This document shows positions 1 through 64,000 of a stretch of 64,000 nucleotides of DNA, one piece after another. Position numbers and translations under genes: made by a program. Below the pieces are notes generated by a model. The model did not search any database. It had not been told where the DNA came from and worked only from the letters and a program-made list of their open reading frames with translations. The stretch is from Polyangia bacterium (GTDB lineage Bacteria; Myxococcota_A; Polyangia; Polyangiales; Sandaracinaceae): assembly GCA_030426845.1 (NCBI GenBank), contig JAUHXR010000010.1, forward strand, positions 1-64,000, given 5' to 3'. How positions within the stretch are numbered: the first letter of the stretch is position 1; every line of letters begins with the position of its first letter.

Positions 1-811
1 CGAGGGCCCGCGCCCAGTCGAGCGTCTCGGCCACGCTGGGCGTCTTGCGCAGATCGAGCCGCCGCAGCGACTGCACGAAGCGGACGAGCTGCGCGGTGAG
101 CTCGGCCGACGCCTCGGGCACGCGGCGCCGGACGATCGCGAGCTCGCGCGCCTCGGTCGGGAAGTCGAGCACGAGGTGGAGGCAGCGGCGGCGGAGCGCC
201 TCGGTGAGCTCGCGCGTCGCGTTGCTCGTCAACACGACGTACGGGTGTGACCTCGCCTCCAGCGTGCCGAGCTCCGGGACGCTCACCGCGAAGTCGCTGA
301 GCACCTCGAGGAGCATCGCCTCGAGCTCCGGGTCGCCGCGGTCCACCTCGTCGATCAGGAGGACGGCCGGGCGCTCGCTGCGCAGCGCGGCCAGGAGCGG
401 GCGCTCCACGAGGAAGCGCTCGTGGAAGAAGGCCGCGTCGTGGGCCGCCACGCGCTCGACCGCCTGGCTGAGATCCGCTGCGCCCTCCACCGCCCCCGCG
501 AGCGCGTCGCGCACGAGCTGGGTGTAGAGCATCTGCTTGCCGTACTCCCACTCGTAGAGCGCCTTGGTCTCGTCGAGGCCCTCGTAGCACTGGAGCCGCA
601 GCAGCGTCCGGCCGCTCGCGTGGGCGACCGCCTTGGCCAGCTCCGTCTTGCCGACCCCGGGCGGGCCCTCGATGAGGAGCGGCCGGCCGAGCATCCCGGC
701 GAGCCACGTGACGACGCGCGTGTCGTCGTCCGCGAGGTAGCCCGCCTCTTCGAGACCGCGCGCCGTCTCCTCGAGCGTCGCGAACGGGGGGCTCGGAGGG
801 GGCGCGCTCAT
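1..811 (-). CDS. MoxR-family AAA+ ATPase, C-terminus cut by window edge
   Basis: This gene reads leftward off the window, so about 270 N-terminal residues are visible. The ATG at 811 opens MSAPPPSPPF. A Walker A loop (GPPGVGKTE) follows near residue 50, then the subfamily signature LQCYEGLDETKALYEWEY and a Walker B segment (LLIDEVDRGD). A sensor-1-like VLTSNATREL lies further on. This order is typical of MoxR/CoxD ATPases, which act as chaperones or metal-insertion motors, usually with a VWA-domain partner encoded next door. Such a partner would lie beyond the left edge. A GATAGG hexamer 7 bases before the ATG, with no ribosome-binding site, suggests a leaderless transcript. Family assignment is firm; the client protein is unknown. 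Confidence 0.88.
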   Translation of the reverse strand, partial: MSAPPPSPPFATLEETARGLEEAGYLADDDTRVVTWLAGMLGRPLLIEGPPGVGKTELAKAVAHASGRTLLRLQCYEGLDETKALYEWEYGKQMLYTQLVRDALAGAVEGAADLSQAVERVAAHDAAFFHERFLVERPLLAALRSERPAVLLIDEVDRGDPELEAMLLEVLSDFAVSVPELGTLEARSHPYVVLTSNATRELTEALRRRCLHLVLDFPTEARELAIVRRRVPEASAELTAQLVRFVQSLRRLDLRKTPSVAETLDWARAL

Positions 812-818
812 GCCGGGA

Positions 819-824
819 CCTATC
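819..824 (-). promoter_or_regulatory. Putative -10 box of the MoxR gene (leaderless geometry)
   Basis: On the minus strand GATAGG is followed by 7 bases and the ATG at 811. No Shine-Dalgarno sequence lies between, so transcription would start at or next to the start codon. Confidence 0.4.
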
Positions 825-860
825 ACGCTCGCCCGAGCCGCGCACCGCGGAGGTCGCGGT

Positions 861-1643
861 CTACTCCAGCAGGATGCGGACCACCGCGGCCACGTCCTCG
901 GCGGTCGCCTTCGGCCCGCAGCACACCCACTCCGGTGGCATGGCCGTCCCGAGCCGGGCCAGGTGCTGCTCGAGGTCGCCGCGCTCTCCCCAGAGCACCG
1001 CCCGCGCGTCCTTGGGCATCTCGGGGGCGAGGGCGACCAGCGTCTCCACGCTCACCGCGGGGCGCCGGCAGTCGACCACCACGAGGCCGTCCCGCTGATC
1101 GATGTTCTCGAGCACCTCGAGGGCGTCGCGGACCGGCTCCACCAGCGCCACGCCGGCCATCCAGCGGCTCATCTCGCTCACGCTCGCCGGGTCCATGGTC
1201 GCGACGAGGACCCGATGCAGCTCGAGGGGCTCGGGGGCGGTCGCGCGCCAGCGTCGCCGACCGCTCGTGCGCGCGGTCGGCTCCGGCGGCTCGTCCTCCT
1301 CGATCGTCAGCTCGGGGAAGTCCGAGCCCGCGGGCGGGGTGCTCGGCCGGATCTCGGTGACCTCGGCGCTGCGGAGCATGACGACGAGCGGCTCGAGGTC
1401 ATGGCGGATCGTCTCGGCCGTCTCCACCCCGAGCATCTGCTCGCACGCGCGCCGGAGCGCCCCGTCGACGAACTCGCGCAGCGGCTCGCCCCGCTCGGGC
1501 ACCGCGTCGAGCCGGGCCCAGCGCATCGCCAGCTCGAGGACGGCCGCGCGGATCTTCGGCACCGCGTAGGCGTCCACCGCCTCCGCGATCGTGCGCTCCA
1601 CCAGGCTGGCGGGCGCGGTCCTATCCACGCTCAGTCCGTTCAT
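861..1643 (-). CDS. Hypothetical protein with C-terminal receiver-like domain
   Basis: The 260-residue protein has a helical N-terminal part (about 1-110), an acidic proline-rich linker (about 115-150) and a C-terminal alpha/beta part. The C-terminal part reads like a two-component receiver: HRVLVATMD, then GLVVVDCRRP, where the Asp sits at the expected phosphoacceptor position, then ARAVLWGE. The acidic pair normally found after strand 1 is reduced and the usual KP motif is absent, so phosphorylation is doubtful. It lies upstream of the MoxR gene on the same strand, 49 bases away, and diverges from feoA. The function is not recognised; it could be a degenerate response regulator peculiar to myxobacteria. 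Confidence 0.65.
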   Translation of the reverse strand: MNGLSVDRTAPASLVERTIAEAVDAYAVPKIRAAVLELAMRWARLDAVPERGEPLREFVDGALRRACEQMLGVETAETIRHDLEPLVVMLRSAEVTEIRPSTPPAGSDFPELTIEEDEPPEPTARTSGRRRWRATAPEPLELHRVLVATMDPASVSEMSRWMAGVALVEPVRDALEVLENIDQRDGLVVVDCRRPAVSVETLVALAPEMPKDARAVLWGERGDLEQHLARLGTAMPPEWVCCGPKATAEDVAAVVRILLE

Positions 1644-1712
1644 CGGGGAAACTTGTGGAGTTCATGTAATCACGAGAGTGGCCGAACACCAAATCCCGCG
1701 AAGCGGGGGGGT

Positions 1713-1746
1713 TTGCTTCTCTGTTGAAATTGATTATCACTCGCTG
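1713..1746 (+). promoter_or_regulatory. Putative feoA promoter
   Basis: TTGCTT (1713-1718), a 16-base spacer and TATCAC (1735-1740) resemble -35 and -10 elements. The -10 hexamer ends 6 bases before the feoA ATG, so the mRNA would be leaderless. The Fur-like box overlaps the -10 element. Confidence 0.45.
1725..1739 (+). promoter_or_regulatory. Fur-box-like operator upstream of feoA
   Basis: TGAAATTGATTATCA matches the 7-1-7 Fur consensus (TGATAAT-N-ATTATCA) at all but two positions of the two heptamers. It stands out as AT-rich DNA in a GC-rich window. It covers the presumed -10 element and ends 7 bases before the feoA ATG. Occupancy by an iron-loaded Fur protein would block RNA polymerase, the usual control of feo operons. 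Confidence 0.65.
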
Positions 1747-2037
1747 ATGGGCGACCTGCACCGCTCGCTCGCGGAGCTCCCGATCGGCGCCGAGGGTACC
1801 GTAGTCGCGGTGCGTTGCTCACGTCCCGTCGCGCGCCGGCTGATGGAGATGGGCCTCCTCCCCGGGACCCGCGTGGCGGTCGTCCGGGTCGCGCCGCTCG
1901 GCGACCCGCTGGAGCTGCGCCTGCGCGGCTACGCCCTGAGCATCCGCCGGCAGGAGGCGGCCGCGGTGATGCTCGAGGACGTGCGGGTCGCGGCGCCCGT
2001 GGCCACGCGCGCCCGGGCCGCGTCGGATCCCCGATGA
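1747..2037 (+). CDS. feoA: FeoA, ferrous iron transport accessory protein
   Basis: This is a 96-residue SH3-like cytoplasmic protein. Diagnostic features are the N-terminal SLAELPIGAEGTVVAV, the stretch RRLMEMGLLPGTRVAVVRVAPLGDP and the closing strand RGYALSIRRQEA, which together match FeoA. It is thought to bind and modulate FeoB during Fe(II) import. The ATG at 1747 is preferred because homology begins there and it sits 6 bases after a -10-like hexamer; upstream in-frame codons read through the operator. The stop overlaps the feoB start in an ATGA arrangement, so the two are translationally coupled. The C-terminus carries about 15 extra, basic, alanine-rich residues. Confidence 0.9.
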   Translation: MGDLHRSLAELPIGAEGTVVAVRCSRPVARRLMEMGLLPGTRVAVVRVAPLGDPLELRLRGYALSIRRQEAAAVMLEDVRVAAPVATRARAASDPR

Positions 2038-4214
2038 CCTCGGACGCGGGCTCGATCCGGATCGCGCTGGCGGGCAACCCCAACGCGGGCAAGACGACGC
2101 TCTTCAACGCGCTGACGGGCGCGAGCGGGCGCACCGGGAACTACCCCGGCATCACCGTCGACGTGAGCCGCGGCACGTGGCGCCTCGGTGGGCGCAAGGT
2201 GGAGGTCCTGGACATCCCCGGGACCTACTCGCTCAGCGCGCGCTCGCCCGAGGAGCGGGTGGCGGTCGACGCGGTCATCCCGCCGGCGGGGGACGGCCCG
2301 GAGCTCGTGGTCGTGGTGGTCGACGCCACCGCGCTCGCGCGGCACCTCTACCTCGCGGTCCAGGTCGTCGAGACCGGGCGGCCGGTGGTGCTCGCCCTCA
2401 ACATGATGGACGAGGCGGCCCAGCTCGGGGTCGACGTCGACGTGGCCGCGCTCGAGGCGCGCCTGGGGGTCCCGGTGGTCCCGGTGGTCGCCAAACGCGG
2501 GGAGGGCGTCGACGCGCTCGGCGCGGCGATCGAGCGGGCGCTCGAGGGGCACGAGACCCGGCCGCCCGAGGTGGTGAGCGACGCGCTCGCGCCGCTCGTC
2601 GGGCGGGTGGAGGCGGTGCTCGAGGCCGAGCGGCCGGCGGACGACGCGACCGAGCGGCGCGCGCGGGCGCTCTGGGCGTTGCTGTCGCTCGGCGACGACG
2701 AGCTCGATGTTACGCCGGCGCTCCGCGACGCGGTCGACGAGGCGCACCGAGAGGCCGAGGCGGCGGAGCGCGACCTCGACGAGGAGATCATCGCCGCGCG
2801 CTACGCCCGGATCGACGCGTGGGTCGGCGACGCGGTGCGCCGCCCCGAGGTCGACGCCCGCGCGCGCCTGGCCGATCGAGTCGACGGAGTGCTGACCCAC
2901 CCGGTGCTCGGCATCGCGATCTTCGCGGCGGTGATGTTCCTCCTCTTCGAGGCCCTGTTCGCGTGGTCCGACCCGTTCATCTCGCTGATCGAGGCGGGGG
3001 TCGGTGGCCTGCAGGAGCTGGCCGTCGCGGTCCTCCCCCCCGGGCCCCTGCAGGGCCTGGTGGTGGACGGGATGATCGCGGGGGTCGGCAACGTCGTCGT
3101 CTTCGTCCCGCAGATCGCGATGCTCTTCGTGTTCATCACGATCCTCGAGGACAGCGGCTACCTCGCGCGCGTCGCCTTCGTGATCGATCGCGTGATGCGC
3201 GGCGTCGGCCTCCACGGCAAGGCCTTCGTCCCGCTGCTGAGCGGCTTCGCCTGCGCGATCCCCGCGGTGATGGCGACGCGCACCATCCAGAGCCGGCGCG
3301 ACCGGATCCTCACCATGATGGTGGTCCCGCTCATGAGCTGCTCGGCGCGGCTGCCCGTCTATGCGCTGGTGATCGCCGTGGTCTTCGACGCCGACCGGCG
3401 GGTGTTCGGCGTGCTGTCGGTGGGCGCGCTCGCGCTCTTCGCGATGTACGCGCTCAGCGTGATCACGAGCCTCGGCGCGGCCGCGGTGCTCCGCCGCACC
3501 GTGCTGAAGGGACCGCGCCCGCCGCTCGTCCTCGAGCTGCCGCCGTACCGCTGGCCGACGACCCGCAACGTCTTGACCGCGGTGTGGGGTCGGACGCGCG
3601 CGTTCCTCGTGGACGCGGGCACGATCATCCTCGCGATCACGATCGTCCTCTGGGCGCTCCTGTCGTACCCGAACGACGAGGCGGCGGAGGCCCGGTTCGA
3701 GGCCGAGCGCGCGGAGGCAGCGGAGCAGCTCGAGGGCGACGCCGCGGAGGAGGCGATCGCGGCAATCGACGCGCGCGAGGCGGAGCACGCGCTGCGCGTG
3801 TCGTACGCGGGGCGCCTCGGCCACGCGATCGAGCCGGCGATCGAGCCGCTCGGGTTCGACTGGCGGATCGGCATCGGGCTCATCGGATCGTTCGCCGCGC
3901 GCGAGGTCCTGGTGAGCACGCTGGGGATCGTCTGGGGCATCGGCGACGACGCGGACGAGGAGTCGGTCCCGCTGCGCGAGGCCCTGCAGGAGGCGACCCG
4001 CGACGACGGCTCGCCGCTGATGACCCCGTTGAGCGGCCTCGCGCTGATGGTCTTCTTCGTCCTCGCCGCGCAGTGCATGAGCACGATCGCGGTGGTCAAG
4101 CGCGAGAGCGGCGGCTGGCGCTGGCCGGTCTTCATGGTCGTCTACATGACCGCGCTCGCCTACGTGGCCGCGCTCGTGACCTACCAGGGCGGCCAGCTCC
4201 TGGGGTTCACGTGA
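2034..4214 (+). CDS. feoB: FeoB, GTP-dependent ferrous iron transporter
   Basis: The 726-residue protein has an N-terminal G domain and a membrane transporter domain. G1 is GNPNAGKTT at residues 14-22, G3 is DIPG near residue 62 and G4 is NMMD at 123-126, so GTP binding is intact. A helical GDI-like linker (about 210-285) precedes the membrane part, which contains the Gate motifs, for example a segment with LSGFACAIPAVMATR and the repeated SCSARLPVYALVI. A charged alanine/glutamate-rich insertion lies near residues 550-590. It imports Fe(II) across the inner membrane. Coupled to feoA upstream and to a small membrane protein downstream by start/stop overlaps. Length is close to the family norm (about 770 in E. 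coli). Confidence 0.96.
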   Translation: MTSDAGSIRIALAGNPNAGKTTLFNALTGASGRTGNYPGITVDVSRGTWRLGGRKVEVLDIPGTYSLSARSPEERVAVDAVIPPAGDGPELVVVVVDATALARHLYLAVQVVETGRPVVLALNMMDEAAQLGVDVDVAALEARLGVPVVPVVAKRGEGVDALGAAIERALEGHETRPPEVVSDALAPLVGRVEAVLEAERPADDATERRARALWALLSLGDDELDVTPALRDAVDEAHREAEAAERDLDEEIIAARYARIDAWVGDAVRRPEVDARARLADRVDGVLTHPVLGIAIFAAVMFLLFEALFAWSDPFISLIEAGVGGLQELAVAVLPPGPLQGLVVDGMIAGVGNVVVFVPQIAMLFVFITILEDSGYLARVAFVIDRVMRGVGLHGKAFVPLLSGFACAIPAVMATRTIQSRRDRILTMMVVPLMSCSARLPVYALVIAVVFDADRRVFGVLSVGALALFAMYALSVITSLGAAAVLRRTVLKGPRPPLVLELPPYRWPTTRNVLTAVWGRTRAFLVDAGTIILAITIVLWALLSYPNDEAAEARFEAERAEAAEQLEGDAAEEAIAAIDAREAEHALRVSYAGRLGHAIEPAIEPLGFDWRIGIGLIGSFAAREVLVSTLGIVWGIGDDADEESVPLREALQEATRDDGSPLMTPLSGLALMVFFVLAAQCMSTIAVVKRESGGWRWPVFMVVYMTALAYVAALVTYQGGQLLGFT

Positions 4215-4366
4215 GCTGGGAGGCCGTGACCTGGCAGGAGGTGGCGGTCGCGCTGATCGTCTTCGCCGCGGTCGGGTTCCTCGTCTGGAAGATCGCGGGG
4301 CCGACCCGCCGCCCTCGCAAGCCCGACGTCGCGGCCCGGGACCTCGTGCGGCGCCATCGGGACTGA
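4211..4366 (+). CDS. Small single-pass membrane protein coupled to feoB
   Basis: A 51-residue protein starts at GTG 4211, overlapping the feoB stop (GTGA). One hydrophobic helix (about residues 10-26, VAVALIVFAAVGFLVWKI) is followed by a strongly basic tail rich in Arg and Lys, giving an N-out/C-in prediction. Many feo operons carry a small FeoB-associated membrane protein at this position with a Cys-rich tail. This one has no cysteine, so it cannot bind a metal in that way. A structural or assembly role for FeoB is inferred from coupling only. Confidence 0.6.
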   Translation: MSWEAVTWQEVAVALIVFAAVGFLVWKIAGPTRRPRKPDVAARDLVRRHRD

Positions 4367-4389
4367 GGGAGGCGCGCGGCCCCGACGCG

Positions 4390-4395
4390 TAGAAT
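4390..4395 (+). promoter_or_regulatory. Putative -10 box (TAGAAT) of the 4403 gene
   Basis: TAGAAT is followed by seven bases and the ATG at 4403, with no ribosome-binding site in between. The same hexamer appears 5 bases before the response regulator start at 33932. Confidence 0.5.
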
Positions 4396-4402
4396 GCCGC
4401 CG

Positions 4403-5203
4403 ATGGGGATCCGCATCGAACGGACGCGCGAGTGGCGCATCGACGACTCGGTCGTGTCCCTCGGCTCGGGGGGCATGTTCAAGCTCAAGGTCGACGTGGA
4501 CGGGCGCGCCGAGGCGATCCTCCCGGTCGGCGTCCAGGGCCGCTTCGTGATCCCGTGGAAGCGCAAGCGGGTCGAGCTGCGCCTGGTCGGTCCCAGCAAC
4601 GGCATCGAGGGCCTGCTCTTCGTCGACGATCTGCTCGTCGCCCCGTCCAAGGAGGCGCCGGTCCTCGGTGACAAGACGAAGTGCAAGGCCCACGGGAAGG
4701 AGACCCGCCGCCGCTGCCCCTCGTGCGACGACGTCGTCTGCGCGCGCGACCTCTCGGTCGACGGGGTCCGGTGCGAGGCGTGCTTCGCGACCGCAGGGGA
4801 GGCGGCCCGGTCCAACCGTCGGCGTGGCTGGTTCCTTGGCGCCGGCGCCCTGCTGCTCCTCGCGTTGATCGGGTTCTTTCTCGGTACGCAGGGCGTCGCG
4901 AGCGACTTCCTGCCGCGGATCGCGGGCGCCTTCATCGCCGGCGCGATCCTCATGGCGTTCACCGGGTTCCGTCAGAAGGACGGCGCGGGCTTCGGAGCGT
5001 TCGGCGAGCGCCTCGCGATCACAGAGGACCCGCAGATCGTCGGGGCGCGGTGCCCGGACTGCAAGAAGAAGGTCAGCCGCGCGCGCGATGGAGAGGTGTG
5101 CGAGGGCTGCGAGCGCGCGGTGCACGCCGCCTGCCTCGAAGCGCACGCCTGCCGGCCGGCCAAGCGCGGCCCCGACTGGGCCGCGATCCGCGCCGACGCC
5201 TGA
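4403..5203 (+). CDS. Membrane protein with two zinc-finger-like cysteine clusters
   Basis: The 266-residue protein begins with a beta-rich domain (about 1-90). A Cys/His cluster follows near 95-135 (CKAH, CPSC, CARDL, CEAC; B-box- or LIM-like). Two hydrophobic helices lie at about 145-165 and 172-190. The C-terminal cluster (CPDCKKK, CEGCERAVHAACLEAHAC) resembles a RING/PHD finger. Both clusters would face the same side of the membrane, presumably the cytoplasm. The ATG at 4403 is chosen over 4394 because the latter lies inside the TAGAAT hexamer. No known function; metal binding is inferred from the cysteine spacing. Confidence 0.75.
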   Translation: MGIRIERTREWRIDDSVVSLGSGGMFKLKVDVDGRAEAILPVGVQGRFVIPWKRKRVELRLVGPSNGIEGLLFVDDLLVAPSKEAPVLGDKTKCKAHGKETRRRCPSCDDVVCARDLSVDGVRCEACFATAGEAARSNRRRGWFLGAGALLLLALIGFFLGTQGVASDFLPRIAGAFIAGAILMAFTGFRQKDGAGFGAFGERLAITEDPQIVGARCPDCKKKVSRARDGEVCEGCERAVHAACLEAHACRPAKRGPDWAAIRADA

Positions 5204-5243
5204 CCCGGGTTGCGCTCGGCCCGCGGTGCGCCATGACCGAGTC

Positions 5244-5954
5244 ATGCGCCACCCCATCGAGGCCCGCTGGCCTTTCGCCGACCCCGACAAGCTCCAGCTC
5301 TTCTCCTTCCCCACCCCGAACGGGGTGAAGGTGGGGGCCGCGCTGGAGGAGCTCGGCCTCCCGTACGAGGCCCACGTCGTCCACATCGGCAAGGGCGACC
5401 AGCACACCGAGGAGTTCCGCGCGCTGAGCCCGAACGGGAAGATCCCGGTCATCTTCGACCCGCACGGGCCGGGCGGCGAGCCGATGGGGGTGATGGAGTC
5501 GGGCGCGATCTTGCTCTACCTCGCGGACAAGGCCGGAGCGCTCGTCCCGACCGATCCGCGTGGTCGGCTCGAGTGCCTTCAGTGGATGCTCTTCCAGGTC
5601 GGCCACGTCGGCCCGATGTTCGGGCAGTTCGGGCACTTCCTCCGGCTCGACCCCGAGGTCTGCGATCACCCGTACCCGCGCGAGCGCTACACCGCGGAGT
5701 GCAAGCGCCTGCTGACGGTGCTCGAGGGACGCCTCGCGGGCCGCGCGTACCTGATGGGCGACGACTACTCGATCGCCGACCTGATGATCTGGCCCTGGCT
5801 CAACGGCGCGGTGACCTTCTACAAGGCCGACGAGACGCTCGAGATGCGCGCCCAGACGGCGACCTGGGACTGGCTCCAGCGCTGCCTGGCCCGGCCCGCC
5901 TCGCAGCGCGGGCTCGAGGTCGCGAGCCCGCCGAAGTCGTCGAGCGCCGAGTAG
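5244..5954 (+). CDS. Glutathione S-transferase, YfcG/YghU (Nu-class) type
   Basis: A 236-residue cytosolic enzyme. The thioredoxin-fold half holds FPTPNGVKV, where the Thr and Asn match the residues that Nu-class enzymes use to hold glutathione. NGKIPVI follows with its cis-proline, then ESGAILLYLADK. The helical half contains QWMLFQVGHVGPMFGQ and YSIADLMIWPW, as in YfcG and YghU. These enzymes act as disulfide-bond reductases and organic peroxidases using two glutathione molecules. The ATG at 5244 places the motif at the normal distance from the N-terminus. It stands alone, convergent with the hemolysin III gene. Confidence 0.9.
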   Translation: MRHPIEARWPFADPDKLQLFSFPTPNGVKVGAALEELGLPYEAHVVHIGKGDQHTEEFRALSPNGKIPVIFDPHGPGGEPMGVMESGAILLYLADKAGALVPTDPRGRLECLQWMLFQVGHVGPMFGQFGHFLRLDPEVCDHPYPRERYTAECKRLLTVLEGRLAGRAYLMGDDYSIADLMIWPWLNGAVTFYKADETLEMRAQTATWDWLQRCLARPASQRGLEVASPPKSSSAE

Positions 5955-5990
5955 CGCCTCAATCCACGCGAGCTCGACCCCAGCCTCGCC

Positions 5991-6698
5991 TCAGGCGAGG
6001 ACCCAGAACGCGATCGCGGCGTAGTGGGCGCCGACCGCGGCGAGCACGAAGGCGTGGAACACCTCGTGGTAGCCGAAGTGCCCCGGCCACGGGTTCGGCC
6101 GCTTGAACGCGTAGGCCAGCGCGCCGATCGTGTAGAGCGCGCCGCCGAGGACGAGCATGCCGAGGCCGGACGCGCCGATCGCGTCCGCGAGGTGCGGGGC
6201 GGCGGGGATCCCCGACCAGCCGACGCAGACGTAGACCAGGGCGCGGACCCACTTGGGCGCGCCCGCCCAGAGCATGGTCACCAGGAAGCCCGCCGCGGCG
6301 ACGCCGAGCGCGAGGTAGAAGTAGGCCTCGAGCCCGCGCCCCTCGAGCGCGATCGCGAAGAGCGGCGCCTCGGTGCCCGTGATCAGCACGAAGATCATCG
6401 CGTGATCGAGCCGCCGGATCCGGCCGTACCAGGCCGGCGACCAGACGACGCGGTGGTAGAGCGCGCTCGTGCCCATGAGCAGGACGACGCTCGCCGCGAA
6501 GGCGAGGGCCGGCCAGCTCCGTGCGGCCGGGTTGAGCGCGATCATCGCCGCGCCCGCGGCCAGGTACCCGAAGAACCCGTAGACGCAGAGCATGCCGCGC
6601 TGGCTCGGGCGATCCTCGGGGGCCGCCTCGTCCGCGCTCAACGCGGGCGCGTCGGGGGCGGGTCGAGACGGCGAGTGGACCTGAGCGACGGAGGCCAC
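5991..6698 (-). CDS. trhA: Hemolysin III / TrhA family (PAQR) membrane protein
   Basis: The 235-residue protein has a charged, proline-rich cytoplasmic N-terminus of about 35 residues and seven hydrophobic helices. The PAQR metal-site residues are present: Ser and His in SALYHR, Asp in LDHAMIF and the two histidines in the final HEVFHAF. Bacterial members maintain membrane fluidity and have been named TrhA or YqfA; the old name hemolysin III comes from Bacillus cereus. The start is GTG 6698, which lies 6 bases after a TACACC hexamer. Convergent with the GST gene; a 7-bp hairpin (5984-6000) spans its stop codon. Confidence 0.9.
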   Translation of the reverse strand: MASVAQVHSPSRPAPDAPALSADEAAPEDRPSQRGMLCVYGFFGYLAAGAAMIALNPAARSWPALAFAASVVLLMGTSALYHRVVWSPAWYGRIRRLDHAMIFVLITGTEAPLFAIALEGRGLEAYFYLALGVAAAGFLVTMLWAGAPKWVRALVYVCVGWSGIPAAPHLADAIGASGLGMLVLGGALYTIGALAYAFKRPNPWPGHFGYHEVFHAFVLAAVGAHYAAIAFWVLA

Positions 6699-6704
6699 GA
6701 TCTA

Positions 6705-6710
6705 GGTGTA
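6705..6710 (-). promoter_or_regulatory. Putative -10 box (TACACC) of the hemolysin III gene
   Basis: The hexamer is followed by 6 bases and the GTG at 6698, with no Shine-Dalgarno sequence. This is the same leaderless geometry as at hemH, ftsE and others in this window. Confidence 0.4.
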
Positions 6711-6777
6711 CCGGATCGCGGGCCCGCGTTCGGTCACGGCTCGGTCATCGTTTCGTGCGTATTCGGTGAGGAGGCCC

Positions 6778-8496
6778 TCAGATCCCGAGCCGGGCCTCGT
6801 CGCCCAGGGTGATCGCGCCGATGAGGGCCCGCATGTCCCGGTCGCTGGCTACGAAGTCGGCGACGAGCGCGTCGAGCCGGGCGTCGTCCACCCCCGGGGT
6901 GAGGTCCCGGCCGACGAAGCGCTGGTAGGCGCGGCGGACCGCGCACCGATCGAGCTCGCCCGACTCCACGAGCGCCTGGCCGAAGCCGAGCGGGCCGATC
7001 GTGCCGTGGCCCTCGACGCCGAAGAGGCGCGTCCCCGGCGGCATGAAGTCGAGGAAGCGCGCGTCGCTGTTCGCGTCGAGCTGGGCCTGGCTCACCGGCG
7101 TCATCAGCGTGTCGGCGATCATCGAGCCCGTCGCGTGGCCGTGCAGCCGGAAGGTCGCTCCGCTCACCCGGCCGTCGATGCTCCACGCCTCGGTCGCGCC
7201 GGCGATGAACGCGCCCGCGTCGAACATCCGCTTGAAGTGCATCGCCGCCGGGTCGATGAGCTGGTGGCAGTGGAGGCACGGGCCCTCGCGCCCGGGGTCG
7301 CGCTCGTAGGGTGGGAAGGCGACGTCCGAGGCGGGCGGCGCGAACTCCCGGCACGCGAAGGCGCGGAGCCAGTTGGCGGCCCGTACGCGCTCGCGGGGCC
7401 AGGCCTCGTTCGCGACGATCGTCGTCAGCACGCCGGCCGCCGGTACGCCGCGCGGGCGGCCAGCGTCGGTGCGCGGGTCGAAGCGGTAGTCGCGCTCGGC
7501 GAGGAGCTGCGGGTGCAGGTCGTGGATCGGGACCTCGCGCCACGACTCGGGGCTCGCCGCGTAGGCGCGCCACCACGCGTCGTCGTCCATGAACGCGTTG
7601 TCCGGCGTCATCCGGGCTTGCCGCATGTAGGCCATGCGCAGGGTCCGCGTCGCGACGGTGTAGTCGCCGAGCACCAGGTCGCTGAACGGTCGGTCGTTCG
7701 CCACGATGTGCTCGAACAGGCGCGCCGGCTCCTCGTGCACCTGCCGGCGCATCGACTCGGGGCGGTAGTAGTCGCCCTCCTGCTCGATCGGGCGCTGCGC
7801 GCAGTAGATCAGGTTCGGGCCACACCCGCAGCCCTCGTGGCCGCGGAACGACGCGCGCCCGTCGCCGCAGTCCTCGCCGTTCACCCCGACGCGGTTCTCC
7901 GTGGCCACGTCGCCGATCGCAGGCACGGTGGTCCCCGGCGCCCACCACGGCTCGACGTCGGCGATCGGCGCGCTCGGGTCGTCGCAGATCCCGATCCACT
8001 GCCCGTACTCTTCGGTGACCGACGCGTTGTCGCGGAGCAGGCCGACGCGCCCCTCGTGCAGGGTCCCGGCCGGGCACGGGCGAGGCACCATCGAGAGCGC
8101 GCCGTCGAACTGGTAGGTGTGCGTGTTCAGCGCGCCGCGGTAGCCCGGCACGCCGAGGTACTCCTCGCCCCAGTCGCGCACCTGGGCGCGGAACTCCGGC
8201 GCCTCGAGCGCGTCCGCCACGAACGCCTCGAGGGCCGCGCGCCGCTCGGCCTCGGGGTGCGCGAGGAGCGCCTCGTACTCCTCCACCGTCGGCCCGCGCC
8301 CCAGCAGCGTGAGGGAGGCCCGCCGGAGCTGGCGGGTCGCGCTCATCTCGGGCGCCTCCTGGGCCTCGGCCGGCGCCGCCGCACCCACCACCAGGCCCAG
8401 CACCAGGCTCAGCGCGAGGCTCGTCCAGCCGAGCGGGGCGAGCCCTGTCGGACGCGCGCTTCGCGTGAGCCGGCCAGCGTCTTGAGCTCCCCTCAT
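6778..8496 (-). CDS. Secreted DUF1588/DUF1585-type cytochrome c protein
   Basis: A 572-residue protein with a long signal peptide (hydrophobic core about 24-40, cleavage after AEAQ). A CxxCH haem motif (CLHCH) sits at residues 407-411, followed by IDPAAMHFKRMFDAGAF, the pattern of DUF1588 (PSCyt3). The C-terminus (LVESGELDRCAVRRAYQRF, then a GRDLTP segment) matches DUF1585. These modules are best known from planctomycete and myxobacterial exported proteins of unknown role. The ATG overlaps the stop of the DUF1501 gene (ATGA), so both are translated together. It is shorter than the usual DUF1592 fusion proteins and has additional cysteine clusters (CGCGPNLIYC). A redox role is inferred from the haem motif. 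Confidence 0.8.
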   Translation of the reverse strand: MRGAQDAGRLTRSARPTGLAPLGWTSLALSLVLGLVVGAAAPAEAQEAPEMSATRQLRRASLTLLGRGPTVEEYEALLAHPEAERRAALEAFVADALEAPEFRAQVRDWGEEYLGVPGYRGALNTHTYQFDGALSMVPRPCPAGTLHEGRVGLLRDNASVTEEYGQWIGICDDPSAPIADVEPWWAPGTTVPAIGDVATENRVGVNGEDCGDGRASFRGHEGCGCGPNLIYCAQRPIEQEGDYYRPESMRRQVHEEPARLFEHIVANDRPFSDLVLGDYTVATRTLRMAYMRQARMTPDNAFMDDDAWWRAYAASPESWREVPIHDLHPQLLAERDYRFDPRTDAGRPRGVPAAGVLTTIVANEAWPRERVRAANWLRAFACREFAPPASDVAFPPYERDPGREGPCLHCHQLIDPAAMHFKRMFDAGAFIAGATEAWSIDGRVSGATFRLHGHATGSMIADTLMTPVSQAQLDANSDARFLDFMPPGTRLFGVEGHGTIGPLGFGQALVESGELDRCAVRRAYQRFVGRDLTPGVDDARLDALVADFVASDRDMRALIGAITLGDEARLGI

Positions 8497-10100
8497 ACCG
8501 CCCTCACTCCCAGGATCTCGTTGGGCCCGCCGCTGATCTCGGAGACCTCGTCCGGGATCCCCATGATCCGGTAGATGGTCCGGGCGACGTCGCGCGCCGC
8601 CGGGTGCTTCTGCAGGACGCCGGCCGCGCCGCCGTCCACGTCGAGCGCGACCCCGGTGGGGTTGTTCGGTTGGGTCGGATCGAGGTCGTAGCCGCCGACC
8701 ATGCGGTTGCCGTGGATGCCCCCGCCGATCAGCACGTAGCTGGTGAACGGCCAGTGCCCGTTGCCCGCCTCGAGGGCCGGCCACGCTCGCGCGAAGTCGC
8801 TGATCAGGACGACCAGGGTCTGATCGAGCAGGCTCTCGCCGCCGCCCATCGGGGTCGCCTTCATCTCGCCGAGGAGGCGGCCGATCACCTCGCAGGCGCC
8901 GCGCGTGCGGTTGAAGAGATCCGTCATCGGGCCCTGCCCGCTCGCGTGGATGTCGAAGCCCTCGCCGTAGGCCGCCGGCGCCTGCACGTTGATCGCGGTG
9001 CAGACGTCGGCCTTGAAGAGCTTCAGCGCCAGATCGAACTGCTCGCGCCAGGTCTCCCCGCTGTCGCCGTAGACCCGGCCGACCTGGAGCTGGTACGGGT
9101 TGTTGCCCTGCACCCAGTGCGGGTTCTCGCCCTCGAAGCCCGGCGTGGCCTCGAGGATCGTGACGAGGTCGAGCGCCATCTTGCGGCTCACCCCGACGTG
9201 GGCGTCGTAGAGGCGCTCGTAGAAGCCGTCGTCGCTGCGCCCGCGCAGCGCGCGGAGGCGCCGCAGCGCGTGCTGGTCCATCCGGGTCAGGGGGACCGCG
9301 TCGCCCGGCGTGCCGTCGAAGCCGGGGGTCGCGACCGCGTCCCGGTGCCGCAGCCCGTCCCACGCGGGTGTGTCGTCGGAGAAGGTCTGCGCCAGCGTGC
9401 CGAGCCCCGCGATGGTGGTCGGCGCGGCGTGGGCGGGCAGGCCGACGCGCGCGATCGGCGGCGTGCTCCCGCTCAGCCCCCCGGTCTTGATCGTGACCGC
9501 GCCGAGCGGCCGGTGGGTGCCCGCGAGGGCGAGCGCGTGGGCGGCGACGCAGTGGATGGCGGGGGCGGTGAACCGCGCCCCGGCCACGCCCGAGAGCGAC
9601 GCGCGCCGCCCCGAGTAGTGCTCGGCCGTCTGCTGGTCGACGCCGTGGATCACGCAGGTGTGCTCGGCGAGTCCGTAGTGGCGCCACGCGTAGCCCCACT
9701 GGCGGGGGATGTTCACGTCGGGCCAGGCGGGGCTCCCCGCGAAGCTCGCGGGGTTGCTCATCATCGCCTCGTCCCACACCGCCGCGGTGCGCACCCGCGG
9801 GTAGCGCGCGTCGTCGGCGTTCGGCGCCTCCCCCGTGCCGTCGAGGTTCTCGATCTCGGACGGCGAGGCGAGGTAGCTCGGCCAGTGGACCGCGGGCGTG
9901 GCCCGGTCGGTGAACGGGGCAAACATCATGGACGGTTGCCAGCCGCCCGGCATGTAGACGGTGAGGAGGCGCTTCGGGCCCGGGCCGAGGGCCAGCGCGC
10001 GGCCGCGGCTCGGCGAGAGCAGCCCGCCGAACGGCGAGAGGGCGCCGGCCGCGCCACCGCCGAGGGCGAGCTTGAGGAGGTCACGTCGGTTGAACGCCAT
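8493..10100 (-). CDS. Tat-exported DUF1501 family protein
   Basis: The 535-residue protein starts with a twin-arginine signal (NRRDLLKLALGGGAAGAL), so it is exported folded. The body matches DUF1501: an early strand LLTVYMPGGW, a central QQTAEHYSGRRASL segment where related proteins carry a conserved His region, and a late VVLISDFARAWP segment followed by GHWPF and VLIGGGIHGNRMVGG. The family belongs to the alkaline phosphatase/sulfatase-like fold, but no substrate is known. It lies 13 bases after the cytochrome lipoprotein gene and overlaps the DUF1588 gene by 4 bases, forming one operon of exported proteins. Confidence 0.83.
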   Translation of the reverse strand: MAFNRRDLLKLALGGGAAGALSPFGGLLSPSRGRALALGPGPKRLLTVYMPGGWQPSMMFAPFTDRATPAVHWPSYLASPSEIENLDGTGEAPNADDARYPRVRTAAVWDEAMMSNPASFAGSPAWPDVNIPRQWGYAWRHYGLAEHTCVIHGVDQQTAEHYSGRRASLSGVAGARFTAPAIHCVAAHALALAGTHRPLGAVTIKTGGLSGSTPPIARVGLPAHAAPTTIAGLGTLAQTFSDDTPAWDGLRHRDAVATPGFDGTPGDAVPLTRMDQHALRRLRALRGRSDDGFYERLYDAHVGVSRKMALDLVTILEATPGFEGENPHWVQGNNPYQLQVGRVYGDSGETWREQFDLALKLFKADVCTAINVQAPAAYGEGFDIHASGQGPMTDLFNRTRGACEVIGRLLGEMKATPMGGGESLLDQTLVVLISDFARAWPALEAGNGHWPFTSYVLIGGGIHGNRMVGGYDLDPTQPNNPTGVALDVDGGAAGVLQKHPAARDVARTIYRIMGIPDEVSEISGGPNEILGVRAV

Positions 10101-10113
10101 CGAGGGGCTCCCT

Positions 10114-11142
10114 TCAGTAGCTCAGCCAGAGGGGGTCGCGGACGAAGGCCGCGCAGACCGCGGTCCAGGCCGCGCGCGGCCCGGCGTCCGCCTCGGTCGG
10201 CAGGAAGACCGTCTCGAGCATCGCGTCGACGTCGGCGTCGCTCGCGACCTCGCCGAGCATGTGGAGGTAGAGGTAACGGATGTTGTCGCGGATCGCCGGC
10301 CGCTCGGTCGCGCTCGCGCTGTCGCGGGTCGCGTGCCGGAAGAGGACGTCGCGCGTCTCGACCGAGCGCGCGCACCACGCCTGCGAGAGCGGCACGAGGG
10401 TCAGGAGCATCGGCTCGCTGATCTCGGTGGAGGTGCGCTCACCCGCGAGGATGTGGCCGCCGCCGAGGTCCGCCCATGCCTCGTGGGCCGCCCCGCGCTG
10501 GTCGGTGCTCACCCGCTGCGGCGAGTCGTCGGGGCTCCCGAGCGGGCGACCGGTCTGCTCCACGTCGGCGTCCGTCAGCGCGAGCTGGCGCATCAGCTCG
10601 TCGCGGATCAGCTCCGCGGGGAGCCGGCGCGCGATCGGGCGCGGGGGCGGCGCGGGCAGCTCGCAGATCTCGAGGTCCTCGATCCACCGGCGCACCTCGG
10701 CGACGCTCACCCCGTCTCCGCCGTCGGCCACGATCTGCGCGTAGGACCGGTCGCCCGGCGGCATCTGGCCGAGGTTGTCCGAGGTGCCCTCGAGGAGCGC
10801 GACCAGCTCGCTGCCGTCCGGGTCGCCGGGGCGGACGTAGATGGGCTGACCCGTCGAGGGATCGGCGGCGCGGTAGGCGACCTGACGCTCGAACGCCTCG
10901 AGGCTCGCGAAGAGCGGCCGGTTGTCCTGTGGGCCGTGGCACCCGACGCAGCGCGCGTGGAGGCCCGCGTAGATCGCGTAGGTTGGCATCCGGCACTCCG
11001 ACAGATCCTCGGGGGGCGGCGGGGGGCCGCCCGGGCCGGGGCCGTCGGGGCGCGCGGGGCCATCGAAGATCGTGCCCTGGCAGCCGAGCGTGGCGCCGCC
11101 GAGCGTGAGGAGCGCGATCCAGGCGAGCGCGGAGCGGGTCAT
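10114..11142 (-). CDS. Cytochrome c-type lipoprotein
   Basis: The 342-residue protein has a lipoprotein signal (hydrophobic LAWIALLTLGGATLGC, acylated Cys near residue 21) and a proline-rich spacer. A CxxCH haem motif (CVGCH) stands at residues 65-69. A distal Met (LGQMPPGD) could be the sixth haem ligand, as in planctomycete-type cytochrome modules (PSCyt1). The C-terminal half is not recognised. The ATG at 11142 is chosen because the signal peptide starts there; a longer reading from 11229 adds 29 residues with no signal character. First gene of the three-gene exported operon, 141 bases from the hybrid kinase gene upstream. Confidence 0.78.
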   Translation of the reverse strand: MTRSALAWIALLTLGGATLGCQGTIFDGPARPDGPGPGGPPPPPEDLSECRMPTYAIYAGLHARCVGCHGPQDNRPLFASLEAFERQVAYRAADPSTGQPIYVRPGDPDGSELVALLEGTSDNLGQMPPGDRSYAQIVADGGDGVSVAEVRRWIEDLEICELPAPPPRPIARRLPAELIRDELMRQLALTDADVEQTGRPLGSPDDSPQRVSTDQRGAAHEAWADLGGGHILAGERTSTEISEPMLLTLVPLSQAWCARSVETRDVLFRHATRDSASATERPAIRDNIRYLYLHMLGEVASDADVDAMLETVFLPTEADAGPRAAWTAVCAAFVRDPLWLSY

Positions 11143-11283
11143 GCCGACGTGCTCTGCAGGCCGCGTGCCCGAGCCCGCCGGCGCGTCTGGCCCGTCGAGG
11201 TCTGTGCACCTGCGGTCCACAGCGCGCACCAGCGGGTCGCGATCCGGGGGGCGGGTGCGACCGTCGCGTCGCAGGTCGCGGTC

Positions 11284-12444
11284 TCAGCGGGCCCGCGCGC
11301 GCGCGGCCGCCTCTTCTCCCCGCTCGATGACCTCGGCCAGGGCGCGCAGCAGCGCCTCGGTCCGGTAGGGCTTGGCGAGGAAGGCGGCGCCCGGGTAGCC
11401 CCACCTCGCCACGTCGGCCGCCGCCTGCTCGCCGCTCACCACGACCAGCGGGAGCGGGCGGCCACGCGCGAGCAGCCCCGCCGCGACGTCGCGCCCGTCC
11501 ATCCGCGGCGTCGCCGCGTCCAAGACGAGCGCGTCGATCGTGGCCCCCGCGTCGATCAGCGCGAGCGCCTCCACCCCATCCACCACCGGGATCACCTCGA
11601 ACGCCGCCGCCTCGAGCAGCCGGCGGGTCGCGCGTCGGACCAGCTCCTCGTCCTCGACCAGCAGCACCCGGCGCCCCTGGCCCGGGTCGCGGCGGATCGT
11701 CCCTGACTGCCGCGTCGGCGGCGCGGCGAGGGAGGTCGCGTCGCGCCGCAGCGGCAGCTCCACGCGAAACGTCGCGCCCGCCCCCGGCGCCGAGTCGACC
11801 GTGATGGTGCCGCCGTGGAGGCCAAGGAGGTCGCGCACCGTGCAGAGGCCAAGGCCCGTCCCCGTCCCCTTGGTGGTGAAGAACGGCTCGAAGATGCGGG
11901 CGCGCGTGGCCTCGTCCATCCCCGACCCCTCGTCCGCGACCTCGAGCGCCGCGTGGGTCTGCCCCACCGTGAGCCGCAGCTCGATCGCGCCCCGCGCGTC
12001 CATCGCGTCGCGGGCGTTGACCACGAGGTTCAAGAGGATCTGCTCGACCCCGGCGCGCGGCAGATCGACCCACGACGGCCCCTCGTCGATCGCGGCGAGC
12101 AGCCGCACCCGCGCGCCCGCGATCCGGCGCAGGAGCGGCAGGAGGTCGTCGACCACCGTCCCGAGGTGGATCGCCTCGGGCGCGTCGCCACCCCCCCGGC
12201 TGAACGCCAGCACCCGCGCGGCGAGGAGCGTTCCCTGCTCGACCACGAGGTCGAGCTCGTCGACGAGCTCCGCCGATCGTTCGCCCAGCTCGTCGCGCAG
12301 CAGCGGGGTCACCGCGGTGATCACCGACAGGAGGTTGTTGAAGTCGTGCGCGACGCCCGTGGCGAGGCTCCCCAGGAGCTCGAGCCGCTGCGTCTCCGAG
12401 CGCGGCGGGCGATCGGACCCTCGCGCGTCATGCGACTCCCCCAT
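11284..12444 (-). CDS. Hybrid histidine kinase with C-terminal receiver
   Basis: A 386-residue cytoplasmic protein with no sensor domain. The H box GVAHDFNNLLSV puts the phosphorylated His at residue 33. N box (LLNLVVNARDAM), G1 (DEGSGMD), F box (FEPFFTTK) and G2 (GTGTGLGLCTV) follow in order, the NtrB-like arrangement common in myxobacteria. After a short linker comes a receiver domain: VLLVEDEELV, phosphoacceptor Asp309 in VLDAATPRMDG, and AKPYR. With no input domain it probably receives its signal from a partner. It lies downstream of the pilT gene on the same strand, 79 bases away, behind a TATCCT hexamer 7 bases before the ATG. Confidence 0.9.
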   Translation of the reverse strand: MGESHDARGSDRPPRSETQRLELLGSLATGVAHDFNNLLSVITAVTPLLRDELGERSAELVDELDLVVEQGTLLAARVLAFSRGGGDAPEAIHLGTVVDDLLPLLRRIAGARVRLLAAIDEGPSWVDLPRAGVEQILLNLVVNARDAMDARGAIELRLTVGQTHAALEVADEGSGMDEATRARIFEPFFTTKGTGTGLGLCTVRDLLGLHGGTITVDSAPGAGATFRVELPLRRDATSLAAPPTRQSGTIRRDPGQGRRVLLVEDEELVRRATRRLLEAAAFEVIPVVDGVEALALIDAGATIDALVLDAATPRMDGRDVAAGLLARGRPLPLVVVSGEQAAADVARWGYPGAAFLAKPYRTEALLRALAEVIERGEEAAARARAR

Positions 12445-12451
12445 GCCTCCC

Positions 12452-12457
12452 AGGATA
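12452..12457 (-). promoter_or_regulatory. Putative -10 box (TATCCT) of the hybrid kinase gene
   Basis: The hexamer is followed by GGGAGGC and the ATG. The 7-base gap fits a leaderless start, though GGGAGG could also act as a ribosome-binding site if transcription starts further upstream. Confidence 0.4.
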
Positions 12458-12523
12458 GGCCGGGGCCGCGCCCTCCTCGTAGACCCCGATAGCGGACGCA
12501 GGACGCCTCGCGAGGTCTGTCAA

Positions 12524-14065
12524 TCAGTCGAGCCGAAGCTCGATCCCGGCGCGCTTGAGCTGCTCCTTGAACGACTTCTTGTCGTTCGTCTTCATGTAGG
12601 CCTCGCGCGGCTCGACGAGCCCGTTCTGAACGTGGTGGAACAGGTGGTCGTTCATCGTCTGCATGCCCTCGCGCTTGCCGGTCTGCATGATGGAGACGAG
12701 CTGGTAGGTCTTGCCCTCGCGGATGAGGTTCGAGACCGCGGAGTTGACGATCATCACCTCGTAGGCCGCGACGCGCCCGCCGCCGATCCGCTTGCACAAG
12801 ACCTGCGAGATCACGCCCCGCAGCGACTCGCTGAGCATCGTCCGGATCTGCTCCTGCCGCTCGCCGGGGAACTGGTCGATGATCCGGTCGACGGTCGAGG
12901 GCGCGGTCGTCGTGTGGAGGGTGCCGAAGACCAGGTGGCCCGTCTCCGCCGTCTCGATGGCGATCGCGATCGTCTCGAGGTCGCGCATCTCGCCGACGAG
13001 GACGATGTCCGGGTCCTCGCGGAGCGCCGCGCGCAGAGCCTTCTTGAAGCCGGTCGTGTGCGTCCCGACCTCGCGCTGGTTCACGAGGCAGCGCTTGTTC
13101 GGGTGCACGAACTCGATCGGATCCTCGATCGTGATGATGTGATCGGCGCGGCGCTGGTTGATGACGTCGATCAGGGTCGCGAGGGTCGTCGACTTGCCCG
13201 AGCCGGTCGGCCCGGTGACGAGCACGAGCCCCTTGGTGAGGTAGCAGAGGTCGAGGACCTGGGGCGGGATGCCGAGCTTCTCCGGCGGGAGGATCTCGTA
13301 GGGGATCTGGCGGAACACCGCCCCGATGCCCTTGCGGTCGCGGAACATGTTCGCGCGGAAGCGGGAGACGTTCTCGATGGTGTGCGCGAAGTCGGTGTCG
13401 GAGGTCTCCTCGAACTCCTCGCGGTTCCGCGGCGGCGTGATCTCCAGCAGCATCGGCGCCAGCTCGTCCTCGGTGAGCGGCCCGCGCTCCTCGAGCGGCT
13501 GCATCTCGCCGTGGAGGCGGACCATCGGCACGACCCCCGTGCTGAGGTGCAGGTCGGACGCCTCGAGCTGGACCATCAGCCGGAGCCAGCGGTTGATGCG
13601 CGGCTCGCGCCCGCTCGGCGCCGCGGCGGCGACGGCCGGGGCGGCCGGCCGAGGGGCCGCGGGGGAGGGCGCTGGGCGCGCGGGCGGCGCCAGGTCGGGG
13701 CTCGGCGGCGCGAGGCCGGGCGTGGCCAGGCCGACCGGCGCGACGCGCGGCGCCGGCGCGCCCTCGAGCGGCGCGATGGTAATGACCCAGTCCTCGGGGC
13801 CGTGGGCCTCGACCGTCACCTTGACGTTCGTGCCGTCCGCCGCCTCGTGGTTGAACGCGCCGCGCGACTGGTGGCGAATCTCCGCGATCACCTCGCTCGG
13901 CGCGGACTCCGAGAGGAGCTGCGCGACCTGCGCGTGGTTGATCGGCGAGTTGGACTTGCGCTCGCCCTGCGGGAAACGGAACAGCACCGGCTGGCCGGAG
14001 CGGAGGAGGACCTCACGGGCGCTGTGGCGCACGAGGTGCTGCACGTAGAAGTCGATGCGTTTCAT
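12524..14065 (-). CDS. pilT: PilT-type retraction ATPase with N-terminal extension
   Basis: The 513-residue protein is about 150 residues longer than PilT. Residues 1-130 form an unrecognised alpha/beta domain. A Pro/Ala-rich linker (about 132-165) follows, then the PilT core. In the core are ASDLHLSTG, Walker A GPTGSGKST (285-293), Asp box (TIEDPIEFVH), Walker B (LVGEMRD) and His box (FGTLHT), all intact. PilT hexamers depolymerise type IV pili to power twitching. The extension and the presence of only one such gene here suggest a PilT paralogue rather than the primary motor. It has a near-consensus -10 (TATACT) and diverges from the AI-2E exporter gene. Confidence 0.9.
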   Translation of the reverse strand: MKRIDFYVQHLVRHSAREVLLRSGQPVLFRFPQGERKSNSPINHAQVAQLLSESAPSEVIAEIRHQSRGAFNHEAADGTNVKVTVEAHGPEDWVITIAPLEGAPAPRVAPVGLATPGLAPPSPDLAPPARPAPSPAAPRPAAPAVAAAAPSGREPRINRWLRLMVQLEASDLHLSTGVVPMVRLHGEMQPLEERGPLTEDELAPMLLEITPPRNREEFEETSDTDFAHTIENVSRFRANMFRDRKGIGAVFRQIPYEILPPEKLGIPPQVLDLCYLTKGLVLVTGPTGSGKSTTLATLIDVINQRRADHIITIEDPIEFVHPNKRCLVNQREVGTHTTGFKKALRAALREDPDIVLVGEMRDLETIAIAIETAETGHLVFGTLHTTTAPSTVDRIIDQFPGERQEQIRTMLSESLRGVISQVLCKRIGGGRVAAYEVMIVNSAVSNLIREGKTYQLVSIMQTGKREGMQTMNDHLFHHVQNGLVEPREAYMKTNDKKSFKEQLKRAGIELRLD

Positions 14066-14082
14066 CGGGGAGTCGGCGCGCG

Positions 14083-14088
14083 AGTATA
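14083..14088 (-). promoter_or_regulatory. -10 box (TATACT) of the pilT-like gene
   Basis: TATACT on the minus strand is one base from the sigma-70 consensus and ends 17 bases before the ATG, giving a leader of about 10 bases. The divergent GATAAA hexamer lies only 13 bases away. Confidence 0.5.
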
Positions 14089-14101
14089 CCCCGCCGCCCG
14101 T

Positions 14102-14107
14102 GATAAA
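14102..14107 (+). promoter_or_regulatory. Putative -10 box (GATAAA) of the AI-2E exporter gene
   Basis: GATAAA ends 9 bases before the GTG at 14117. It is back-to-back with the pilT -10, so the two divergent promoters share their core and may compete. Confidence 0.35.
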
Positions 14108-14116
14108 ACGCGGGGT

Positions 14117-15610
14117 GTGTCCGACGGCCCCTCCGCGACGCGGATCCCCCGCTGGCTCGCCGCGCTCTTCGTGCTCGCCCTCGTCGGGCTGGGCGTCTAC
14201 CTGCTTCGCGGCATCCTCACCCCGATCTTCTTCGCGCTGCTGATCGCCTACTTCCTCGATCCGCTCGTCGATCGCTTCGAGGAGCGGGGCGTCCCGCGCG
14301 CGGTCGGGATCGTCGCCGTGCTCGCGGTCTTCCTGGGGGGCATCACGCTGTTCGCGCTCCTCTTGCTGCCGAGCATCGTCAGCGAGATCAGCGCGTTCCT
14401 CCGGTCGCTCCCCGAGAAGCTCGAGGGGGTCCGGGTCGCGGTCGAGCCGTGGCTCACCGAGCACGGGGTCCCGGTGCCGCACTCGTTCGACGAGCTCTTC
14501 GCGCTCGGCGAGCAGCTCGTGACTCCGCCCGATACCGGCGGCGACGCGGCGGCGGGGAACGAGACGGAAGGCGCGGCCGAGCTCGCGCGTCAGGCCGCGC
14601 CTGTCCTGCAGACGGTGGTCGTCTGGATCTGGGGCCGCACCGCGGGCGTCGTCGGAGTCCTCACCAGCGCGCTCATCGTGCCGGTCTTCGCGTTCTACCT
14701 CCTCTACGACTTCGATCGCATGACCGCGGGGATCGGCGAGCTGCTGCCGCGCCGCTACAAGCCCTTCGTGGTCGACGTCGCCCGCGAGGTCGACACCGTG
14801 CTCGGGCAGTTCGTCCGCGGCCAGCTCACGGTGATGTTCATCCTCGCGGTGCTCTACGCGGTCGCCTACTCGATCGCGGGCGTCCCGCTCGCGATCCCGA
14901 TCGGGATCGTCGCCGGCCTGCTCAGCTTCATCCCCTACGTCGGCGGCGCGTCCGCGCTGATCCTGGCGCTCCTGATGTGCGCCCTCGATCCGGGCGGGTG
15001 GTGGCAGGTCGCGGGGGTCGTGATCGGCTACGGGATCATCCAGGCCCTCGAGGGCTTCGTGATCACGCCGCGCATCGTCGGCGACAAGGTCGGGCTCGCC
15101 GCGATCTGGGTCCTCCTCGCGCTCCTCGTCGGCGGCGAGCTGTTCGGCTTCCTCGGCGTCCTCTTGGCGGTCCCCGCGGCCGCCATCGTGAAGATCTTCG
15201 TCGTCCGCGCGGTGGCCTACTACAAGAAGAGCGCGCTCTACCTCGAGGACGCGACCGGGGTCCGGCCAGGGCTGCTCGCGCTGCTCGAGGAGGAGGGCCT
15301 GCCCGACGATCCGGACATCGCCCAGGCCAAGGCCCACGCGCACGGCGCGGAGTCGCCCGCGGCCGACGACCCGCGCGGTGACGAGGCGTCCGAGGCCTCC
15401 GACGCGGGCCCCGCGGCGGACGGCGGCGAGCACGCCGAACCCGACGAGCAGGCGCGCGACGAGCCCGACGAGGAGCCCGACGAGGAGCCCGACGAGGAGC
15501 CGGCGGGCGACTCGGGCGAGGCGGGCGACAGCGACGGTCTGAACGAGGAAGACGAGGTCGAGCGCCAGCCCGGGCGGCCCGTGGCTGCGCCGGACGGAGA
15601 AGAGGAGTAG
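14117..15610 (+). CDS. AI-2E family transporter (YdgG/PerM/TqsA type) with acidic tail
   Basis: A 497-residue inner-membrane protein. Residues 8-55 hold two hydrophobic helices, including LTPIFFALLIAYFLDPLVD, the family start. A soluble segment (about 95-165) follows, then six more helices. Conserved family stretches are PVFAFYLLYDFDRM, LSFIPYVGG and VITPRIVGDKVGL. Members are implicated in autoinducer-2 export, Na+/H+ antiport or permease roles, so the substrate here is open. The last 100 residues are very acidic and include a DEEP repeat encoded by three 12-bp copies (15467-15502). GTG 14117 is chosen for its distance from the GATAAA hexamer and the first helix. Confidence 0.88.
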   Translation: MSDGPSATRIPRWLAALFVLALVGLGVYLLRGILTPIFFALLIAYFLDPLVDRFEERGVPRAVGIVAVLAVFLGGITLFALLLLPSIVSEISAFLRSLPEKLEGVRVAVEPWLTEHGVPVPHSFDELFALGEQLVTPPDTGGDAAAGNETEGAAELARQAAPVLQTVVVWIWGRTAGVVGVLTSALIVPVFAFYLLYDFDRMTAGIGELLPRRYKPFVVDVAREVDTVLGQFVRGQLTVMFILAVLYAVAYSIAGVPLAIPIGIVAGLLSFIPYVGGASALILALLMCALDPGGWWQVAGVVIGYGIIQALEGFVITPRIVGDKVGLAAIWVLLALLVGGELFGFLGVLLAVPAAAIVKIFVVRAVAYYKKSALYLEDATGVRPGLLALLEEEGLPDDPDIAQAKAHAHGAESPAADDPRGDEASEASDAGPAADGGEHAEPDEQARDEPDEEPDEEPDEEPAGDSGEAGDSDGLNEEDEVERQPGRPVAAPDGEEE

Positions 15611-15619
15611 ACCTCGACC

Positions 15620-16792
15620 GTGGCGGACGAACGACGCATCGCGGTGCTCGTGGAGGACGAGGCCTCGGTCGCGGGTGCGATCGCGGTCGCGCTCCGGCGC
15701 GGGCTGTCTCCGGGGCCGGGCGAGGACGCGCCGGAGCGCGACGCGGGGCCCATCGCGCTGCCGGCGGCCGACGACGACGCGCCCCCCATCCCGCTGCGCG
15801 TCGAGCGGGCGGACGTGGCGATCGCGCTCGACCCGGAGTCGCTCGAGCTCGCGCGCCGCGCGTCGGTGCCCAAGGTCGTCGCGCTCTGGCCGCACCTCGC
15901 GCCGTGGGACGCCGAGATCGAGGCGGACCTCGTGCTCGTGGCCCACTCCGCCCTCGTCCGCGAGGCGGTGCGGCGCGGGGTCCCCTCGAAGCGCGTGGTG
16001 GTCGTCGGTCCGGTGGCCCCCGACGGCTGGCGCGCGCCCGAGGATCGCGCGGCGGCCCGCGCCGACGCCGGCCTCGAGGGCGACCGCCCGGTCGTGGTGG
16101 TGCGCGCGTCCGCGCTCGCGGAGATGGACCTCGCGCCCGCGCTCGTGCAGCTCTCGCTGGTGAGCCACGACGCGCGCTGGCTCTTCGACGTCGGCGCGGA
16201 CGCGGAGCTCGCGCGCTCGCTGCGCCGCCACGTCCCCGGCTACGGCCTCGACGCGCTGATGTTCGCCGACGGTCCGGAGGCGCCCGCGAGCTACGCGCGG
16301 GCCGACCTCGTCCTCGGCCGCTTCGACGGCCCCGAGGCGAGCCGCGCCTTCGCGGTCGGCGCGGGCCTCGTCGGCGTCCCGCCGAGCCGCGATCGGCTGC
16401 GGCTCGCGCACGCGATCGAGACGGCGGGCGTGGCGCGCCTCGCGGACGCCGCCCCGACCCTCGCGGTCACCCTCGACGCGGCCCTCGCGCCGAGCGCCCT
16501 CGAGGCCGCGCGTCAGGCCTCCGAGGCGCTGGACGCGGCCAACGGCGTCGCGCGCGTCGTCGCCGAGGTGCGCGCCCTGATGCGCGGCGAGCGAGGCGGG
16601 GCCGCGCTCGCGGCCGGCCTCCCCGCCGGGCTCGAGCGGCTGAGCGAGGCCGACAGGTCCGCGCGCGGTCGGCGCCCCGACCCGGCCGAGCCGGGCCCCG
16701 ATCCCGAGCCGACCGCCCCGCCCGCGCGCGACGATCTCGACGCGAAGGTCGACGCGGAGCTCGCCGCGCTGCGCGAGAAGCTCGGCCTGTGA
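15620..16792 (+). CDS. Glycosyltransferase-like (GT-B, MGDG-synthase/MurG type) protein
   Basis: The 390-residue protein has the layout of a two-domain GT-B enzyme. N-terminal strands end in DLVLVAHSALVREAVRRGV and VVVVGPVAPDGW, as in monogalactosyldiacylglycerol-synthase-like proteins. A second Rossmann-like half includes RPVVVVRAS and YARADLVLGRFDGPEASRAF, in the place of the donor-binding GGxxxxEA loop of GT28 enzymes. That loop is clearly altered (RFDGPEA), so catalysis is uncertain. The C-terminus is proline-rich and ends in a short coiled segment (DAKVDAELAALREKLGL). It starts at GTG 15620, 9 bases after the exporter gene, and overlaps the MOSC gene start (GTGA). Confidence 0.55.
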   Translation: MADERRIAVLVEDEASVAGAIAVALRRGLSPGPGEDAPERDAGPIALPAADDDAPPIPLRVERADVAIALDPESLELARRASVPKVVALWPHLAPWDAEIEADLVLVAHSALVREAVRRGVPSKRVVVVGPVAPDGWRAPEDRAAARADAGLEGDRPVVVVRASALAEMDLAPALVQLSLVSHDARWLFDVGADAELARSLRRHVPGYGLDALMFADGPEAPASYARADLVLGRFDGPEASRAFAVGAGLVGVPPSRDRLRLAHAIETAGVARLADAAPTLAVTLDAALAPSALEAARQASEALDAANGVARVVAEVRALMRGERGGAALAAGLPAGLERLSEADRSARGRRPDPAEPGPDPEPTAPPARDDLDAKVDAELAALREKLGL

Positions 16793-17577
16793 CCGAGGTC
16801 GTCCTCCGCGAGCTGTGGGTCTACCCGGTGAAGTCGTGCCGGGGGATCCGGCTCGACGAGGCCGACGTGGTCACGCGCGGGCTGGCCCATGACCGCCGCT
16901 TCATGGTCGTCGACGCGAACGGCCGCTTCCTCACGCAGCGCGAGCGGCCGGAGCTCGCGCGCTTCGGTGCGACGCTCGAGGGGGACGCGCTCGTGCTCGA
17001 GGGGCCGTCCGGCGCGCGGGCCCGGGCGCGGCACGACGGCCCGCCGGTGACCGCCTCCATCTGGGGCGAGGCCGTCGCGGCGCGCGACGCGGGCGACGAG
17101 GTGGCCGCGGTGCTCCGCGCGGACCTCGGCGCCGACGCGCGCCTCGTCTACATGCCCGACGACACCCGCCGCCCGGCCGACCCCGACTACGCGGGCCCGG
17201 ACGATCTGGTGTCCTTCGCCGACGCGTTCCCGTTCCTCCTCGTCGGGGTCGCCTCGCTCGACGCGCTCAACGCCCGCCTCGCGTCCCCGGTCGACATGCG
17301 GCGCTTCCGGCCCAACCTCGTGGTCGACGGCGCGCCGGCCTTCGCCGAGGACACCTGGTCCGCGCTCAGCGTCGGGCCCATCCGCCTGCGCTCCCCCAAG
17401 CCCTGCAGCCGGTGCGCGATCGTCGACGTCGACCCGGCGCGCGGAGAGCGCGACCTCGCCGTCCTGCCGGAGCTCGGCCGCTTCCGCCGAGACGGTCGGC
17501 ACGTGAACTTCGGGGTCAACTTCGTCCACGAGGGGAGGGGCCGCCTCGCGGTCGGCGCGCGCGTCGAGGTGACGTGA
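16789..17577 (+). CDS. MOSC domain protein, mARC/YcbX type
   Basis: The 262-residue protein has an N-terminal beta barrel (LWVYPVKSCRGI, then LAHDRRFMVVD and FLTQRE). The MOSC core follows, with SFADAFPFLLV, FRPNLVV and the signature KPCSRCAIVDVDP. Cys206 or Cys209 is the likely molybdenum ligand, as in mARC and YcbX. Such enzymes carry the molybdenum cofactor and reduce N-hydroxylated compounds with an electron-transfer partner; no ferredoxin domain is fused here (E. coli YcbX has one), so the partner must be separate. GTG 16789 overlaps the previous stop, and its own stop overlaps the next GTG. Confidence 0.88.
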   Translation: MTEVVLRELWVYPVKSCRGIRLDEADVVTRGLAHDRRFMVVDANGRFLTQRERPELARFGATLEGDALVLEGPSGARARARHDGPPVTASIWGEAVAARDAGDEVAAVLRADLGADARLVYMPDDTRRPADPDYAGPDDLVSFADAFPFLLVGVASLDALNARLASPVDMRRFRPNLVVDGAPAFAEDTWSALSVGPIRLRSPKPCSRCAIVDVDPARGERDLAVLPELGRFRRDGRHVNFGVNFVHEGRGRLAVGARVEVT

Positions 17578-18203
17578 CCACCTTCGCGCAGGTCGACGGC
17601 AGCCCCTTCGGCGAGGACGATCGCCTCCGGCTCGATCGGCGGATGGAGGACTACCACGCGCTCGTCCCGGCGACGTACCGCGTCAAGGGGATGTTCCTGC
17701 AGCAGGTGCTGGATCGGATGGGCGAGTCCGCCTTCGACACGCTCCGCGGCGACCTGCTCGAGCCGCCCGCGGGGCGCGGCTACGTGCTGTTCCGCGACTA
17801 CCCCATGCAGGACCACCAGCGCCTGGTGACCGCGCTAGCGGAGATCGTCTACCGCGGCGTGCCCCAGGCCGAGGCGGTGCGGCGGCACGCGCGCGAGGAC
17901 TTCGCGACCTTCGCCGACTCCAAGCTCGGCGCGGTGATGCTCGCGCTCGTCGGCGACGCCAGCGCGGCGCTGGGCCGCTTCCCGGCCGTCTACCGGCTGG
18001 TCGCGCGCGCCGACTGGGAGGTCGAGGTCTCCCAGCTGCCGGGGCGGGTGCGCATGGACTTCCGCCGCTTCCCCGGGCTCTGGGCCTACCAGCTCGGCCA
18101 GGTCGAGGGGATCCTCCGCCGCTTCGAGGCGTCGACTCGCGTGCACGTGTTCGAGGCGAGCTCCACCGAGTTCCGCTTCGAGATCCCCCTCGACGTGACC
18201 TGA
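17574..18203 (+). CDS. DUF2378 / TIGR02265 Myxococcales-restricted protein
   Basis: The 209-residue protein matches the family known only from myxobacteria, where genomes carry many paralogues. Typical stretches are YRVKGMFLQQVLDRMG, FRDYPMQDHQRL, DFATFADSKLGAVML and RVRMDFRRFPGLWAYQLGQV. The arrangement of the second half recalls sensory heme-NO-binding-like folds, but no haem-ligand claim can be made. No membrane segment or signal peptide is seen. It starts at GTG 17574, overlapping the MOSC stop codon, so expression follows that gene. Function unknown. Confidence 0.85.
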   Translation: MTTFAQVDGSPFGEDDRLRLDRRMEDYHALVPATYRVKGMFLQQVLDRMGESAFDTLRGDLLEPPAGRGYVLFRDYPMQDHQRLVTALAEIVYRGVPQAEAVRRHAREDFATFADSKLGAVMLALVGDASAALGRFPAVYRLVARADWEVEVSQLPGRVRMDFRRFPGLWAYQLGQVEGILRRFEASTRVHVFEASSTEFRFEIPLDVT

Positions 18204-18213
18204 CGCCGGGTCG

Positions 18214-18243
18214 TAGTCTGCGCTGCCGATGAGGTCGCCGTGA
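18214..18243 (+). promoter_or_regulatory. TAGTCT hexamer and four-codon mini-ORF before 18240
   Basis: TAGTCT (18214-18219) is followed 9 bases later by ATG 18229, which opens a four-codon ORF (Met-Arg-Ser-Pro-stop). Its TGA at 18241-18243 overlaps the GTG start of the next gene. This could be a leaderless initiation site coupled to the main gene. Confidence 0.3.
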
Positions 18244-19490
18244 GCGTGGAGCCGCAGAAGGTCCGCCGGCAGGAGATCGATCGCGCGGTGGCCGCGGTCG
18301 AGGGCCTGGACGCGCCCGCGCGTCTGGCCGCGCTAGCCTACGACGCCCTCGGCGGGCAGGCCGAGGGGCGGACGCTGCTCGCGGGCGACAACTACGCCGC
18401 GTCCAAGGCGAAGGCACACGACGTCGACCGCGACGCGGCGGAGACCGACGCGGGCAACGTCCTCGGGATCCTCGAGCGCGGCGCGTCCGATCCCGTCGAG
18501 CGCGCGCTCCTCGCCGCGCTGATGGTGCGGGGGCTCGACGACGCGCTCGCGGCCGGCGAGGACAAGGGCCGCGCGTTCCGCTTCGTGCGCCACGCCGACT
18601 GGCTCGAGCTCTCGACCGACTACGTCGTCTACCCGTTCGTGGATCGCCTGATGGCGGAGGACCGCGCCGCGCTCGTCTGGGCCGAGGTCGCCCAGCGGGT
18701 GGTGGACGACGCGGCGGGGCGCGACGGCGACCGGCCCCGGGTGCGCGCGCTCAACGCGGGTCGCCTCAGCGCGCTCGCGTCCTCGCCGAGCAAGGCCGCG
18801 GCCGGCGGCCTACGCGACGTCGTCAAGTCTGCCGCGCTCGACGAGCCGACACGCCTCCTCGCGAGCACGCTCGCGGGGGACGGCGACGCTCCCGCGCCCG
18901 GGCCGCGGCCTCAGCTCGAGGGTCACCTCGGCCGCGCCCCGCGGTCGAGCGCGCTCGAGGTGCTCCGCTGGCTCACCGGGTGGGCGCTCCTGAGCTGGCT
19001 GCTCCGCGGGCTCGGCTTCCTCGTGGGCCTGCGCCGCCGCGCCCGGCTGCGCCTCGCCGACGACGGGGTGGAGGTGCACACGGAGATCGCGATGCTCGGC
19101 CGCACCGTCTCCGAGCGCGACGAGACCTGGCGCCTCGACGCGCTCGACGGCGTCGGCCGCCGCGTGCGCTACCCCGCGATCCACCTCGTCGCGGGCGCGG
19201 TCGCGCTCTCCGTCGGGGTGCTCTTCGGAGGCCTCGTCCTCTTCGACGGAGTCCGCAGCGGCGAGCTGGTCCTGCTCCTGCTCGCGTCGGGCCTGCTCTT
19301 CGGCGGGGCCGCGCTCGACCTCGCGCTCGACGTCCTCGTCCCCGCCCGCGCCGGTCGCGTCGCGCTCGAGCTCTCGCCCCGCGCGCGCCGCCCGCTCCGC
19401 CTCACCCGGGTGCCCCTCGAGCAGGCGGACGCGTTCCTGCGCGCGCTCCGGGCCCAGGCCGCCGGACGCGCGAGCCAGGGACGACCGTGA
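18240..19490 (+). CDS. Hypothetical membrane protein
   Basis: The 416-residue protein has a soluble, mainly helical N-terminal half (1-235) followed by hydrophobic helices at about 240-262, 325-345 and 352-380. A short soluble insert sits between the first two (RLADDGVEVHTEIAMLGRTV), and the tail is basic and cytoplasmic. No family is recognised. The GTG at 18240 begins directly after the overlap with a four-codon mini-ORF. The stop overlaps the GTG of the next gene, so the two belong to one transcript and probably one pathway. Confidence 0.7.
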   Translation: MSVEPQKVRRQEIDRAVAAVEGLDAPARLAALAYDALGGQAEGRTLLAGDNYAASKAKAHDVDRDAAETDAGNVLGILERGASDPVERALLAALMVRGLDDALAAGEDKGRAFRFVRHADWLELSTDYVVYPFVDRLMAEDRAALVWAEVAQRVVDDAAGRDGDRPRVRALNAGRLSALASSPSKAAAGGLRDVVKSAALDEPTRLLASTLAGDGDAPAPGPRPQLEGHLGRAPRSSALEVLRWLTGWALLSWLLRGLGFLVGLRRRARLRLADDGVEVHTEIAMLGRTVSERDETWRLDALDGVGRRVRYPAIHLVAGAVALSVGVLFGGLVLFDGVRSGELVLLLLASGLLFGGAALDLALDVLVPARAGRVALELSPRARRPLRLTRVPLEQADAFLRALRAQAAGRASQGRP

Positions 19491-20629
19491 GGCGGTGGCT
19501 CGCCCGGGGCGGGGGGGTCGTGACCCTCGCCGCCCTGGCCGCCGCCGCCGCCTACGGACCGAGCCTCTACCGCGGCGCGGACGCGCCCGACGAGCCGCTG
19601 GCCGAGGTGCCGGCGGAGGCCGGGGTGATCCTCACCCTGGACGTGCGCCGGGTGCTCGACTCGACGCTCTGGCGCGCGTCCCTCGACGAGGCCGCGGGCG
19701 CGCCGCGCCGCATCGAGCGCACCTGCGGCTACGATCCGCTCGCCGAGGTCGGGCGCGCGACGGTGTTCTTCCTCGGCGCGGACGATCGACCCTTCGAGAC
19801 GCTCGGGGTGGTCGCGCACGGCGAGGTCGCGCGCGGAGGGCGCGCGCGCGAGCGGCTGGTGCGCTGCGTCGGCGCCGTCCTCGCGGAGCAAGGCGGCGCG
19901 AGCCGCCGGGTGGAGGTCGAGGGCGTGCCGGCGATGCGGAGCGCGCGCGGGGGCTCGCACGCGGCCTTCCTCGGCGCCGACGGGATCGTGGCCGGCGACG
20001 AGGAGGTGGTCGCGCGCCTGATCCGCGTGTCGCGCGGAGAGGCCCCGGCCGCCGATCGCCGGCCCGAGCTCGCGGCGCTGCGGTCGCTCGTCGGGCCACG
20101 TCAGGATGTCGTGCTGATCGCGCGACTGCCGCGCCGCTGGCTCGACGCGCTGCGCCGCATGGCGGGGGAGCTCCCCGCGGAGCTCGACGGGCTCACCTCG
20201 GTGCGGGCGCTCGCGCTCGGCGCGGATCTGCGCGCCGGACTCGACGCGCGTCTCGCGCTCCGGGCGAGCGCGGCGGGGGCGCCCGAGCTCGAGGCCGCGG
20301 TGCGAGCGCAGCGCGACGCGCTCCTGGCCGAGCGCGAGACGCGTCTGTCGGTCGTCGGCTCGGCGCTGCGGCGGCTGCGCGTGGACCGGCGCGGCGCCGA
20401 CGTCACGGTGAGCCTGCGGATCGGCGACGACGTCGTGGAGGATCTCGCGGCGCTCTGGCGCGAGCTGCGCGCCGACGACGAGGCGCCGGGATCAGTCGGA
20501 GATCTCGACCTCGACGACGTCCCCCGCGGGCGCGGCGGGCGGCTCGGCGGGGGCGGGCTCGTCGAGCCGGTCACCGACCCGCAGCCAGGCGATGATCCCG
20601 GCCGCAACGACGACGACGACGAGCAGTAG
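19487..20629 (+). CDS. Hypothetical membrane-anchored protein
   Basis: The 380-residue protein starts at GTG 19487, overlapping the previous stop. One N-terminal hydrophobic helix (VVTLAALAAAAAYGPSLY) anchors it or directs export. The body opens with a strand typical of exported DUF3352-like proteins (VPAEAGVILTLDVRRVLDS) and has the pattern of two tandem alpha/beta halves. The last 45 residues are low-complexity (Gly/Asp-rich, ending NDDDDEQ) and lie exactly opposite a plausible small membrane-protein gene on the minus strand. The C-terminal extension may therefore be unselected read-through. Function unknown. Confidence 0.7.
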   Translation: MRRWLARGGGVVTLAALAAAAAYGPSLYRGADAPDEPLAEVPAEAGVILTLDVRRVLDSTLWRASLDEAAGAPRRIERTCGYDPLAEVGRATVFFLGADDRPFETLGVVAHGEVARGGRARERLVRCVGAVLAEQGGASRRVEVEGVPAMRSARGGSHAAFLGADGIVAGDEEVVARLIRVSRGEAPAADRRPELAALRSLVGPRQDVVLIARLPRRWLDALRRMAGELPAELDGLTSVRALALGADLRAGLDARLALRASAAGAPELEAAVRAQRDALLAERETRLSVVGSALRRLRVDRRGADVTVSLRIGDDVVEDLAALWRELRADDEAPGSVGDLDLDDVPRGRGGRLGGGGLVEPVTDPQPGDDPGRNDDDDEQ

Positions 20630-20674
20630 CCGGGTCCGCCAGCTCGACTGAACGCGGTAGCGCATCGCCGACAC
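20492..20674 (-). CDS. Possible 60-residue single-pass membrane protein
   Basis: A basic N-terminus (MRYRVQSSWRTR) precedes one hydrophobic helix (LLLVVVVVAAGIIAWL) and a proline/acid-rich tail ending VEVEISD, the layout of a small tail-out membrane protein. It is convergent with, and overlaps by 138 bases, the 3' end of the plus-strand gene, with codons in register. GTG 20674 or ATG 20665 could be the start. The valine run is the complement of the Asp run on the other strand, so it may be a by-product. The physically sensible topology makes it worth keeping. Confidence 0.42.
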   Translation of the reverse strand: MSAMRYRVQSSWRTRLLLVVVVVAAGIIAWLRVGDRLDEPAPAEPPAAPAGDVVEVEISD

Positions 20675-20739
20675 CCTGGCACGCGCCGCGGCCGGGCGCG
20701 ATGAATGCGGCCCCGCCTCGCCTCGTCGATCCGGTTGTC

Positions 20740-21558
20740 ATGAGAACTCCCCTGGTGAAGCTCGCAACCGTAGTCGCCTGCGTGCTGGCGTCCGGCCTCG
20801 CGTCGGCGCCGGCGGCGGAGGCTCAGTCGCGTGTCTACGCAACCCAGATCGCCTCGCCGACCGCGTCCCCCGCGCTGCCCGTCTCCCGAGTCGCCGTGCG
20901 CGCGGTGAGCGCTCCGGCGACTTCCCCGGTCGCCGCGTCCTCCACCCGCGTGATCGCGCAGCCGACGACCCGCGTCGTCGCCCGGCCCCGGGCCACCGTC
21001 GCGCCGATCCGGGTGACCGCGCCCTGGGTGTCGCTCCGCCAGCTCGGCGTGGTCAGCCAGACCCAGACGCACCCGGTGCCTCCCGCGCCGGCCCCCGCCG
21101 GACCCGGCCAGCTCGGCTGCGAGGTGACCAGCGACGGTTGGATCGGCCAGGGGCTGATGGAGGTCCGTGACTCGGGCCGCGTCATCGCCAGCGGCGGCTG
21201 CGGCGCGCCCCTCGAGGTGCCCGCCGGTCGCTACGACGTCACCCTCACCTTCCTCGACGCGCTCGACCGCCCGCAGCAGACCGTGCCCGTGGTCGTGCCC
21301 GAGGGCGGCGTCGCCCGCGCCACCGCGAGCTTCGCCACCGCGATCCTCGAGGTCCGCATCACCAAGGACGGCGCGGCCGCCCCCGGCATCACCTCCATCG
21401 TCCGCGACGGCCGCGAGGTCGGCACCGTCGGCAGCGGCGTCGTGGCCCGCCTGAGCGCCGGTCGCTACGAGCTGAACACGCGGCACCGCCTCGAGACGAA
21501 GACCAGCGTGGTCGACCTCGCCTCCGGCCAGCGGCGCGCCGTCCGCGCCGCGTTCTGA
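20740..21558 (+). CDS. Secreted protein with PEGA/carboxypeptidase-like beta domain
   Basis: A 272-residue exported protein. The signal peptide runs from MRTPLVKLATVVACVLASG to a cleavage site after AEAQ. The segment at about 30-110 is rich in Val, Ala, Ser, Thr and Pro, without clear structure. The C-terminal 150 residues contain two beta-sandwich-like repeats with PAGRYDVTLTFLD and SAGRYELNTRH, plus one Cys pair (LGCEV, GGCGA). ATG 20740 is preferred to 20701 because the signal peptide starts there. It is followed by a strong intrinsic terminator. Role unknown; probably periplasmic or surface-exposed. Confidence 0.78.
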   Translation: MRTPLVKLATVVACVLASGLASAPAAEAQSRVYATQIASPTASPALPVSRVAVRAVSAPATSPVAASSTRVIAQPTTRVVARPRATVAPIRVTAPWVSLRQLGVVSQTQTHPVPPAPAPAGPGQLGCEVTSDGWIGQGLMEVRDSGRVIASGGCGAPLEVPAGRYDVTLTFLDALDRPQQTVPVVVPEGGVARATASFATAILEVRITKDGAAAPGITSIVRDGREVGTVGSGVVARLSAGRYELNTRHRLETKTSVVDLASGQRRAVRAAF

Positions 21559-21578
21559 AGACTCCGTCGCTCCCCCCT

Positions 21579-21642
21579 CGCCCTCGAGCGCGCCGGCCTC
21601 CCTCCAGCCCGGCCGGTGCGCTCGGGGGCGTTTCCCTTTCTT
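21579..21642 (+). terminator. Strong intrinsic terminator
   Basis: The arms 21579-21598 and 21611-21630 pair over 20 bp, counting two G-U pairs, around a 12-base loop. The T-rich tract TTTCCCTTTCTT follows at once. It closes the 20740 gene and isolates the oxidoreductase gene at 21721. Confidence 0.85.
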
Positions 21643-21709
21643 CGAGCTCTCCGGGCGCGCGCGCGCAGCTGATTCGCTCGGCCTCGAAATGCGCCGCCCG
21701 GCGCGCACG

Positions 21710-21715
21710 TAGCGA
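21710..21715 (+). promoter_or_regulatory. Putative -10 box (TAGCGA) of the MDR oxidoreductase gene
   Basis: TAGCGA, 5 bases, then the ATG at 21721. There is no ribosome-binding site, so a leaderless start is likely. Confidence 0.35.
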
Positions 21716-21720
21716 GGGCC

Positions 21721-22686
21721 ATGAAGGCGGTGGTCTACGAGCGCTACGGCGGCCCCGAGGAGCTGCGCGTCGAGGAGGTGGAGCGGCCCGAGCCCGGACC
21801 CGGAGAAGCGCGCCTCGCGGTCTGCGCAGCGTCGCTCAACGGCTCCGACGCGGAGTTCCTCACCGGGCGCCCGCTCTACGCGCGCATCGTGGGCTTGCGC
21901 CGGCCGCGCGTGCCGACCCTCGGCTCGGACGTGGCCGGGGTGGTCGACGCGGTGGGCCCCGGCGTGACCTCCGTGGCGGTGGGCGACCGCGTGTTCGCCG
22001 ACCTGTTCGAGCGGTGGGGCTGCCTCGCCGAGCACGTCGTCGCGCCAGCCGAGGAGCTCGTCCCGATCCCGGCCGCGCTCGGGTTCGTCGAGGCGGCGGC
22101 GCTGCCCCAGGCGGGAGTGATCGCACTCCAGGCGGTGCGCGATCTGTTCACCGTCCAACCGGGCCAGACCGGCCTCATCCTCGGCGCGGGCGGCGGGGTC
22201 GGCACCTTCGCGCTCCAGCTCGCGATCGACGCGGGCGCGTCGGTCACCGCGGTCGACCACCCGTCCAAGCGGGCGCTCCTCGAGCGGCTCGGCGCCGCGC
22301 GGTTCGTCGACTACACGCGCGAGGACCCCGCCGCCCTCGACGCCCACTTCGACTTCATCCTCGACACGCCGGGCCGCGCCTCGGTCTGGCGCCTCCTCGA
22401 CCGGCTCGCCCCGGGCGGGCGCTACGCGATCGTCGGGGGCCTGCTCCGCCACGTGATCGGCGCGCCGCTCCTGTCGCCCCTCGCGCGGCTGCGCGGGCGG
22501 CGCTGCGGCCTCCTGATGTGGGACAAGAACACGCGCGACCTCGCCGCGATCGCCGACGCGGTGGTCGCCGGCCGCTGTGCCCCGGCGATCGACGGACCGT
22601 ACCCCCTCGAGGAGGCGCGCGAGGCCTTCGCCCGGCTCACCGGGGGGGTGGCCCAGGGTAAGGTCGTGGTCACGGTTGGCGGCTGA
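21721..22686 (+). CDS. Zinc-independent MDR oxidoreductase (quinone reductase-like)
   Basis: The 321-residue enzyme has a GroES-like N-terminal domain (MKAVVYERYGGPEEL, then TLGSDVAGVV and VGDRVFADL) and a Rossmann domain with GAGGGVGTFALQLA for NAD(P)H binding. The cysteine ligands of zinc alcohol dehydrogenases are missing, which places it with quinone oxidoreductase/zeta-crystallin and RTN4IP1-like members. It probably reduces a quinone or an enone with NADPH; the substrate is unknown. Single-gene unit behind the terminator at 21579-21642. Confidence 0.88.
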   Translation: MKAVVYERYGGPEELRVEEVERPEPGPGEARLAVCAASLNGSDAEFLTGRPLYARIVGLRRPRVPTLGSDVAGVVDAVGPGVTSVAVGDRVFADLFERWGCLAEHVVAPAEELVPIPAALGFVEAAALPQAGVIALQAVRDLFTVQPGQTGLILGAGGGVGTFALQLAIDAGASVTAVDHPSKRALLERLGAARFVDYTREDPAALDAHFDFILDTPGRASVWRLLDRLAPGGRYAIVGGLLRHVIGAPLLSPLARLRGRRCGLLMWDKNTRDLAAIADAVVAGRCAPAIDGPYPLEEAREAFARLTGGVAQGKVVVTVGG

Positions 22687-22760
22687 GCGAGGCGGTCGAG
22701 CGGCCGGCCGAGGCGAGGGCCCCTTGCCCCACGCGCTGCGTCCGGTTAGTTGGCTGGGCG

Positions 22761-23483
22761 ATGCCGTGGATCGAGATGAAGCTGCGCGACGCGAAGGTGC
22801 TCGCGCGTTGCGACGAGGGCGGCCGGCTGGTCGACGAGGGCGGGCGGGTCGAGATCCGCTACAAGCCGCGCGACGGCCGCGCCTATCGGGCCGGCGCGCG
22901 CAACCTGGCGCCGATCGCCGGCGCCGCGGTGCTGCCCGACGACCACTGCGGCCCCGCCGAGGCCGCCGCGCCGAAGGGCGCGTCCGCGACCAAGGGCTCG
23001 AAGAAGAGCGCCAAGAAGAGCTCGAAGAGCAGCAAGGCCGCGGCCGCCCCGCCGAGGCACGAGGAGGGCGCGGTCATCGTCTACGCGGACGGCGCCTGCT
23101 CGGGGAACCCGGGCCCCGCGGGCCTCGGGGTCGTGGTGCTCGATGGCGACGCGCGCGCGGTGCTCAGCGAGTACCTCGGGCACGGCACCAACAACGTGGC
23201 CGAGCTCACCGCGATCCTCCGCGCGGCCACGCGCCTCCGCGGGACCGACAAGCCGGTTCGCATCTACACCGACAGCAAGTACTCGATCGGCGTGCTCACC
23301 CAGGGCTGGAAGGCGAAGAAGAACCCGGAGCTCGTCCGCGACACGAAGGCCGCGCTGGCCGCGCTGGACGACGTCGCGCTGTACTACGTCCCGGGCCACG
23401 CCGGGGTGGAGCTCAACGAGGTCGCCGACCAGCTCGCTCGCCGCGCGGTCGACGAGCGCGCGAGCGACGGCTGGCTGGGGTAG
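22761..23483 (+). CDS. rnhA: Ribonuclease HI with N-terminal extension
   Basis: The 240-residue protein has a full RNase HI domain from about residue 103. The catalytic carboxylates are Asp110 (YADGACSGNPG), Glu148 (NNVAELTAI), Asp171 (YTDSKYS) and Asp223 (EVADQLA); a His in VPGHAGVE completes the site. It cleaves the RNA of RNA-DNA hybrids. The first 75 residues form an unrecognised domain (MPWIEMKLRDAKVLARCDEG), joined by a Lys/Ser/Ala-rich basic linker (about 75-95) that could bind nucleic acid in the way eukaryotic hybrid-binding domains do, without resembling them. Convergent with the deacetylase gene across a hairpin. Confidence 0.92.
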   Translation: MPWIEMKLRDAKVLARCDEGGRLVDEGGRVEIRYKPRDGRAYRAGARNLAPIAGAAVLPDDHCGPAEAAAPKGASATKGSKKSAKKSSKSSKAAAAPPRHEEGAVIVYADGACSGNPGPAGLGVVVLDGDARAVLSEYLGHGTNNVAELTAILRAATRLRGTDKPVRIYTDSKYSIGVLTQGWKAKKNPELVRDTKAALAALDDVALYYVPGHAGVELNEVADQLARRAVDERASDGWLG

Positions 23484-23511
23484 GGCGCGCGCGGATCGCG
23501 CCGGGCTACCC
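23478..23511. terminator. Possible bidirectional terminator between rnhA and deacetylase gene
   Basis: GGGTAG (23478-23483) pairs with CTACCC (23506-23511), and GGCGCG (23484-23489) pairs with CGCGCC (23497-23502) with a 3-base bulge. Both stop codons lie inside the hairpin. There is no T-run on either side, so efficiency is uncertain. Confidence 0.4.
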
Positions 23512-24470
23512 GAACACCTGCGCCGCCTCGGCGAGGGTCACGAAGGAGTAGCCCTCGGCCTTGAGCCGCCGGATCGCCTCGCGGATCGCGGCCTCCTTGA
23601 GGGCGCCGGGGAGGCGGAGGTCGATCTGGTGCGGGGCGAGCCAGCCGAGCCCGTCCTCGTCCGCGTCGGCGACGTCGATGCCGTGCAGCTCGAGGTTCAC
23701 GAGCGGTCGGCCCACGACCGCGCGGGTCAAGAGGCGCGCGCCGCTCGGCCCGCCGAGGGTGACCGACGTGCCGATGTAGGGCAGGCGCGGCCCGCGGGTC
23801 ACTCCGATCGGGAGCTCCACCAGGCCCTCGCCGTGTCGCCAGTAGGGGCGGCCGACGCGGTACGGATCGGCGGGCGCGCTGAGCACGCGCGGGGTGTCGA
23901 CGACCGAGCGGCTGCGGCGGCCGGCGAGCCGGATGGCGGAGATCGCGCCGGCCTTCGCGAGGAAGTAGGGCGGGCAGGGGAAGACGCTCGAGTCGTAGGC
24001 CACGCCGAGCTCGGCGAGGACGTCGAACACCGAGTCGTTGATGGTGTAGCCGGGCGCCCGGAAGCCGACCGGGGTCACGCCCGCGCGCCGCGCGATCGCC
24101 TCGATACCGCCGGCGATCTCGCGGAGGATCACGTCGCGCGGCTGACGCGTCAGGTCGTAGCGGTGCGAGAGCGAGTGGTTGCCGATCTCGTGCCCCGCGG
24201 CTGCGAGGGCGCGGAGCCGCTCGCCGTTCTCCGCGTCGAGGTCGCTCCCGATCGCGAAGAAGGTGCAGGGCACGCCCTCGTCGGCGAAGAGGCGGGCGAG
24301 GCGGGGGAGGGCGCGGCGGTAGATCGCGCGGGCCGCGTCCTCGCCGGGCGGCTCGAGGCCGTGGATCGACGAGTAGCAGCCGATCTCGTCCAGGTCGACG
24401 CTGACCGCGGCCAGACGCGCGTCTCCCCGCCGCGCGTCTCGCCCTTGCGGAGAGAGACGCGGAGCCGCGC

Positions 24471-24474
<4 letters not shown>
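23506..24474 (-). CDS. Polysaccharide deacetylase (CE4) family protein
   Basis: The 322-residue protein contains the NodB-type motifs: VSVDLDE with the catalytic and metal-binding Asp pair, NHSLSH with two metal-binding histidines, and [18 protein letters not shown] segment and a distal NLELHGIDV with the late His complete the site. These enzymes remove N-acetyl groups (or formyl groups in PuuE-like and lipid-linked sugar branches) using Zn or Co. No signal peptide is visible, so a cytoplasmic or membrane-side substrate is likely. GTG 24474 overlaps the stop of the glycosyltransferase gene, so the two probably act on the same lipid-linked sugar. Confidence 0.88.
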
Positions 24475-25184
<710 letters not shown>

Positions 25185-25217
25185 CGCGGCGGACCATTCA
25201 CCACCGGATGCGGGCCG

Positions 25218-26240
25218 TCAAGGGCGCCCGCGCGGGGGGCCGGCGGGGCGACCCGACGGGCAGCACCCGGGCCGGCAGGGCTCGGGCCGGGGGCCGCGGT
25301 CGCCGAGGGCCGCGCGGGGAGCGCCCGGGTCGAGCCGCTCGCGGATCAGCTCGCCCAGCATCCGCACGAAGCGGGGGTGATCGTTGGCCGCGCGGGCCCG
25401 CACCATCCGCAGCCCGAGCTCCTCGGCGGTCGCGCGCGCCTCGTGGTCGAGGTCCCAGACGACCTCCATGTGATCGGCGACGAACCCGAACGGCGCGACG
25501 ACGACCGCCGCCCCCGGGTCCTCGGCCGCGATCTCCCGGAGCGCGTCGTTGACGTCGGGCTCGAGCCACGGCACCTGCGGCGGGCCCGAGCGGCTCTGGA
25601 AGACCACGCGGTGCGGCCCGATCGGGACGCGCGCCGCGAGCATCGCGGCGAGCTCCTCGAGCTGGTCCACGTAGTCGCAGCCGTCGGCCTGGGCGCGCGG
25701 GATGCTGTGGGCGCTGAAGAGGACCCGGGGCCGCTCCACGCCGAGCTCCGCGATCGCCTCGGCGAGGCGGCCCTCGCAGGTCTCGACGTAGCCCGGGTGG
25801 TTGTAGAACGGCCGCACGACGTCGACCGCGGGCGCCCCCTCGCCGACCTCCTCGAGCGCGCGCGCCAGATCGTCCTGGTAGGCGCGGCAGCCCGAGTAGG
25901 AGCTGAAGGCGCTCGTCTTGATCGCGAGCGCGCGCGTCACCCCGTCCGCCTTCATGCGGCGCAGCGTCTCGGGGAGCATCGGGTGCCAGAACCGGTTGCC
26001 GAGGTAGATGGGCAGCTCCGGCCCGTTCGCGGCCAGCTCCGCCTCGAGCCCGCGCACCTGCTCGTCGGTGCGCGCGTTGATCGGCGAGACCCCGTCGAAG
26101 TGCGCGTAGTGCGCGCTGACCGCGATCAGCCGCTCGCGCGGGACGTTCCGCCCGCGCACCACGTTCTCCATGAACGGCAGCACCTCGTCGGGCCCGCGCG
26201 GCCCCCCGAAGGACATCACCAGGATGGCGTCGTAGCTCAC
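25218..26240 (-). CDS. hemH: Ferrochelatase (hemH/cpfC-like)
   Basis: The 340-residue enzyme inserts Fe(II) into a porphyrin at the end of haem synthesis. It shows MSFGGPRGPDEVLPF, GVSPINARTDEQ, IKTSAFSSYSGC, the catalytic His in VLFSAHSIP and the acidic residues in ADHMEVVWDLD. FSAHSIP is closer to the coproporphyrin-type enzymes of Gram-positives than to the E. coli FSYHGIP form. The C-terminal tail carries CRPGCC, which may hold part of a [2Fe-2S] cluster as described for some bacterial ferrochelatases. GTG 26240 lies 6 bases after TAGGGT, so the mRNA is probably leaderless. It follows the RND pump gene by 18 bases. Confidence 0.93.
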   Translation of the reverse strand: MSYDAILVMSFGGPRGPDEVLPFMENVVRGRNVPRERLIAVSAHYAHFDGVSPINARTDEQVRGLEAELAANGPELPIYLGNRFWHPMLPETLRRMKADGVTRALAIKTSAFSSYSGCRAYQDDLARALEEVGEGAPAVDVVRPFYNHPGYVETCEGRLAEAIAELGVERPRVLFSAHSIPRAQADGCDYVDQLEELAAMLAARVPIGPHRVVFQSRSGPPQVPWLEPDVNDALREIAAEDPGAAVVVAPFGFVADHMEVVWDLDHEARATAEELGLRMVRARAANDHPRFVRMLGELIRERLDPGAPRAALGDRGPRPEPCRPGCCPSGRPAGPPRGRP

Positions 26241-26246
26241 GGCGGC

Positions 26247-26252
26247 ACCCTA
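26247..26252 (-). promoter_or_regulatory. Putative -10 box (TAGGGT) of hemH
   Basis: TAGGGT then 6 bases then the GTG at 26240, in the short gap after the RND gene. It allows hemH to be transcribed separately from the efflux operon. Confidence 0.45.
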
Positions 26253-26258
26253 GCAGCC

Positions 26259-29200
26259 CTACCGAACCGCTGTCCTCGTCTCCAGCGGGTCGCCCGTGCG
26301 TCCGGGCTCAGACGCTCCCCGCCCCCTCCCGCCTCGCCGGCTCCACAGAACGACCACCGGCATCGCGAAGAGGTTGAGGAACGTCGAGCTCACCAGCCCG
26401 CCGAGGATCACCACCGCCATCGGGTGCTCGATCTCGTGGCCCGCGGTGTCGCCGCCGAGGGCGAGCGGCACGAGCGCGAGCCCGGTGGAAAGGGCGGTCA
26501 TGAGGATGGGGGCCAGGCGCTCGGTCGCGCCGCGCAGGATCAGCGCCGGCCCGAAGGGGAGCCCCTCTTCCTCCTCGAGGTGCCGGTAGTGGGCGATCAG
26601 CAGGATGCCGTTGCGCGCGGCGATCCCGAGGACCGTCACCAGCCCGACCAGCGTCCCGAGGGAGACCACCCCGCCCGACGCCGCCGTCACGAGCACCCCG
26701 CCCACGAGCGCGAGCGGCAGGCTGACCATCACGAGCCCGGCCAGTCGGAGCGAGCGGAGATCCGCGAGCAAGATCAGGAACACCCCGAAGAGCGACAGCG
26801 CCCCGACCGAGAGCAGCGTCCTCTGGGCGTCGCTCCGCGCGCGGTGCTCGCCGAGGGTCTCCGCGTGGTGGCCCGGGGGGAGTGGGTGTTCGCGCAGCGA
26901 CTCGTCGATCGCGCGCGAGGCGGCGCCGAGGTCTGCGTCGGGCTCCAGCGTGATCGTCACGTCGAGCGAGCGCGAGCCGCGATGGTGGGCGATGGTGTTG
27001 CGCATCGCGCCGACCGTCACGTCCGCGACGTCGCCGAGCCGGACCGCGCGCGTGCCGTCGAGATCGATCAGGAGGTCGCGCAGCGCCCCGACGTCGCCCC
27101 GCACCTCGGGGGGGCTCCACACCACCACGTCGACCGGCTGCTGCCCACGCACGATCGTCCCCAGCCGCTCGCCCTGCACGAGCGTGGTGGCGCGCTGCCG
27201 CAGCAGCCCGGGATCGACCCCCAGCGCGGCGCACCGATCGAGCCGCGGCGTCACCTCGATCTGCGGCACGAGCACCTGGGCGGCGGGGCTCGCGTGGGCG
27301 ATCGTCGGGATGGCCTCGAGCCGCTCCGCGACCGCGTGGCCCTCGCGCTGCAGCGCCTCGAGGTCCGGGCCGAACAGCCGGATCACGATCGCGCCCGAGC
27401 CGCCGCTGAGCACCTCGCGCATGCGCTCCTGCAAGTAGGTCTGCACGTCGCGATAGACGCCGGGGTAGCCGTCCACCACGGCCTGCACCTCGCGCAGGGT
27501 GGCGTCGAGGTCGGCGTCGGGATCGACGCTGATCCACAGCTCGGCGAAGTTCGGGCCGACCACCTCGTCGGCGACCTCCGCGCGCCCGATGTGCGCGCCG
27601 AAGCTCCGAACCCCGGGCACCGAGAGCAGCTCCGCGCGGGCCCGTTCCGACGTTCGCGCCATCGCCGAGAGCGACGTGCCGGGCTTGCCAATCCAGTGCA
27701 TCAGGAAGTCGTTCTCCGCGAAATGCGGGAGGAACGCCTCCTCCAGGGTCCCGAGCGCCGCGACGGAGGCGAGCACCGCGAGCGCGGTGCCGGCGAGGAC
27801 GCGCCTGGGCCGTGCGAGCGCGTGAGCGAGCCAACGGCGGTAGACCTCGCGCAGCCGCGCGGCGAAGGGCGGCTCGCGCTCCTTCGAGACGTGGCCCGGC
27901 AGGAGCATCAGTGACAGCACCGGGGTGAGGGTCAGCGCCACCGCCATCGACGCGAGCACCGCGAGGCCGTAGCCGAGCGCGAGCGGCCGGAAGAACTGCC
28001 CCGCGACCCCCGGCAGGAACAGCACGGGGACGAACACGAGGACGACGATCATCGTCGCGAAGACCACCGCGCTCCGCACCTCGAGCGAGGCGTCGAGCAC
28101 CACCCTGGCCGCGGCCACCAGGCCCTCGGCGCGCGCCTCGCGCAGCCGCCGGTGGATGTTCTCCACGTCGACGATCGCGTCGTCGACCACCTCGCCGAGC
28201 GCGATGATGAGCCCCGCGATCACCATCGTGTCGAGGGTCCGCCCGAGGAGGGTGAGCACCGACGCGGCCACGAGGAGCGAGAGCGGGATCGCGACCACGC
28301 TGATCACCGCGGTCCGCCAGTCCCAGAGGAACAGCAACAGGATCAGCACGACCAGCGCGGTGCCGATCGCCATCGCCTCGCCGAGGTTGGAGAGCGCGCG
28401 CTCGATGAAGCCCGCCGGCCGGAAGACGGTGGCGTCGACCTCCACCCCAGGCATCGCGGGGCGCAGCTCTTCGAGCGCCGCGTCGATCCCCGCGGTCACG
28501 TCGAGGGTGTTGGCGCCCGGCTGCTTCTCGACGACGAGGAGCAGGCCCGCGCCGCCGGTGACGACCGCCTCCCCGATGGGCAGCGGGGGGCCTTCGACGA
28601 TGTCCGCCACGTCGCCGAGGGTGAGCGAGCGGTCGCCGGTCGGGGCCACGGGCACCTGCGCCAGCTCGTCCGCGGTGTGGACGATCGCCGCGTGGAGCAC
28701 CGGGAGGCGCTGGTTCGGGCCGTCCACGAACCCGCCGGGCCCAGGCGTGACGGCCTGCTGAGTCGCGGCGCGGACCTGGTCGAGGGTCACGTTCGCCGCC
28801 TGCAGCCGCGCGGGGTCGACCTGCACCTGGAGTTGACGGCTGCGTTCGCCCCAGATCGCGACGTTGGCGACCCCGGGGACGCCCATCAGGCGCGGTCGCA
28901 CCACCCAGCGGACGAGATCCGTCAGCGCCATCGGGTCCAGCTCCGCGGACCACACTGCGACCTTGAGCACCCGCGAGGTGGACGAGAGCGGCGAGAGCAC
29001 CACCGGCGGTCGGGCGACCGCGGGCAGCCGAGCGCGCGCCATCCGCTCCGCCACGAGCGCGCGCGCCTCGAGCAGGTCGGTCCCCCGATCGAAGAGGAGG
29101 ACCACCGACGAGAGCCCGAGGACCGATCGCGATCGCATTTCGCTCGCGCCCGGCGTGCCCGCGAGCGCGCCCTCGAGCGGGGTCGTGACGAGCGACTCCA

Positions 29201-29378
29201 CCTCCTCGCTCGACAGCCCCGGCGCCTCGGTCTGGATCTCGACGCGCGGCGGCGCGAACTCCGGGAACGCGTCGAACGACGCCCCGCTCGTGATGGCCGC
29301 GCCGCCCGCGATGAGGACGCACGCGAGCCCGAGGACCACGAAGCGCTGCCGGAGGCACAGATCGATCAGCGCGCGCAT
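26259..29378 (-). CDS. Heavy-metal-type RND efflux permease (CzcA/CusA family)
   Basis: The 1039-residue inner-membrane pump has the RND pattern of twelve membrane helices and two large periplasmic loops. The proton-relay helix reads [16 protein letters not shown], the [13 protein letters not shown] variant of the CzcA motif: the first acidic residue of the classic DFG is replaced, but VDD and VEN are kept. Other family segments are [19 protein letters not shown] and [13 protein letters not shown]-like sequence near residue 905. It exports a metal ion or small molecule; the substrate cannot be read from sequence. Its ATG overlaps the adaptor stop (TGATG). Third gene of the outer-membrane factor-adaptor-pump operon. 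Confidence 0.92.
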
Positions 29379-30544
29379 CAGTGACCCGGCTCGAACTCGG
29401 ACCCGTAGAGCTCCGCCGCCCCCACCGAGACGACGCAGGTGCCGACGTCCGGGCCGCGCGCGAGCACCGCGAGCTCGCCCTCGCGCCGCAGCACGTCCGC
29501 CCGCGCGCGTCGGTACGCCCGCTCGCCCTCGCAGACGTAGAGCCAGCTCGTGCCGGTCGGGTCGTAGAAGACGCTGGAGAAGGGGACGGCGGTCGCGGCC
29601 TCGGTCCCCGCGAGCGGCAGCCACACGAGCACCCGCTCGCCGGGGACGAACGCGGCGGACGAGGCGTCGAGCGCGAAGTAGCGGTCGACCGTGCCCGCGA
29701 GCGGGGTCGCGGTCGGTGGACCCGCGATCGCGCGGGCTTCGATCGGGTGGATTCCCTCCTCGGACGCGAGGGACGCGACGGACGCGGGCGCGTCGGGGGC
29801 CAGCCGCGCCACGTCGCCGGAGCCGACCGGCGCGCGGACCCAAAGCGTCTCGGAGGCCACGATCTCGAGGAGCGGCGCGCCCGCGGCGACGACCTGGCCG
29901 GGGGCCACGCTCACCGCCCGGACGACCCCCGACTCCGGCGCGCGCAGCGGCATCGACACGTCCGCGAGGAGCGGCGCGGCGCGGATCGCGCGGGCGCGGG
30001 CGTTCGTTGCGTGAACGTCGGCCTGGGCGATGTCGCGCGCGGCCGTCGCCTCCTCGATCGCGCGCTGGCTCCCGGCGCGGCCCTCGGCGAGGGCCTGGGT
30101 GCGGGTCAGGCGAGCCTCGGTGGCGGCGAGGTTCGCGCGGGCCGCCTCGACCTCGCGGCTCGCGCGCGCCCGGGTGTCGCGATCGACCGGCGCGAGCGGC
30201 ACCAGCCGGAGCAGCTCCTCGCCCGCCTCCACGCCGCCTCCGGGCAGCAGCGCAGCCGACGACGCGCGCGCGACCCCTGCGACCGGCGCGCTCACGGCGA
30301 TCACGTGGCCCGGCGGGACGATGACCTCGCCGCCCACCCGCCGGTGCGCGCGGCCCTCGAACGGGGTCACCTCGGCGGTCTCGATCGCGATCCGCTCGAC
30401 CGCCCGCTCGGTGAGGCGCACGAGCGTCAGGTCAGACTCGGCGATCCGGTTCTCCACCGTCGCGGGCGTGGCGCGCGGACCCTCCGTGGGGGGGGAGCCG
30501 CAGCTCGCCACGACGAGCGCGAGGCAGACGACGATCCTCCTCAT
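29378..30544 (-). CDS. Periplasmic adaptor (membrane fusion) lipoprotein of RND pump
   Basis: The 388-residue protein has a lipoprotein signal (VVCLALVVASC, Cys near residue 15). It has the CusB/CzcB layout: a barrel-sandwich strand (GRAHRRVGGEVIVPPGHVIAV), an alpha-hairpin (about 125-175, with repeated Arg/Ala/Glu heptads), the second lipoyl half (MPLRAPESGVVRAVSVAPGQVV) and beta-barrel and proximal domains. It bridges the inner-membrane pump to the outer-membrane factor. No Cus-type methionine cluster is seen at the N-terminus, which argues against Cu/Ag. It overlaps both neighbours by 1-4 bases. Confidence 0.88.
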   Translation of the reverse strand: MRRIVVCLALVVASCGSPPTEGPRATPATVENRIAESDLTLVRLTERAVERIAIETAEVTPFEGRAHRRVGGEVIVPPGHVIAVSAPVAGVARASSAALLPGGGVEAGEELLRLVPLAPVDRDTRARASREVEAARANLAATEARLTRTQALAEGRAGSQRAIEEATAARDIAQADVHATNARARAIRAAPLLADVSMPLRAPESGVVRAVSVAPGQVVAAGAPLLEIVASETLWVRAPVGSGDVARLAPDAPASVASLASEEGIHPIEARAIAGPPTATPLAGTVDRYFALDASSAAFVPGERVLVWLPLAGTEAATAVPFSSVFYDPTGTSWLYVCEGERAYRRARADVLRREGELAVLARGPDVGTCVVSVGAAELYGSEFEPGH

Positions 30545-31941
30545 CGGACGCTCCCTTCTTCGGCCTCGCCGTTGGCCTCGTCATCGGGCACGGCGCGCGA
30601 GCCGATCGCGACGCGCGCGCCCACCGCACGCTCGAGCTGCGCGTGGGCCCGACGGACCTCCGCGTCGAGGTCGGCCGCGCGCAGCCGCGCCGCGCCGAGG
30701 CGTGACAGCGCGTCGAGCACCACGAGGTACGAGTCGTCGCCGAGCTCGTAGCGCAGGGTGGCCGCGTCGAGCGCCTCGCGGAGCGGCGGCACCACGTCAC
30801 GCGTGTAGCGGTCGAGCGACTCGAGCGCCTGGGCGAGCTGAGCGTGCGCGCGGACGACCTCGAGCGTCACCTGCTGGCGCACCGCGTCGACCCGGTGCTG
30901 CGCACGCTCGATCGCGGCCTCCGCCCGCCCGACGCCGCCCTGGTTCTGGTTGAAGATCGGCAGGTCGATCCCGCCGCCGACGCGGCCGCCCACCGAGGCG
31001 TTGTTCCATTGCACGTCGACTTGCGCAGTCAGGCTCACCACCCGGCTCCGCTCCCAGCCCGCGCGGGCCGCCGCGCCCTCGAGCTCCAGCTCGGCCGCGC
31101 GGACGTCGGGTCGGCTCGCCCGCGCGATCCGCAGCAGCGGCCCTGGCGCCGGCGCCTCCGCCGGCAGTGGACGCGCGCTCAGCACCGTGAGGTCCTCGCC
31201 CGCCTCGCGCCCGAGGAGCACCTGGAGCTGGGCGATCGCGATCGTCCGGTCGCGCCGCGCGATCCGCGCGCGGTCCGCGGCCACGAACGCGTCCGCGCGC
31301 ACCGCGAGCGCGTCGGCGGGACTCACGTCGCCCGCCCCCGATCGCGCCTCCGCGATCGCGGCGAGGTCCGCCGCGTTGCGCTCCAGCGCTTCGAGGATCG
31401 CGAGGCGCCGCGTCGCGAGGCTCGCCTCCACGTGGGCGATCCGCACGTCGCGCACGAGGTCGAGGCCGCTCTGGACCAGCGACTCGGCCACGCTCTCGAG
31501 CATCCGGCCCGCGGCCTCCGTGCGCTGCGGGAGCTGGAAGAGCTCGAGGATGGGGGTGACGAGGCTGGCGGCCGCGTTGATCGGACCGAGCGGGCCGAGG
31601 AGGGAGACGCGCGGGTTGCTGACGCGCGCGGCCTCGTCGAAGTCGGCGCGCGCCGCGCGGAGGCGGGCCAGGTCGGCCGCGAACGCCGGGCTGTTGGCGA
31701 GCGCCAGCGCGACCGCCCGGTCCTCGTCGAGGCCCGCTTCGACCTCGCCGTCGTCGGCCGTGTGCGCGTCGAGGCCCCGCTCGCCGCCGCTCGAGCGGGA
31801 GCCGTGCCCCGTCCGCTCGACGAGCGCGTCGTCGACCCAGCCGCGATCCCGGCTCGGGCTCGCGCACGCCGCGGCCAGCGCGGCCACGACGAGCGACGCG
31901 ACGAGGGGGAGGAGAGGGCCCGGAGCGTGGGGAGCGATCAC
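30541..31941 (-). CDS. Outer-membrane efflux lipoprotein (TolC/CzcC family)
   Basis: The 466-residue protein has a lipoprotein signal (VVAALAAAC). Two outer-membrane efflux repeats follow, each with long coiled helices; segments such as RVSNPRVSLLG and GGGIDLPIFNQNQGGVGRAEAAI are typical of CzcC. It forms the trimeric exit channel for the adjacent pump. GTG 31941 is the start, with a weak GAGG 5 bases upstream. It opens the efflux operon 46 bases after the sensor kinase gene, behind repeats likely to be the response regulator's binding site. Confidence 0.88.
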   Translation of the reverse strand: MIAPHAPGPLLPLVASLVVAALAAACASPSRDRGWVDDALVERTGHGSRSSGGERGLDAHTADDGEVEAGLDEDRAVALALANSPAFAADLARLRAARADFDEAARVSNPRVSLLGPLGPINAAASLVTPILELFQLPQRTEAAGRMLESVAESLVQSGLDLVRDVRIAHVEASLATRRLAILEALERNAADLAAIAEARSGAGDVSPADALAVRADAFVAADRARIARRDRTIAIAQLQVLLGREAGEDLTVLSARPLPAEAPAPGPLLRIARASRPDVRAAELELEGAAARAGWERSRVVSLTAQVDVQWNNASVGGRVGGGIDLPIFNQNQGGVGRAEAAIERAQHRVDAVRQQVTLEVVRAHAQLAQALESLDRYTRDVVPPLREALDAATLRYELGDDSYLVVLDALSRLGAARLRAADLDAEVRRAHAQLERAVGARVAIGSRAVPDDEANGEAEEGSVR

Positions 31942-31947
31942 CGCGCC

Positions 31948-31983
31948 TCAGGGTGTCGGACGCACCCTAACCGAACCCAAACC
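31948..31983 (-). promoter_or_regulatory. Putative response-regulator operator of the efflux operon
   Basis: On the minus strand GGTTTGGGTTC (31983-31973) and GGTTAGGGTGC (31972-31962) form an abutting 11-bp direct repeat (9 of 11 bases equal), the spacing used by OmpR/PhoB-type regulators. The second copy also belongs to an inverted repeat (31948-31955 with 31963-31970, one mismatch). It lies between the two-component genes and the efflux genes. Confidence 0.5.
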
Positions 31984-31987
31984 GCGC

Positions 31988-33295
31988 TCAGACGTGGCGC
32001 GGGAGGCGGATCTCGAGCCGGGCGCCGGGCGGATCGTCGACGAAGCGCGCCGCGCCGCCGTGCGCCTGCACGACGTGCGCGATCAGCGCGAGCCCCACCC
32101 CGTGGCCCGGGCGCGCGCGCTGGTCGGGGCCGCGGAAGAACGGCTCGAACGCCCGGGCGCGCCCCTCCTCATCGAGCCCCGGGCCGTCGTCGTCGACCCG
32201 CACGACGACGTCGCCCCCGTCCTCGCTCACCCGGGCGCGCACCTCGCCGTCGGAGTACTTGAGCGCGTTGTCGATCGCGTTGGCGATCACGGCGCGGAGG
32301 ACCGCCTCGTCGCCCTTCACGAGCCCGTCGGCGTCGAGGGTGAGGCGGAGCCGCGCGGCCTCGCGCGGCGCCAGGTCGTCGGCGACGGTCTCGAGCACCA
32401 CCGCGAGGGAGGTGAGGGTCTCGGTGACGAGCGCGTCCTCCGGGCTCGCGAGGAGCAAGAGACGTTCGACGAGGTGGGTCAGCTCGTCGGTGCGGGCGAC
32501 GGTGCGGAGGACGGCCTCGCGCGGCTCCGCGTCGGCGGGCAGGGACTCCGCGACCAGCTCCAGCTCGGCGCGCAGCTTCGAGAGCGGCGTACGCAGCTCG
32601 TGGGCGGCGTCCGCCGAGAACCGGCGGGAGCGCGCGAGCTCCACGCCGAGCCGCGTGAGCAGCTCGTCGAGCGCCTCCGCGATCGCGTCGACCTCGCGCA
32701 GCCCGGAGCGATCGAACGGCGCGCGGGACGCGGCGGCGTCGGCCCGCGCCACCGACCGTTCGAGCCGGGCGAGCGGGGCGAGCGACCAGCGCCCCACGAG
32801 GAGGCCCGCGAACACGCTGGCGAGGAGCACCACGAGCAGCGCGACGAGCCCGCCGAGGAGCAGCGGCGCGCGGTGGGCGTGCAGCGCCTCCGCCGTCTCG
32901 CCGACGAGCACGCGGCGCCCGCGCCCCGCGTCGGCCGCGCAGACGAACCACTCGACGCCCGCGGAGGAGACGACCCCGCAGCGCGCGCCGCTCGGCGTGG
33001 GGACCTCCGCCACACCCGCGAGGCGCGCTCCGTCGGCCGCGACGATCGCGATCGAGACGTCCCCATGGGCGAACTCGCGGACCTCGTCCTGGAGCGCCTC
33101 CGGGTCGTCGCCCACGCTCCGCGTCTCGCGCGCGATCGCCTGGGCGAGGGAGAGCGCGTCGTCGCGCGCCTCGGCCCGCTCGAGGTGATCGACGACCGCC
33201 ATCGCGACCACCAGCGTCGCGACCGCGGCCGCCCCGGCCGCTCCCGCCGCCGTCCAGCCGACCCGCTGCGCGAGCGAGCGTTCACTCGAGGGCAT
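31988..33295 (-). CDS. Membrane sensor histidine kinase
   Basis: The 435-residue protein has helices at about 15-35 and 143-165 enclosing a periplasmic sensor of roughly 105 residues. That sensor contains two cysteines (ARCGVVSS, WFVCAAD) that could bind metal or form a disulfide. A HAMP-like linker follows. The H box DAAHELRTPLSKL gives phospho-His 232; N (IANAIDNALKYS), G1 (DDDGPGLDEE) and G2 (GHGVGLALI) boxes are intact. It phosphorylates the response regulator whose gene overlaps its start by 14 bases. Being next to the RND operon it probably senses a metal or envelope stress. Confidence 0.93.
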   Translation of the reverse strand: MPSSERSLAQRVGWTAAGAAGAAAVATLVVAMAVVDHLERAEARDDALSLAQAIARETRSVGDDPEALQDEVREFAHGDVSIAIVAADGARLAGVAEVPTPSGARCGVVSSAGVEWFVCAADAGRGRRVLVGETAEALHAHRAPLLLGGLVALLVVLLASVFAGLLVGRWSLAPLARLERSVARADAAASRAPFDRSGLREVDAIAEALDELLTRLGVELARSRRFSADAAHELRTPLSKLRAELELVAESLPADAEPREAVLRTVARTDELTHLVERLLLLASPEDALVTETLTSLAVVLETVADDLAPREAARLRLTLDADGLVKGDEAVLRAVIANAIDNALKYSDGEVRARVSEDGGDVVVRVDDDGPGLDEEGRARAFEPFFRGPDQRARPGHGVGLALIAHVVQAHGGAARFVDDPPGARLEIRLPRHV

Positions 33296-33932
33296 AGCCC
33301 TGCCCGCGCACCGTCCGCACGAGGCCGCGCCCGAGCTTGCGGCGGATGCGCCCCACCAGCACCTCGAGCGACGCGCTCGCCGCCTCGGTGACCTCGCCCC
33401 ACGCGTCCTCGAGGAGTCGGTCGCGGAGAACGACCCGGCCGTTCGCGCGCGCGAGCACGTCGAGGATCGCCCACTCGCGCGTCGTGATCTCGACCTCGAC
33501 CTCGTCGCGCCACGCCCGGCGCGCCGCGAGGTCCAGCTCCACGTTCTGCCAGCGGTGCCGGACGGTCGGCTGGCTCGCGCGCCGCCTCCCGAGCGCGTGC
33601 ACCCGCGCGCGGAGCTCGGCCACCGCGAACGGCTTCACCAGGTAGTCGTCGGCCCCCGCGTTCAGCCCCTCGACGCGCTGCGCCACCGCGGACTGCGCGG
33701 TCAGGAGGAGCACCGGCTCGGCGCGCTCGGCCCGGCGCAGCTCGCGGCACAGCTCCACGCCCGAGCCGTCCGGCAGCCCGATGTCGAGCACGACCACGTC
33801 CTGCGGATCGAGCAGCGCCTCGCGGGCCGCCTCCACCGAGGCCGCCACCGTGGTGACGTGCCCGTCGCGCACGAGCGCGCGCTCGACCAGCTCGGCCAGC
33901 TCCGGGTCGTCGTCGACGATGAGGACGCGCAC
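33282..33932 (-). CDS. OmpR/PhoB-family response regulator
   Basis: The 216-residue protein has a receiver domain with the acidic pair in VDDDPEL, phospho-Asp50 in VVLDIGLPDG, a Thr in LLTAQS and Lys in LVKPF. The C-terminal winged helix includes ITTREWAILDVLARA, VLRDRLLEDAWG and VLVGRIRRKLG, ending RTVRGQGYAL. The start is GTG 33932, where receiver homology begins; the longer reading from 33989 adds unrelated residues. TAGAAT stands 5 bases before the GTG. It pairs with the downstream kinase and most likely controls the efflux operon through the 11-bp direct repeats at 31962-31983. Confidence 0.94.
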   Translation of the reverse strand: MRVLIVDDDPELAELVERALVRDGHVTTVAASVEAAREALLDPQDVVVLDIGLPDGSGVELCRELRRAERAEPVLLLTAQSAVAQRVEGLNAGADDYLVKPFAVAELRARVHALGRRRASQPTVRHRWQNVELDLAARRAWRDEVEVEITTREWAILDVLARANGRVVLRDRLLEDAWGEVTEAASASLEVLVGRIRRKLGRGLVRTVRGQGYALE

Positions 33933-33937
33933 GGCGC

Positions 33938-33943
33938 ATTCTA
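33938..33943 (-). promoter_or_regulatory. Putative -10 box (TAGAAT) of the response regulator gene
   Basis: TAGAAT, 5 bases, then the GTG at 33932, within the 25-base gap after the manA gene. A leaderless start is expected. Confidence 0.45.
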
Positions 33944-33957
33944 TCCACCGGCGCCGC

Positions 33958-35004
33958 TCAGGCGAGCGCCGACAAGATCGCGTGCGCATGGCGGAGCTGT
34001 GCGCGCCGCGGGCTCCACGAGGCGGGGATCGCCGCGGTGCGCCCGGGCGTGATCACGAGGTCGCCGAGCCGCACCTCGCCCGCGAGCACGGTGATCGCGC
34101 TGAGCCCGCCCCAGTCGGGCAGCGCGAGGTCCCCCTCGCCGGTCACGCGGCTGACGCGCAGCGACGAGGAGCGCACCGGGCAGCGCTCGTCCGGGCCCCC
34201 GAGTGCGGTCAAGCTGGCTTGAGAGTGCACATGAGCCGGGCCGGCGCGGTGTCGGACGCGCGCGAGGAGGTTCGGGTCGCTGGCGCGCGCCCAGTCCGTG
34301 ACCTCGAGGGCCCGCGCGCGGTGGAGCGGACGCGGCGCGCCGGACGGGGCCTCGCGTCCGTCGGGGTCGTAGCGGCGGTTCCAGTCCCAGTAGCGATAGG
34401 TCAGCCCGCGGCGGCCGGGGGACACGCGCTGCGGCTCGACGAGGAGGACCCCGGGGCCGATGCAGTGCGGCGTGCCCGCCTCGATCACGAAGAAGTCGCC
34501 GGGCTCGACCGGGACGAACGGCAGGAGCGCGCTCAGGTCGGAGCCCTCGTCGAGCGCCCGCTCCACGGCGGCGCGATCGACCCCCGGCCGGAGGCCGAGG
34601 TAGAGGCCCGCGCCGGGCTCGGCCGCGACCACGTACCAGCTCTCCGGTTTGCCCGACTCGTCCGGTCCGAGGGCGGGGTCGTCGTCGCGTGGGTGGATCT
34701 GCACCGAGAGCGGCGCCTCGGTGTCGAGCAGCTTCACCAGCAGCCCGGTCGACCCCGCGGGACCCTCCCGCCCGAGCCACGCGTCCGGCGCGGCCGCGAG
34801 GGCGTCCTCGAGGAGCCGGCCGTCGGCGAGCCGGCTCGGGTGGGACGGCTCGACCGAGAGCTCCCACGCCTCGCCGACCACCGGCCCCGGCGCGAGCCCC
34901 TTGAGCGCGCGGATCCGGTGGCCGCCCCACGGCGTCCGCGCGGGCGAGGTGAAGGTGTCGGGCGCGAGCAGGCGGGGGCGCTCGCCGGTTTCTTGGTGCC
35001 CCAT
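33958..35004 (-). CDS. manA: Mannose-6-phosphate isomerase, class I
   Basis: The 348-residue zinc enzyme interconverts fructose-6-phosphate and mannose-6-phosphate, feeding GDP-mannose for polysaccharides. The zinc ligands are visible: Gln102 and His104 (VQIHPRDD), Glu121 (KPESWYV) and a later His; His180 is in EAGTPHCIG. YRYWDWNRRY follows the metal site and PWGG opens the domain. It is the short form typical of Firmicutes and many deltaproteobacteria (E. coli ManA is about 390). The ATG lies 7 bases after TACATG within a perfect 12-bp palindrome, shared with the divergent gene at 35047. Confidence 0.92.
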   Translation of the reverse strand: MGHQETGERPRLLAPDTFTSPARTPWGGHRIRALKGLAPGPVVGEAWELSVEPSHPSRLADGRLLEDALAAAPDAWLGREGPAGSTGLLVKLLDTEAPLSVQIHPRDDDPALGPDESGKPESWYVVAAEPGAGLYLGLRPGVDRAAVERALDEGSDLSALLPFVPVEPGDFFVIEAGTPHCIGPGVLLVEPQRVSPGRRGLTYRYWDWNRRYDPDGREAPSGAPRPLHRARALEVTDWARASDPNLLARVRHRAGPAHVHSQASLTALGGPDERCPVRSSSLRVSRVTGEGDLALPDWGGLSAITVLAGEVRLGDLVITPGRTAAIPASWSPRRAQLRHAHAILSALA

Positions 35005-35007
35005 TGT

Positions 35008-35019
35008 CCTACATGTAGG
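35008..35019. promoter_or_regulatory. Palindromic divergent promoter core between manA and the 35047 gene
   Basis: CCTACATGTAGG is a perfect 12-bp palindrome. Read on the minus strand TACATG ends 7 bases before the manA ATG; read on the plus strand it lies 31 bases before the ATG at 35047, which has its own ribosome-binding site. One element could serve as -10 for both directions or bind a dimeric regulator. Confidence 0.45.
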
Positions 35020-35046
35020 TTCGGGCTCTCAGCGAGGAGAGCGTCG

Positions 35047-35367
35047 ATGGCATTCAATGGCAGGGATCGTCGGGTTCACAAGGTCTTCGTGACCCGCAAC
35101 ACCGAGTACCACGTGCGTCGAGGCCAGTGCGTCGCGGTGCGGGATCGCCGCAGCGGCGAGTGGCTGCGCAGCCACCTCGCGCTCCGCAACAAGGTCCACG
35201 GCGGGATCCGCTTCCAGCGCAACGGCGGCATCCGCCCGAACCCGGGCGTCCCCCAGGTCGGGGAGTCGCTGTTCTTCCACGCCGCCGGCCGCGACCTCGT
35301 GACCAGCCCGGTCCTGAGCGTCGAGCGCCCGCCGCGCGAGACGATCGGCCGCTACCCGACGGCGTAG
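35047..35367 (+). CDS. Hypothetical small basic protein
   Basis: The 106-residue cytoplasmic protein has no signal or membrane helix. It is basic and beta-rich: VHKVFVTRNTEYHVRRGQCVAVRDRRSG, then HGGIRFQRNGGIRPNPGVPQVGESL. A clear GAGGAGA ribosome-binding site sits 8 bases before the ATG, unlike most single genes here. Family not recognised; the compact beta pattern and basic charge would suit an RNA- or DNA-binding fold, but this is only an impression. It is divergent from manA and followed by the NUDIX gene after 78 bases. Confidence 0.65.
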   Translation: MAFNGRDRRVHKVFVTRNTEYHVRRGQCVAVRDRRSGEWLRSHLALRNKVHGGIRFQRNGGIRPNPGVPQVGESLFFHAAGRDLVTSPVLSVERPPRETIGRYPTA

Positions 35368-35431
35368 GGCGGCTGGCGCCCGCCGTCCTCGACGCGTGCG
35401 GGGACGGGGTGACTCCGGGACGGTTCGGGGC

Positions 35432-35437
35432 TATACC
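35432..35437 (+). promoter_or_regulatory. Putative -10 box (TATACC) of the NUDIX gene
   Basis: TATACC, 8 bases, then the GTG at 35446, with no ribosome-binding site. Confidence 0.45.
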
Positions 35438-35445
35438 CGCGACCC

Positions 35446-35856
35446 GTGTCGGAAACGGAGCGCAAGACCATCCGGGTGGTGGGCGCGGTCATCGAGGACG
35501 AGGGCCGCTACCTGATCACCCAGCGCCGCCCCAACGCCGTGCTCCCGCTGCTGTGGGAGTTTCCCGGCGGCCGGGTGGAGGACGGCGAGACCGACCTGGC
35601 CGCGCTGCGCCGCGAGATCCGCGAGCGCCTCGGCGTGGCGGTCGACGTGAGCCAGCCGTGGATCTGCTTCCGGACACACCCGTACGAGCACTACACGGTC
35701 GATCTCTACCTCTACGAGTGCGCCTTGCTCGAAGGCGAGCCGCAGCCCCTCGCGGTCAACGACTTCCGGTGGGTGACGAGCGAGGAGTTCGACGACTACC
35801 CGTTCACCCCGGTCGACGAGGCGTCGATGAACAAGCTCCTCGGGGAGGGCGCGTGA
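35446..35856 (+). CDS. NUDIX hydrolase, MutT-like
   Basis: A 136-residue protein. The NUDIX box spans Gly42 to Val64. WEFPGG before it is the MutT-type nucleotide-binding signature, and DFRWVTSEEF near the end matches the adenine-recognition region. MutT-type enzymes hydrolyse oxidised nucleotides such as 8-oxo-dGTP. In the box the REUxEE pattern reads REIRER, so the second Glu of the EE pair, a metal ligand in MutT (Glu57), is Arg61 here. Activity may be reduced or changed. Start GTG 35446; the stop overlaps the GTG of the lipoprotein gene. Confidence 0.85.
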   Translation: MSETERKTIRVVGAVIEDEGRYLITQRRPNAVLPLLWEFPGGRVEDGETDLAALRREIRERLGVAVDVSQPWICFRTHPYEHYTVDLYLYECALLEGEPQPLAVNDFRWVTSEEFDDYPFTPVDEASMNKLLGEGA

Positions 35857-36362
35857 ACCGCGCCGCGCTGCTGCTCCTGCTCGTGGGCGCGCTCACCGCC
35901 TGCTCGTCGGGCGAGCCGCAAGGGAGCCTCGCGGAGGCGTCCGGCGCGACGGCCGCCGCGGGCGAGACCGAGGCCAGCTCGGCGGCCGGCCCCGACGCGG
36001 ACCGCTTCGGCCAGCCGATCGACGGGAACCTGCCCATCACCTCGCTCGACGCCATCGTGGCCGACCCGAGCGGCTACGAGGGTCAGGTCGTGCGCACCCG
36101 GGGCGAGATCGCCCGCGTCTGCCAGGCCCGCGGCTGCTGGATGGAGCTGCGCACGAACCCGGAGAGCCCCGGCGTGCGCGTCCCGATGGCGGGCCACAGC
36201 TTCTTCCTCCCGATGGATTCCGCCGGGCGTCACGCCGAGATGCAGGGCCGCGTGGTGGTCCGCGAGCTCTCGCCCGAGTGGCGCGCCCACCTCGAGTCGG
36301 AGGGGGCCGTCGCGACCGCCTCGGCCCTGTCGATCGAGGCGACCGGCGTCGCGATCGACTGA
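35853..36362 (+). CDS. DUF4920 lipoprotein
   Basis: The 169-residue protein has a lipoprotein signal (LLLLLVGALTAC), an Ala/Ser/Glu-rich spacer (about 20-50) and a DUF4920 domain. The domain shows GYEGQVVRTRGEIARVCQARGCWM, with the diagnostic VCQxxGCWM, then VRVPMAGHSFFLP and GRVVVRELS. The OB-fold-like domain occurs in exported proteins of unknown function, often in bacteria that handle metals. It overlaps the NUDIX stop by 4 bases. Confidence 0.83.
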   Translation: MNRAALLLLLVGALTACSSGEPQGSLAEASGATAAAGETEASSAAGPDADRFGQPIDGNLPITSLDAIVADPSGYEGQVVRTRGEIARVCQARGCWMELRTNPESPGVRVPMAGHSFFLPMDSAGRHAEMQGRVVVRELSPEWRAHLESEGAVATASALSIEATGVAID

Positions 36363-36367
36363 GCTCG

Positions 36368-37159
36368 ATGGTCGACTCCCCCGAGCGGTGTCCGACCTGC
36401 AGCACGGTCGTGCCCGACGGGGCCGAGCGGTGCCCGGGCTGCGGGCGGGTCTTCGGCGAGGCCAACCGCTGCCCGCACTGCCACGCGATCGCGGCGGTGA
36501 TCGATCGCGGGAGCAAGACGGTGTGCGCGGCCTGCGGCAAGCCCCGGGTCGGCGCGACCGTCCTAGGGGGCACGCCGAAGGGAGCGGGCGCCGCGCCGCG
36601 GACCCGCGAGGGCCAGAACGAGAGCACCTCCGCGATGCTCCTGCGCGCTCGCGGGCGCACCCAGCGCGGGGCCGGCATCATCGCCCTCGCGATCGGGGTC
36701 TTCGCGGCCGCGGCCCTCGCGATGATCGTCCCCGGCGCCCTCGGGCTCGGGCTCGCGGCGGCGATGGGTGCGCTCTTCGTGGCGGTCGGCGCGCTCGCGG
36801 TCCGGGGCGGCGCGCGCAGCATGGAGGAGGCCCGCCGCCGCGACCGGCGAGCGACCGAGCTCGCCCTCCTCGAGGCCGCGCGCGCGGCGGGGGGAAGGCT
36901 CACCGCGACCGAGGCCGCCGCGGCTCTGCGGGTCTCGGTCGAGGAGGCGGACGCCCAGCTCACCGACCTCGTCGGTGACGGCAGCCGCGTGGACGTCGAC
37001 GTCGACGACGAGGGTGTGCTCCGCTACGTGTTCCGCGAGCTGGCCACCTCCCAGGTGAAGGTCCGGGTGGACGCGAGCGACGACGCCGGGCCTCCGGAGG
37101 AGCCTCACGAACTCGAGGCGGAGGCCGAGCGGGCGGAGCGCAGCCGCGAAGAGCGCTGA
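36368..37159 (+). CDS. Zinc-ribbon membrane protein with winged-helix-like tail
   Basis: The 263-residue protein begins with three CxxC pairs in zinc-ribbon order (CPTC, CPGCG, then CPHC with CAACG), within residues 8-60. Two hydrophobic helices follow at about 100-120 and 122-142. The C-terminal region (LTATEAAAALRVSVEEADAQLTDLVGDG) looks like a small winged helix, and an acidic tail closes the protein. This resembles membrane-bound zinc-ribbon proteins of myxobacteria of unknown role. It starts 5 bases after the DUF4920 stop, so it is the third gene of that operon. Confidence 0.72.
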   Translation: MVDSPERCPTCSTVVPDGAERCPGCGRVFGEANRCPHCHAIAAVIDRGSKTVCAACGKPRVGATVLGGTPKGAGAAPRTREGQNESTSAMLLRARGRTQRGAGIIALAIGVFAAAALAMIVPGALGLGLAAAMGALFVAVGALAVRGGARSMEEARRRDRRATELALLEAARAAGGRLTATEAAAALRVSVEEADAQLTDLVGDGSRVDVDVDDEGVLRYVFRELATSQVKVRVDASDDAGPPEEPHELEAEAERAERSREER

Positions 37160-37340
37160 GCTGCGCGCCCCGGTGGATGCGCGACGCCGGCGCGGTCGCG
37201 GGGCCTCGGTTCCGGGGTCTGAGCGGCGCTCTCGGAACGAGCTCGGCCCGCGCGTCTCGTTTCGGTCACCTCGACCCTCGGCCGCGATTTCGCGGGTTTT
37301 CCTCGCAGATCGCCCTCGGGCACGGCATGATCCGGGTCGA

Positions 37341-39431
37341 ATGGCGTCCGAGGACGGAGGCGCGGCCGGCGGCGACACGCCGGCCCCTCGACCGGTGCGG
37401 AGGAAGCGAGGCGCGCCGACCCTGATCGGGATGGCCGTGGCGAAGCCCGGCGCCGACGGTGATCCCAAGCCGGCGAGGCCGCCCGCGCCCGGGATCCCGG
37501 CGCCCGCGATCCCGGTGCCCAAGGGCTTCCCGGCCCCCGGTCGTGCGCTCGGCGCGCCCAAGATCCCCCCCGCCGGTCTGCCGCCCAAGGGGACCAAGCC
37601 CGCCCGCTCGCATGGGGCCGCCGCCTCCCCCCCCGGTGGGCCACGTCCCCGGCCTCCGGGCGGGGGGCTCGGCGCAGCACCGGCCACCCCCGCCTCGTCG
37701 CCTCTTACGCCGGCCTCCGAGGCCGCGCGGTTGAAGCCTGAGCAAGCAGAGGCCGCGCCCGCCGCCGGGGAGACCCCGTCCTCCGAAGCGCGTCTCGACG
37801 CAGCGCTCGATGCGCAGCTCGACGCAGGGCCCGTTGCCGGGCCCGACGCAGGGCCCGATCCGGAGTCCGGCGCGGGGCCCGGTCCGGAGTCCGGCGCGGG
37901 GCCCGATTCGGGGCTCGACGCGACGGTCGAGGAGGGGTCCTCGCCGCGCCTCCCTGCGGCCAACGAGGTCCCGGAGGAGGACACCGTCGCGGCGCGGCCC
38001 CGCAGCGAGCCGCCGAGCCGGCCGGCCCACGACCCGACGACCGCGCCGGGCGCCTCCGCGACCGAGGCGGCGATCGCGCGCGACGCGGGCCTCGCGGCGA
38101 TCGAGGTGGACGAAGCGACCGCCGAGGTCTCGACGTCGGAGGTCACCGAGCTGGCCGGTGAGCCGACCGCGATCACCGCGCTCCCGGACGGCGACGAGGG
38201 CGCGTCGACGACCGGCGATCTCGCGCCCCCGGCCCCGCTACCGGAGGAGGCGACCCGGCCCCGCGCCGAGGCCTCGATCCAGTTCGAAGACACCGCGCCG
38301 CTCGACCCCTACGAGGTCTCGCCCTCCGACCTGCCGCCGCTCGGGACGGCCCCGGCGGGCGACGCCGGCGAGCTCAAGGTCGGGCCGACGGTGGTCGTCG
38401 ACCCGGCCGCGCTGCAGGAGCAGCAGCGCTCCAACAGCGCCCAGCTCCAGATCGACATGGGGTCGGGCGAGGTGTCGGCCGCGCCGGAGCTCGCGCCGGT
38501 CCCCACCGTGGTCACCCCGCGCGCCAAGTCGAACGTCGGCCTGATCATCGGCGCGGTGATCGGCGCGCTCGTGGTGCTCAGCGGGCTCGGGGTCGCGGTC
38601 TACTTCCTCCTGCTGCACGAGGACTCGCCCACCACCGCGGCCGCGGTCGATCCCCCGACCGAGGGCGAGGGCGGCGAGGTCCCCGGCCCGCACGGGACGA
38701 CCACGGTCAGCGGGCCGGAGGTCGAGGCGCCGACGGGCCCGCTGGAAGTCGAGGGCGGCGAGGGCTCGGTGAGCCCCGAGGGCTCCGACGACGGCGTCGA
38801 GGGCGTCGAAGGCGTCGAGGGCGTCGAGGGCGAGGACGAGGCCGACGGCGAGGACGCGACCGGCGACGAGGCGACCGGCGACGAGGCGGCCGGCGACGAG
38901 GCCGCAGACGGCGAAGACGGTGAGGTCGACGAATCGGACGGCGACGACGAAGCCGAGGACTCCGTCCCGCCCGCGCCTGGCGGCGTGGTCGACCAGGCGA
39001 CCCTCGAGGGGGCCGAGGTCGACCTGCCCGCGCTGTCGCGCCGCGCCCGGCGGATGCCGGAGGCTCAGCGCCGCCGCATGTCCGCGCGGCTCCGAGGCCA
39101 GGCCCTGTTGCGCTACCGCGCGGAGGCCTACGCGGACGCGGAGCGGCTCTACCGCGAGGCGCTCACCTACAACTCGTGGGACGTGGCTGCGGTCGAGGGC
39201 GTCGCGCGGTCGCTCGCCCAGCAGGGCCGCTACCCGCTCGCCCTCGCGTGGGCGAACCTCGCGGTCGACCGCAACCCGCGCTCGGCCACCGCGATCCGGA
39301 TCGTCGGCGACATCTACCGCCAGGCCGGCCACCCGGACGAGGCGCTGCGCGCCTACCGCCGCGGGCTTCGCCGCCACCCGAACGACCGCCACCTGCGCCG
39401 CCGGGTCCGCGAGCTGCGTCAGGCCGAGTAG
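37341..39431 (+). CDS. Large TPR protein with membrane helix and low-complexity arms
   Basis: A 696-residue protein. The N-terminus carries RRKRGAPTLIGMA, then about 350 residues of Pro/Ala/Gly- and Glu-rich sequence. One membrane helix lies near residue 400 (VGLIIGAVIGALVVLSGLGV). An acidic segment follows with short DNA tandem repeats. The C-terminus (about 555-696) has tetratricopeptide repeats (YRAEAYADAERLYREALTY, YPLALAWANLAVDRNP, DEALRAYRRGLRRHPNDRHL). The topology suggests a cytoplasmic N-arm and a periplasmic TPR domain, or the reverse. It could be a scaffold in a signalling or motility complex; no family-level function is known. Confidence 0.78.
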   Translation: MASEDGGAAGGDTPAPRPVRRKRGAPTLIGMAVAKPGADGDPKPARPPAPGIPAPAIPVPKGFPAPGRALGAPKIPPAGLPPKGTKPARSHGAAASPPGGPRPRPPGGGLGAAPATPASSPLTPASEAARLKPEQAEAAPAAGETPSSEARLDAALDAQLDAGPVAGPDAGPDPESGAGPGPESGAGPDSGLDATVEEGSSPRLPAANEVPEEDTVAARPRSEPPSRPAHDPTTAPGASATEAAIARDAGLAAIEVDEATAEVSTSEVTELAGEPTAITALPDGDEGASTTGDLAPPAPLPEEATRPRAEASIQFEDTAPLDPYEVSPSDLPPLGTAPAGDAGELKVGPTVVVDPAALQEQQRSNSAQLQIDMGSGEVSAAPELAPVPTVVTPRAKSNVGLIIGAVIGALVVLSGLGVAVYFLLLHEDSPTTAAAVDPPTEGEGGEVPGPHGTTTVSGPEVEAPTGPLEVEGGEGSVSPEGSDDGVEGVEGVEGVEGEDEADGEDATGDEATGDEAAGDEAADGEDGEVDESDGDDEAEDSVPPAPGGVVDQATLEGAEVDLPALSRRARRMPEAQRRRMSARLRGQALLRYRAEAYADAERLYREALTYNSWDVAAVEGVARSLAQQGRYPLALAWANLAVDRNPRSATAIRIVGDIYRQAGHPDEALRAYRRGLRRHPNDRHLRRRVRELRQAE
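37860..37907 (+). repeat. Two 24-bp tandem repeats in the TPR protein gene
   Basis: Two direct copies of a unit beginning CCGGAGTCCGGCGCGGGGCC differ only near their ends. They encode PESGAGPG-type sequence in frame. Confidence 0.6.
38793..38828 (+). repeat. Four 9-bp tandem repeats (Val-Glu-Gly)
   Basis: GGCGTCGAG or GGCGTCGAA occurs four times in a row. It is followed from about 38850 to 38910 by 15-bp units around GACGAGGCGACCGGC. Both keep the frame and look like replication-slippage products. Confidence 0.65.
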
Positions 39432-39520
39432 CGCTAGTACCCCCGGCTCGAGGAGCGGCCGGCGGCGAGGCGGACGCTTGCCGCCCGGGAGGCGCCCCGC
39501 GACGGTGGTGAATCAAGCTC

Positions 39521-40096
39521 CTACGCGAGCGCGGGACGTCGGTCCAGGCCCTCGGGGGCGAGCACCGCGTGGCTCAGCGCGATCACCTCGACGAGGATCG
39601 CGCGGTAGACGCTGTCGAACGCGCGCAGGTCGGTGGCCTCGTCGGCCTGCGCGATCGCCTCGTCGAAGTGGTGCTGGATGTAGTCGATGAGCGCGGGCTG
39701 GGCGAGGGCGACCACGTCGTCGCTCTCCAGCACCTCGCCGGGGTCGGCGGCCCGGAGCGCCTCGTCGACCTCGAGGGTCTCGCGCGCGAGGGCGAGGGAG
39801 GCCTCGTCGACCGCGTCGAGGCGGGTGGGGAAGGCCTCCTTGAAGGCGAGGTAGACGGTGACCGCGAGGAAGTAGCCCACGCTCTGGGCCAGCTCGTCCG
39901 ACCGGGCGCTCACCTCCTGCGCAAGCCAGCCCGCGAGGTGCGGCTGCTGTGAGTCGAGCTCTCGGTAGCCCTGATCGAGCGTGCTCTGGAGGTCCTCGGC
40001 GGCCGCTCCCAGGCGGTCTTCGAGCCGATCGATCGAGAGGTCGTCGACCCTCGCCCAGGCGGCGACGGGCCGAAGCGCGGCTTTGCGGAGGAACAC
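39521..40096 (-). CDS. Hypothetical all-helical protein
   Basis: The 191-residue soluble protein is acidic and predicted fully helical. Segments such as DRLGAAAEDLQSTLDQGYRELDS and QSVGYFLAVTVYLAFKEAFP are conspicuous. No signal peptide or cysteine is present. The GTG at 40096 lies 6 bases after TACCCT. It is convergent with the TPR gene and 57 bases downstream of the first PilZ gene on the same strand, so it may serve the same signalling pathway. No family recognised. Confidence 0.62.
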   Translation of the reverse strand: MFLRKAALRPVAAWARVDDLSIDRLEDRLGAAAEDLQSTLDQGYRELDSQQPHLAGWLAQEVSARSDELAQSVGYFLAVTVYLAFKEAFPTRLDAVDEASLALARETLEVDEALRAADPGEVLESDDVVALAQPALIDYIQHHFDEAIAQADEATDLRAFDSVYRAILVEVIALSHAVLAPEGLDRRPALA

Positions 40097-40102
40097 GCCG
40101 TC

Positions 40103-40108
40103 AGGGTA
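40103..40108 (-). promoter_or_regulatory. Putative -10 box (TACCCT) of the 39521 gene
   Basis: TACCCT, 6 bases, then the GTG at 40096. Leaderless geometry. Confidence 0.4.
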
Positions 40109-40153
40109 GCAGCGGGTCGGACGGGATGTCGCAAACCCGGCGCGTCGTGGGCG

Positions 40154-40888
40154 CTACTCGTCGTAGAAGAGCGGGCTGCGGCTGCGCGTGAAGCTCGCGA
40201 TCGCGCGCGCGTCTTCGGGCAGCAGCGCGAGGAAGCGCAGGCCCATCCCCGGGTGCACGTCCGGCGAGTCCTCGCGCAGATCGCGCAGCCAGCGCACCTC
40301 GGCGTCGGTGCGCACGATGTGGCCGGTCGGGAGGGTGAACTCGACCTCCATCACCGTGCCCACCGGCTGGAGCTTGTAGGTCGCGATGAAGAGGCCGCCG
40401 TCGCTGATGTCCTCGGAGAACCCCTGGAAGAAGTTGGTCTCCGACTCGAAGCTGACCTCGACGGAGGCCTCGATGCGCGGGAACTCCCGGCGCTCGATGC
40501 CCTCGACCTGGGGCGGATGGCTCGGCGGCGGCGGGGCCACCACGCCGTGGGCCTTGGCGAGCGGGTACAGCACGCGCTGCGCCGCGCCCAGGCTCTCCAG
40601 GCCTTGCTGCGCGCGCGGTGACAGCGCGTCGTGGACGGCGCGGCCGATCGCGATCGCGTGCGACAGGGCCTCGTGCACCGACAGGATCGCGGTGTCGAAG
40701 CCGTGCGGGGATTGCTCGATCAGCAGGCTGCGTGACACTCGCGCGACCCGCTCGACCGAGCGGGCGAGGGAGCCGTCCTCGGCGATCTCCTCGCGCAGGG
40801 TGTCGACCGCGGCCGTGATCAGCTCGGCGGCGCGGCGCGCCTGGCGGCGCTCGTCGGTGGGCTCGATGGCGATCGCTCTCGCTTCCAT
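40154..40888 (-). CDS. PilZ domain protein with N-terminal helical domain (copy 1)
   Basis: The 244-residue protein has a helical bundle of about 115 residues (AAELITAAVDTLREEI, then SVHEALSHAIAIGRAV) and a C-terminal PilZ domain. The c-di-GMP signature is complete: RREFPR at 133-138 and DISDGG starting at Asp160. The final residues are PLFYDE. PilZ domains bind cyclic di-GMP and transmit the signal to a partner. A GAGGAG ribosome-binding site precedes the ATG. Two similar proteins are encoded at 47009 and 47767. Confidence 0.87.
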   Translation of the reverse strand: MEARAIAIEPTDERRQARRAAELITAAVDTLREEIAEDGSLARSVERVARVSRSLLIEQSPHGFDTAILSVHEALSHAIAIGRAVHDALSPRAQQGLESLGAAQRVLYPLAKAHGVVAPPPPSHPPQVEGIERREFPRIEASVEVSFESETNFFQGFSEDISDGGLFIATYKLQPVGTVMEVEFTLPTGHIVRTDAEVRWLRDLREDSPDVHPGMGLRFLALLPEDARAIASFTRSRSPLFYDE

Positions 40889-41062
40889 TCGGGGGTGCTC
40901 CTCTCGGACACGTCAACGGCGCGCGCGAGATGGGCTTTAGGACGAGCACGCGGAATCGTGGCCCCGTCGTCGGAGGCGGTCGGGGCGGGGCACGCAGCCG
41001 CGCGGCCTCGCCCGCCCGACTCATCCGTCTCGACAAGCCACCCCCGTACGCTATGACCGCTC

Positions 41063-42070
41063 GTGCCTCGCGGTGCAGATCGACGGCCGCGCGGATCGCT
41101 CCCGCGGGCCGCCGCGGTCCTCTGCGGGCTCATCGCGGTGGCGGCGCCCAACCTCGCCGACGCGCAGGCCCGCGAGCGGGTGCGGCTCGCGTACCAGGCC
41201 GACGGCCTCGACTGCCCGGGCGAGCAGACCTTCCGCGACATCGTCGCGGGTCGACTCGGCTACGACCCTTTCGCCGCGGACGCTCCTCGGCTCCTGCGGG
41301 TGGTGCTCGAGCGCGAGACCGGTCGGCTGGACGTGGTCGACGCGGCCGGGCGCTCGGTGGGATCGCGGGAGCTCGACGCGGACGCCTCGAGCTGCGTCGA
41401 GGTCGCCGAGTCCATGGCGATCGCGATCGCGCTCGTCCTCGACCCGCTCGGGGTCCACGCCGTCGAAGCCGAGCCCGAGCCCGAGCCCGAGGTCGCGCCG
41501 GAGCCGCCCGCGCCCGAGCTGCCCACGCGGGAGCCGGAGCCGCCGCCGCCCGCCATCACGCCGACGACTCCCGAGTCGCCGCCTCGCTTCGTCGCCCGCG
41601 CCTCGGCGGTGGTGGGCTACGGGAGCCTCCCCGGTCCGTCCCTCGGGCCGTGGCTCGGCCTCGGCGTGCGTGTCGGCGCGTGGACCGTGCTCGCGGAGGG
41701 CGGCGCGGACCTGCTGCTCGCGCAGTCCGAAGGCGGGCCGGATCGGCTCGACGTCCAGGCGGTCTCGGGGGGCCCTACCGGGTGCGTCCAGATCGAGCTC
41801 TTCCAGGGGTGCGCCGGTCTTCAGCTGGGGGCGCTGCTCGCGCGGGCCCCGGATCTCGCAGAGGCCGCGACCAAGACCGACCTCTTCGGCGCGGTGGAGC
41901 TGCGCGCGGGCGTCGAGATCCCCCTGCTGGACGCGCTCGCGTTCAGCGCGGGGCTGGAGCTGAGGATCCCCTGGTTCCACACCGCGCTCGCGATCGACGG
42001 CGATCCGATCTGGCAGGCGTCACCGGTCGCCGGTCGCCTCCACCTGGGGCTGGTCCTGTCGATTTCGTGA
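41063..42070 (+). CDS. Secreted protein with beta-rich C-terminal domain
   Basis: The 335-residue protein has a signal peptide (VLCGLIAVAAPNLADAQA). An N-terminal domain of about 110 residues with two cysteines follows (LDCPGEQTF and SSCVEVAESMAIAIALVLDP), the arrangement seen in many exported myxobacterial hypothetical proteins. A Pro/Glu spacer comes next (about 128-170) with EP repeats. The C-terminal 160 residues have alternating strands (VRVGAWTVLAEGGADLLL, VELRAGVEIPLL, LHLGLVLSIS) that resemble a small outer-membrane barrel. GTG 41063 lies 5 bases after TATGAC. It is followed by an ECF sigma gene and its likely partner, forming a cassette. Confidence 0.75.
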   Translation: MPRGADRRPRGSLPRAAAVLCGLIAVAAPNLADAQARERVRLAYQADGLDCPGEQTFRDIVAGRLGYDPFAADAPRLLRVVLERETGRLDVVDAAGRSVGSRELDADASSCVEVAESMAIAIALVLDPLGVHAVEAEPEPEPEVAPEPPAPELPTREPEPPPPAITPTTPESPPRFVARASAVVGYGSLPGPSLGPWLGLGVRVGAWTVLAEGGADLLLAQSEGGPDRLDVQAVSGGPTGCVQIELFQGCAGLQLGALLARAPDLAEAATKTDLFGAVELRAGVEIPLLDALAFSAGLELRIPWFHTALAIDGDPIWQASPVAGRLHLGLVLSIS

Positions 42071-42103
42071 CGGATCGGGCTCGGTGGGCACAAGGCAGTC
42101 GTA

Positions 42104-42637
42104 GTGGGGGGTGACGGCGAGGCCCGAGATGCAGCGTTCGCGGCGATGTTCGAAGCGGAGGCCGAGTACGTGCGCCGGAGCCTTCGCCGCCTCGGGGTGC
42201 GCCCCGCCGATCTGGACGACCTCTCCCAGGACGTCTTCGTCGCGGTTCACGGCGCCTTCGCCACCTACGACGCCGCGCGGGCCATCCGGCCGTGGCTGTT
42301 CGCGTTCGTGTTTCGCGTCGCCTCGAACTACCGCCGCCTCGCACGGCATCGCGCCGAGCGGTTCCCGGAGGAGCTGCCTGACGGAGTCGACGAAAAGACG
42401 CCCGAGGCGGAGGTGGTCGCGCGCCGCCGCCGCGACCTGCTCCTGGAGGCGCTGGGCGAGCTGCCCATCGATCGGCGGAGCGCGGTCGTGATGTTCGACA
42501 TGGACGGCTTCACCGCCGGCGAGACGGCCGAGGTGCTCGGCGTCCCGATCAACACCGTCTACTCGCGCGTTCGAAAGGGTCGGGACGAGCTGCGACGATC
42601 GCTCAAGCGGCTCGAGGGCCTCGGGGGGCGGGAATGA
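42104..42637 (+). CDS. ECF RNA polymerase sigma factor
   Basis: A 177-residue sigma-70 of the extracytoplasmic function class. Region 2 reads YVRRSLRRLGVRPADLDDLSQDVFVAVH, with the DLSQDVF core of region 2.2, and region 2.4 is IRPWLFAFVFRVASNYRR. Region 4 includes LGELPIDRRSAVVMFDMDGF and INTVYSRVRKGRDEL, the -35-reading helix. No extra C-terminal domain. GTG 42104 keeps the first residues; ATG 42146 is an alternative. The downstream membrane gene overlaps by 4 bases and is the expected regulator. Confidence 0.92.
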   Translation: MGGDGEARDAAFAAMFEAEAEYVRRSLRRLGVRPADLDDLSQDVFVAVHGAFATYDAARAIRPWLFAFVFRVASNYRRLARHRAERFPEELPDGVDEKTPEAEVVARRRRDLLLEALGELPIDRRSAVVMFDMDGFTAGETAEVLGVPINTVYSRVRKGRDELRRSLKRLEGLGGRE

Positions 42638-43386
42638 GCGACGGGATCGAGCCGCCGGACGAGCACCTCGCCGCGTACTTCGCGGCCGAGGCGGAGGCGC
42701 ACGTCCCGGACCCCGCGGCGCAGGCCCGGGTCTGGGCTCGCCTCGAGGCGACGGTGCTCGGCCCACCGTCGCCCCCTCCGGTCGACGCGCCGACCGAGCC
42801 GCCGACCGACGCCACGGCGCCTTCGACCGCGGCCGATCTCGTCAAGCGAGGGCTCCTGACCGCGCTCGTGGCCCTGCTGGGAGCGGGCGCTGGGATCGGC
42901 GTCGACCGCGCGTTCTTTCGCCCCGAGCCGCAGGTCGTCCGAGTGGAGGTCCCCGTGCCGGCGGAGCCGGTCGTCGCGCCTCCGCCGCCCGCGCCGGAGC
43001 CGGAGCCGCCGCCGCCGGCCTCGACCCCCGAAGCGCCCGAGACGATCGAGGCTCCCGCCCCGCGCCGTCGCTCGGCCCCGCCTTCGCGCCCGGATCTGGA
43101 GGACGAGGAGCGGCGCCGCTCGGAGCTCTCCCGGGAGCGGCAGATGCTCGACGCGATCCGCGCCGCCGTGGCGCGGGGGCACACCGACGAGGCCCTCGCG
43201 ACGGTCGCGCGTCACGAGCGCGAGTTCCCGACCGGGCACCTCGTCGAGGAGCGCGAGGGGTTGAGGATCCTCGCGCTCGCGCGCGCCGGCCGTCTCGGTG
43301 AGGCGCGGCGCCGCGCCGACGCCTTCGAGGCGCGCTTCCCGCGCAGCGTGCTGCGCGAGTCGATCCGCGCCGCGCTCAGCCCCTGA
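42634..43386 (+). CDS. Putative anti-sigma-like membrane protein
   Basis: The 250-residue protein has a cytoplasmic acidic N-terminus (about 1-65), one membrane helix (about 75-95, LLTALVALLGAGAGIGV) and a Pro-rich periplasmic spacer. The C-terminal domain looks like a TPR-type helical pair (AVARGHTDEALATVARHEREFP, LALARAGRLGEARRRADAF). The ATGA overlap with the sigma gene and the single-helix topology point to sigma control. There is no zinc-binding HxxxCxxC motif, so a ZAS-type anti-sigma is excluded. Confidence 0.72.
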   Translation: MSDGIEPPDEHLAAYFAAEAEAHVPDPAAQARVWARLEATVLGPPSPPPVDAPTEPPTDATAPSTAADLVKRGLLTALVALLGAGAGIGVDRAFFRPEPQVVRVEVPVPAEPVVAPPPPAPEPEPPPPASTPEAPETIEAPAPRRRSAPPSRPDLEDEERRRSELSRERQMLDAIRAAVARGHTDEALATVARHEREFPTGHLVEEREGLRILALARAGRLGEARRRADAFEARFPRSVLRESIRAALSP

Positions 43387-43404
43387 GCCAACCCGAGCCA
43401 ACCC
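43385..43404 (+). repeat. Perfect 10-bp tandem repeat upstream of 43486 gene
   Basis: GAGCCAACCC occurs twice back-to-back, beginning at the stop codon of the sigma partner gene and about 80 bases before the next start. It may be an activator or sigma recognition site, or simple slippage. Confidence 0.4.
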
Positions 43405-43485
43405 GGCCCCCGACCGGTCCGGGCCTTCGGGAGGCGATCGAGGTTTTTTATGACGGGTCTCGGGGGTACCACACAAGTTCTCCGT

Positions 43486-45267
43486 ATGAAGCTGACGATG
43501 ACTGAGATGCAGACCGAGCGGCGCTTGCGCGTCGCGCTGCTCGCGCTGGCCCTCGTGGGCGTGGCCGCGAGCGCGGGGTGCGAGCGGCGCGTGGACCTCG
43601 GCGATCGCGCCGACGCGGGCGCGAGCCCGGGCGACGCCGGGACCACGGCCGACGCGGGCCCGACCTCGCCGGACGGAGGGCCGGCGACCGACGACGCCGG
43701 CCTGGACGACGGGGGCGCGCCGATCGACGCCGACGGCGGGGGCGCGGTGGACTGCACGATCGACGGCGTCCCGCTCCGAAGCGGGGACGCCGACCCGACC
43801 GACGCCTGCCGCGTCTGCGATCCCGCGGTCAGCTCCAGCGCGTGGACCCCGCTCGCCGACGGCGCCGCCTGCGGCGCGGGGGGCGTCTGCGCCGGCGGGG
43901 CGTGCGTCACGGGCGGTTGCGCAGAGCCGTGCGCCGACGGCGCGGCGCGGTGCGTCGGGAACAGCGTCTCGGTCTGTCAACGATCGTCGCTGTGCTGTGG
44001 TTCCTGGGGGGCGCCGATCCCCTGCGGCGCGAGCGAGGCGTGCGCCGGCGGCGTCTGCGTCCCGAGCGCGTCGACGGCGGGGACCGAGGTGCCTCCCGGC
44101 ATCCTCCGAACCACGACCTGGAACGCGGCCGGGAGCCCCTACATCCTGCGCGGCGATCTGACGGTCCCGGTCGGGGCGTCGCTGACGGTCGAGCCGGGGA
44201 CGGTGGTGCTCGTCGCGACCGGGGACACCGAGGGATCGGGCCTGAACACGAGCCTGGTCGAGATCACCGTGAACGGTTCGCTGTCGATCCTGGGCACGCC
44301 GTCGATGCCGGTGCGCTTCCAGTCGCTCACCGAGAACGTGGCCCGGAGCTGGCACGGCATCCGGGTGACGAGCGCGGCGCCCACGAGGGTGGAGCACGCA
44401 CACTTCTTTCACGCGACCCGACCGATCGACGCGCCGGCGCTCGAGCTGCGTGAGGTCACGTTCACCAAGGTCGCCGCGGTCACGCTGAACAGCCCCGCCT
44501 CGTGGGCCGAGGGCCTGGTCCTGCGCGAGGCGACCTCGACCTATGCGCTCAGCGTGTTCTCGGGGGCGCGGGCCGACCGCGTGGTGGTCGTCGACCCGCT
44601 CGGGACGGGGATCTACGTCTACGGGCCGAGCACCCTCAACGACGTCGTCGTGCGCCGAGCCCAGGCCGGCATCTTCGCGCTCGGCCGCGTCGAGGGGGCG
44701 GCGACCATCACCAACGCGATCATCGCGGGCGCCGCGGGGGACGCGATCGAGAGCGACGGGTATCTGCACCTGACCAACGCCGTGGTGCACGACAGCGGCG
44801 GCCGGGGGTTCAACCTGGATCGCGGCACGTTCGGCACGACGCGGGCCGACCTGGTCATCCGGCACGCGACCTTCGCCAACAACGCGGCCGGACTGCGCCT
44901 CGCCCAGGGCGGGCCGGGCGGGCTCGGGGTGGTGCTCGACAACAGCATCGTCGCGTTCAACGGCCCCGGCTTCGTTCGCCCGGAGACGATCTCGCATAGC
45001 CTGTTCTGGGCCAACGCGGACGGGCCGTGCAGCGGCGCGGGCGTCCTCTGCGCGGACCCGCACTTCCTGGACGCCGCCGCGGGGGATCACCGGATCGACG
45101 CAACCAGCCGCGCCATCGACGCGGGCGATCCCGCCACGACCACCCCGAGTGACATCCTCGGCAATCCGCGCCCCGTCGACGGAGACGGGGCGGGCTCCGC
45201 CGAGCCGGACATCGGGGCCTACGAGCACGGCTCGGCGAGCGTCTGCGCGATCCCCTCGAGCCTCTGA
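43486..45267 (+). CDS. Surface lipoprotein with right-handed beta-helix domain
   Basis: A protein of 593 residues. The lipoprotein signal ends at GVAASAGC. A spacer of Asp/Ala/Gly repeats follows, typical of myxobacterial lipoproteins. A Cys-rich region comes next (about 85-190, with VCDP, CGAGGVCAGGACV, CAEPC) resembling EGF-like or dickkopf-like modules. Beyond about residue 210 a parallel beta-helix runs through repeated segments such as LTNAVVHDSGGRGFNL and LRLAQGGPGGLGVVLDNSIVAFNG, ending in GAYEHG. It could bind or cut polysaccharide on the cell surface. ATG 43450 (GAGG upstream) is an alternative start giving a longer signal. Confidence 0.8.
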   Translation: MKLTMTEMQTERRLRVALLALALVGVAASAGCERRVDLGDRADAGASPGDAGTTADAGPTSPDGGPATDDAGLDDGGAPIDADGGGAVDCTIDGVPLRSGDADPTDACRVCDPAVSSSAWTPLADGAACGAGGVCAGGACVTGGCAEPCADGAARCVGNSVSVCQRSSLCCGSWGAPIPCGASEACAGGVCVPSASTAGTEVPPGILRTTTWNAAGSPYILRGDLTVPVGASLTVEPGTVVLVATGDTEGSGLNTSLVEITVNGSLSILGTPSMPVRFQSLTENVARSWHGIRVTSAAPTRVEHAHFFHATRPIDAPALELREVTFTKVAAVTLNSPASWAEGLVLREATSTYALSVFSGARADRVVVVDPLGTGIYVYGPSTLNDVVVRRAQAGIFALGRVEGAATITNAIIAGAAGDAIESDGYLHLTNAVVHDSGGRGFNLDRGTFGTTRADLVIRHATFANNAAGLRLAQGGPGGLGVVLDNSIVAFNGPGFVRPETISHSLFWANADGPCSGAGVLCADPHFLDAAAGDHRIDATSRAIDAGDPATTTPSDILGNPRPVDGDGAGSAEPDIGAYEHGSASVCAIPSSL

Positions 45268-45320
45268 GGACGATCGGGCCGCCGGACGGGGCGGGCGTTC
45301 GCCGCGGGCTCCCTCCTACG

Positions 45321-46907
45321 TCACCCGCTGGCGCGCCTGCGTCCGAGGAAGGCGAGCCCCGCGGCGAGCAGACCAGCGATCCACGCCGGCCCGCGTCCCT
45401 GGGACGCGGGTCGGATCCCGCAGCTCGACGCGACCTGCTGCCGCGGCGTGGCCTCGACCGGCGGCGGAGGGCTCCCGACGGGGGCGGGCGCTTCGACGAC
45501 GCGCGCGGTCTCCTCGGGCGGGCCTGGAGGTGGGGCCGGCGCGGGCGGGGACGAGCCCGGCTCGATCCCCATGAACGTCGCGGCGAGGGCCGCGCCCGGC
45601 CACACGGTGTCGCTCCCCTCCCACAGCTCGCGCGAGGTCGCCCAGTCGCGCGCCTCGGCCCGCCTCTGCGCCCAGCTCGGGCAGCGCTCGCCCGGGTGGC
45701 GCACGGTCATCTCGACCACGTAGCGGCTCTGGCCCCGCGGCCAGGGCTCCCGGTTCGAGAGCGGCTCCGCCGCGGGCCGCAGCACCAGATCGTCGTCGAG
45801 CTCGGTGCCGTAGCGGTGGCGGATGCGGGTCAGCGTCCAGCGCCGCAGATCGCGCCAGCGCGGCGTGCCGGCGTCCGTCCGCTCGATGTGGTGGTCCAGC
45901 CCGAGCCAGTAGACGTCGCGGAAGCCGGCCTCGCCTGACCACGGGTTCGCGAGCGTGGCTGCGTACTCGGTGACCGCCGCGCCGGGGTGCTGCCGGAACA
46001 GCTCGTCGACCAGCCCGCGGTACAGGGGCGCGAAGCCCCCTTCGTAGCTCGCGTCGAGCTCCGCGCCGCTCCCCATCACGAGCGACTCCCGGTTGGCGAC
46101 CTCGTAGCGGCCCTCGCGCGACAGGACATAGAGCAACAGCTCTTGCTCTCCCGGGCTGTTCAGGGTGCCCAGCCGGACCGGCACCCGGAGCTCCTCCGAG
46201 TCGTACGCGAGCTGGAGCGGCGAGAGCATCATCCGACCCGCGACCACCTCGGCCCGGCCCGGGTCGGCCTCGATGAGCGCGAAGCGATGGCCCGTCTCGA
46301 TGTAGGAGCGCAGGAGCGGGCCGGCGCGGTCGGGGAGGGTCAGGCCGCGGCGCCTCAGGAACGTGAGGAGCCCGGAGGACTCCTCGGCGCTCAGCAGCGC
46401 GACGTCGTACTCGTCGACGTCCCAGGTCTCCTCCACCTCCACGCCGAGGTCCTCGCCCGCCCCGAGGGCCCCCGCCAGCATCCCTGCCCCGCGCCCGCGC
46501 GCTCGGCTGGTCGGCCGAAGGCCCGGCGCGCCGCAGGCCTCCCACGCGTGGGTGAGGCGCGGCGCGGTCCGCCGGTCGAGGCGCCGGAAGTGGTGGCCGC
46601 TGATCGTGCGGACGTCGCTCCGCTCGATGGCCGAGGGGAGCGGGACGATCATGCTGAGCCGGGTCTGTGGCCCCTCGTACGCCGGCTCCACCGTCAGGAC
46701 GGTGCGGCTCCCGTCGCGGAGCAGGAACACGGCGGTCGCGGGGTTCTTGAGATCGTCCGCGAGGCTCGACTCCTCGGTCGTCGGGATCATGCAGAAACAG
46801 CTCGCCGCGGCGCGGGGCGCGGGGGCGTTGACGAGCGCGACGGTGAGGATCGCGAGGCCGAGCGCAGCGGCGCGCGGCCCGACGCGGCGACGGGTCGTCG
46901 GAGGCAT
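45321..46907 (-). CDS. DUF2330 protein with MYXO-CTERM-like tail
   Basis: The 528-residue exported protein has a signal peptide (AALGLAILTVALVNAP) followed by the DUF2330 opening SCFCMIP. Further matching segments are TVLTVEPAYEGP and MIVPLPS, the latter at the place of the usual WVLPVP. The distal part contains RIRHRYGTELDDDLVLRP, also typical. A Pro-rich spacer ends in SSCGIRP, then one hydrophobic helix and RRRASG, the Cys-helix-Arg order of MYXO-CTERM sorting tails. It is probably delivered to the cell surface. Role unknown. GTG 46928 is an alternative start. Confidence 0.83.
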   Translation of the reverse strand: MPPTTRRRVGPRAAALGLAILTVALVNAPAPRAAASCFCMIPTTEESSLADDLKNPATAVFLLRDGSRTVLTVEPAYEGPQTRLSMIVPLPSAIERSDVRTISGHHFRRLDRRTAPRLTHAWEACGAPGLRPTSRARGRGAGMLAGALGAGEDLGVEVEETWDVDEYDVALLSAEESSGLLTFLRRRGLTLPDRAGPLLRSYIETGHRFALIEADPGRAEVVAGRMMLSPLQLAYDSEELRVPVRLGTLNSPGEQELLLYVLSREGRYEVANRESLVMGSGAELDASYEGGFAPLYRGLVDELFRQHPGAAVTEYAATLANPWSGEAGFRDVYWLGLDHHIERTDAGTPRWRDLRRWTLTRIRHRYGTELDDDLVLRPAAEPLSNREPWPRGQSRYVVEMTVRHPGERCPSWAQRRAEARDWATSRELWEGSDTVWPGAALAATFMGIEPGSSPPAPAPPPGPPEETARVVEAPAPVGSPPPPVEATPRQQVASSCGIRPASQGRGPAWIAGLLAAGLAFLGRRRASG

Positions 46908-47008
46908 GGGGCGTACGACCTCGGTCACCGGCGGACCTTGGGTCCGGGCGCGCGGAGCGGTCAGACGCGCGACGCGCGCGGACGGTCTACGGATCCGTCG
47001 AGCGGTGC

Positions 47009-47770
47009 TCAGTCGCCGTAGCGGAACGCCGGCCGCTGCTCGAGGTAGTGCTCGATCGCGCGGCGGTCCTTCTCGCCGAGGGCCTCGAAGCGGACGCCCA
47101 TCCCCACGGGCAGCTCGTGCGGGCGGTAGCGCGGGGCGCGGACCCACGCGACCGTGCCCTCGGCGCTGACGCGGTAGCCGTCGGGCAGGACGAACGAGAG
47201 CACCAGCTCCGTGTCGACCGCGAGCGGGGTCTCGGTCGCGATGAAGAGACCGCCCTTGGAGAGATCGCCCGTCTTGCCGGTGTAAAACCGATTGTCGCCC
47301 TCCAGCCCGATCTCGAGCTCGAGGGTCGCGCGCTCCGAGTCGCGCCGCTCGTCGGTGTCCGGCGGCGGCGCGCCCTTCACCCGGGCTGAGTTGAGCTCGA
47401 ACGGGGCGGTGTCCTCGCGGCCGCCACGCCCTTCGCTCCGTTCGCCGCCTCGCCGCGCGCCGGCGAGCCGCTCACGGGCCGGGTGGATCAGCGCGAGGGC
47501 GCGGCTGATCGTCCCCGCCACCGGGCCGTCGCCACCCGCCTGGCCTTCGAGGACCTCGCGGAGCCGAGTCTCGGCGACGGTGAGGCTCGACGAGACGCGG
47601 TCGAGCCCGCCCACCTCCGCGCTGAACAGCGTGCCGACCACCTGCGAGACCGCGTGCCCGACCTGCGTCGGATCGTCGTCGAGCTCGTGCACGAGCCGCG
47701 CGAGCTCGCGCCGCGCCTCGCGGGCCGCCCGGATGCCGCCCTGGACGAGCTCTCGAGACGCCGCGCTCAC
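47009..47770 (-). CDS. PilZ domain protein with N-terminal helical domain (copy 2)
   Basis: The 253-residue protein has an N-terminal helical bundle (GGIRAAREARRELARLVHEL, then VSQVVGTLFSAEVGGLDRV), an Arg/Gly-rich linker and a PilZ domain. RRDSER supplies the RxxxR element and DLSKGG, from Asp169, the second motif, so cyclic-di-GMP binding is expected. The start GTG 47770 overlaps the stop of PilZ copy 3 (GTGA), so the two are made together, possibly as partners. Confidence 0.86.
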   Translation of the reverse strand: MSAASRELVQGGIRAAREARRELARLVHELDDDPTQVGHAVSQVVGTLFSAEVGGLDRVSSSLTVAETRLREVLEGQAGGDGPVAGTISRALALIHPARERLAGARRGGERSEGRGGREDTAPFELNSARVKGAPPPDTDERRDSERATLELEIGLEGDNRFYTGKTGDLSKGGLFIATETPLAVDTELVLSFVLPDGYRVSAEGTVAWVRAPRYRPHELPVGMGVRFEALGEKDRRAIEHYLEQRPAFRYGD

Positions 47771-48579
47771 TCGTCGTAGAACATCGGCGGGCGCTTGCGG
47801 ATGAAGCGCAGGATCAGCTCACGCGAGTCCTTGGAGAGCCCCTCGAACGCCACGCCCATGCCGGGCTCGCTGTCGGAGGTCATGTCCATCGGATCGCGGA
47901 CGAAGCGCACCGAGCCGTTCACCTCGGTCGAGAGGTTGCCCGGCAGCGTCACGAGGAGGCGCGCCGCGGTCCCCACCGGGAGGATGTTGTAGGTGGAGAC
48001 GAACACGCCGCCTTGGCTGATCTCACCGGAGAAGCCGACGTAGAAGTTGCTCTCCGTGGTCGCGCCGAGGTTCGCCTCGATGTGCTCGCGCGCGACGGTC
48101 GCCTCGCTGCCCCTCGGGCGCGACGGCGCGGGGGCGTTGCGAGCGGGCGAGGGCTCGGCCCCGGGCTGGGTGAAGCTCGGCTCGCCCGACGGGACCGTGG
48201 CCGCCCCTGGCACGCTGACCGCGGCCGCGCCGCTCGGCGCCGGAGGGTGTCGCGTAGGCCGGGTCGTCAGCGGGAACAGCAGGCTCATCGCGCTGGCGAG
48301 GGTCTGCGTCGCGGTGTGGATCCCCGCGTGCGACTCGCGCACGTCCTGGAGCAGGGCGAGCGTCTGGCTCAGCGAGCCGAGCGCGTTCTTCACGCAGCTC
48401 TTGCCGTCCGGCTCGGACGAGGCCCGCTCGGCCTCGAAGAGCGCGCCGACCGCCTGCGCGATGTTCTGCGCCACCGCCAGGACGTCCGGCGGGATGTTGG
48501 GGTCCTCCTGGAGCGCGGCGAGCGCCTTGCCCAGGCTCTCGCGTGCTTCCTTCGCCTTGGCCGCGCCCGAGTAGCTCAT
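47767..48579 (-). CDS. PilZ-like protein with altered c-di-GMP motifs (copy 3)
   Basis: The 270-residue protein starts at ATG 48579, where AGAGGGG gives a ribosome-binding site. A helical N-terminal bundle (LGKALAALQED, then VAQNIAQAVGALFEAERA) is joined by a Pro/Ser-rich linker to a PilZ fold. The motif residues have drifted: REHIE (164-168) stands in place of RxxxR, and EISQGG begins with Glu186 instead of Asp or Asn. Ligand binding is therefore doubtful. Like copy 1 it ends in PMFYDE. Overlap with copy 2 suggests it could be a non-binding partner in a hetero-complex. Confidence 0.84.
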   Translation of the reverse strand: MSYSGAAKAKEARESLGKALAALQEDPNIPPDVLAVAQNIAQAVGALFEAERASSEPDGKSCVKNALGSLSQTLALLQDVRESHAGIHTATQTLASAMSLLFPLTTRPTRHPPAPSGAAAVSVPGAATVPSGEPSFTQPGAEPSPARNAPAPSRPRGSEATVAREHIEANLGATTESNFYVGFSGEISQGGVFVSTYNILPVGTAARLLVTLPGNLSTEVNGSVRFVRDPMDMTSDSEPGMGVAFEGLSKDSRELILRFIRKRPPMFYDE

Positions 48580-48595
48580 GGCCCAATCCCCTCTG

Positions 48596-49048
48596 CTAGC
48601 CTTTCGCCTCGGCCAGCGGTTTCTCAAACACCACCCGCGAGCGCCCCGCGCCCGCGTAGTCCGAGGCCTCCTCGACCGTGAAGCCGAGGGCCTCGTGGAA
48701 CCGGATCGAGCCGTCGTTGCCGACGGTCGTGATCGCCTTCATCCGCTCCGCGCCCGCGCCGGCGGCGCGCTCCGTGAAGCGCTCGTAGAGCTGCTTGCCC
48801 ACCCCGCGGCGGCGGTGGTCCGGGTGGATGCCGACGAGGTGCACGTAGGCGACGGGCGGCGTGTGGGGCGCGACGAACCCCAGCAGGAAGCCCACCACCT
48901 CGCCGCCGTCCTCCGCGATCAGCGCGTGCTCGCCCAGCTCGTAGAAGAACACCGGGTGAGCGCGCTCGGACGAGGGACCACCCCACCATCGATCCAGGAC
49001 GGAGACGATGTAGTCGAAGTCGGTCTTGGTGATGCCGCGGATCTTCAT
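48596..49048 (-). CDS. GNAT-family N-acetyltransferase
   Basis: The 150-residue enzyme has the GNAT fold. Motif A is HPDHRRRGVGKQLYERF, the acetyl-CoA pyrophosphate loop (RRxGxG/A), preceded by VAYVHLVGIH. FHEALGFTVEEASD forms the last conserved strand and helix. The acceptor, a protein N-terminus, amino acid or drug, cannot be told. GAGGGG lies 5 bases before the ATG, with a TATGGT hexamer about 27 bases upstream, so this gene uses a normal leader. The PilZ copy 3 gene starts 16 bases downstream of its stop. Confidence 0.9.
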   Translation of the reverse strand: MKIRGITKTDFDYIVSVLDRWWGGPSSERAHPVFFYELGEHALIAEDGGEVVGFLLGFVAPHTPPVAYVHLVGIHPDHRRRGVGKQLYERFTERAAGAGAERMKAITTVGNDGSIRFHEALGFTVEEASDYAGAGRSRVVFEKPLAEAKG

Positions 49049-49074
49049 GGCCCCTCGGGTCGTCCGGCCGCGGG

Positions 49075-49080
49075 ACCATA
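49075..49080 (-). promoter_or_regulatory. Putative -10 box (TATGGT) of the GNAT gene
   Basis: TATGGT ends 26 bases before the ATG at 49048, leaving room for a short leader with a GAGGGG ribosome-binding site. It contrasts with the leaderless genes. Confidence 0.4.
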
Positions 49081-49094
49081 CACCAGAAAGCCCG

Positions 49095-49961
49095 TCAGGG
49101 CCGCGGATCCTCGCCCAGGACCACGTTGTCGATCAGCCGCGTGCCGCCGAGGTGGGCCGCCCCCGCGACGAGGACCCGGGAGGGGAGGGGGGGCTCGAGC
49201 GGGTCGAGGCCGTCCGGGTCCGCGAGGGCGACGTAGTCCACCCGGTCGAACGCGGCCTCGACCGGGGCGCTCGCGGCCGCCTGGAGGCGCGCCGGATCGC
49301 GCTCGCCTCCCGCCCAGGCGTCCCACGCCGCGCGCAGGCCGGTGACCAGCCCCAGGGCCCGCGCGCGCTCGTCGACGCCGAGGTATCGGTTGCGCGAGCT
49401 CAGGGCGAGGCCGTCCGGCTCCCGCACGATGGGCGCGCCCACGACCTCGATGGGCATGTCGAGGTCGCGGACCATGCGGCGCAGCGTCGCGAGCTGCTGG
49501 TAGTCCTTGCGCCCGAACACCGCGACCGATGGGCCGGTGAGGTTGAGCAGCTTGGCGACCACGGTGGTGACCCCCGCGAAGTGCCCGGGCCGGAACGCGC
49601 CCTCGAGCGGGCCGGTCACCCCGGTGACCTGGACCTCGGTCTGGAAGCCGGGCGGGTACATCGCGCCCGGATCGGGGTGAAAGACGAGGTCGACCCCCGC
49701 CGCTTCGCACGCCGCGCGGTCGGCCTCGAAGGTCCGGGGGTAGCGGTCGAGATCCTCCCCCGCGCCGAACTGGAGCGGGTTGACGAAGATCGTGACCGCG
49801 ACCCAGTCCGCGCCCGCCGCGCGCGCCGCCTCGACGAGGCTCAGGTGCCCGGCGTGCAGCGCGCCCATCGTGGGCACGAGGCCCACCCGCGCGCCCCGGG
49901 CGCGGGCGTCGTCCGCCGCCTGCCGGAGCGCGCGGCCCTCGCGGACCAGCGTGAGGCTCAT
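49095..49961 (-). CDS. panC: Pantothenate synthetase
   Basis: The 288-residue enzyme joins pantoate and beta-alanine with ATP to form pantothenate (vitamin B5). It shows [14 protein letters not shown] with the HxGH nucleotide motif, [40 protein letters not shown] with the KMSKS-like SSRN, and [11 protein letters not shown]. All catalytic elements are present and the length matches the family. Its ATG overlaps the panB stop (ATGA), so the two consecutive pathway enzymes are made together. Confidence 0.96.
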
Positions 49962-50878
49962 TCCTGGGGGCCGTAGACCGGGCGCAGCTGGACCACGTTG
50001 GCGCCGCCGCCGGCCGCCTCGACCGGCTCGCTGGTCGGCACCCCGAACGAGTGGATCGCCTCGGGGAACGCGCCCGACTGGACCTCGGCCGCGTAGCGCC
50101 GGGCCGCGGCCACGCCCTCGTCGAACATCTCGGCGTAGCGCTTCACGAACTTGGGCCGGAGGTCCGGCGTGAGCCCGAGGAGGTCGTAGCAGACCAGCAC
50201 CTGACCGTCGCAGTCGACGCCGGCGCCGATGCCGATCGTGGGGATCGACAGGGCCTCGGTCACCCGCGCGGCGAGCGGCGCGGGGATGCCCTCGAGGACG
50301 ACCGCGAAAGCGCCGGCCGCCTCGACCGCGAGGGCGTCGGTGAGGACGCGCTCGGCCGCCTCCTCGGTCTTGCCCTGGACGCGGAAGCCGCCCATCGCGT
50401 GGACGCTCTGCGGCGTGAGCCCCACGTGGCCCATGACCGGGATGCCTGCGGCGACGATGCGGGCGATCACCGGGGCGACGCTCTCGCCACCCTCGAGCTT
50501 GACCGCCTGAGCCCCGCCCTCGGCGAGGAAGCGGCCCGCGTTGCGGAGCGCCTCCTCGGCGTTGATCTGGTAGCTCATGAAGGGCATGTCGCCGACGATC
50601 AGCGGCCCATGACACCCGCGCGCGACCGCGCGGCAGTGGTAGATGACCTCGTCGACCGTGACGGGCAGCGTCGAGTCCTGGCCCTGCACGACCATGCCGA
50701 GCGAGTCGCCGACCAGCAGGACGTCGATGTCCGCCTCGTCGAACATCCGCGCAAAGGTCGCGTCGTAGGCGGTGAGCATGCTGATGCGCTCGCCGCGCGT
50801 CTTCATGCGTCGGAGCTTGGGGACCGTCACGCGCGAGCGCGCGCGCCGGGGGCTCTCCCCCTTCGAGTCGTGGGCCAT
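49958..50878 (-). CDS. panB: Ketopantoate hydroxymethyltransferase
   Basis: The 306-residue enzyme transfers a one-carbon unit from methylene-tetrahydrofolate to alpha-ketoisovalerate, the first committed step to pantothenate. It shows [27 protein letters not shown] with the metal-binding Asp, [33 protein letters not shown] with the catalytic Glu, and TIGIGAG. The first 25 residues are an extra charged segment. panD and panE are not in the window. Confidence 0.96.
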
Positions 50879-50941
50879 CGTGTCGGTGTGCCTTCGAGTC
50901 GCGGCCGGGTCGATTCCCGGTCCACGCTGTCGGACGCCTCA

Positions 50942-50947
50942 CCTATA
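50942..50947 (-). promoter_or_regulatory. Putative -10 box (TATAGG) of the panBC operon
   Basis: TATAGG on the minus strand lies 63 bases before the panB ATG, in the 93-base gap after the 50972 gene. It is the only AT-rich patch there. Confidence 0.35.
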
Positions 50948-50971
50948 ACACGCACCCAAGGGGGCGCGCAT

Positions 50972-51388
50972 TCACCCCGCGCCGTCGCGCCGGCGGCGGA
51001 GCGCGAGCGCGGCGATCGCGCCGGGGACCGCGAGGGCGATGGCCGCCCAGCGGGCGAAGAGCTGACGCCGGGCCAGCTCGAGCTGCGCCGCCGCCTCCGC
51101 CGGGTCCTCCTGCGAGAGCCGCTCCACCGATGCGGCGAGCCCGTTCCAGGTGAGCGGGATCGCGCAGGCCAGGTAGCCGAGCGTGAAGCCAAGGGCGAAG
51201 CGGAGGATGTTCGCCATCCCCTGCCCGTCGCGCTCGAGGTACGCGCCGGCCGAGAGCAGCAGCGCCACCGCGGGGAACGCGAGGGTCGGCCCCCAGCTCA
51301 GGCCGTAGGCGCCGAGCGCGATGGCGAAGGTGACCCCGAGGCCGCCCCCGAAGCCCCACGCGAGAGGGCGCAGATCGAGGCTCTTCAC
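50972..51388 (-). CDS. Small integral membrane protein
   Basis: The 138-residue protein has four hydrophobic stretches: about 12-30, 33-48, 62-80 and 112-130. A short charged loop (VERLSQEDPAEAAAQLELARRQLF) precedes the last helix, and the tail is basic. No family recognised. GTG 51388 is the likely start, 14 bases after the stop of the TPR gene, so it appears to be the last member of the three-gene group that begins at 53778. Confidence 0.65.
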   Translation of the reverse strand: MKSLDLRPLAWGFGGGLGVTFAIALGAYGLSWGPTLAFPAVALLLSAGAYLERDGQGMANILRFALGFTLGYLACAIPLTWNGLAASVERLSQEDPAEAAAQLELARRQLFARWAAIALAVPGAIAALALRRRRDGAG

Positions 51389-51402
51389 GGCGCGGCTTGC
51401 CC

Positions 51403-52674
51403 CTATTCCAGCTCGGCGAGCTGCGCCTCGATGGCCGCGCTCGCCTCCTCGTCGCCTTCGGCCAGCGCGAGCGCGCGGGTGAGCATCCGGCGGGCCTCGT
51501 CGTCGAGCTCGAGCTCGAGGAGCAGGCGCGCCGCCTCGCGGTGGTAGTGGAGGTGGCTCTCCACGTCGCTCCCGCCCGAGAGCGTCCGGTAGAGGTCGGC
51601 GGCCTTCTCGAGCCGCCCCGCGGCCTCGAACAGCTCGGCGCGCGCGACGGCCGCGCGCACCGGGAGGTCCAGCGGGCGGTCCGGGCGACGCAGCGAGACG
51701 AAGAACGCGATCACCTGATCGAGCACCTCGCCCGCCTTGCCCGGCTCGTCGGCCGCGACGTAGGCCAGGCCGAGCTCCTCGAGGAAGCGCCAGTCGGGCC
51801 GGTCCGGGTCGAGCAGGTCCGCGCCCGCCTCGAGCACCTCCACCGCCTCGCCCGCGTGACCCTTGCCGAGGAGGTACTGGCCCATCGCGAGGAAGGGGCC
51901 CGGGTTCTCGGGGTAGCGCTCCATCGCCTCGCCCAGCTCGGCGAGCGCGCCCTCCTCGTCGTCCGCCCGCTCGCGCAGCGCGGCGAGCGTCACGTAGGCC
52001 CCGAGGCGCATCTGGCCGCCCTCGTCCTCGTCGAGCGCGTCGAGGAACGCCCGCAGCGCCTCCTCGGCGCCCTCGAAGTCCTCCGCGAGGGCGCGGGCGC
52101 GGCTCACCTCCAGCCAGAGGTAGACCGGCTCGTCCGCCTCCTCGAGGATCGCCTCGAGCGCCTCGCCCGCCTCGACCTCCTGATCGTGGAGCGCGAGCAG
52201 CGCGTCGCGGAACGCGTCGCCGTAGTCGTCGTACTCGTCGATCTGGGCGTCCTCCCAGGTGCCGGCGAGGACGGCCCAGCGGTCGTCGTCGCTCAGCTCC
52301 TCGGGGCCCTCGGCCTGGCGCAGCGCGTCTTGCTTCTCGAGCGTCTCGAGGCGCCGCCGCGCCTGCTTGGCGATGGCGGCGTCGTCGGCGAGCTCCATCG
52401 CGTTCCTCAGCTCGGCCTCGGCGAGGTCGACGTCGCCCGCGTCGAGGAGCCGGTCGGCCTCCTCGATCATCGCCTTGGCGAGCTCGTCCAGGCAGGCGCG
52501 CATCCGGGCGTCGCACCGCTCGCGCTGCTCCTCGCTCGCGTCGCCGCCCGCGTCGAGCGCGCGCTCGTAGGCCTGGCGCGCGTCCGCCCAGCGCTCGTCC
52601 TCGAACAGGTCGTCGGCCTCGGCCACGTGATCGGCGAACGACTTGCCCCCGAACAGCTTCTTGAAGAAGGACAC
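51403..52674 (-). CDS. Acidic TPR-repeat protein
   Basis: The 423-residue cytoplasmic protein is very acidic. It starts MSFFKKLFGGKSF, an amphipathic basic segment that may touch the membrane. At least eight helix pairs of TPR character follow, for example ADDLFEDERWADARQAYERAL, DFEGAEEALRAFLDALDED and ERYPENPGPFLAMGQYLLGKG. TPR scaffolds gather partner proteins. The GTG start is 3 bases from the stop of the HEAT-like gene, and the small membrane protein follows, suggesting one complex. Confidence 0.78.
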   Translation of the reverse strand: MSFFKKLFGGKSFADHVAEADDLFEDERWADARQAYERALDAGGDASEEQRERCDARMRACLDELAKAMIEEADRLLDAGDVDLAEAELRNAMELADDAAIAKQARRRLETLEKQDALRQAEGPEELSDDDRWAVLAGTWEDAQIDEYDDYGDAFRDALLALHDQEVEAGEALEAILEEADEPVYLWLEVSRARALAEDFEGAEEALRAFLDALDEDEGGQMRLGAYVTLAALRERADDEEGALAELGEAMERYPENPGPFLAMGQYLLGKGHAGEAVEVLEAGADLLDPDRPDWRFLEELGLAYVAADEPGKAGEVLDQVIAFFVSLRRPDRPLDLPVRAAVARAELFEAAGRLEKAADLYRTLSGGSDVESHLHYHREAARLLLELELDDEARRMLTRALALAEGDEEASAAIEAQLAELE

Positions 52675-52677
52675 GCT

Positions 52678-53778
52678 TCAGCCTCGCTTGTTGACGCGCT
52701 GCTTGGCGGCCGCGCGCAGGGCGGCCGGGACGTTGCGGCTCCGGGTCAGGTTGCGCAGGTCGTTGAACCGGAGGTGAGACAGGAACTTCATCGAGACGCC
52801 CATCGGGGTCTTCGGGTTGAACATCAGGTTGCGCTTGACCTCGTAGTTCCCGAGCCAGTCGGTGCGGTTGCCGATGTAGCGGATGACGTCCTCGGAGACC
52901 TGCTTGCTCGCCGCGACCCGCGCGGCCTCGCCGTCCTTCATCGCCGGCGACGAGATCGCGGCCATCGAGACGAGCTTGTTCGAGTCCCGCACGAGGATCG
53001 CGCGCGCCGCCGCGTTGCCGAGGAGCGCGAGGCGGATCTTCCCGGGGATGCTCAGGTTGCCGATCATGAACGCGAGGTTCTGGTGGGTCTCCTTCACCTC
53101 CTCGCTGCCGTCGACGAGGTCGGCCTCGATCGGCTCGCCGTCGTCGTCCTCGTCGAGCGTCTGGGCGAAGTCCGTGTCGGTCGGGAGCGCCTCCTCGAGC
53201 GGCTCGTCCACGATCAGCTCGCCGCGGATCGCCTCGACGTGCGCCTTGAAGGTGTGGACGCCGGTGAGCTCCACGTCGTTGCGCGCGGCGAGCTCCACGA
53301 GCCGGTCCACCGTGCTCATCCGGGTGTTGGCGTTCTTGTAGAGCGCCTCGATGATCTCCGGGTGCTGGAGGAGCCGGACCTGGTCGGTCGCGATCCGCTC
53401 GCAGGTCGTCTCGTCGGCCCAGGAGGCGATCTGCGCCACCGTCTCGGCGGCGGTGTGCCGGTTCGCGACCAGCTCCTCGAGGGCCTGGCGCCGGCGGCGG
53501 ACGAAGCCGACCAGCCCGCCGAGGATCGCCGGGTGGAGCGCGGCGCCGCAGGCCGCGGTGATCATGCCGTCCGGGAGCCCCTGGAGCGTCTTGCCGGCCG
53601 CCTCGCGCACCCCGTCGTCCGCGTCGGCCGAGAGCTGCACGAGCAGCGTGACGAGGTCGTCGCCCTTGACCGGGACGAGCCCGCGCGCCGCCATCGTCTT
53701 GGCGGTGACGGGCGCGTCCGGCGCCCCGAAGCGGCGGATCTTCTCCGGGAGCTCCTCGACCGGCAGCGGCAGGCTCAC
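52678..53778 (-). CDS. Conserved helical-repeat (HEAT-like) protein
   Basis: The 366-residue cytoplasmic protein is built of helix pairs that look like HEAT or leucine-rich-variant repeats. Its second half (NLSIPGKIRLALLGNAAAR, NKLVSMAAISSPAMKD, VSEDVIRYIGNRTDW, NPKTPMGVSMKFLSHL) strikes me as a type conserved among deltaproteobacteria and myxobacteria. An acidic linker (about 195-225) divides the two halves. No function is known to me. GTG 53778 lies 6 bases after TAGCCA. It is followed at 3 bases by the acidic TPR gene. Confidence 0.72.
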   Translation of the reverse strand: MSLPLPVEELPEKIRRFGAPDAPVTAKTMAARGLVPVKGDDLVTLLVQLSADADDGVREAAGKTLQGLPDGMITAACGAALHPAILGGLVGFVRRRRQALEELVANRHTAAETVAQIASWADETTCERIATDQVRLLQHPEIIEALYKNANTRMSTVDRLVELAARNDVELTGVHTFKAHVEAIRGELIVDEPLEEALPTDTDFAQTLDEDDDGEPIEADLVDGSEEVKETHQNLAFMIGNLSIPGKIRLALLGNAAARAILVRDSNKLVSMAAISSPAMKDGEAARVAASKQVSEDVIRYIGNRTDWLGNYEVKRNLMFNPKTPMGVSMKFLSHLRFNDLRNLTRSRNVPAALRAAAKQRVNKRG

Positions 53779-53784
53779 CGTCGC

Positions 53785-53790
53785 TGGCTA
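53785..53790 (-). promoter_or_regulatory. Putative -10 box (TAGCCA) of the 52678 gene
   Basis: TAGCCA, 6 bases, then the GTG at 53778. Leaderless geometry. Confidence 0.4.
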
Positions 53791-53946
53791 CCGAGCCCGG
53801 CCCCGTCAGTCAACCTCGGACGCGAGCCCCGCGACGCGCGCAGGCCTCCTGGACACCGGTCCTACGAAGGAGTAGGCCATCGTGTCACAGTGGGGGGAGG
53901 CCGTGACGCGGCCCGTCAGCCCCGCTGGCGTCACCAGGGGACCAGG

Positions 53947-56136
53947 ATGACCTCGCTTATTCGTTCCATCTTCTCGCCCGCCTCCCGTCAGGCCCTCGCC
54001 TCCCTCCTCGCCCTCGCGCTCCCGGTGCTCGCGCTCGGCGCGGGCTGTGACGATGGCGCCGGCTCCGACGCCGGCACGGACGCCGGCGAGGACATGGACG
54101 CCGGCCGCCGCGACGCGGGGCCGGCCACCTTCCCCGACGGGACGATCTTCTGCGAGACCGACGCGGAGTGCGACGACGGGGTCGACTGCACGCGCGACTC
54201 CTGCGGTGGCACCGGCACCTGCCGAAACGTCGTCGACAACGCGATGTGCGACGACGGCATCTTCTGCAACGGCGTCGAGCAGTGCAGCCCGCGCGACGGC
54301 TGCGTGCCGGGTCCGCGCGAGACCTGCAACGACGACGACGTCTGCACCATCGACCGCTGCAACGAGGAGACGAAGTCCTGCGACCGCTTCCCGCGTGACC
54401 TCGACGACGACGGCGACCCGGACATGTTCTGCGAGGGCGGGATGGACTGCGACGACACCGACCCGCGCGCCAGCTCGCTCGTCAACGAGGTCTGCGACGA
54501 CTTCGCCGACAACGACTGCGACGGCTTCATCGATGCGGCCGACCCCGAGGGCTGCGGCCGCCCGTTCCACGACGTCTGCGAGGACACGCTCGACGTGAGC
54601 GCCGGCGGCTACTTCGAGATCAACCCGATGGGCGCGGCCCCCGACTACACGCTGAGCTGCGGCTCGTTCCGCCACGACGTGGTCGCGCACTTCACGCTCA
54701 CCGAGGCGCGCTCCGTGCGCATCGAGGCGGACGGCTCGGTCTCGACCACGGGCCTGTCGCTGCGCGGCCCGGCCGCCAACTACACGACCTGCGATCAGAA
54801 CGACCCGCCCGAGAACGAGCCGGCGTGCGACGAGTGCACCGACAGCTCCTTCGAGGTGGGCTGCGACTCCGGCTTCCCCGCGGTGATCCGCCGCCGCTCG
54901 CTCGCCCCCGGCACCTACTTCGTGATCGTCGGGACGAACAGCGCGACCCCGGTCGGCCTCCGCATCGACTTCGACGTGCCGACCCCGCCGGCTGCCAACG
55001 AGAGCTGCCTCAACCCGCTCGACGTCAGCGCGGGCGGCACCTTCACCGACACCACGGTCGAGGTCCGCAACGACATCACGACGTCCTGCGGCGTCGCGAG
55101 CGCGCCCGACCTGATGTACCAGTTCACCACGACCGCCCCGCAGAACGTGCAGATCTCGGTGACCGAGGACGGCGGCGCGGCGATGGCCTACAGCGTCCGG
55201 AGCGACTGCTTCGCGGCCGCGACCGAGCTGCGCTGCGAGTCCGGCGCGCCGGCGTCGGGGACGCTCCATGAGCTGCCGGCCGGGACGTACTTCATCATCG
55301 TGGAGGGCCCGACGTTCCGCGACGCGGACTTCACGCTCGACATCCAGTTCCTGCCGCCCGCGCCCCCGCCGGCCGGTGACGTCTGCGCGACCGCGATCCC
55401 GATCGCCACCGACGGCACGGTCGTCACCGGCTCGCTCGCGGGCTTCCAGGACGACCTCGCCCCGACCTGCGGGCTGAGCGGCGACGACGTCGTCTACACG
55501 TTCACGCTCCCGGCCGCGTCCGACGTGTCGATCGAGTACGACCCGGCCGCGGTCGGCGCCGTCTCGCTCCGCAGCAATTGCACGATGGACACCGGCGACA
55601 TCCGCTGCCTGCGCGCGGACCCGGCGATCACCCGGGTGCGCAACCTCGCGGCCGGCACCTACTTCCTCGTGCTCGAGCAGACGATGAGCGCTGGCTACAC
55701 GATCAGCGTCGACGTCACCACGCCGCCTACCGTCCCGGTCAACGTCACCGGCAACGACTCCTGCACGACCGCGCACCCCGTCCCCGCGACGGGCGGCCTC
55801 TTCACCGGCAGCACGGTCACCGAGCTGCCGGACTACATGGCGACCTGCGGGGCCAGCGCGACGTCCAACGACGTCGTCTTCGAGCTCACCCTCACCTCGC
55901 GCCAGCGAGTGCTCGCCTCGCTCGAGGGCTCGCTCTTCGACACGGTGCTCCACCTGCACAACTCGACCTGCCCGCTCGCGGGCGAGATCGCGTGCAACGA
56001 CGACGCCAACGTCGGGACGCTGACGAGCCTCCTCGACCGCACCCTCGACCCCGGCACCTACTACCTCGTGGTGGACGGCTTCGGGGCGGCGTCCGCGGGG
56101 ACCTACTTCCTCGACATCCGCTACCTCGCGCCCTGA
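53947..56136 (+). CDS. Large secreted lipoprotein with MopE-type metal motif and four beta modules
   Basis: A 729-residue protein. The lipoprotein signal ends LPVLALGAGC, followed by Asp/Ala/Gly repeats. A Cys-rich part (about 60-145; CETDAECDDGVDCTRDSC and similar) leads to DLDDDGDPDMFCEGGMDCDD and NDCDGFIDAADPEGC, the MopE-type putative metal-binding motif. Four tandem beta-sandwich modules of about 120-140 residues follow, each opening with a Cys (DVCEDTLDVSAGG, ESCLNPLDVSAGG, DVCATAIPIATDG, DSCTTAHPVPATGG) and closing with PGTYF or AGTYFxV. They resemble pre-peptidase C-terminal domains. Probably a surface adhesin or scaffold. An inverted repeat CCTAC-N6-GTAGG lies at 53861-53876, upstream. 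Confidence 0.82.
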   Translation: MTSLIRSIFSPASRQALASLLALALPVLALGAGCDDGAGSDAGTDAGEDMDAGRRDAGPATFPDGTIFCETDAECDDGVDCTRDSCGGTGTCRNVVDNAMCDDGIFCNGVEQCSPRDGCVPGPRETCNDDDVCTIDRCNEETKSCDRFPRDLDDDGDPDMFCEGGMDCDDTDPRASSLVNEVCDDFADNDCDGFIDAADPEGCGRPFHDVCEDTLDVSAGGYFEINPMGAAPDYTLSCGSFRHDVVAHFTLTEARSVRIEADGSVSTTGLSLRGPAANYTTCDQNDPPENEPACDECTDSSFEVGCDSGFPAVIRRRSLAPGTYFVIVGTNSATPVGLRIDFDVPTPPAANESCLNPLDVSAGGTFTDTTVEVRNDITTSCGVASAPDLMYQFTTTAPQNVQISVTEDGGAAMAYSVRSDCFAAATELRCESGAPASGTLHELPAGTYFIIVEGPTFRDADFTLDIQFLPPAPPPAGDVCATAIPIATDGTVVTGSLAGFQDDLAPTCGLSGDDVVYTFTLPAASDVSIEYDPAAVGAVSLRSNCTMDTGDIRCLRADPAITRVRNLAAGTYFLVLEQTMSAGYTISVDVTTPPTVPVNVTGNDSCTTAHPVPATGGLFTGSTVTELPDYMATCGASATSNDVVFELTLTSRQRVLASLEGSLFDTVLHLHNSTCPLAGEIACNDDANVGTLTSLLDRTLDPGTYYLVVDGFGAASAGTYFLDIRYLAP

Positions 56137-56146
56137 CGCGCTTCTG

Positions 56147-57439
56147 ATGGCCCGCCTCCGTCGGACGAGCCTCCTCCCGGCGGCGGCGGCTGTCGCGCTG
56201 GCGTCCGGCGCGCTGGTGTCCGGCGCGCTGGTGTCCGGCGCGCTGGTCTCGGTCGCCGAGGCCCAGCCGGCGGACGCCCGGCCCGCGGGGGCCCCGCCGG
56301 CGGGTGTGCTGCCGCGGGGAGACGAGGCCTGGTTCGAGGCCGGCCGAGAGGGGATCCGGGGCGTCACGATCGGACCGATCGAGAGCTCGCTGTTCCCGGG
56401 CCGCGGCTACGGCACGCCGTCGACCGCCGCGCTCCTCGACTTCCTCTGGCGCCGCGGGGTGCGCTGGGTGTCGATCACCCCGTTCGGGCGGATCTGGAGC
56501 CTCTCGAGCACCCACATCCAGATGGACTTCGAGGCGCCCTACGAGGACAACCGCGCGGGCATCCGCGACTTCGTCGCCCAGGCCCACGCGCGCGGCATGC
56601 AGGTCCTGCTCATCCCCCACCTCTGGGTCGAGACCGAGGGCTGGCGCGGCGAGATCGACCCCGGCAGCCCCGAGGGCTGGCGCGCCTACCAGCGCAGCTA
56701 CCGGGAGTTCGTCCTCGCGTGGGCCCGCGACGCTCAGGCGGCTGGGGTGGACGGCTTCTCGATCGGCGTCGAGTGCAAGAGCTTCTCGGGACGGTTCGGG
56801 GCCTTCTGGCGGGCGCTCATCGCGGACGTGCGCGCGGCCTTCGACGGGTGGCTGACGTACAGCGCCAACTGGGACGAGGCCGAGGACGTGCTCTTCTGGG
56901 ATCAGCTCGATCTGATCGGGATCAACGCGTTCTACCCGCTGGCCGACCACGACGACGCGAGCTTCGACGAGTACGTCGCCGGCGCGGAGCGGGCGGCCGC
57001 CGCGGTGGGCGAGCTGGCCGAGGTCCTCGAGAAGCCGGTGCTCTTCGTCGAGGTCGGCTACACGACGCGTGAGAACGCGGCCGTCCAGCCGTGGCTCTGG
57101 CCCGACGGGATGGACGGCGTCGTGGTGAGCGAGCGCGAGCAGGCGCGAGCGCTCCTCGCGAGCCTCCGCGCGTTCCTGCCGCGCCGCTGGTTCACCGGCT
57201 TCTTCGTCTGGCGCTACTACGCCGACCTCGACGACGTGTCCCAGGAGGCGATCTGGGGCTTCAGCCCGCACGCCAAGCGCGCCGAAGGGACGCTCGAGCG
57301 AGTGTTCGCCGAACCGTGGGGTGTCGACCCCGATCCCTTGTCCTGGCTCGACCGGCCAGCCCCGCCGCCGGTGCCCTTCGCGCGCCGCCTCGCGGAGACC
57401 GAGCGCCTCTACACCTCGACCGTCCTGCCTCGGATGTAG
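56147..57439 (+). CDS. Exported GH113-like TIM-barrel hydrolase
   Basis: The 430-residue protein has an expanded signal peptide (SGALV three times) and cleavage near AEAQ. The barrel shows GVTIGPIESSLFPG, VSITPFGRIWSLSS, VLLIPHLWVE, FSIGVECKSFSGRF with the probable acid/base Glu, YSANWDEAEDVLFWDQLDLIGINAFYPL and VLFVEVGYTT with the probable nucleophile Glu. This is the order of family GH113, whose studied members cut beta-1,4-mannan. It may feed on polysaccharide or trim the organism's own. It starts 10 bases after the lipoprotein gene, in one operon. Confidence 0.82.
   Translation: MARLRRTSLLPAAAAVALASGALVSGALVSGALVSVAEAQPADARPAGAPPAGVLPRGDEAWFEAGREGIRGVTIGPIESSLFPGRGYGTPSTAALLDFLWRRGVRWVSITPFGRIWSLSSTHIQMDFEAPYEDNRAGIRDFVAQAHARGMQVLLIPHLWVETEGWRGEIDPGSPEGWRAYQRSYREFVLAWARDAQAAGVDGFSIGVECKSFSGRFGAFWRALIADVRAAFDGWLTYSANWDEAEDVLFWDQLDLIGINAFYPLADHDDASFDEYVAGAERAAAAVGELAEVLEKPVLFVEVGYTTRENAAVQPWLWPDGMDGVVVSEREQARALLASLRAFLPRRWFTGFFVWRYYADLDDVSQEAIWGFSPHAKRAEGTLERVFAEPWGVDPDPLSWLDRPAPPPVPFARRLAETERLYTSTVLPRM
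56203..56247 (+). repeat. Three 15-bp tandem repeats in a signal peptide
   Basis: GTCCGGCGCGCTGGT occurs three times in frame and lengthens the hydrophobic core of the signal peptide by two extra SGALV units. Confidence 0.8.
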
Positions 57440-57663
57440 GACTCCTGGGTCACGTCTGCGACGGCCCTCGCTCGTTCAGCGCTTCCGTCTGGTCCGCCCC
57501 CTCCTCCCGGGGGCGAGTAGCCCCTGCTCGTCAGTCGCGAACCGCCCGAAGACGCTCCCCGTCGCGATCATCCGGCCGACATGTGCCCCAGTCGTCGTAG
57601 CCCGCCGCGCCGCGGCCCGCGCCCGGCTCTGCCGTTTTCTTGCCCCCCGTTCGGGCCGCGGAG

Positions 57664-57669
57664 TACCGA
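57664..57669 (+). promoter_or_regulatory. Putative -10 box (TACCGA) of ftsE
   Basis: TACCGA, 6 bases, then the ATG at 57676. The rest of the 236-base gap after the GH113-like gene holds a GGGGC-N5-GCCCC hairpin (57510-57524) without a T-run and nothing else recognisable. Confidence 0.4.
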
Positions 57670-57675
57670 GTCTCC

Positions 57676-58458
<783 letters not shown>

Positions 58459-58474
58459 CGCGGAGGAGGTCAGC

Positions 58475-59353
58475 ATGCTGAAGAAGGCGATCACCCGCGC
58501 CGCGCGCGCGATCCGTGAGGACGCGAAGCTCCACCTCGTGAGCGTCTCGAGCCTCACGGTGGCGTTCCTCTGCCTCGCCACCGCGCTTTGGGCGATGGCG
58601 AACCTGAGCACCGTCGCCGACGCCTGGGGCCGCAGCGGGCGCATGAGCGTCTACCTCACCGAGGGCGCCGAGGCGGAGCAGGTCGAGCAGCTCCGCCTCC
58701 TCCTCGAGGGGCTGCCCGAGGTCGCGCGCGTCGAGCTCCTCACGAGCGCGGAGGCGCGGGCCCGCTTCCTCGAGGACGCCTCGCTCAGCGAGTCCCTCTC
58801 GGATCTGCCGACCGACGCCTTCCCCGCGTCGCTCGAGATCACGCTGGCTCGCGGGGTCGCGGACGCGCGGCTCGAGGCGATCGTCGAGCGGGTCGGCCGC
58901 TTCAGCGCGGTCGACGAGATCGAGACCTACCGCGGCTGGTTCGACCGCCTGGAGTCGCTCCTCACCGCCGGCCGCGTGGCCGCGGGGGTGCTCGCCGGGC
59001 TGGTGCTCCTCTGCGTCCTCTTCGTCGTCGCCAACACCATCCGGCTCGCCATCGCGGGCCGCCGCGACGAGATCGAGGTGCTCAAGCTGTGTGGCGCCTC
59101 CGACGGCTTCGTCCGCGGGCCCTTCCTCGTCGAGGGCGCGGTCCAAGGCTTCGTCTCGGCGCTCCTCGCGCTGCTGCTCCTCTTCGCCGCCTTCGTCGCG
59201 CTTCGAGGCCACGTCGACTCGACCCTCGCGTCCCTCGCGGGGGTCCGCACCGTCTTCCTCCAGCCGACCGTCGCGCTCGCGCTGGTGTTCGGCGGCGCGC
59301 TCATCGGCGCGACCGGCTCGCTGCTCTCGCTCCGCCGGTACATGGCCGTCTGA
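58475..59353 (+). CDS. ftsX: FtsX, cell-division membrane protein
   Basis: The 292-residue protein has a first helix at about 22-45 (HLVSVSSLTVAFLCLATALWA), a periplasmic domain of about 120 residues (VYLTEGAEAEQVEQLRLLLEG and following) and three C-terminal helices. The cytoplasmic loop between helices 2 and 3 is AGRRDEIEVLKLCGAS, the conserved contact with FtsE. It passes ATP-driven conformational change to the periplasmic activator encoded next. GGAGGAGG precedes the ATG. Its stop overlaps the envC-like start (TGATG). Confidence 0.95.
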   Translation: MLKKAITRAARAIREDAKLHLVSVSSLTVAFLCLATALWAMANLSTVADAWGRSGRMSVYLTEGAEAEQVEQLRLLLEGLPEVARVELLTSAEARARFLEDASLSESLSDLPTDAFPASLEITLARGVADARLEAIVERVGRFSAVDEIETYRGWFDRLESLLTAGRVAAGVLAGLVLLCVLFVVANTIRLAIAGRRDEIEVLKLCGASDGFVRGPFLVEGAVQGFVSALLALLLLFAAFVALRGHVDSTLASLAGVRTVFLQPTVALALVFGGALIGATGSLLSLRRYMAV

Positions 59354-60324
59354 TGGGGGCCCTGACGAAGACGCCGGCGCGCGCCCGGCGCCCGCTCACG
59401 CTGGGCCTCCTGGCCGCGGTCGGCCTGCTCGGCCTCAGCGCCCAGGCCGAGTCGCAGCTCGGGGTCGAGGCGCGCGGATCGGCGCTCGCCCAGGCGCTCG
59501 ACGACGCGGAGTCGGCGCGTAACGAGCAGAGCCGGCTCGAGGGCGAGCTCGAGGCGCTGGTCGGCCGGCGCAACGGCGCGCGCCAGCGGCTGCGCTCCCA
59601 CGTCCGCACGTTCTACCGGCTGCGCCGCGCGGGCGCGCTGCCGCTCGCCGGCGGCTTCGAGGCGCTGCTCACGCACCAGGCCCGGGTCGATCGGCTCGAG
59701 CGCATGGTGCAGCGCGACGTGGACGGCCTGCGCCGGATGGACAGCCGGGTCGGTGAGCTGCGCGGCAGCGTCGCCCAGGTGGCCGGCCGCATCGAGGCGC
59801 TCGACGCGCGCGCCGAGGAGCTGCGCGCCGAGGAGCAGGCGCAGCTCGATCAGATGGAGATCTTGTCGGGCATGATCGAGGATCCCGCCGCGTGGAGCGG
59901 GCCGGCGATGGGCGGCGGCGGCTTCGGCATCCGCTACTCGGACGGCGCGCCGCTCCCGGGCGGGCTCGCGTCGGAGCGCGGTCGGCTGCCGCTGCCGGTC
60001 TCGGGCTCGGTGCAGCTCCGCGACGCCCAGCGCGAGGGGGGCGCCGGCCTCGACGTCCTCGCGGAGCTCGACGCGCGGGTGCGCGCGGTGGCGCCCGGTC
60101 GTGTCGCCTACGCGGCCGCGCACCCCGGCTACGGGCGGCTCGTGATCCTCGAGCACCCCGGTGAGTACTTCACGGTCTACGGCGGCCTCGGCCGCGTCAC
60201 GGTGCAGACCGGCGACGCCGTCCCGCGCGAGGCGGTCCTCGGCGTCGTCGGACCCCAGGCGCTGTTCTTCCAGGTCCGCCGCGGCACGCGACCGCTCTCG
60301 GCGCGGGAGTGGCTCGGGATCTGA
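59353..60324 (+). CDS. envC: EnvC-like amidase activator with degenerate LytM domain
   Basis: The 323-residue exported protein has a signal peptide (LTLGLLAAVGLLGLSAQAES), a long coiled coil (about 40-170, recruiting to FtsX) and a C-terminal LytM/M23 fold (VRAVAPGRVAYAAAHPGYG, then ILEHPGEYFTVYGGL). In active M23 enzymes the last motif reads YxHL; here it is Tyr276-Gly-Gly-Leu, and LxFE(I/L)R has become LFFQVR, so zinc-dependent cutting is lost. This matches EnvC, which activates amidases without cutting. The position directly after ftsX confirms the role. Confidence 0.9.
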   Translation: MGALTKTPARARRPLTLGLLAAVGLLGLSAQAESQLGVEARGSALAQALDDAESARNEQSRLEGELEALVGRRNGARQRLRSHVRTFYRLRRAGALPLAGGFEALLTHQARVDRLERMVQRDVDGLRRMDSRVGELRGSVAQVAGRIEALDARAEELRAEEQAQLDQMEILSGMIEDPAAWSGPAMGGGGFGIRYSDGAPLPGGLASERGRLPLPVSGSVQLRDAQREGGAGLDVLAELDARVRAVAPGRVAYAAAHPGYGRLVILEHPGEYFTVYGGLGRVTVQTGDAVPREAVLGVVGPQALFFQVRRGTRPLSAREWLGI

Positions 60325-60336
60325 CGTCTCGTCCGC

Positions 60337-60342
60337 TATGCT
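60337..60342 (+). promoter_or_regulatory. Putative -10 box (TATGCT) of the 60361 gene
   Basis: TATGCT ends 18 bases before the ATG, and GGGAGGCG gives a ribosome-binding site. It allows this gene separate transcription from ftsEX-envC. Confidence 0.4.
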
Positions 60343-60360
60343 CCCGCCGCGGGAGGCGAG

Positions 60361-61125
60361 ATGAGCAAGCAGCTGCAGTTCGGGGGCGACGTCCCCTTCG
60401 TGGATCGACAGACCGGGCGCTCGGTGCCGGTGAAGGTGTGGGGCGTCCTCGTGGGGACCGGGATCGACGGCCACGAGGAGGACGCGATCCGCCAGTGGGT
60501 GCTGAACGCCCTGGCGAGCTCGGCGATGAGCTACGACGGAGCGCTCACCGACCTGCCGGCGCGCGGCGCGGAGTGGGGCCACTACGTCTGGCAGCAGATC
60601 GGCCCGCAGCTCGCGCAGCAGTTCCAGGTGCAGGGCCAGCTGCAGATCCAAGGGGTCGCGCTCCCCGACGGGATGGGCGCGCCGGTGGCCGCGGCCGCTC
60701 CGGCGCCGGCCGCGAAGGGCGGCGGTCTCGATCCGGTCGCGCTCGCGCTCGTCCAGCGCCTCGGCCTGCCCGAGGACGTCGCGCGGCAGGCGGCGGCGAT
60801 CGCGGTCGAGGTGATGCAGGGCGGCGGCTCGGGCGTGACCAAGGCGGCCTACGGTCAGCCGGCCAAGCACGCGGAGCCGGTCAAGCAGAGCTACGCCCAG
60901 CCGGCCAAGCACGCGGAGCCGGTCAAGCAGAGCTACGCCCAACCGGCCAAGCACGCGGAGCCGGTCAAGCAGAGCTACGCCCAGCCGGCCAAGCACGCGG
61001 AGCCGGTCAAGCACGCGGAGCCGACCAAGCAGAGCTACGCCCAGCCGGCCAAGCACGCGGAGCCGTCGAAGCAGAGCTACGGGCAGCCGTCCGGCAAGGA
61101 GAGCTGGGACAAGGGGACGAAGTGA
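60361..61125 (+). CDS. Hypothetical protein with 14-residue C-terminal tandem repeats
   Basis: The 254-residue soluble protein has an N-terminal beta-rich domain (about 1-100; VDRQTGRSVPVKVWGVLVGTG, QQFQVQGQLQIQGV), loosely like the C-terminal part of SPFH/virion-core-like proteins. A helical segment follows (about 120-150). From residue 164 comes a 14-residue repeat, KHAEPVKQSYAQPA, in about five copies, one with an extra KHAEPT. The repeat is Lys/His/Tyr/Pro-rich and probably disordered; it could bind an anionic polymer or act as a phase-separating tail. It sits between the division operon and a protease gene and overlaps the latter's GTG. Confidence 0.72.
   Translation: MSKQLQFGGDVPFVDRQTGRSVPVKVWGVLVGTGIDGHEEDAIRQWVLNALASSAMSYDGALTDLPARGAEWGHYVWQQIGPQLAQQFQVQGQLQIQGVALPDGMGAPVAAAAPAPAAKGGGLDPVALALVQRLGLPEDVARQAAAIAVEVMQGGGSGVTKAAYGQPAKHAEPVKQSYAQPAKHAEPVKQSYAQPAKHAEPVKQSYAQPAKHAEPVKHAEPTKQSYAQPAKHAEPSKQSYGQPSGKESWDKGTK
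60850..61077 (+). repeat. Five 42-bp coding tandem repeats
   Basis: Units start at 60850, 60892, 60934, 60976 and 61036. The fourth has an in-frame 18-bp partial duplication. Copies are almost identical in DNA, which means recent expansion or active homogenisation. Confidence 0.9.
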
Positions 61126-63353
61126 CCCGACGCGCGCTCTCGCGGCTCGGCCCGATCGCGCTCGGCCCGATCGCGCTCGGCCTCTCGCTCGTCGCGGCGC
61201 TCCTCGCGCCCGCCGACGCGGCCGCCCAGCTCACACCGGGCGCCGGGGCGCGCGTGGAGCCGTCGCTCGGGGTGGGGGCGCGCGTCCTGCGCGGGGTCGA
61301 CGGACGGATCCGCCGCGCGTGGGCGCTCGAGGTGGCGGTGGACGGGGCCGGCCCCTCCGCGCGCGCGGCCGACTTCCTCGCCCGCCACGGCGGCACGCTC
61401 GCCCTCGCGCCGGGCGCGTCGCTGCGCGAGGCGCGGGTCCACTCGGCCCACGGGCTCGACACCGTCCGCTACGAGACGTGGACGCGCGGCGCGCGGCTGG
61501 TCGGCGCGACCGTCGTGGTCCGCCTGCGCGAGGACAGGGTGGTCTACGTGGGCGCCGACGGCGGCGACGTCCGCCTCGTCGGTTCGCACCGCCTCGCGCC
61601 CTCGGCGGCGGTCGCGCGCGTCGCCGCGCCCGAGGAGCGGCTGCTCTCGGCCGAGCGCGCGTGGCTCGCGCTCGACGGCGAGGCGGTCCCGGTGCTCCGG
61701 CTCGATCTCGCGGGCGATCGGCGCGCGCGCCGGCGGCGCGTGATCGTGGACGCGCGCGACGGCGCGGTGCTCGGTGAGCGCCCCCTCGCTTCGGACGCGC
61801 TCGGGCGCATCTACATGACGAACCCGCGCAGCGACATGAACGCGACCGTCGACGTGGATCTGCCGTCGCTGACGAGCCGCGACCGCATCACCGGCCGGTT
61901 CTTCCGCGTCCTCAATTGCAACCCCGGCGCGCGGGGCTGCGAGCCCGCCCAGCTCGCGGTCGCCGACGTGAACGGCGACTTCCTCTACGACCCCGAGGAG
62001 CCGGCCTTCGAGGACCCCTTCGCGGAGGTCCACACCTACTTCCACGCCAACCGCGCGGCCGAGCACTTCCGCGACGTCCACGGCTTCACCTGGGCGTGCG
62101 GGACCGAGACGCTGATGCGCGTCTTCGTGAACTACGCCGAGGCGCCCCGGACCCCGTACGACAACGCAGCGTACAGTCCGTCCTCCGGCGCGGAGTGCGG
62201 CTTCATGCTCTTCGGCCAGGGCGCGACCCAGGACTTCGCCTACGACAGCGACGTCATCTACCACGAGTTCGGCCACGCGGTGGTCGACCAGGTCTCGGAC
62301 CTCGGGTTCTTCTTCGTCGACGGTCTCGGCGCGGCCTACGACCCGCTCGCTGTCAACGAGGGTGTCGCGGACTACTTCGCGGCCACCATCAGCGGCGACC
62401 CGCGGATGGCCGAGTACTTCGAGGGCACCGGGATGGCGGGCGAGAGCGCGCTGCGCAACCTCGACAACAGCCTCGTCTGCCCGAACGACCTCGTCGGCGA
62501 GGGGCACTTCGACGGCCGCATCTGGGCCGGCGCGGGCTGGGACCTGCGCGAGGCGCTCGGGGTGGAGAAGGCCGACGCGCTGGTGTTCTCGGCCATCTCG
62601 GCCGTGCCCGAGACGGTGAGCCTCGCCGAGCTCGCCGAGGTGCTGACCGCGAGCGCGGCCAGCCTCGAGGCGTCCGGCGTGCTCGAGGCCGCCGATCTCG
62701 ACGTGGTCGCCGGGGTGCTCGCCGCGCGCGGGCTCGCGGGCTGCGAGCGGGTCGTGCCCCTCGACGACGGCGAGCCCCGCCTCGGCTACTCCGGCACCGG
62801 GCAGATCACGGTCGCGGCTGGCGCGGGCATCGCGCCGGTCCGCTACCGGGTCGACGTCCCGGCCGACGCGACGTCGGTGCGGCTGAGCCTCACGCGTCTC
62901 AGCGCGGGGGGGACGTTCCGCGTCATCGCGACGACCGGGGAGGCGCCGCCCCGCTTCCGCGCCACCGCGCGCCCGCCGCTGCGCGGCGAGGAGCTGACCC
63001 CCGACGTCGACGGCCGGATCGTCTGGTCGCCTGGCGGCGCCCCGGACCTGCCGCGCTGCGAGACGCTGCAGATCGCGGTCCTGACCGACGATCTCGCGAC
63101 GGTCGGGGCCGCGCTCTACCAGATCGCGGCCGAGATCGAGCGAGACGGGAGCGGCGCGCGCTGCGATGATCCCGACGCTGGTCCGGCCGCGCCGGCCGAC
63201 GGCGGGGTGGACGACGCGGGCCCCTCGGACCTGGTGCCGGGCGGCGGCGGCTGCGGGTGTCGGGTCGGCGACTCGCGTCGTGGAAGCCTCGGGTGGGCGA
63301 TGGCCGGGCTGCTCTGCGCGCTGGGCTTCGCGGCGCGACGACGGCGAGGCTGA
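61122..63353 (+). CDS. Secreted M4/M36-like metalloprotease with MYXO-CTERM tail
   Basis: The 743-residue protein starts at GTG 61122. A signal peptide (LGPIALGPIALGLSLVAALL) is followed by an FTP-type propeptide (HGLDTVRYETWTRGARLVGA, then VGADGGDVRL). The catalytic domain has HEFGH at residues 381-385 (zinc ligands His381 and His385, catalytic Glu382) and NEGVADYF with the third ligand Glu413. The fungalysin/thermolysin order is clear. The tail GGGGCGCRVGDSRR, a hydrophobic helix and RRRRG is a typical MYXO-CTERM sorting signal, so the mature enzyme is exposed on the cell surface. Confidence 0.88.
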   Translation: MTRRALSRLGPIALGPIALGLSLVAALLAPADAAAQLTPGAGARVEPSLGVGARVLRGVDGRIRRAWALEVAVDGAGPSARAADFLARHGGTLALAPGASLREARVHSAHGLDTVRYETWTRGARLVGATVVVRLREDRVVYVGADGGDVRLVGSHRLAPSAAVARVAAPEERLLSAERAWLALDGEAVPVLRLDLAGDRRARRRRVIVDARDGAVLGERPLASDALGRIYMTNPRSDMNATVDVDLPSLTSRDRITGRFFRVLNCNPGARGCEPAQLAVADVNGDFLYDPEEPAFEDPFAEVHTYFHANRAAEHFRDVHGFTWACGTETLMRVFVNYAEAPRTPYDNAAYSPSSGAECGFMLFGQGATQDFAYDSDVIYHEFGHAVVDQVSDLGFFFVDGLGAAYDPLAVNEGVADYFAATISGDPRMAEYFEGTGMAGESALRNLDNSLVCPNDLVGEGHFDGRIWAGAGWDLREALGVEKADALVFSAISAVPETVSLAELAEVLTASAASLEASGVLEAADLDVVAGVLAARGLAGCERVVPLDDGEPRLGYSGTGQITVAAGAGIAPVRYRVDVPADATSVRLSLTRLSAGGTFRVIATTGEAPPRFRATARPPLRGEELTPDVDGRIVWSPGGAPDLPRCETLQIAVLTDDLATVGAALYQIAAEIERDGSGARCDDPDAGPAAPADGGVDDAGPSDLVPGGGGCGCRVGDSRRGSLGWAMAGLLCALGFAARRRRG
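61146..61182 (+). repeat. 15-bp tandem repeat in a signal peptide
   Basis: CTCGGCCCGATCGCG occurs twice plus a partial third copy, encoding LGPIA repeats that lengthen the hydrophobic core. Confidence 0.75.
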
Positions 63354-63361
63354 GCGCCGAG

Positions 63362-63766
63362 CTACTCCATCATCGCCGGGAGCGCCCTCAGCTGGAGGTC
63401 GACCCGGCGGATAGGCTGATCGAAGAACACCGTGCTCTCGTCTGGCGCGAAGCCGCCCGCCTCGGCGCGCACCTGCCCGAACCGGTGATCGGTCTCGATG
63501 CGGAGCCGGTAGCGGCCGCCGTCGTCGGTGGTCGTCTCGGCCACGATCAGCGTGTCCGACTGAAACGTGACCCGGGCGCCCGGGATCGGATCGCCGACCT
63601 GGTCGGGGCCGATCAGCTCCTCGACGCGCCCCGAGAGCTCGAAGCCATCGTCGAGGGTGGTGCCGCCGTCGCAGCCCGTGAGGCCCGCGAGCGCCAGCAG
63701 CCCGGCCGCGAGCGGGCCGAGCCGACCGAGGAGCGGAACGAGCGCGACCCGCCGGTGTCCCATCAC
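63362..63766 (-). CDS. Lipoprotein with carboxypeptidase-regulatory-like domain
   Basis: The 134-residue protein has a lipoprotein signal (LAAGLLALAGLTGC). A single beta-sandwich of the carboxypeptidase regulatory-like type follows: SGRVEELIGPDQVG, PGARVTFQSDT, TTTDDGGRYRLRIET and VRAEAGGFAPDE. Such domains are common in exported bacterial proteins and bind sugars or proteins weakly. GTG 63766 lies 6 bases after TATCCT; ATG 63763 is the next codon. It is convergent with the metalloprotease gene, 8 bases apart. Confidence 0.8.
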   Translation of the reverse strand: MMGHRRVALVPLLGRLGPLAAGLLALAGLTGCDGGTTLDDGFELSGRVEELIGPDQVGDPIPGARVTFQSDTLIVAETTTDDGGRYRLRIETDHRFGQVRAEAGGFAPDESTVFFDQPIRRVDLQLRALPAMME

Positions 63767-63772
63767 GCGTGC

Positions 63773-63778
63773 AGGATA
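63773..63778 (-). promoter_or_regulatory. Putative -10 box (TATCCT) of the 63362 gene
   Basis: TATCCT, 6 bases, then the GTG at 63766. The same hexamer precedes the hybrid kinase gene. Confidence 0.45.
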
Positions 63779-63810
63779 CCACGCTCGTTGCCGCCGCCGC
63801 GGCCGCCTCG

Positions 63811-63816
63811 TACGCT
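63811..63816 (+). promoter_or_regulatory. Putative -10 box (TACGCT) of the 63826 gene
   Basis: TACGCT, 9 bases, then the ATG at 63826. Divergent from the TATCCT box of the neighbouring lipoprotein gene. Confidence 0.4.
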
Positions 63817-63825
63817 CCCCGCCCG

Positions 63826-64000
63826 ATGACCCCGCCCGCGCCGTCGCTCGTGCGCCACGCGCTGATCCCGGCGTCCATCGTGGTCTGCTTCTGGCTCATC
63901 TACGGGCTCGAGGCGCCGCCGTGGTGGGTCGCGGTCGTCGGCGGGCCGATCGTCGCGCTCTACCTGCTCGCCCCGCGCATCGGGCGCCGCTCGATGGCGC
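63826..64000 (+). CDS. Membrane protein, N-terminal part only
   Basis: Only the first 58 residues are inside the window; the gene runs off the right edge. Two hydrophobic helices are visible (about 13-26, LIPASIVVCFWLIYG, and about 31-48, PPWWVAVVGGPIVALYLL), followed by a basic segment. No family can be assigned from this fragment. Confidence 0.55.
   Translation, partial: MTPPAPSLVRHALIPASIVVCFWLIYGLEAPPWWVAVVGGPIVALYLLAPRIGRRSMA

Follow-up and report, generated by a model that had tools for sequence, protein, structure and literature searches.

Three adjacent genes in the window, the 64,000-nucleotide stretch of Polyangia bacterium DNA analysed here, belong to a family of gene triads from Myxococcota that encode a haem-c lipoprotein (CYT1), a Tat-exported DUF1501 protein (D1501) and a second secreted haem-c protein (CYT3). 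We are confident that the triad is an evolutionary unit whose genes are inherited together. It looks like a split variant of the known pair of planctomycete cytochrome and DUF1501 protein, and we tentatively read it as a stand-alone redox complex of the cell envelope.

Organization of the locus

The coordinates of the three genes and of the junctions around them are given in Table 1. A sequence-only reading of this DNA had described the genes as tightly spaced, and indeed 13 bp separate the stop codon of P0001 from the start codon of P0002 and the next junction is an ATGA overlap, so that the three form one operon-like unit. No internal stops interrupt the three open reading frames, whose GC3 is 0.96-0.97. 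A scan of the gap 5′ of CYT1 found no match to the sigma-70 consensus.

Table 1. Features of the triad locus in the window.
Feature	Length	Coordinates	Strand	Description
CYT1 (P0001)	342 aa	10114..11142	minus	haem-c lipoprotein; PSCyt1 domain and C-terminal domain (~168-342)
D1501 (P0002)	535 aa	8493..10100	minus	Tat-exported DUF1501 protein (predicted)
CYT3 (P0003)	572 aa	6778..8496	minus	secreted haem-c protein (predicted)
ATGA overlap	4 bp	8493..8496	minus	CYT3 start codon over D1501 stop codon
Gap	~140 bp	11143..11283	minus	from CYT1 to the upstream hybrid histidine kinase gene; possible promoter site

Directly upstream and codirectional lies a gene for a hybrid histidine kinase with a receiver domain (11284-12444, minus strand), and a haemolysin-III-like gene follows downstream of the triad; neither neighbour is a conserved companion of the triads. 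A FeoB ferrous iron transporter is encoded at 2037-4214 (plus strand), a few kb away from the cytochrome genes. A further CxxCH occurs in the open reading frame at 36278-37159 (plus strand), which was rejected as another cytochrome since Pfam suggests a double zinc ribbon.

Conservation of the triad in Myxococcota

Relatives were searched for with a P0003 profile in one-per-species genomes, which gave 59 loci, about 54 of them with strong relatives. The genome scan used two short P0003 motifs, and absence outside Myxococcota is thus suggestive only; a contig scan of the genomes with P0002 alone returned no relatives. All the named hosts are Myxococcota (Myxococcus, Corallococcus, Pyxidicoccus, Archangium, Hyalangium, Polyangium, Minicystis and Sandaracinus) and the remaining ones are bins labelled Myxococcales, Deltaproteobacteria or proteobacterium. 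The family was present in 19 of 290 sampled genomes of the class and in 14 of 379 of the phylum, which makes its distribution patchy.

On contigs long enough to tell, all three genes were found in 51 of 51 related loci, leaving aside two loci cut at contig ends (L097 and L103) and an incomplete one (L106). A conserved neighbourhood in related genomes, on which the sequence-only reading had staked its case, is therefore there. The gene order is CYT3-CYT1-D1501 in 49 loci, while the rotated order of the window, CYT1-D1501-CYT3, recurs in the other two (L055 and L060); the intergenic gaps are mostly shorter than 90 bp. The tree groups the window with L055 (support 0.999) and places L060 close by, within a seven-member clade, so that the rotation may have arisen once or twice. 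The pairwise distances of CYT1, D1501 and CYT3 correlate at r 0.97-0.98, a value to which shared species history contributes.

The neighbourhood of the triads was also searched for genes that could hint at a substrate, and none is recurrent: even the most frequent neighbour family is limited to 8 of 58 loci, and no glycan-active gene, LPMO or carbohydrate-binding module turned up repeatedly in these 58. The lack of a recurrent neighbour family, together with the completeness of the triad, supports the earlier description of the set as minimal and self-contained.

The two cytochromes

CYT1 carries a lipobox (TLGC, Cys21), which a simple pattern search detected in 45 of 54 CYT1 sequences, and the haem motif CVGCH at residues 65-69. 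CYT3 has a type-I signal, read from the sequence as AEA|QE, and the haem motif CLHCH at 407-411. By chance a CxxCH would be expected about 0.0006 times in a protein of the length of P0001 and about 0.001 times in one of the length of P0003. Motifs and signals thus uphold the proposal that both are exported haem-c proteins, as predicted from the sequence. On the second point of refutation that the same reading had set, a lack of covalent haem, the motifs speak in its favour as far as sequence goes, being invariant in 51 CYT1 and 50 CYT3 sequences.

In CYT1, C65, C68 and H69 are kept in 51 of 51 sequences and Met127, within Q-M-P, in 50 of 51. Met127 is the probable axial haem ligand, and such conservation is what an electron-transfer cytochrome would show. 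The PSCyt1 match of P0001 reaches the Pfam cut-off (22.0 bits), and the haem domain has the CxxCH and Met of class I c-type cytochromes, an assignment made on sequence features; searches with P0001 and with the family profile found no sequence match among solved cytochromes. From about residue 168 on no Pfam match was found in P0001.

CYT3 keeps ten Cys throughout, two for the haem and eight further ones, and its only invariant His are His263 and the His411 of the haem motif. No Met is conserved across the 50 sequences that might act as axial ligand, M465 being replaced by Leu in 31 of them. The weak Pfam matches of P0003 outline a DUF1549-like N-terminus, a DUF1592/DUF1588-like middle and a DUF1585-like C-terminus, and all are under their cut-offs: 27.7 vs 29.8 bits for DUF1549, 21.3 vs 23.3 for DUF1592, 11.9 vs 27 for DUF1588 and 22.3 vs 25.8 for DUF1585. 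The protein thus misses the gathering scores both for PSD4-PSCyt3-PSD2 (DUF1592-DUF1588-DUF1585) and for PSCyt2-PSD1, PSD1 not being found in it by Pfam. We therefore rejected the plain label of DUF1588/1585 protein for P0003; the part of that label which stands is the recurrence of both domains in the family, where matches at E<=0.1 were obtained for DUF1585 in 44 and for DUF1588 in 34 of 50 members, next to DUF1549 in 49, DUF1800 in 22 and DUF1592 in 20.

With the P0003 model (pLDDT 83.3, pTM 0.87) as query, a fold search of the PDB yielded nothing at E<=0.001. Phycobilisome linker domains came up with a weak likeness (Z 5.7 over 110 residues, plus a 12-bit sequence match), which we set aside because common arrangements can reach such values. 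No relevant relative in the PDB emerged from phmmer and profile searches with P0001, P0002 and P0003.

Relation of the cytochromes to PSCyt2-PSD1 proteins

In order to place the parts of the two cytochromes we aligned ten PSCyt2-PSD1 proteins of the same class, a small set, as reference. In profile-profile comparison the N-terminus of P0003 aligned with columns 116-175 (probability 95), its C-terminus with columns 345-425 (probability 93.5) and the C-terminus of P0001 with columns 440-563 (probability 81.4, at 18% identity and with gaps), whereas reversed, shuffled and unrelated (DUF1501) controls stayed at a probability of 4.6 or less. These matches suggest that one PSCyt2-PSD1 (DUF1549-DUF1553) polypeptide is represented, with its parts in the same order, by P0003 followed by the C-terminal half of P0001; the C-terminal domain of P0001 is probably a relative of the corresponding end of PSD1/DUF1553. 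The common gene order, CYT3 before CYT1, is also the sequence of parts in the single protein. Gene fission would be the simplest reading, and a fusion in the other lineage fits equally.

Two paralogous operons elsewhere in the same genome (L028 and L030) combine a CYT3-like protein and a DUF1501 protein with a small lipoprotein lacking CxxCH, and these lipoproteins match only the C-terminal part of CYT1 (hmm ~210-335; E 6e-11 and 3e-10), which points to that domain as the more widely shared partner; the haem domain of CYT1 looks like an addition to it. The first of these operons (C467, 2446-7683) has four genes, for a 473-aa CxxCH protein, the CYT3-like protein, the haem-less lipoprotein and the DUF1501 protein. 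At a further locus (L026, on C338) a tandem duplicate at 2879-5215 and 6686-9169 encodes proteins of 780-830 aa with two CxxCH, each followed by a DUF1501-like gene; by weak scores, each of these proteins seems to carry a CYT1-type haem domain in front of a CYT3-like part. That one polypeptide is apparently divided between two subunits gives a hint of how the larger proteins are built.

The DUF1501 protein

P0002 begins with a Tat signal (MAFNRRDLLKLALGG), with the twin-arginine motif in NRRDLLKLALGG at its N-terminus, and such a motif is present in 54 of 54 D1501 relatives. With this motif, a hydrophobic stretch and TatC in the genome, the protein has the marks of a Tat substrate. Its match to DUF1501 (PF07394) is above the Pfam cut-off (29.1 vs 27 bits), and a match at E<=0.1 was obtained in 50 of 50 aligned family members. 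The AlphaFold model (pLDDT 83.8, pTM 0.87) matched PafA best (Z 18.0, rmsd 4.3 over 282 residues), followed by NPPs and choline sulfatase (Z ~17), although a plain Foldseek search reached a best E of only 1.6e-3. The predicted fold is thus that of the alkaline phosphatase superfamily, in agreement with the sequence-only reading, which had named P0002 a Tat-exported member of it.

In the alignment of 50 D1501 sequences, D155, H161, D383 and H449 never vary; H385 is found in 48, D448 in 49 and E491 in 47. The window's P0002 keeps D383, H385 and H449 at putative metal-ligand positions; it is the sole sequence without D448, having Gly there, and E491 is changed as well, so that its catalysis may be impaired or different. 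The Ser/Thr/Cys nucleophile of alkaline phosphatases is not obvious in the D1501 alignment; judging by the spacing from a conserved Gly, His161 may stand in its place.

These residues bear on the possibility that D1501 is itself the enzyme, a hydrolase or transferase of the alkaline phosphatase superfamily acting on a phosphorylated or sulfated molecule of the envelope or of prey, with the haems serving stability, regulation or sensing. The strong predicted fold, whose matches include glycan sulfatases and phospho-transferases, and the conservation of D383, H385, D/E435 and D448-H449 across the family would fit such a role, which we nevertheless consider unlikely: the haem motifs equal the phosphatase-type residues in invariance, the usual nucleophile is missing from view and the window copy is without D448.

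Proposed function

We return to the redox complex, in which we tentatively place the three proteins as follows. The lipoprotein CYT1 would anchor the complex to a membrane, and its His/Met haem would hand electrons to the respiratory chain or to another acceptor. CYT3, with a haem without a conserved Met ligand, would either be where the redox chemistry takes place or carry the electrons first, and D1501 would bind the substrate, which the sequence-only reading had also supposed to be held by this protein, and perhaps hydrolyse it or transfer a group on it. The two cytochromes would represent a PSCyt2-PSD1 polypeptide in two pieces, the second headed by an extra PSCyt1 haem domain. One TatC and three cytochrome-c assembly matches were found in the genome, which makes export and haem attachment possible. 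Our confidence that the triad acts in redox is moderate. That its substrate is a glycan or a similar polymer, at the cell surface or derived from prey or biomass, would be the most likely choice and is held with low confidence; it comes from the literature, where PSCyt proteins were suggested to use carbohydrates because they come with carbohydrate-binding modules and have sulfatases as neighbours (PMC5615132), the DUF1501-DUF1800 pair adjoins chitin synthase in some bacteria (PMC5122149) and Cbp2D of Cellvibrio japonicus supports the use of cellulose (PMC8981238).

Cbp2D, a proposed electron donor to LPMOs which by domain content is the nearest studied relative of the triad, also inspires a second alternative, namely that the triad delivers electrons to a secreted oxidase encoded elsewhere, such as an LPMO, in the manner of Cbp2D, with D1501 as the positioner on the polymer. 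The CjX183 domain of Cbp2D, a class-I cytochrome c with His/Met ligation, reduces LPMOs; Cbp2D also has DUF1587 and a second CxxCH domain, and the knock-out of Cbp2D and Cbp2E slowed growth on cellulose (PMC8981238). In CYT1 a spacing of 16 residues separates the invariant Ser111 from the near-invariant Met127, and the same distance is found between Ser50 and Met66 of CjX183, a likeness in spacing only. Since the searches matched CYT1 to no solved cytochrome and the triads have neither an LPMO nor a carbohydrate-binding module as recurrent neighbour, we regard this delivery of electrons as improbable.

A bolder version of the envelope redox complex, to which we give a similarly small chance, would be a new oxidoreductase in which a nucleophile-less protein of alkaline phosphatase fold presents the substrate to a cytochrome of no solved fold. 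If true, the widespread DUF1501/PSCyt/DUF1800 sets of Planctomycetes and Proteobacteria would be versions of this one machine.

The window's copy and its paralogues

The assembly of the window has eight DUF1501 matches, at least five of which adjoin cytochrome-like genes, and a DUF1800 locus (L112). A second, canonical triad is found on C77 (L024), and the window copy may thus be specialised or impaired. It is divergent, with a best identity to any relative of ~49% for P0003 and ~42% for P0001 and P0002, and its CYT3 departs from the family at D315, E378, D497 and K507. Divergence, the change of several near-invariant residues and the canonical triad in the same genome could all be explained by independent, merely co-localised secreted proteins or by a decaying, functionless paralogue in the window, but the three frames, the signals and both haem motifs are intact and the triad is never broken up in the 51 loci, which leaves this the least probable of the alternatives.

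Comparison with known systems

The sequence-only reading had called the system undescribed, which is too strong. PSCyt/DUF1501 gene sets were described, without a function, in Planctomycetes and Verrucomicrobia (PMC5615132, PMC2754498); in Rhodopirellula baltica two such domains are present in 41 copies each (PMC2754498). Moreover, a haem domain of Cbp2D, a protein of related domain content, was characterised (PMC8981238). Dozens of DUF1501 and PSCyt genes are present in some Planctomycetes without an assigned role; with a three-gene, context-free and always complete triad, some hosts of which are cultured (Myxococcus, Corallococcus, Archangium), this role would become testable, including which proteins bind each other, what each haem does and what the substrate is.

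The PSCyt1/PSCyt2/PSD1 and PSD4/PSCyt3/PSD2 sets of Planctomycetes, where this type of cytochrome was first met, and Verrucomicrobia have neighbour genes of unknown families such as DUF1501 or DUF1552 (PMC5615132). The triad shares with them the PSCyt1 domain, the DUF1549-, DUF1592-, DUF1588- and DUF1585-like regions and an adjacent exported DUF1501 protein. It differs in that the cytochrome parts are on two proteins, with PSCyt1 on a lipoprotein that has a PSD1-like C-terminus, and in that most Pfam scores of the window's P0003 are below the curated cut-offs. With the DUF1501-DUF1800 pair it has in common a Tat-exported DUF1501 protein beside its partner and the DUF1800 matches (E<=0.1) of 22 of 50 CYT3 sequences, a weak link; the triad, unlike that pair, has two haem-c proteins.

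Cbp2D resembles the triad in being exported and in having two separate single-haem c domains, of which X183 is His/Met-ligated, and a planctomycete-type domain, DUF1587 (PMC8981238); no significant sequence match with the triad proteins was found. Unlike the triad it is a single large protein whose domains (CBM2, X158, FN3, X183, DUF1587 and X132) include some that bind carbohydrate and quinone, and a DUF1501 partner does not figure in the part of its description covered here (PMC8981238). P0002 shares its overall fold, as modelled, with PafA, NPPs and sulfatases (Z ~15-18 over 230-280 residues), and differs from the alkaline phosphatase superfamily in an identity of ~7-15% and, in the window copy, in the Gly that replaces the Asp of the D-H pair. 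Since P0003 and the C-terminus of P0001 together resemble one PSCyt2-PSD1 polypeptide, the system that the triad most looks like is the planctomycete cytochrome and DUF1501 pair, of which it would be the Myxococcota variant.

What the first reader, a model, noticed from the sequence alone, without database searches (positions are those of the whole stretch)
60361..61125. 14-residue His/Lys/Tyr/Pro repeat protein next to the division operon
Five nearly identical 42-bp units (one with an 18-bp partial duplication) encode KHAEPVKQSYAQPA repeats after a folded N-terminal domain. DNA-level identity implies recent expansion. The basic, aromatic, proline-spaced repeat is of the kind that forms condensates or binds polyanions. 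It lies 36 bases after envC and overlaps a surface protease gene.
Basis: partly seen in the sequence, partly recalled or inferred. Interest (0 to 1): 0.5.

Follow-up and report, generated by a model that had tools for sequence, protein, structure and literature searches.

The report
SPFH-like protein with disordered repeat tail
A rare myxobacterial gene encodes a small, apparently soluble protein whose folded half resembles the core of membrane-scaffold (SPFH/stomatin-type) proteins and whose other half is a fast-changing, lysine- and tyrosine-rich disordered repeat; its place beside cell-division genes looks incidental.

Summary
In detail: ORF 60361-61125 (254 aa) holds five 14-residue KHAEPVKQSYAQPA-type units plus an 18-bp partial duplication, 36 bp after envC, overlapping a protease gene by 4 bp. 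The real news is the "folded N-terminal domain". AlphaFold folds residues 1-100 confidently (block means 91-96) and the top structural matches are SPFH cores (prohibitin Z 11.9; stomatin, HflK/C, flotillin, vault). The same domain sits behind SPFH-like domains in three relatives. By sequence alone the SPFH link is weak. No membrane segment; tail predicted disordered. The one full-length orthologue found (a Sandaracinaceae MAG) keeps the domain (62%) but carries a different repeat (DPYAAKAQKMGQP / DPYAQKGAAP) with like chemistry: lysine without arginine, regular tyrosine, weak net charge, but no histidine. The division link is weak: the gene follows envC in 2 of 7 assessable family genomes, and both copies have a TATGCT promoter-like element and abut the protease gene. 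Best reading: a soluble stand-alone SPFH-core scaffold/adaptor with multivalent disordered tails, a variant of a known kind. Condensate, polyanion and septal roles are untested.

The parts
60361..61125 (+). gene of the repeat protein, 254 aa
   Evidence: in-frame full-length relative in G003 (46% over residues 3-244)
60361..60681 (+). residues 1-107: SPFH-type (band 7) core domain, strand-strand-helix-helix-strand
   Evidence: AlphaFold block means 91-96 over residues 1-100; VIA-align Z 11.9 prohibitin, 10.6 stomatin
60682..60726 (+). residues 108-122: Ala/Pro/Gly linker, low confidence
   Evidence: pLDDT under 50 at 107-120
60727..60822 (+). residues 123-154: two-helix segment, aligned with a similar segment in the G003 orthologue
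   Evidence: helices 125-134 and 138-153, block means 65, 77 and 74; alignment
60865..61092 (+). five KHAEPVKQSYAQPA-type 14-residue units plus the partial unit; predicted disordered
   Evidence: pLDDT block means 42-58 from residue 151 on, no secondary structure after 153
60991..61008 (+). 18-bp partial duplication (KHAEPV)
60337..60342 (+). TATGCT, a -10-like element 24 nt before the start; TATGCT also lies between envC and the start in G003
   Evidence: promoter role is inference
61122..63353 (+). next gene: M4-type metallopeptidase with a signal-peptide-like start (by eye), GTG start overlapping the stop by 4 bp
   Evidence: Pfam Peptidase_M4 30.4 bits, cut-off 22.4
59353..60324 (+). envC-like gene (M23 peptidase), context
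   Evidence: Pfam Peptidase_M23 54.7 bits; NCBIfam EnvC model 29.2 bits, far below its cut-off of 270, so the name rests on domain and position
58475..59353 (+). ftsX, context
   Evidence: Pfam FtsX and FtsX_ECD over their cut-offs
57640..58458 (+). ftsE, context
   Evidence: Pfam ABC_tran and position before ftsX

Best explanation
The gene encodes a soluble, presumably cytoplasmic protein made of one stand-alone SPFH-type core domain, a two-helix segment and a disordered Lys/Tyr/Gln/Pro repeat tail. Inferred mechanism: the SPFH core self-associates or docks on another SPFH protein of the cell (the genome has one Band_7_1 protein over the Pfam cut-off, with a GYPPQQ stretch and two zinc-ribbon-like motifs), and the tails then present many weak Tyr/Lys contacts to a partner, much as soluble YdjI helps to bring PspA to the membrane in Bacillus subtilis. 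The tail is kept for its chemistry, not its exact sequence, and is rebuilt by in-frame repeat turnover. Shown: anatomy, repeat, predicted fold, an orthologue with a different repeat, fusion of the domain to SPFH-like domains elsewhere. Inferred: location, oligomerisation, partner, cellular role.
For: Confident model of residues 1-100. Of the first 23 rows of the structural ranking 22 are titled as SPFH-family or vault entries and one only 'membrane protein'; prohibitin Z 11.9, rmsd 1.9, 93 residues. The domain is fused behind SPFH-like domains in G003 C157, G044 and G106: Band_7_1 scores 28.4 bits in G106 (over the cut-off of 24) and 18.8 in G003 (under it); the G044 protein was not scanned with Pfam, but matches the genome's own SPFH domain at 2.3e-7. 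Profile link to 15 Band_7_1 proteins (chosen from 32 hits) 82.8% against at most 3.9% in 60 column shuffles, when the fused domains are included. No hydrophobic segment (best 19-residue hydropathy mean 0.94). Tail without predicted structure. Both tails have 15 Lys and no Arg, while six neighbouring genes have 17 Lys and 213 Arg; Tyr spacing mostly 10-14; net charge +0.073 and +0.047. Comparator YdjI: soluble SPFH protein with a low-complexity region (PMC8581546, passages seen).
Against: Pfam finds no Band_7 match in the protein itself, and with five stand-alone rows only the profile link falls to 3.6%, no better than shuffles. Ribosome chains (recalled to be eS1) and FliL reach Z 8.6-9.6, only about 2 below the best SPFH match. 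No evidence of oligomerisation or of any partner. Only one orthologue with a tail was found, so conserved tail chemistry rests on two sequences, and repeat copies are not independent observations.
Confidence: 0.45

Rival explanations
1. The tail is a by-product of replication slippage, tolerated because it hangs off a disordered end; only the SPFH-type core matters.
For: Units nearly identical at DNA level and different between the two orthologues; four of the six proteins that begin with this domain have a second domain and no repeat (sequences; second domain modelled for one).
Against: Two different repeats share Lys without Arg, regular Tyr, Pro and Gln, where Lys is 7% of Lys+Arg in six neighbouring genes; of 14078 overlapping 96-residue windows in rough gene calls of this window (some on a wrong strand) none had 10 Lys and 5 Tyr.
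Confidence: 0.3
2. A nucleic-acid or polyanion-binding condensate former driven by the basic aromatic tail.
For: Predicted disorder, Lys/Tyr/Pro/Gln composition, tail pI about 9.6 and 9.3 in the two orthologues.
Against: Net charge per residue only +0.073 and +0.047, no Arg; His not conserved.
Confidence: 0.12
3. A division factor acting with FtsEX-EnvC at the septum.
For: Next to ftsE-ftsX-envC in the window and in G003.
Against: After envC in only 2 of 7 assessable family genomes; in the others a convergent protease, a kinase-like gene or other ORFs follow; TATGCT precedes the gene in both; no hydrophobic segment, whereas EnvC acts outside the membrane (recalled); no FtsE, FtsX or EnvC match in the 12-18 kb around the relatives in G037, G045, G052 and G032.
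Confidence: 0.07
4. The N-terminal domain is not of SPFH descent but another protein with a similar fold (for example eS1-like or FliL-like).
For: Ribosome chains (eS1, recalled) and FliL reach Z 8.6-9.6; stand-alone rows give no significant profile match to Band_7_1; no Pfam match.
Against: SPFH chains rank first; the domain is fused to SPFH-like domains in three relatives.
Confidence: 0.1

Closest known systems
YdjI of Bacillus subtilis (soluble SPFH protein; PMC8581546, passages seen)
   Same: SPFH-type fold, no predicted transmembrane anchor, low-complexity region
   Different: YdjI has an SPFH domain recognised by sequence and a zinc-finger motif near its C-terminus; the window protein has only an SPFH-like core, no cysteine, and a Lys/Tyr repeat tail
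Band_7_1 protein of the same genome (G000:C81, L071)
   Same: SPFH domain followed by a low-complexity Tyr/Pro/Gln stretch
   Different: full Band_7_1 domain (67.9 bits), Gly-rich and GYPPQQ region, two zinc-ribbon-like motifs (by eye)
Stomatin / prohibitin / HflK-C / flotillin core domains
   Same: predicted fold of residues 1-105, Z up to 11.9
   Different: no membrane anchor, no predicted long coiled coil, different C-terminus; 6-19% identity in the listed SPFH rows
Tandem-domain proteins of G037, G045, G052, G032 (L051-L054)
   Same: homologous N-terminal domain (27-31% identity to the window protein), Ala/Pro linker
   Different: a second domain in place of the repeat tail; no ftsE, ftsX or envC nearby

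Membership tests
SPFH / band 7 superfamily | SPFH core fold | tested here: met
   AlphaFold model and VIA-align Z up to 11.9; a predicted, not a solved, structure; chains of other families reach 9.6
SPFH / band 7 superfamily | sequence relation to Band_7 / Band_7_1 profiles | tested here: inconclusive
   no Pfam Band_7 match in the protein; profile link 82.8% only with the fused domains, 3.6% without
SPFH / band 7 superfamily | ring or cage oligomer | not testable with these tools
   no complex prediction or experiment available
flotillin / stomatin / HflK-C type membrane SPFH proteins | N-terminal hydrophobic membrane anchor | tested here: not met
   best 19-residue hydropathy mean 0.94; the first strand of the core starts at residue 3
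YdjI-type soluble SPFH proteins | zinc finger near the C-terminus | tested here: not met
   the protein has no cysteine
FtsEX-EnvC division machinery | conserved position after envC | tested here: not met
   2 of 7 assessable family genomes
Pfam CRA_rpt (cytoplasmic repetitive antigen) | repeat homology | tested here: inconclusive
   22.1 bits, just over the cut-off of 21.4; best stretch in repeat residues 211-239; I take it as shared composition

The most novel reading that the evidence does not exclude
A minimal SPFH protein: a soluble single-core SPFH domain that assembles into rings or docks on a full SPFH protein and carries lineage-specific, fast-turning sticker tails, making a cytoplasmic scaffold whose binding specificity evolves by repeat replacement under a fixed chemistry.
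Probability: 0.15. Interest if true: 0.55.

Novelty: new variant of a known kind. Interest (0 to 1): 0.3.

Why it matters
If right, SPFH cores can be used without membrane anchor or coiled coil, as a bare scaffold for a disordered tail, and the two orthologues are a natural pair for asking whether tail chemistry rather than sequence is selected. Otherwise it is an ordinary rare accessory gene that happens to lie beside a division operon.

Tried and rejected
Division-operon partnership: tested by synteny, not supported. Other proteins with the repeat in the own genome: apart from the gene itself five matches at E up to 1, the best 0.004 (opposite strand of the same locus) and 0.017, taken as compositional; no further exact copy of the unit word. 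Plasmids and phages with the N-terminal domain: no match at E 0.01. The first genome-contig scan, with the whole protein, confirmed no relative; the second, with the domain alignment, gave five loci. PDB by sequence: nothing credible. NCBIfam: nothing credible for this protein. Folding of the RNA around the start: z-score +0.90, nothing. Pfam CRA_rpt taken as compositional.

Rows dropped: 18 of 56 genomes (own included) match at E 0.01, but most rows are weak (3e-4 to 0.01). I kept the six strong rows outside the own genome and dropped the rest from all counts; their frames were read (L012-L015, L017, L020, L026, L030, L031) or as best alignments (L014 again, L016, L018, L021, L022, L025, L028, L029; L019 gave none, L023 and L027 only chance matches). 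They look like unrelated repeat or low-complexity frames, several with stops. The nearest in kind is L014 (G035), a 151-aa frame with HAQPSR/KHAQP units; whether it is a gene was not tested.

The gene caller picked the wrong strand at 58930-61056, so its K/(K+R) of 0.085 was replaced by six Pfam-supported genes. The second domain of the tandem proteins was modelled for one; the structural ranking covered residues 1-110 only, so its fold class is not shown; profile comparison gives 78.1% with Band_7_1 proteins and 70.9% with the first domain, without shuffle controls. The phylum search with the narrower alignment A2 gave 4 of 377 genomes and missed G044, which A1 had found.

Literature listings seen: SPFH + myxobacteria (3 papers), SPFH + virion core protein + bacteria (0), SPFH superfamily + prokaryotic + SPFH domain (6), two of SPFH domain / intrinsically disordered / bacterial flotillin (28, of which 10 listed), Sandaracinaceae + SPFH (0), SPFH domain + low complexity + repeat + cytoplasmic + bacterial (0). 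Passages seen of PMC2636767, PMC8581546 and PMC13086221. None of what I saw describes this architecture; most subscription papers are not in the library.

Full report
Observation. The ORF at 60361-61125 is real and as described: 254 aa, ATG 36 bases after the envC stop, stop overlapping the GTG of the next gene by 4 bp. The tail has five 14-residue units and one 18-bp partial copy, a period-42 array scored 309 by Tandem Repeats Finder and far beyond codon shuffles (42/42 against at most 27/42 in 200 shuffles). The unit word has six exact matches in the held genome, all here.

Who has it. With the whole protein, one full-length relative appears among 56 genomes searched (own included): G003, 46% over residues 3-244. 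With a profile of the N-terminal domain, 8 of 183 genomes of the order, the same 8 of 317 of the class, 4 of 377 sampled in the phylum with a narrower profile and, with the window's domain alone, 2 of 10 in the family have a match; the own genome is counted in each. Two other architectures were seen: the domain followed by an Ala/Pro linker and a second domain (G037, G045, G052, G032), and the domain at the C-terminus of SPFH-like proteins (G003 C157, G044, G106). In these last, Pfam Band_7_1 scores 18.8 bits in G003 (under its cut-off of 24) and 28.4 in G106 (over it); the G044 protein was not scanned with Pfam but matches the genome's own SPFH domain at 2.3e-7.

What the folded part is. AlphaFold with a six-row alignment gives block means of 91-96 for residues 1-100, strand-strand-helix-helix-strand. 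Foldseek's first hit is the stomatin SPFH domain (E 8.6e-4), with ribosome chains from rank 4 on. VIA-align puts prohibitin first (Z 11.9, rmsd 1.9, 93 residues), with vault, HflK/C, stomatin, flotillin and erlin following; ribosome chains (recalled to be eS1) and FliL reach 8.6-9.6. By sequence the case is weaker: no Pfam Band_7 match for the protein; profile comparison with 15 Band_7_1 proteins, chosen from 32 hits, reaches 82.8% (60 column shuffles at most 3.9%, reversed 0.1%), but only if the fused C-terminal domains are in the profile; with five stand-alone rows it is 3.6%. I therefore call it SPFH-type by predicted fold and domain fusion; descent is probable, not proven.

The tail. Predicted disordered (pLDDT block means 42-58, no secondary structure). 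The orthologue's tail has other units, DPYAAKAQKMGQP (13) and DPYAQKGAAP (10), also near-identical at DNA level. Common to both: 15 Lys and no Arg (six neighbouring genes of the window: 17 Lys, 213 Arg), Tyr every 10-14 residues with one gap of 20 and one of 7, Pro, Gln and Ala, fraction of charged residues 0.24 and 0.23, net charge +0.073 and +0.047. Not common: His (6 against 0), and Glu versus Asp. Repeat copies are not independent and there are only two tails, so this is suggestive, not a test. A two-helix segment at residues 125-153 of the model has an aligned counterpart in the orthologue.

Surroundings. GH113-ftsE-ftsX-envC is kept in the window and in 7 of 8 other family contigs with ftsX, but the repeat gene follows envC only in the window and in G003. 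In G005 other ORFs lie between envC and the protease, in G001 and G006 the protease gene is convergent directly after envC, in G002 and G007 a kinase-like gene (by eye) follows: 2 of 7. Not assessable: G004 and G009 (contig ends) and G008 (no ftsX match). Around the relatives in G037, G045, G052 and G032 no FtsE, FtsX or EnvC match was found in the 12-18 kb fetched. In both genomes with the gene, TATGCT lies between envC and the start (24 and 34 nt before the ATG), the envC gap differs (36 and 67 nt), and the protease follows at once (4-bp overlap; 2-nt gap if its first GTG is the start). TANGCT is rare in the window (6 places on both strands; another, at 63811, lies 15 nt before an ATG whose product matches a G003 protein, 56% over 57 residues). 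So the gene more likely shares a transcript with the protease than with the division genes; that is inference.

Mechanism. The best-supported reading is a soluble scaffold or adaptor: an SPFH-type core for assembly and a disordered multivalent tail for weak contacts. The nearest studied analogue I found is YdjI, a soluble SPFH protein with a low-complexity region that works with PspA, YdjG and YdjH (PMC8581546, passages seen). A survey of prokaryotic SPFH proteins (PMC2636767, passages seen) sorts them into 12 subfamilies; I did not see this architecture in the passages shown. Whether the core oligomerises, what it binds and whether the tail condenses are all untested.

Verdict. The finding is a new variant of a known kind, of modest interest.

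Noticed in passing
G000:C81:9108-9731 (L071) and L076, L078, L080, L085: The genome's Band_7_1 SPFH protein has a GYPPQQ stretch and two zinc-ribbon-like motifs; some relatives carry long GYPPQ/GYPPP repeats after the SPFH domain.
   Followed up: partly
56147-57439: A GH113-family glycoside hydrolase gene precedes ftsE in the window and in 7 of 8 other family contigs with ftsX.
   Followed up: no
56194-56247 and 61140-61182: The starts of two secreted-looking proteins (GH113 and M4 protease) both contain 15-bp tandem repeats, in what look like signal peptides.
   Followed up: no
63230-63353: The M4 protease ends in a Gly/Cys stretch, hydrophobic helix and Arg cluster, like a MYXO-CTERM sorting tail (name recalled; NCBIfam gave no match to this protein).
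   Followed up: no
37796-37922 and 38786-38949: Further short tandem repeats with periods 12-24 and 7-15.
   Followed up: no
60337, 63811, 41047: Rare TANGCT elements lie 24 and 15 nt before start codons, and one directly before an ATG; they may be promoter -10 elements.
   Followed up: partly
L014 (G035), 1435-1887: A 151-aa frame in another genome of the order holds HAQPSR/KHAQP units similar to this tail; may be a chance frame.
   Followed up: no
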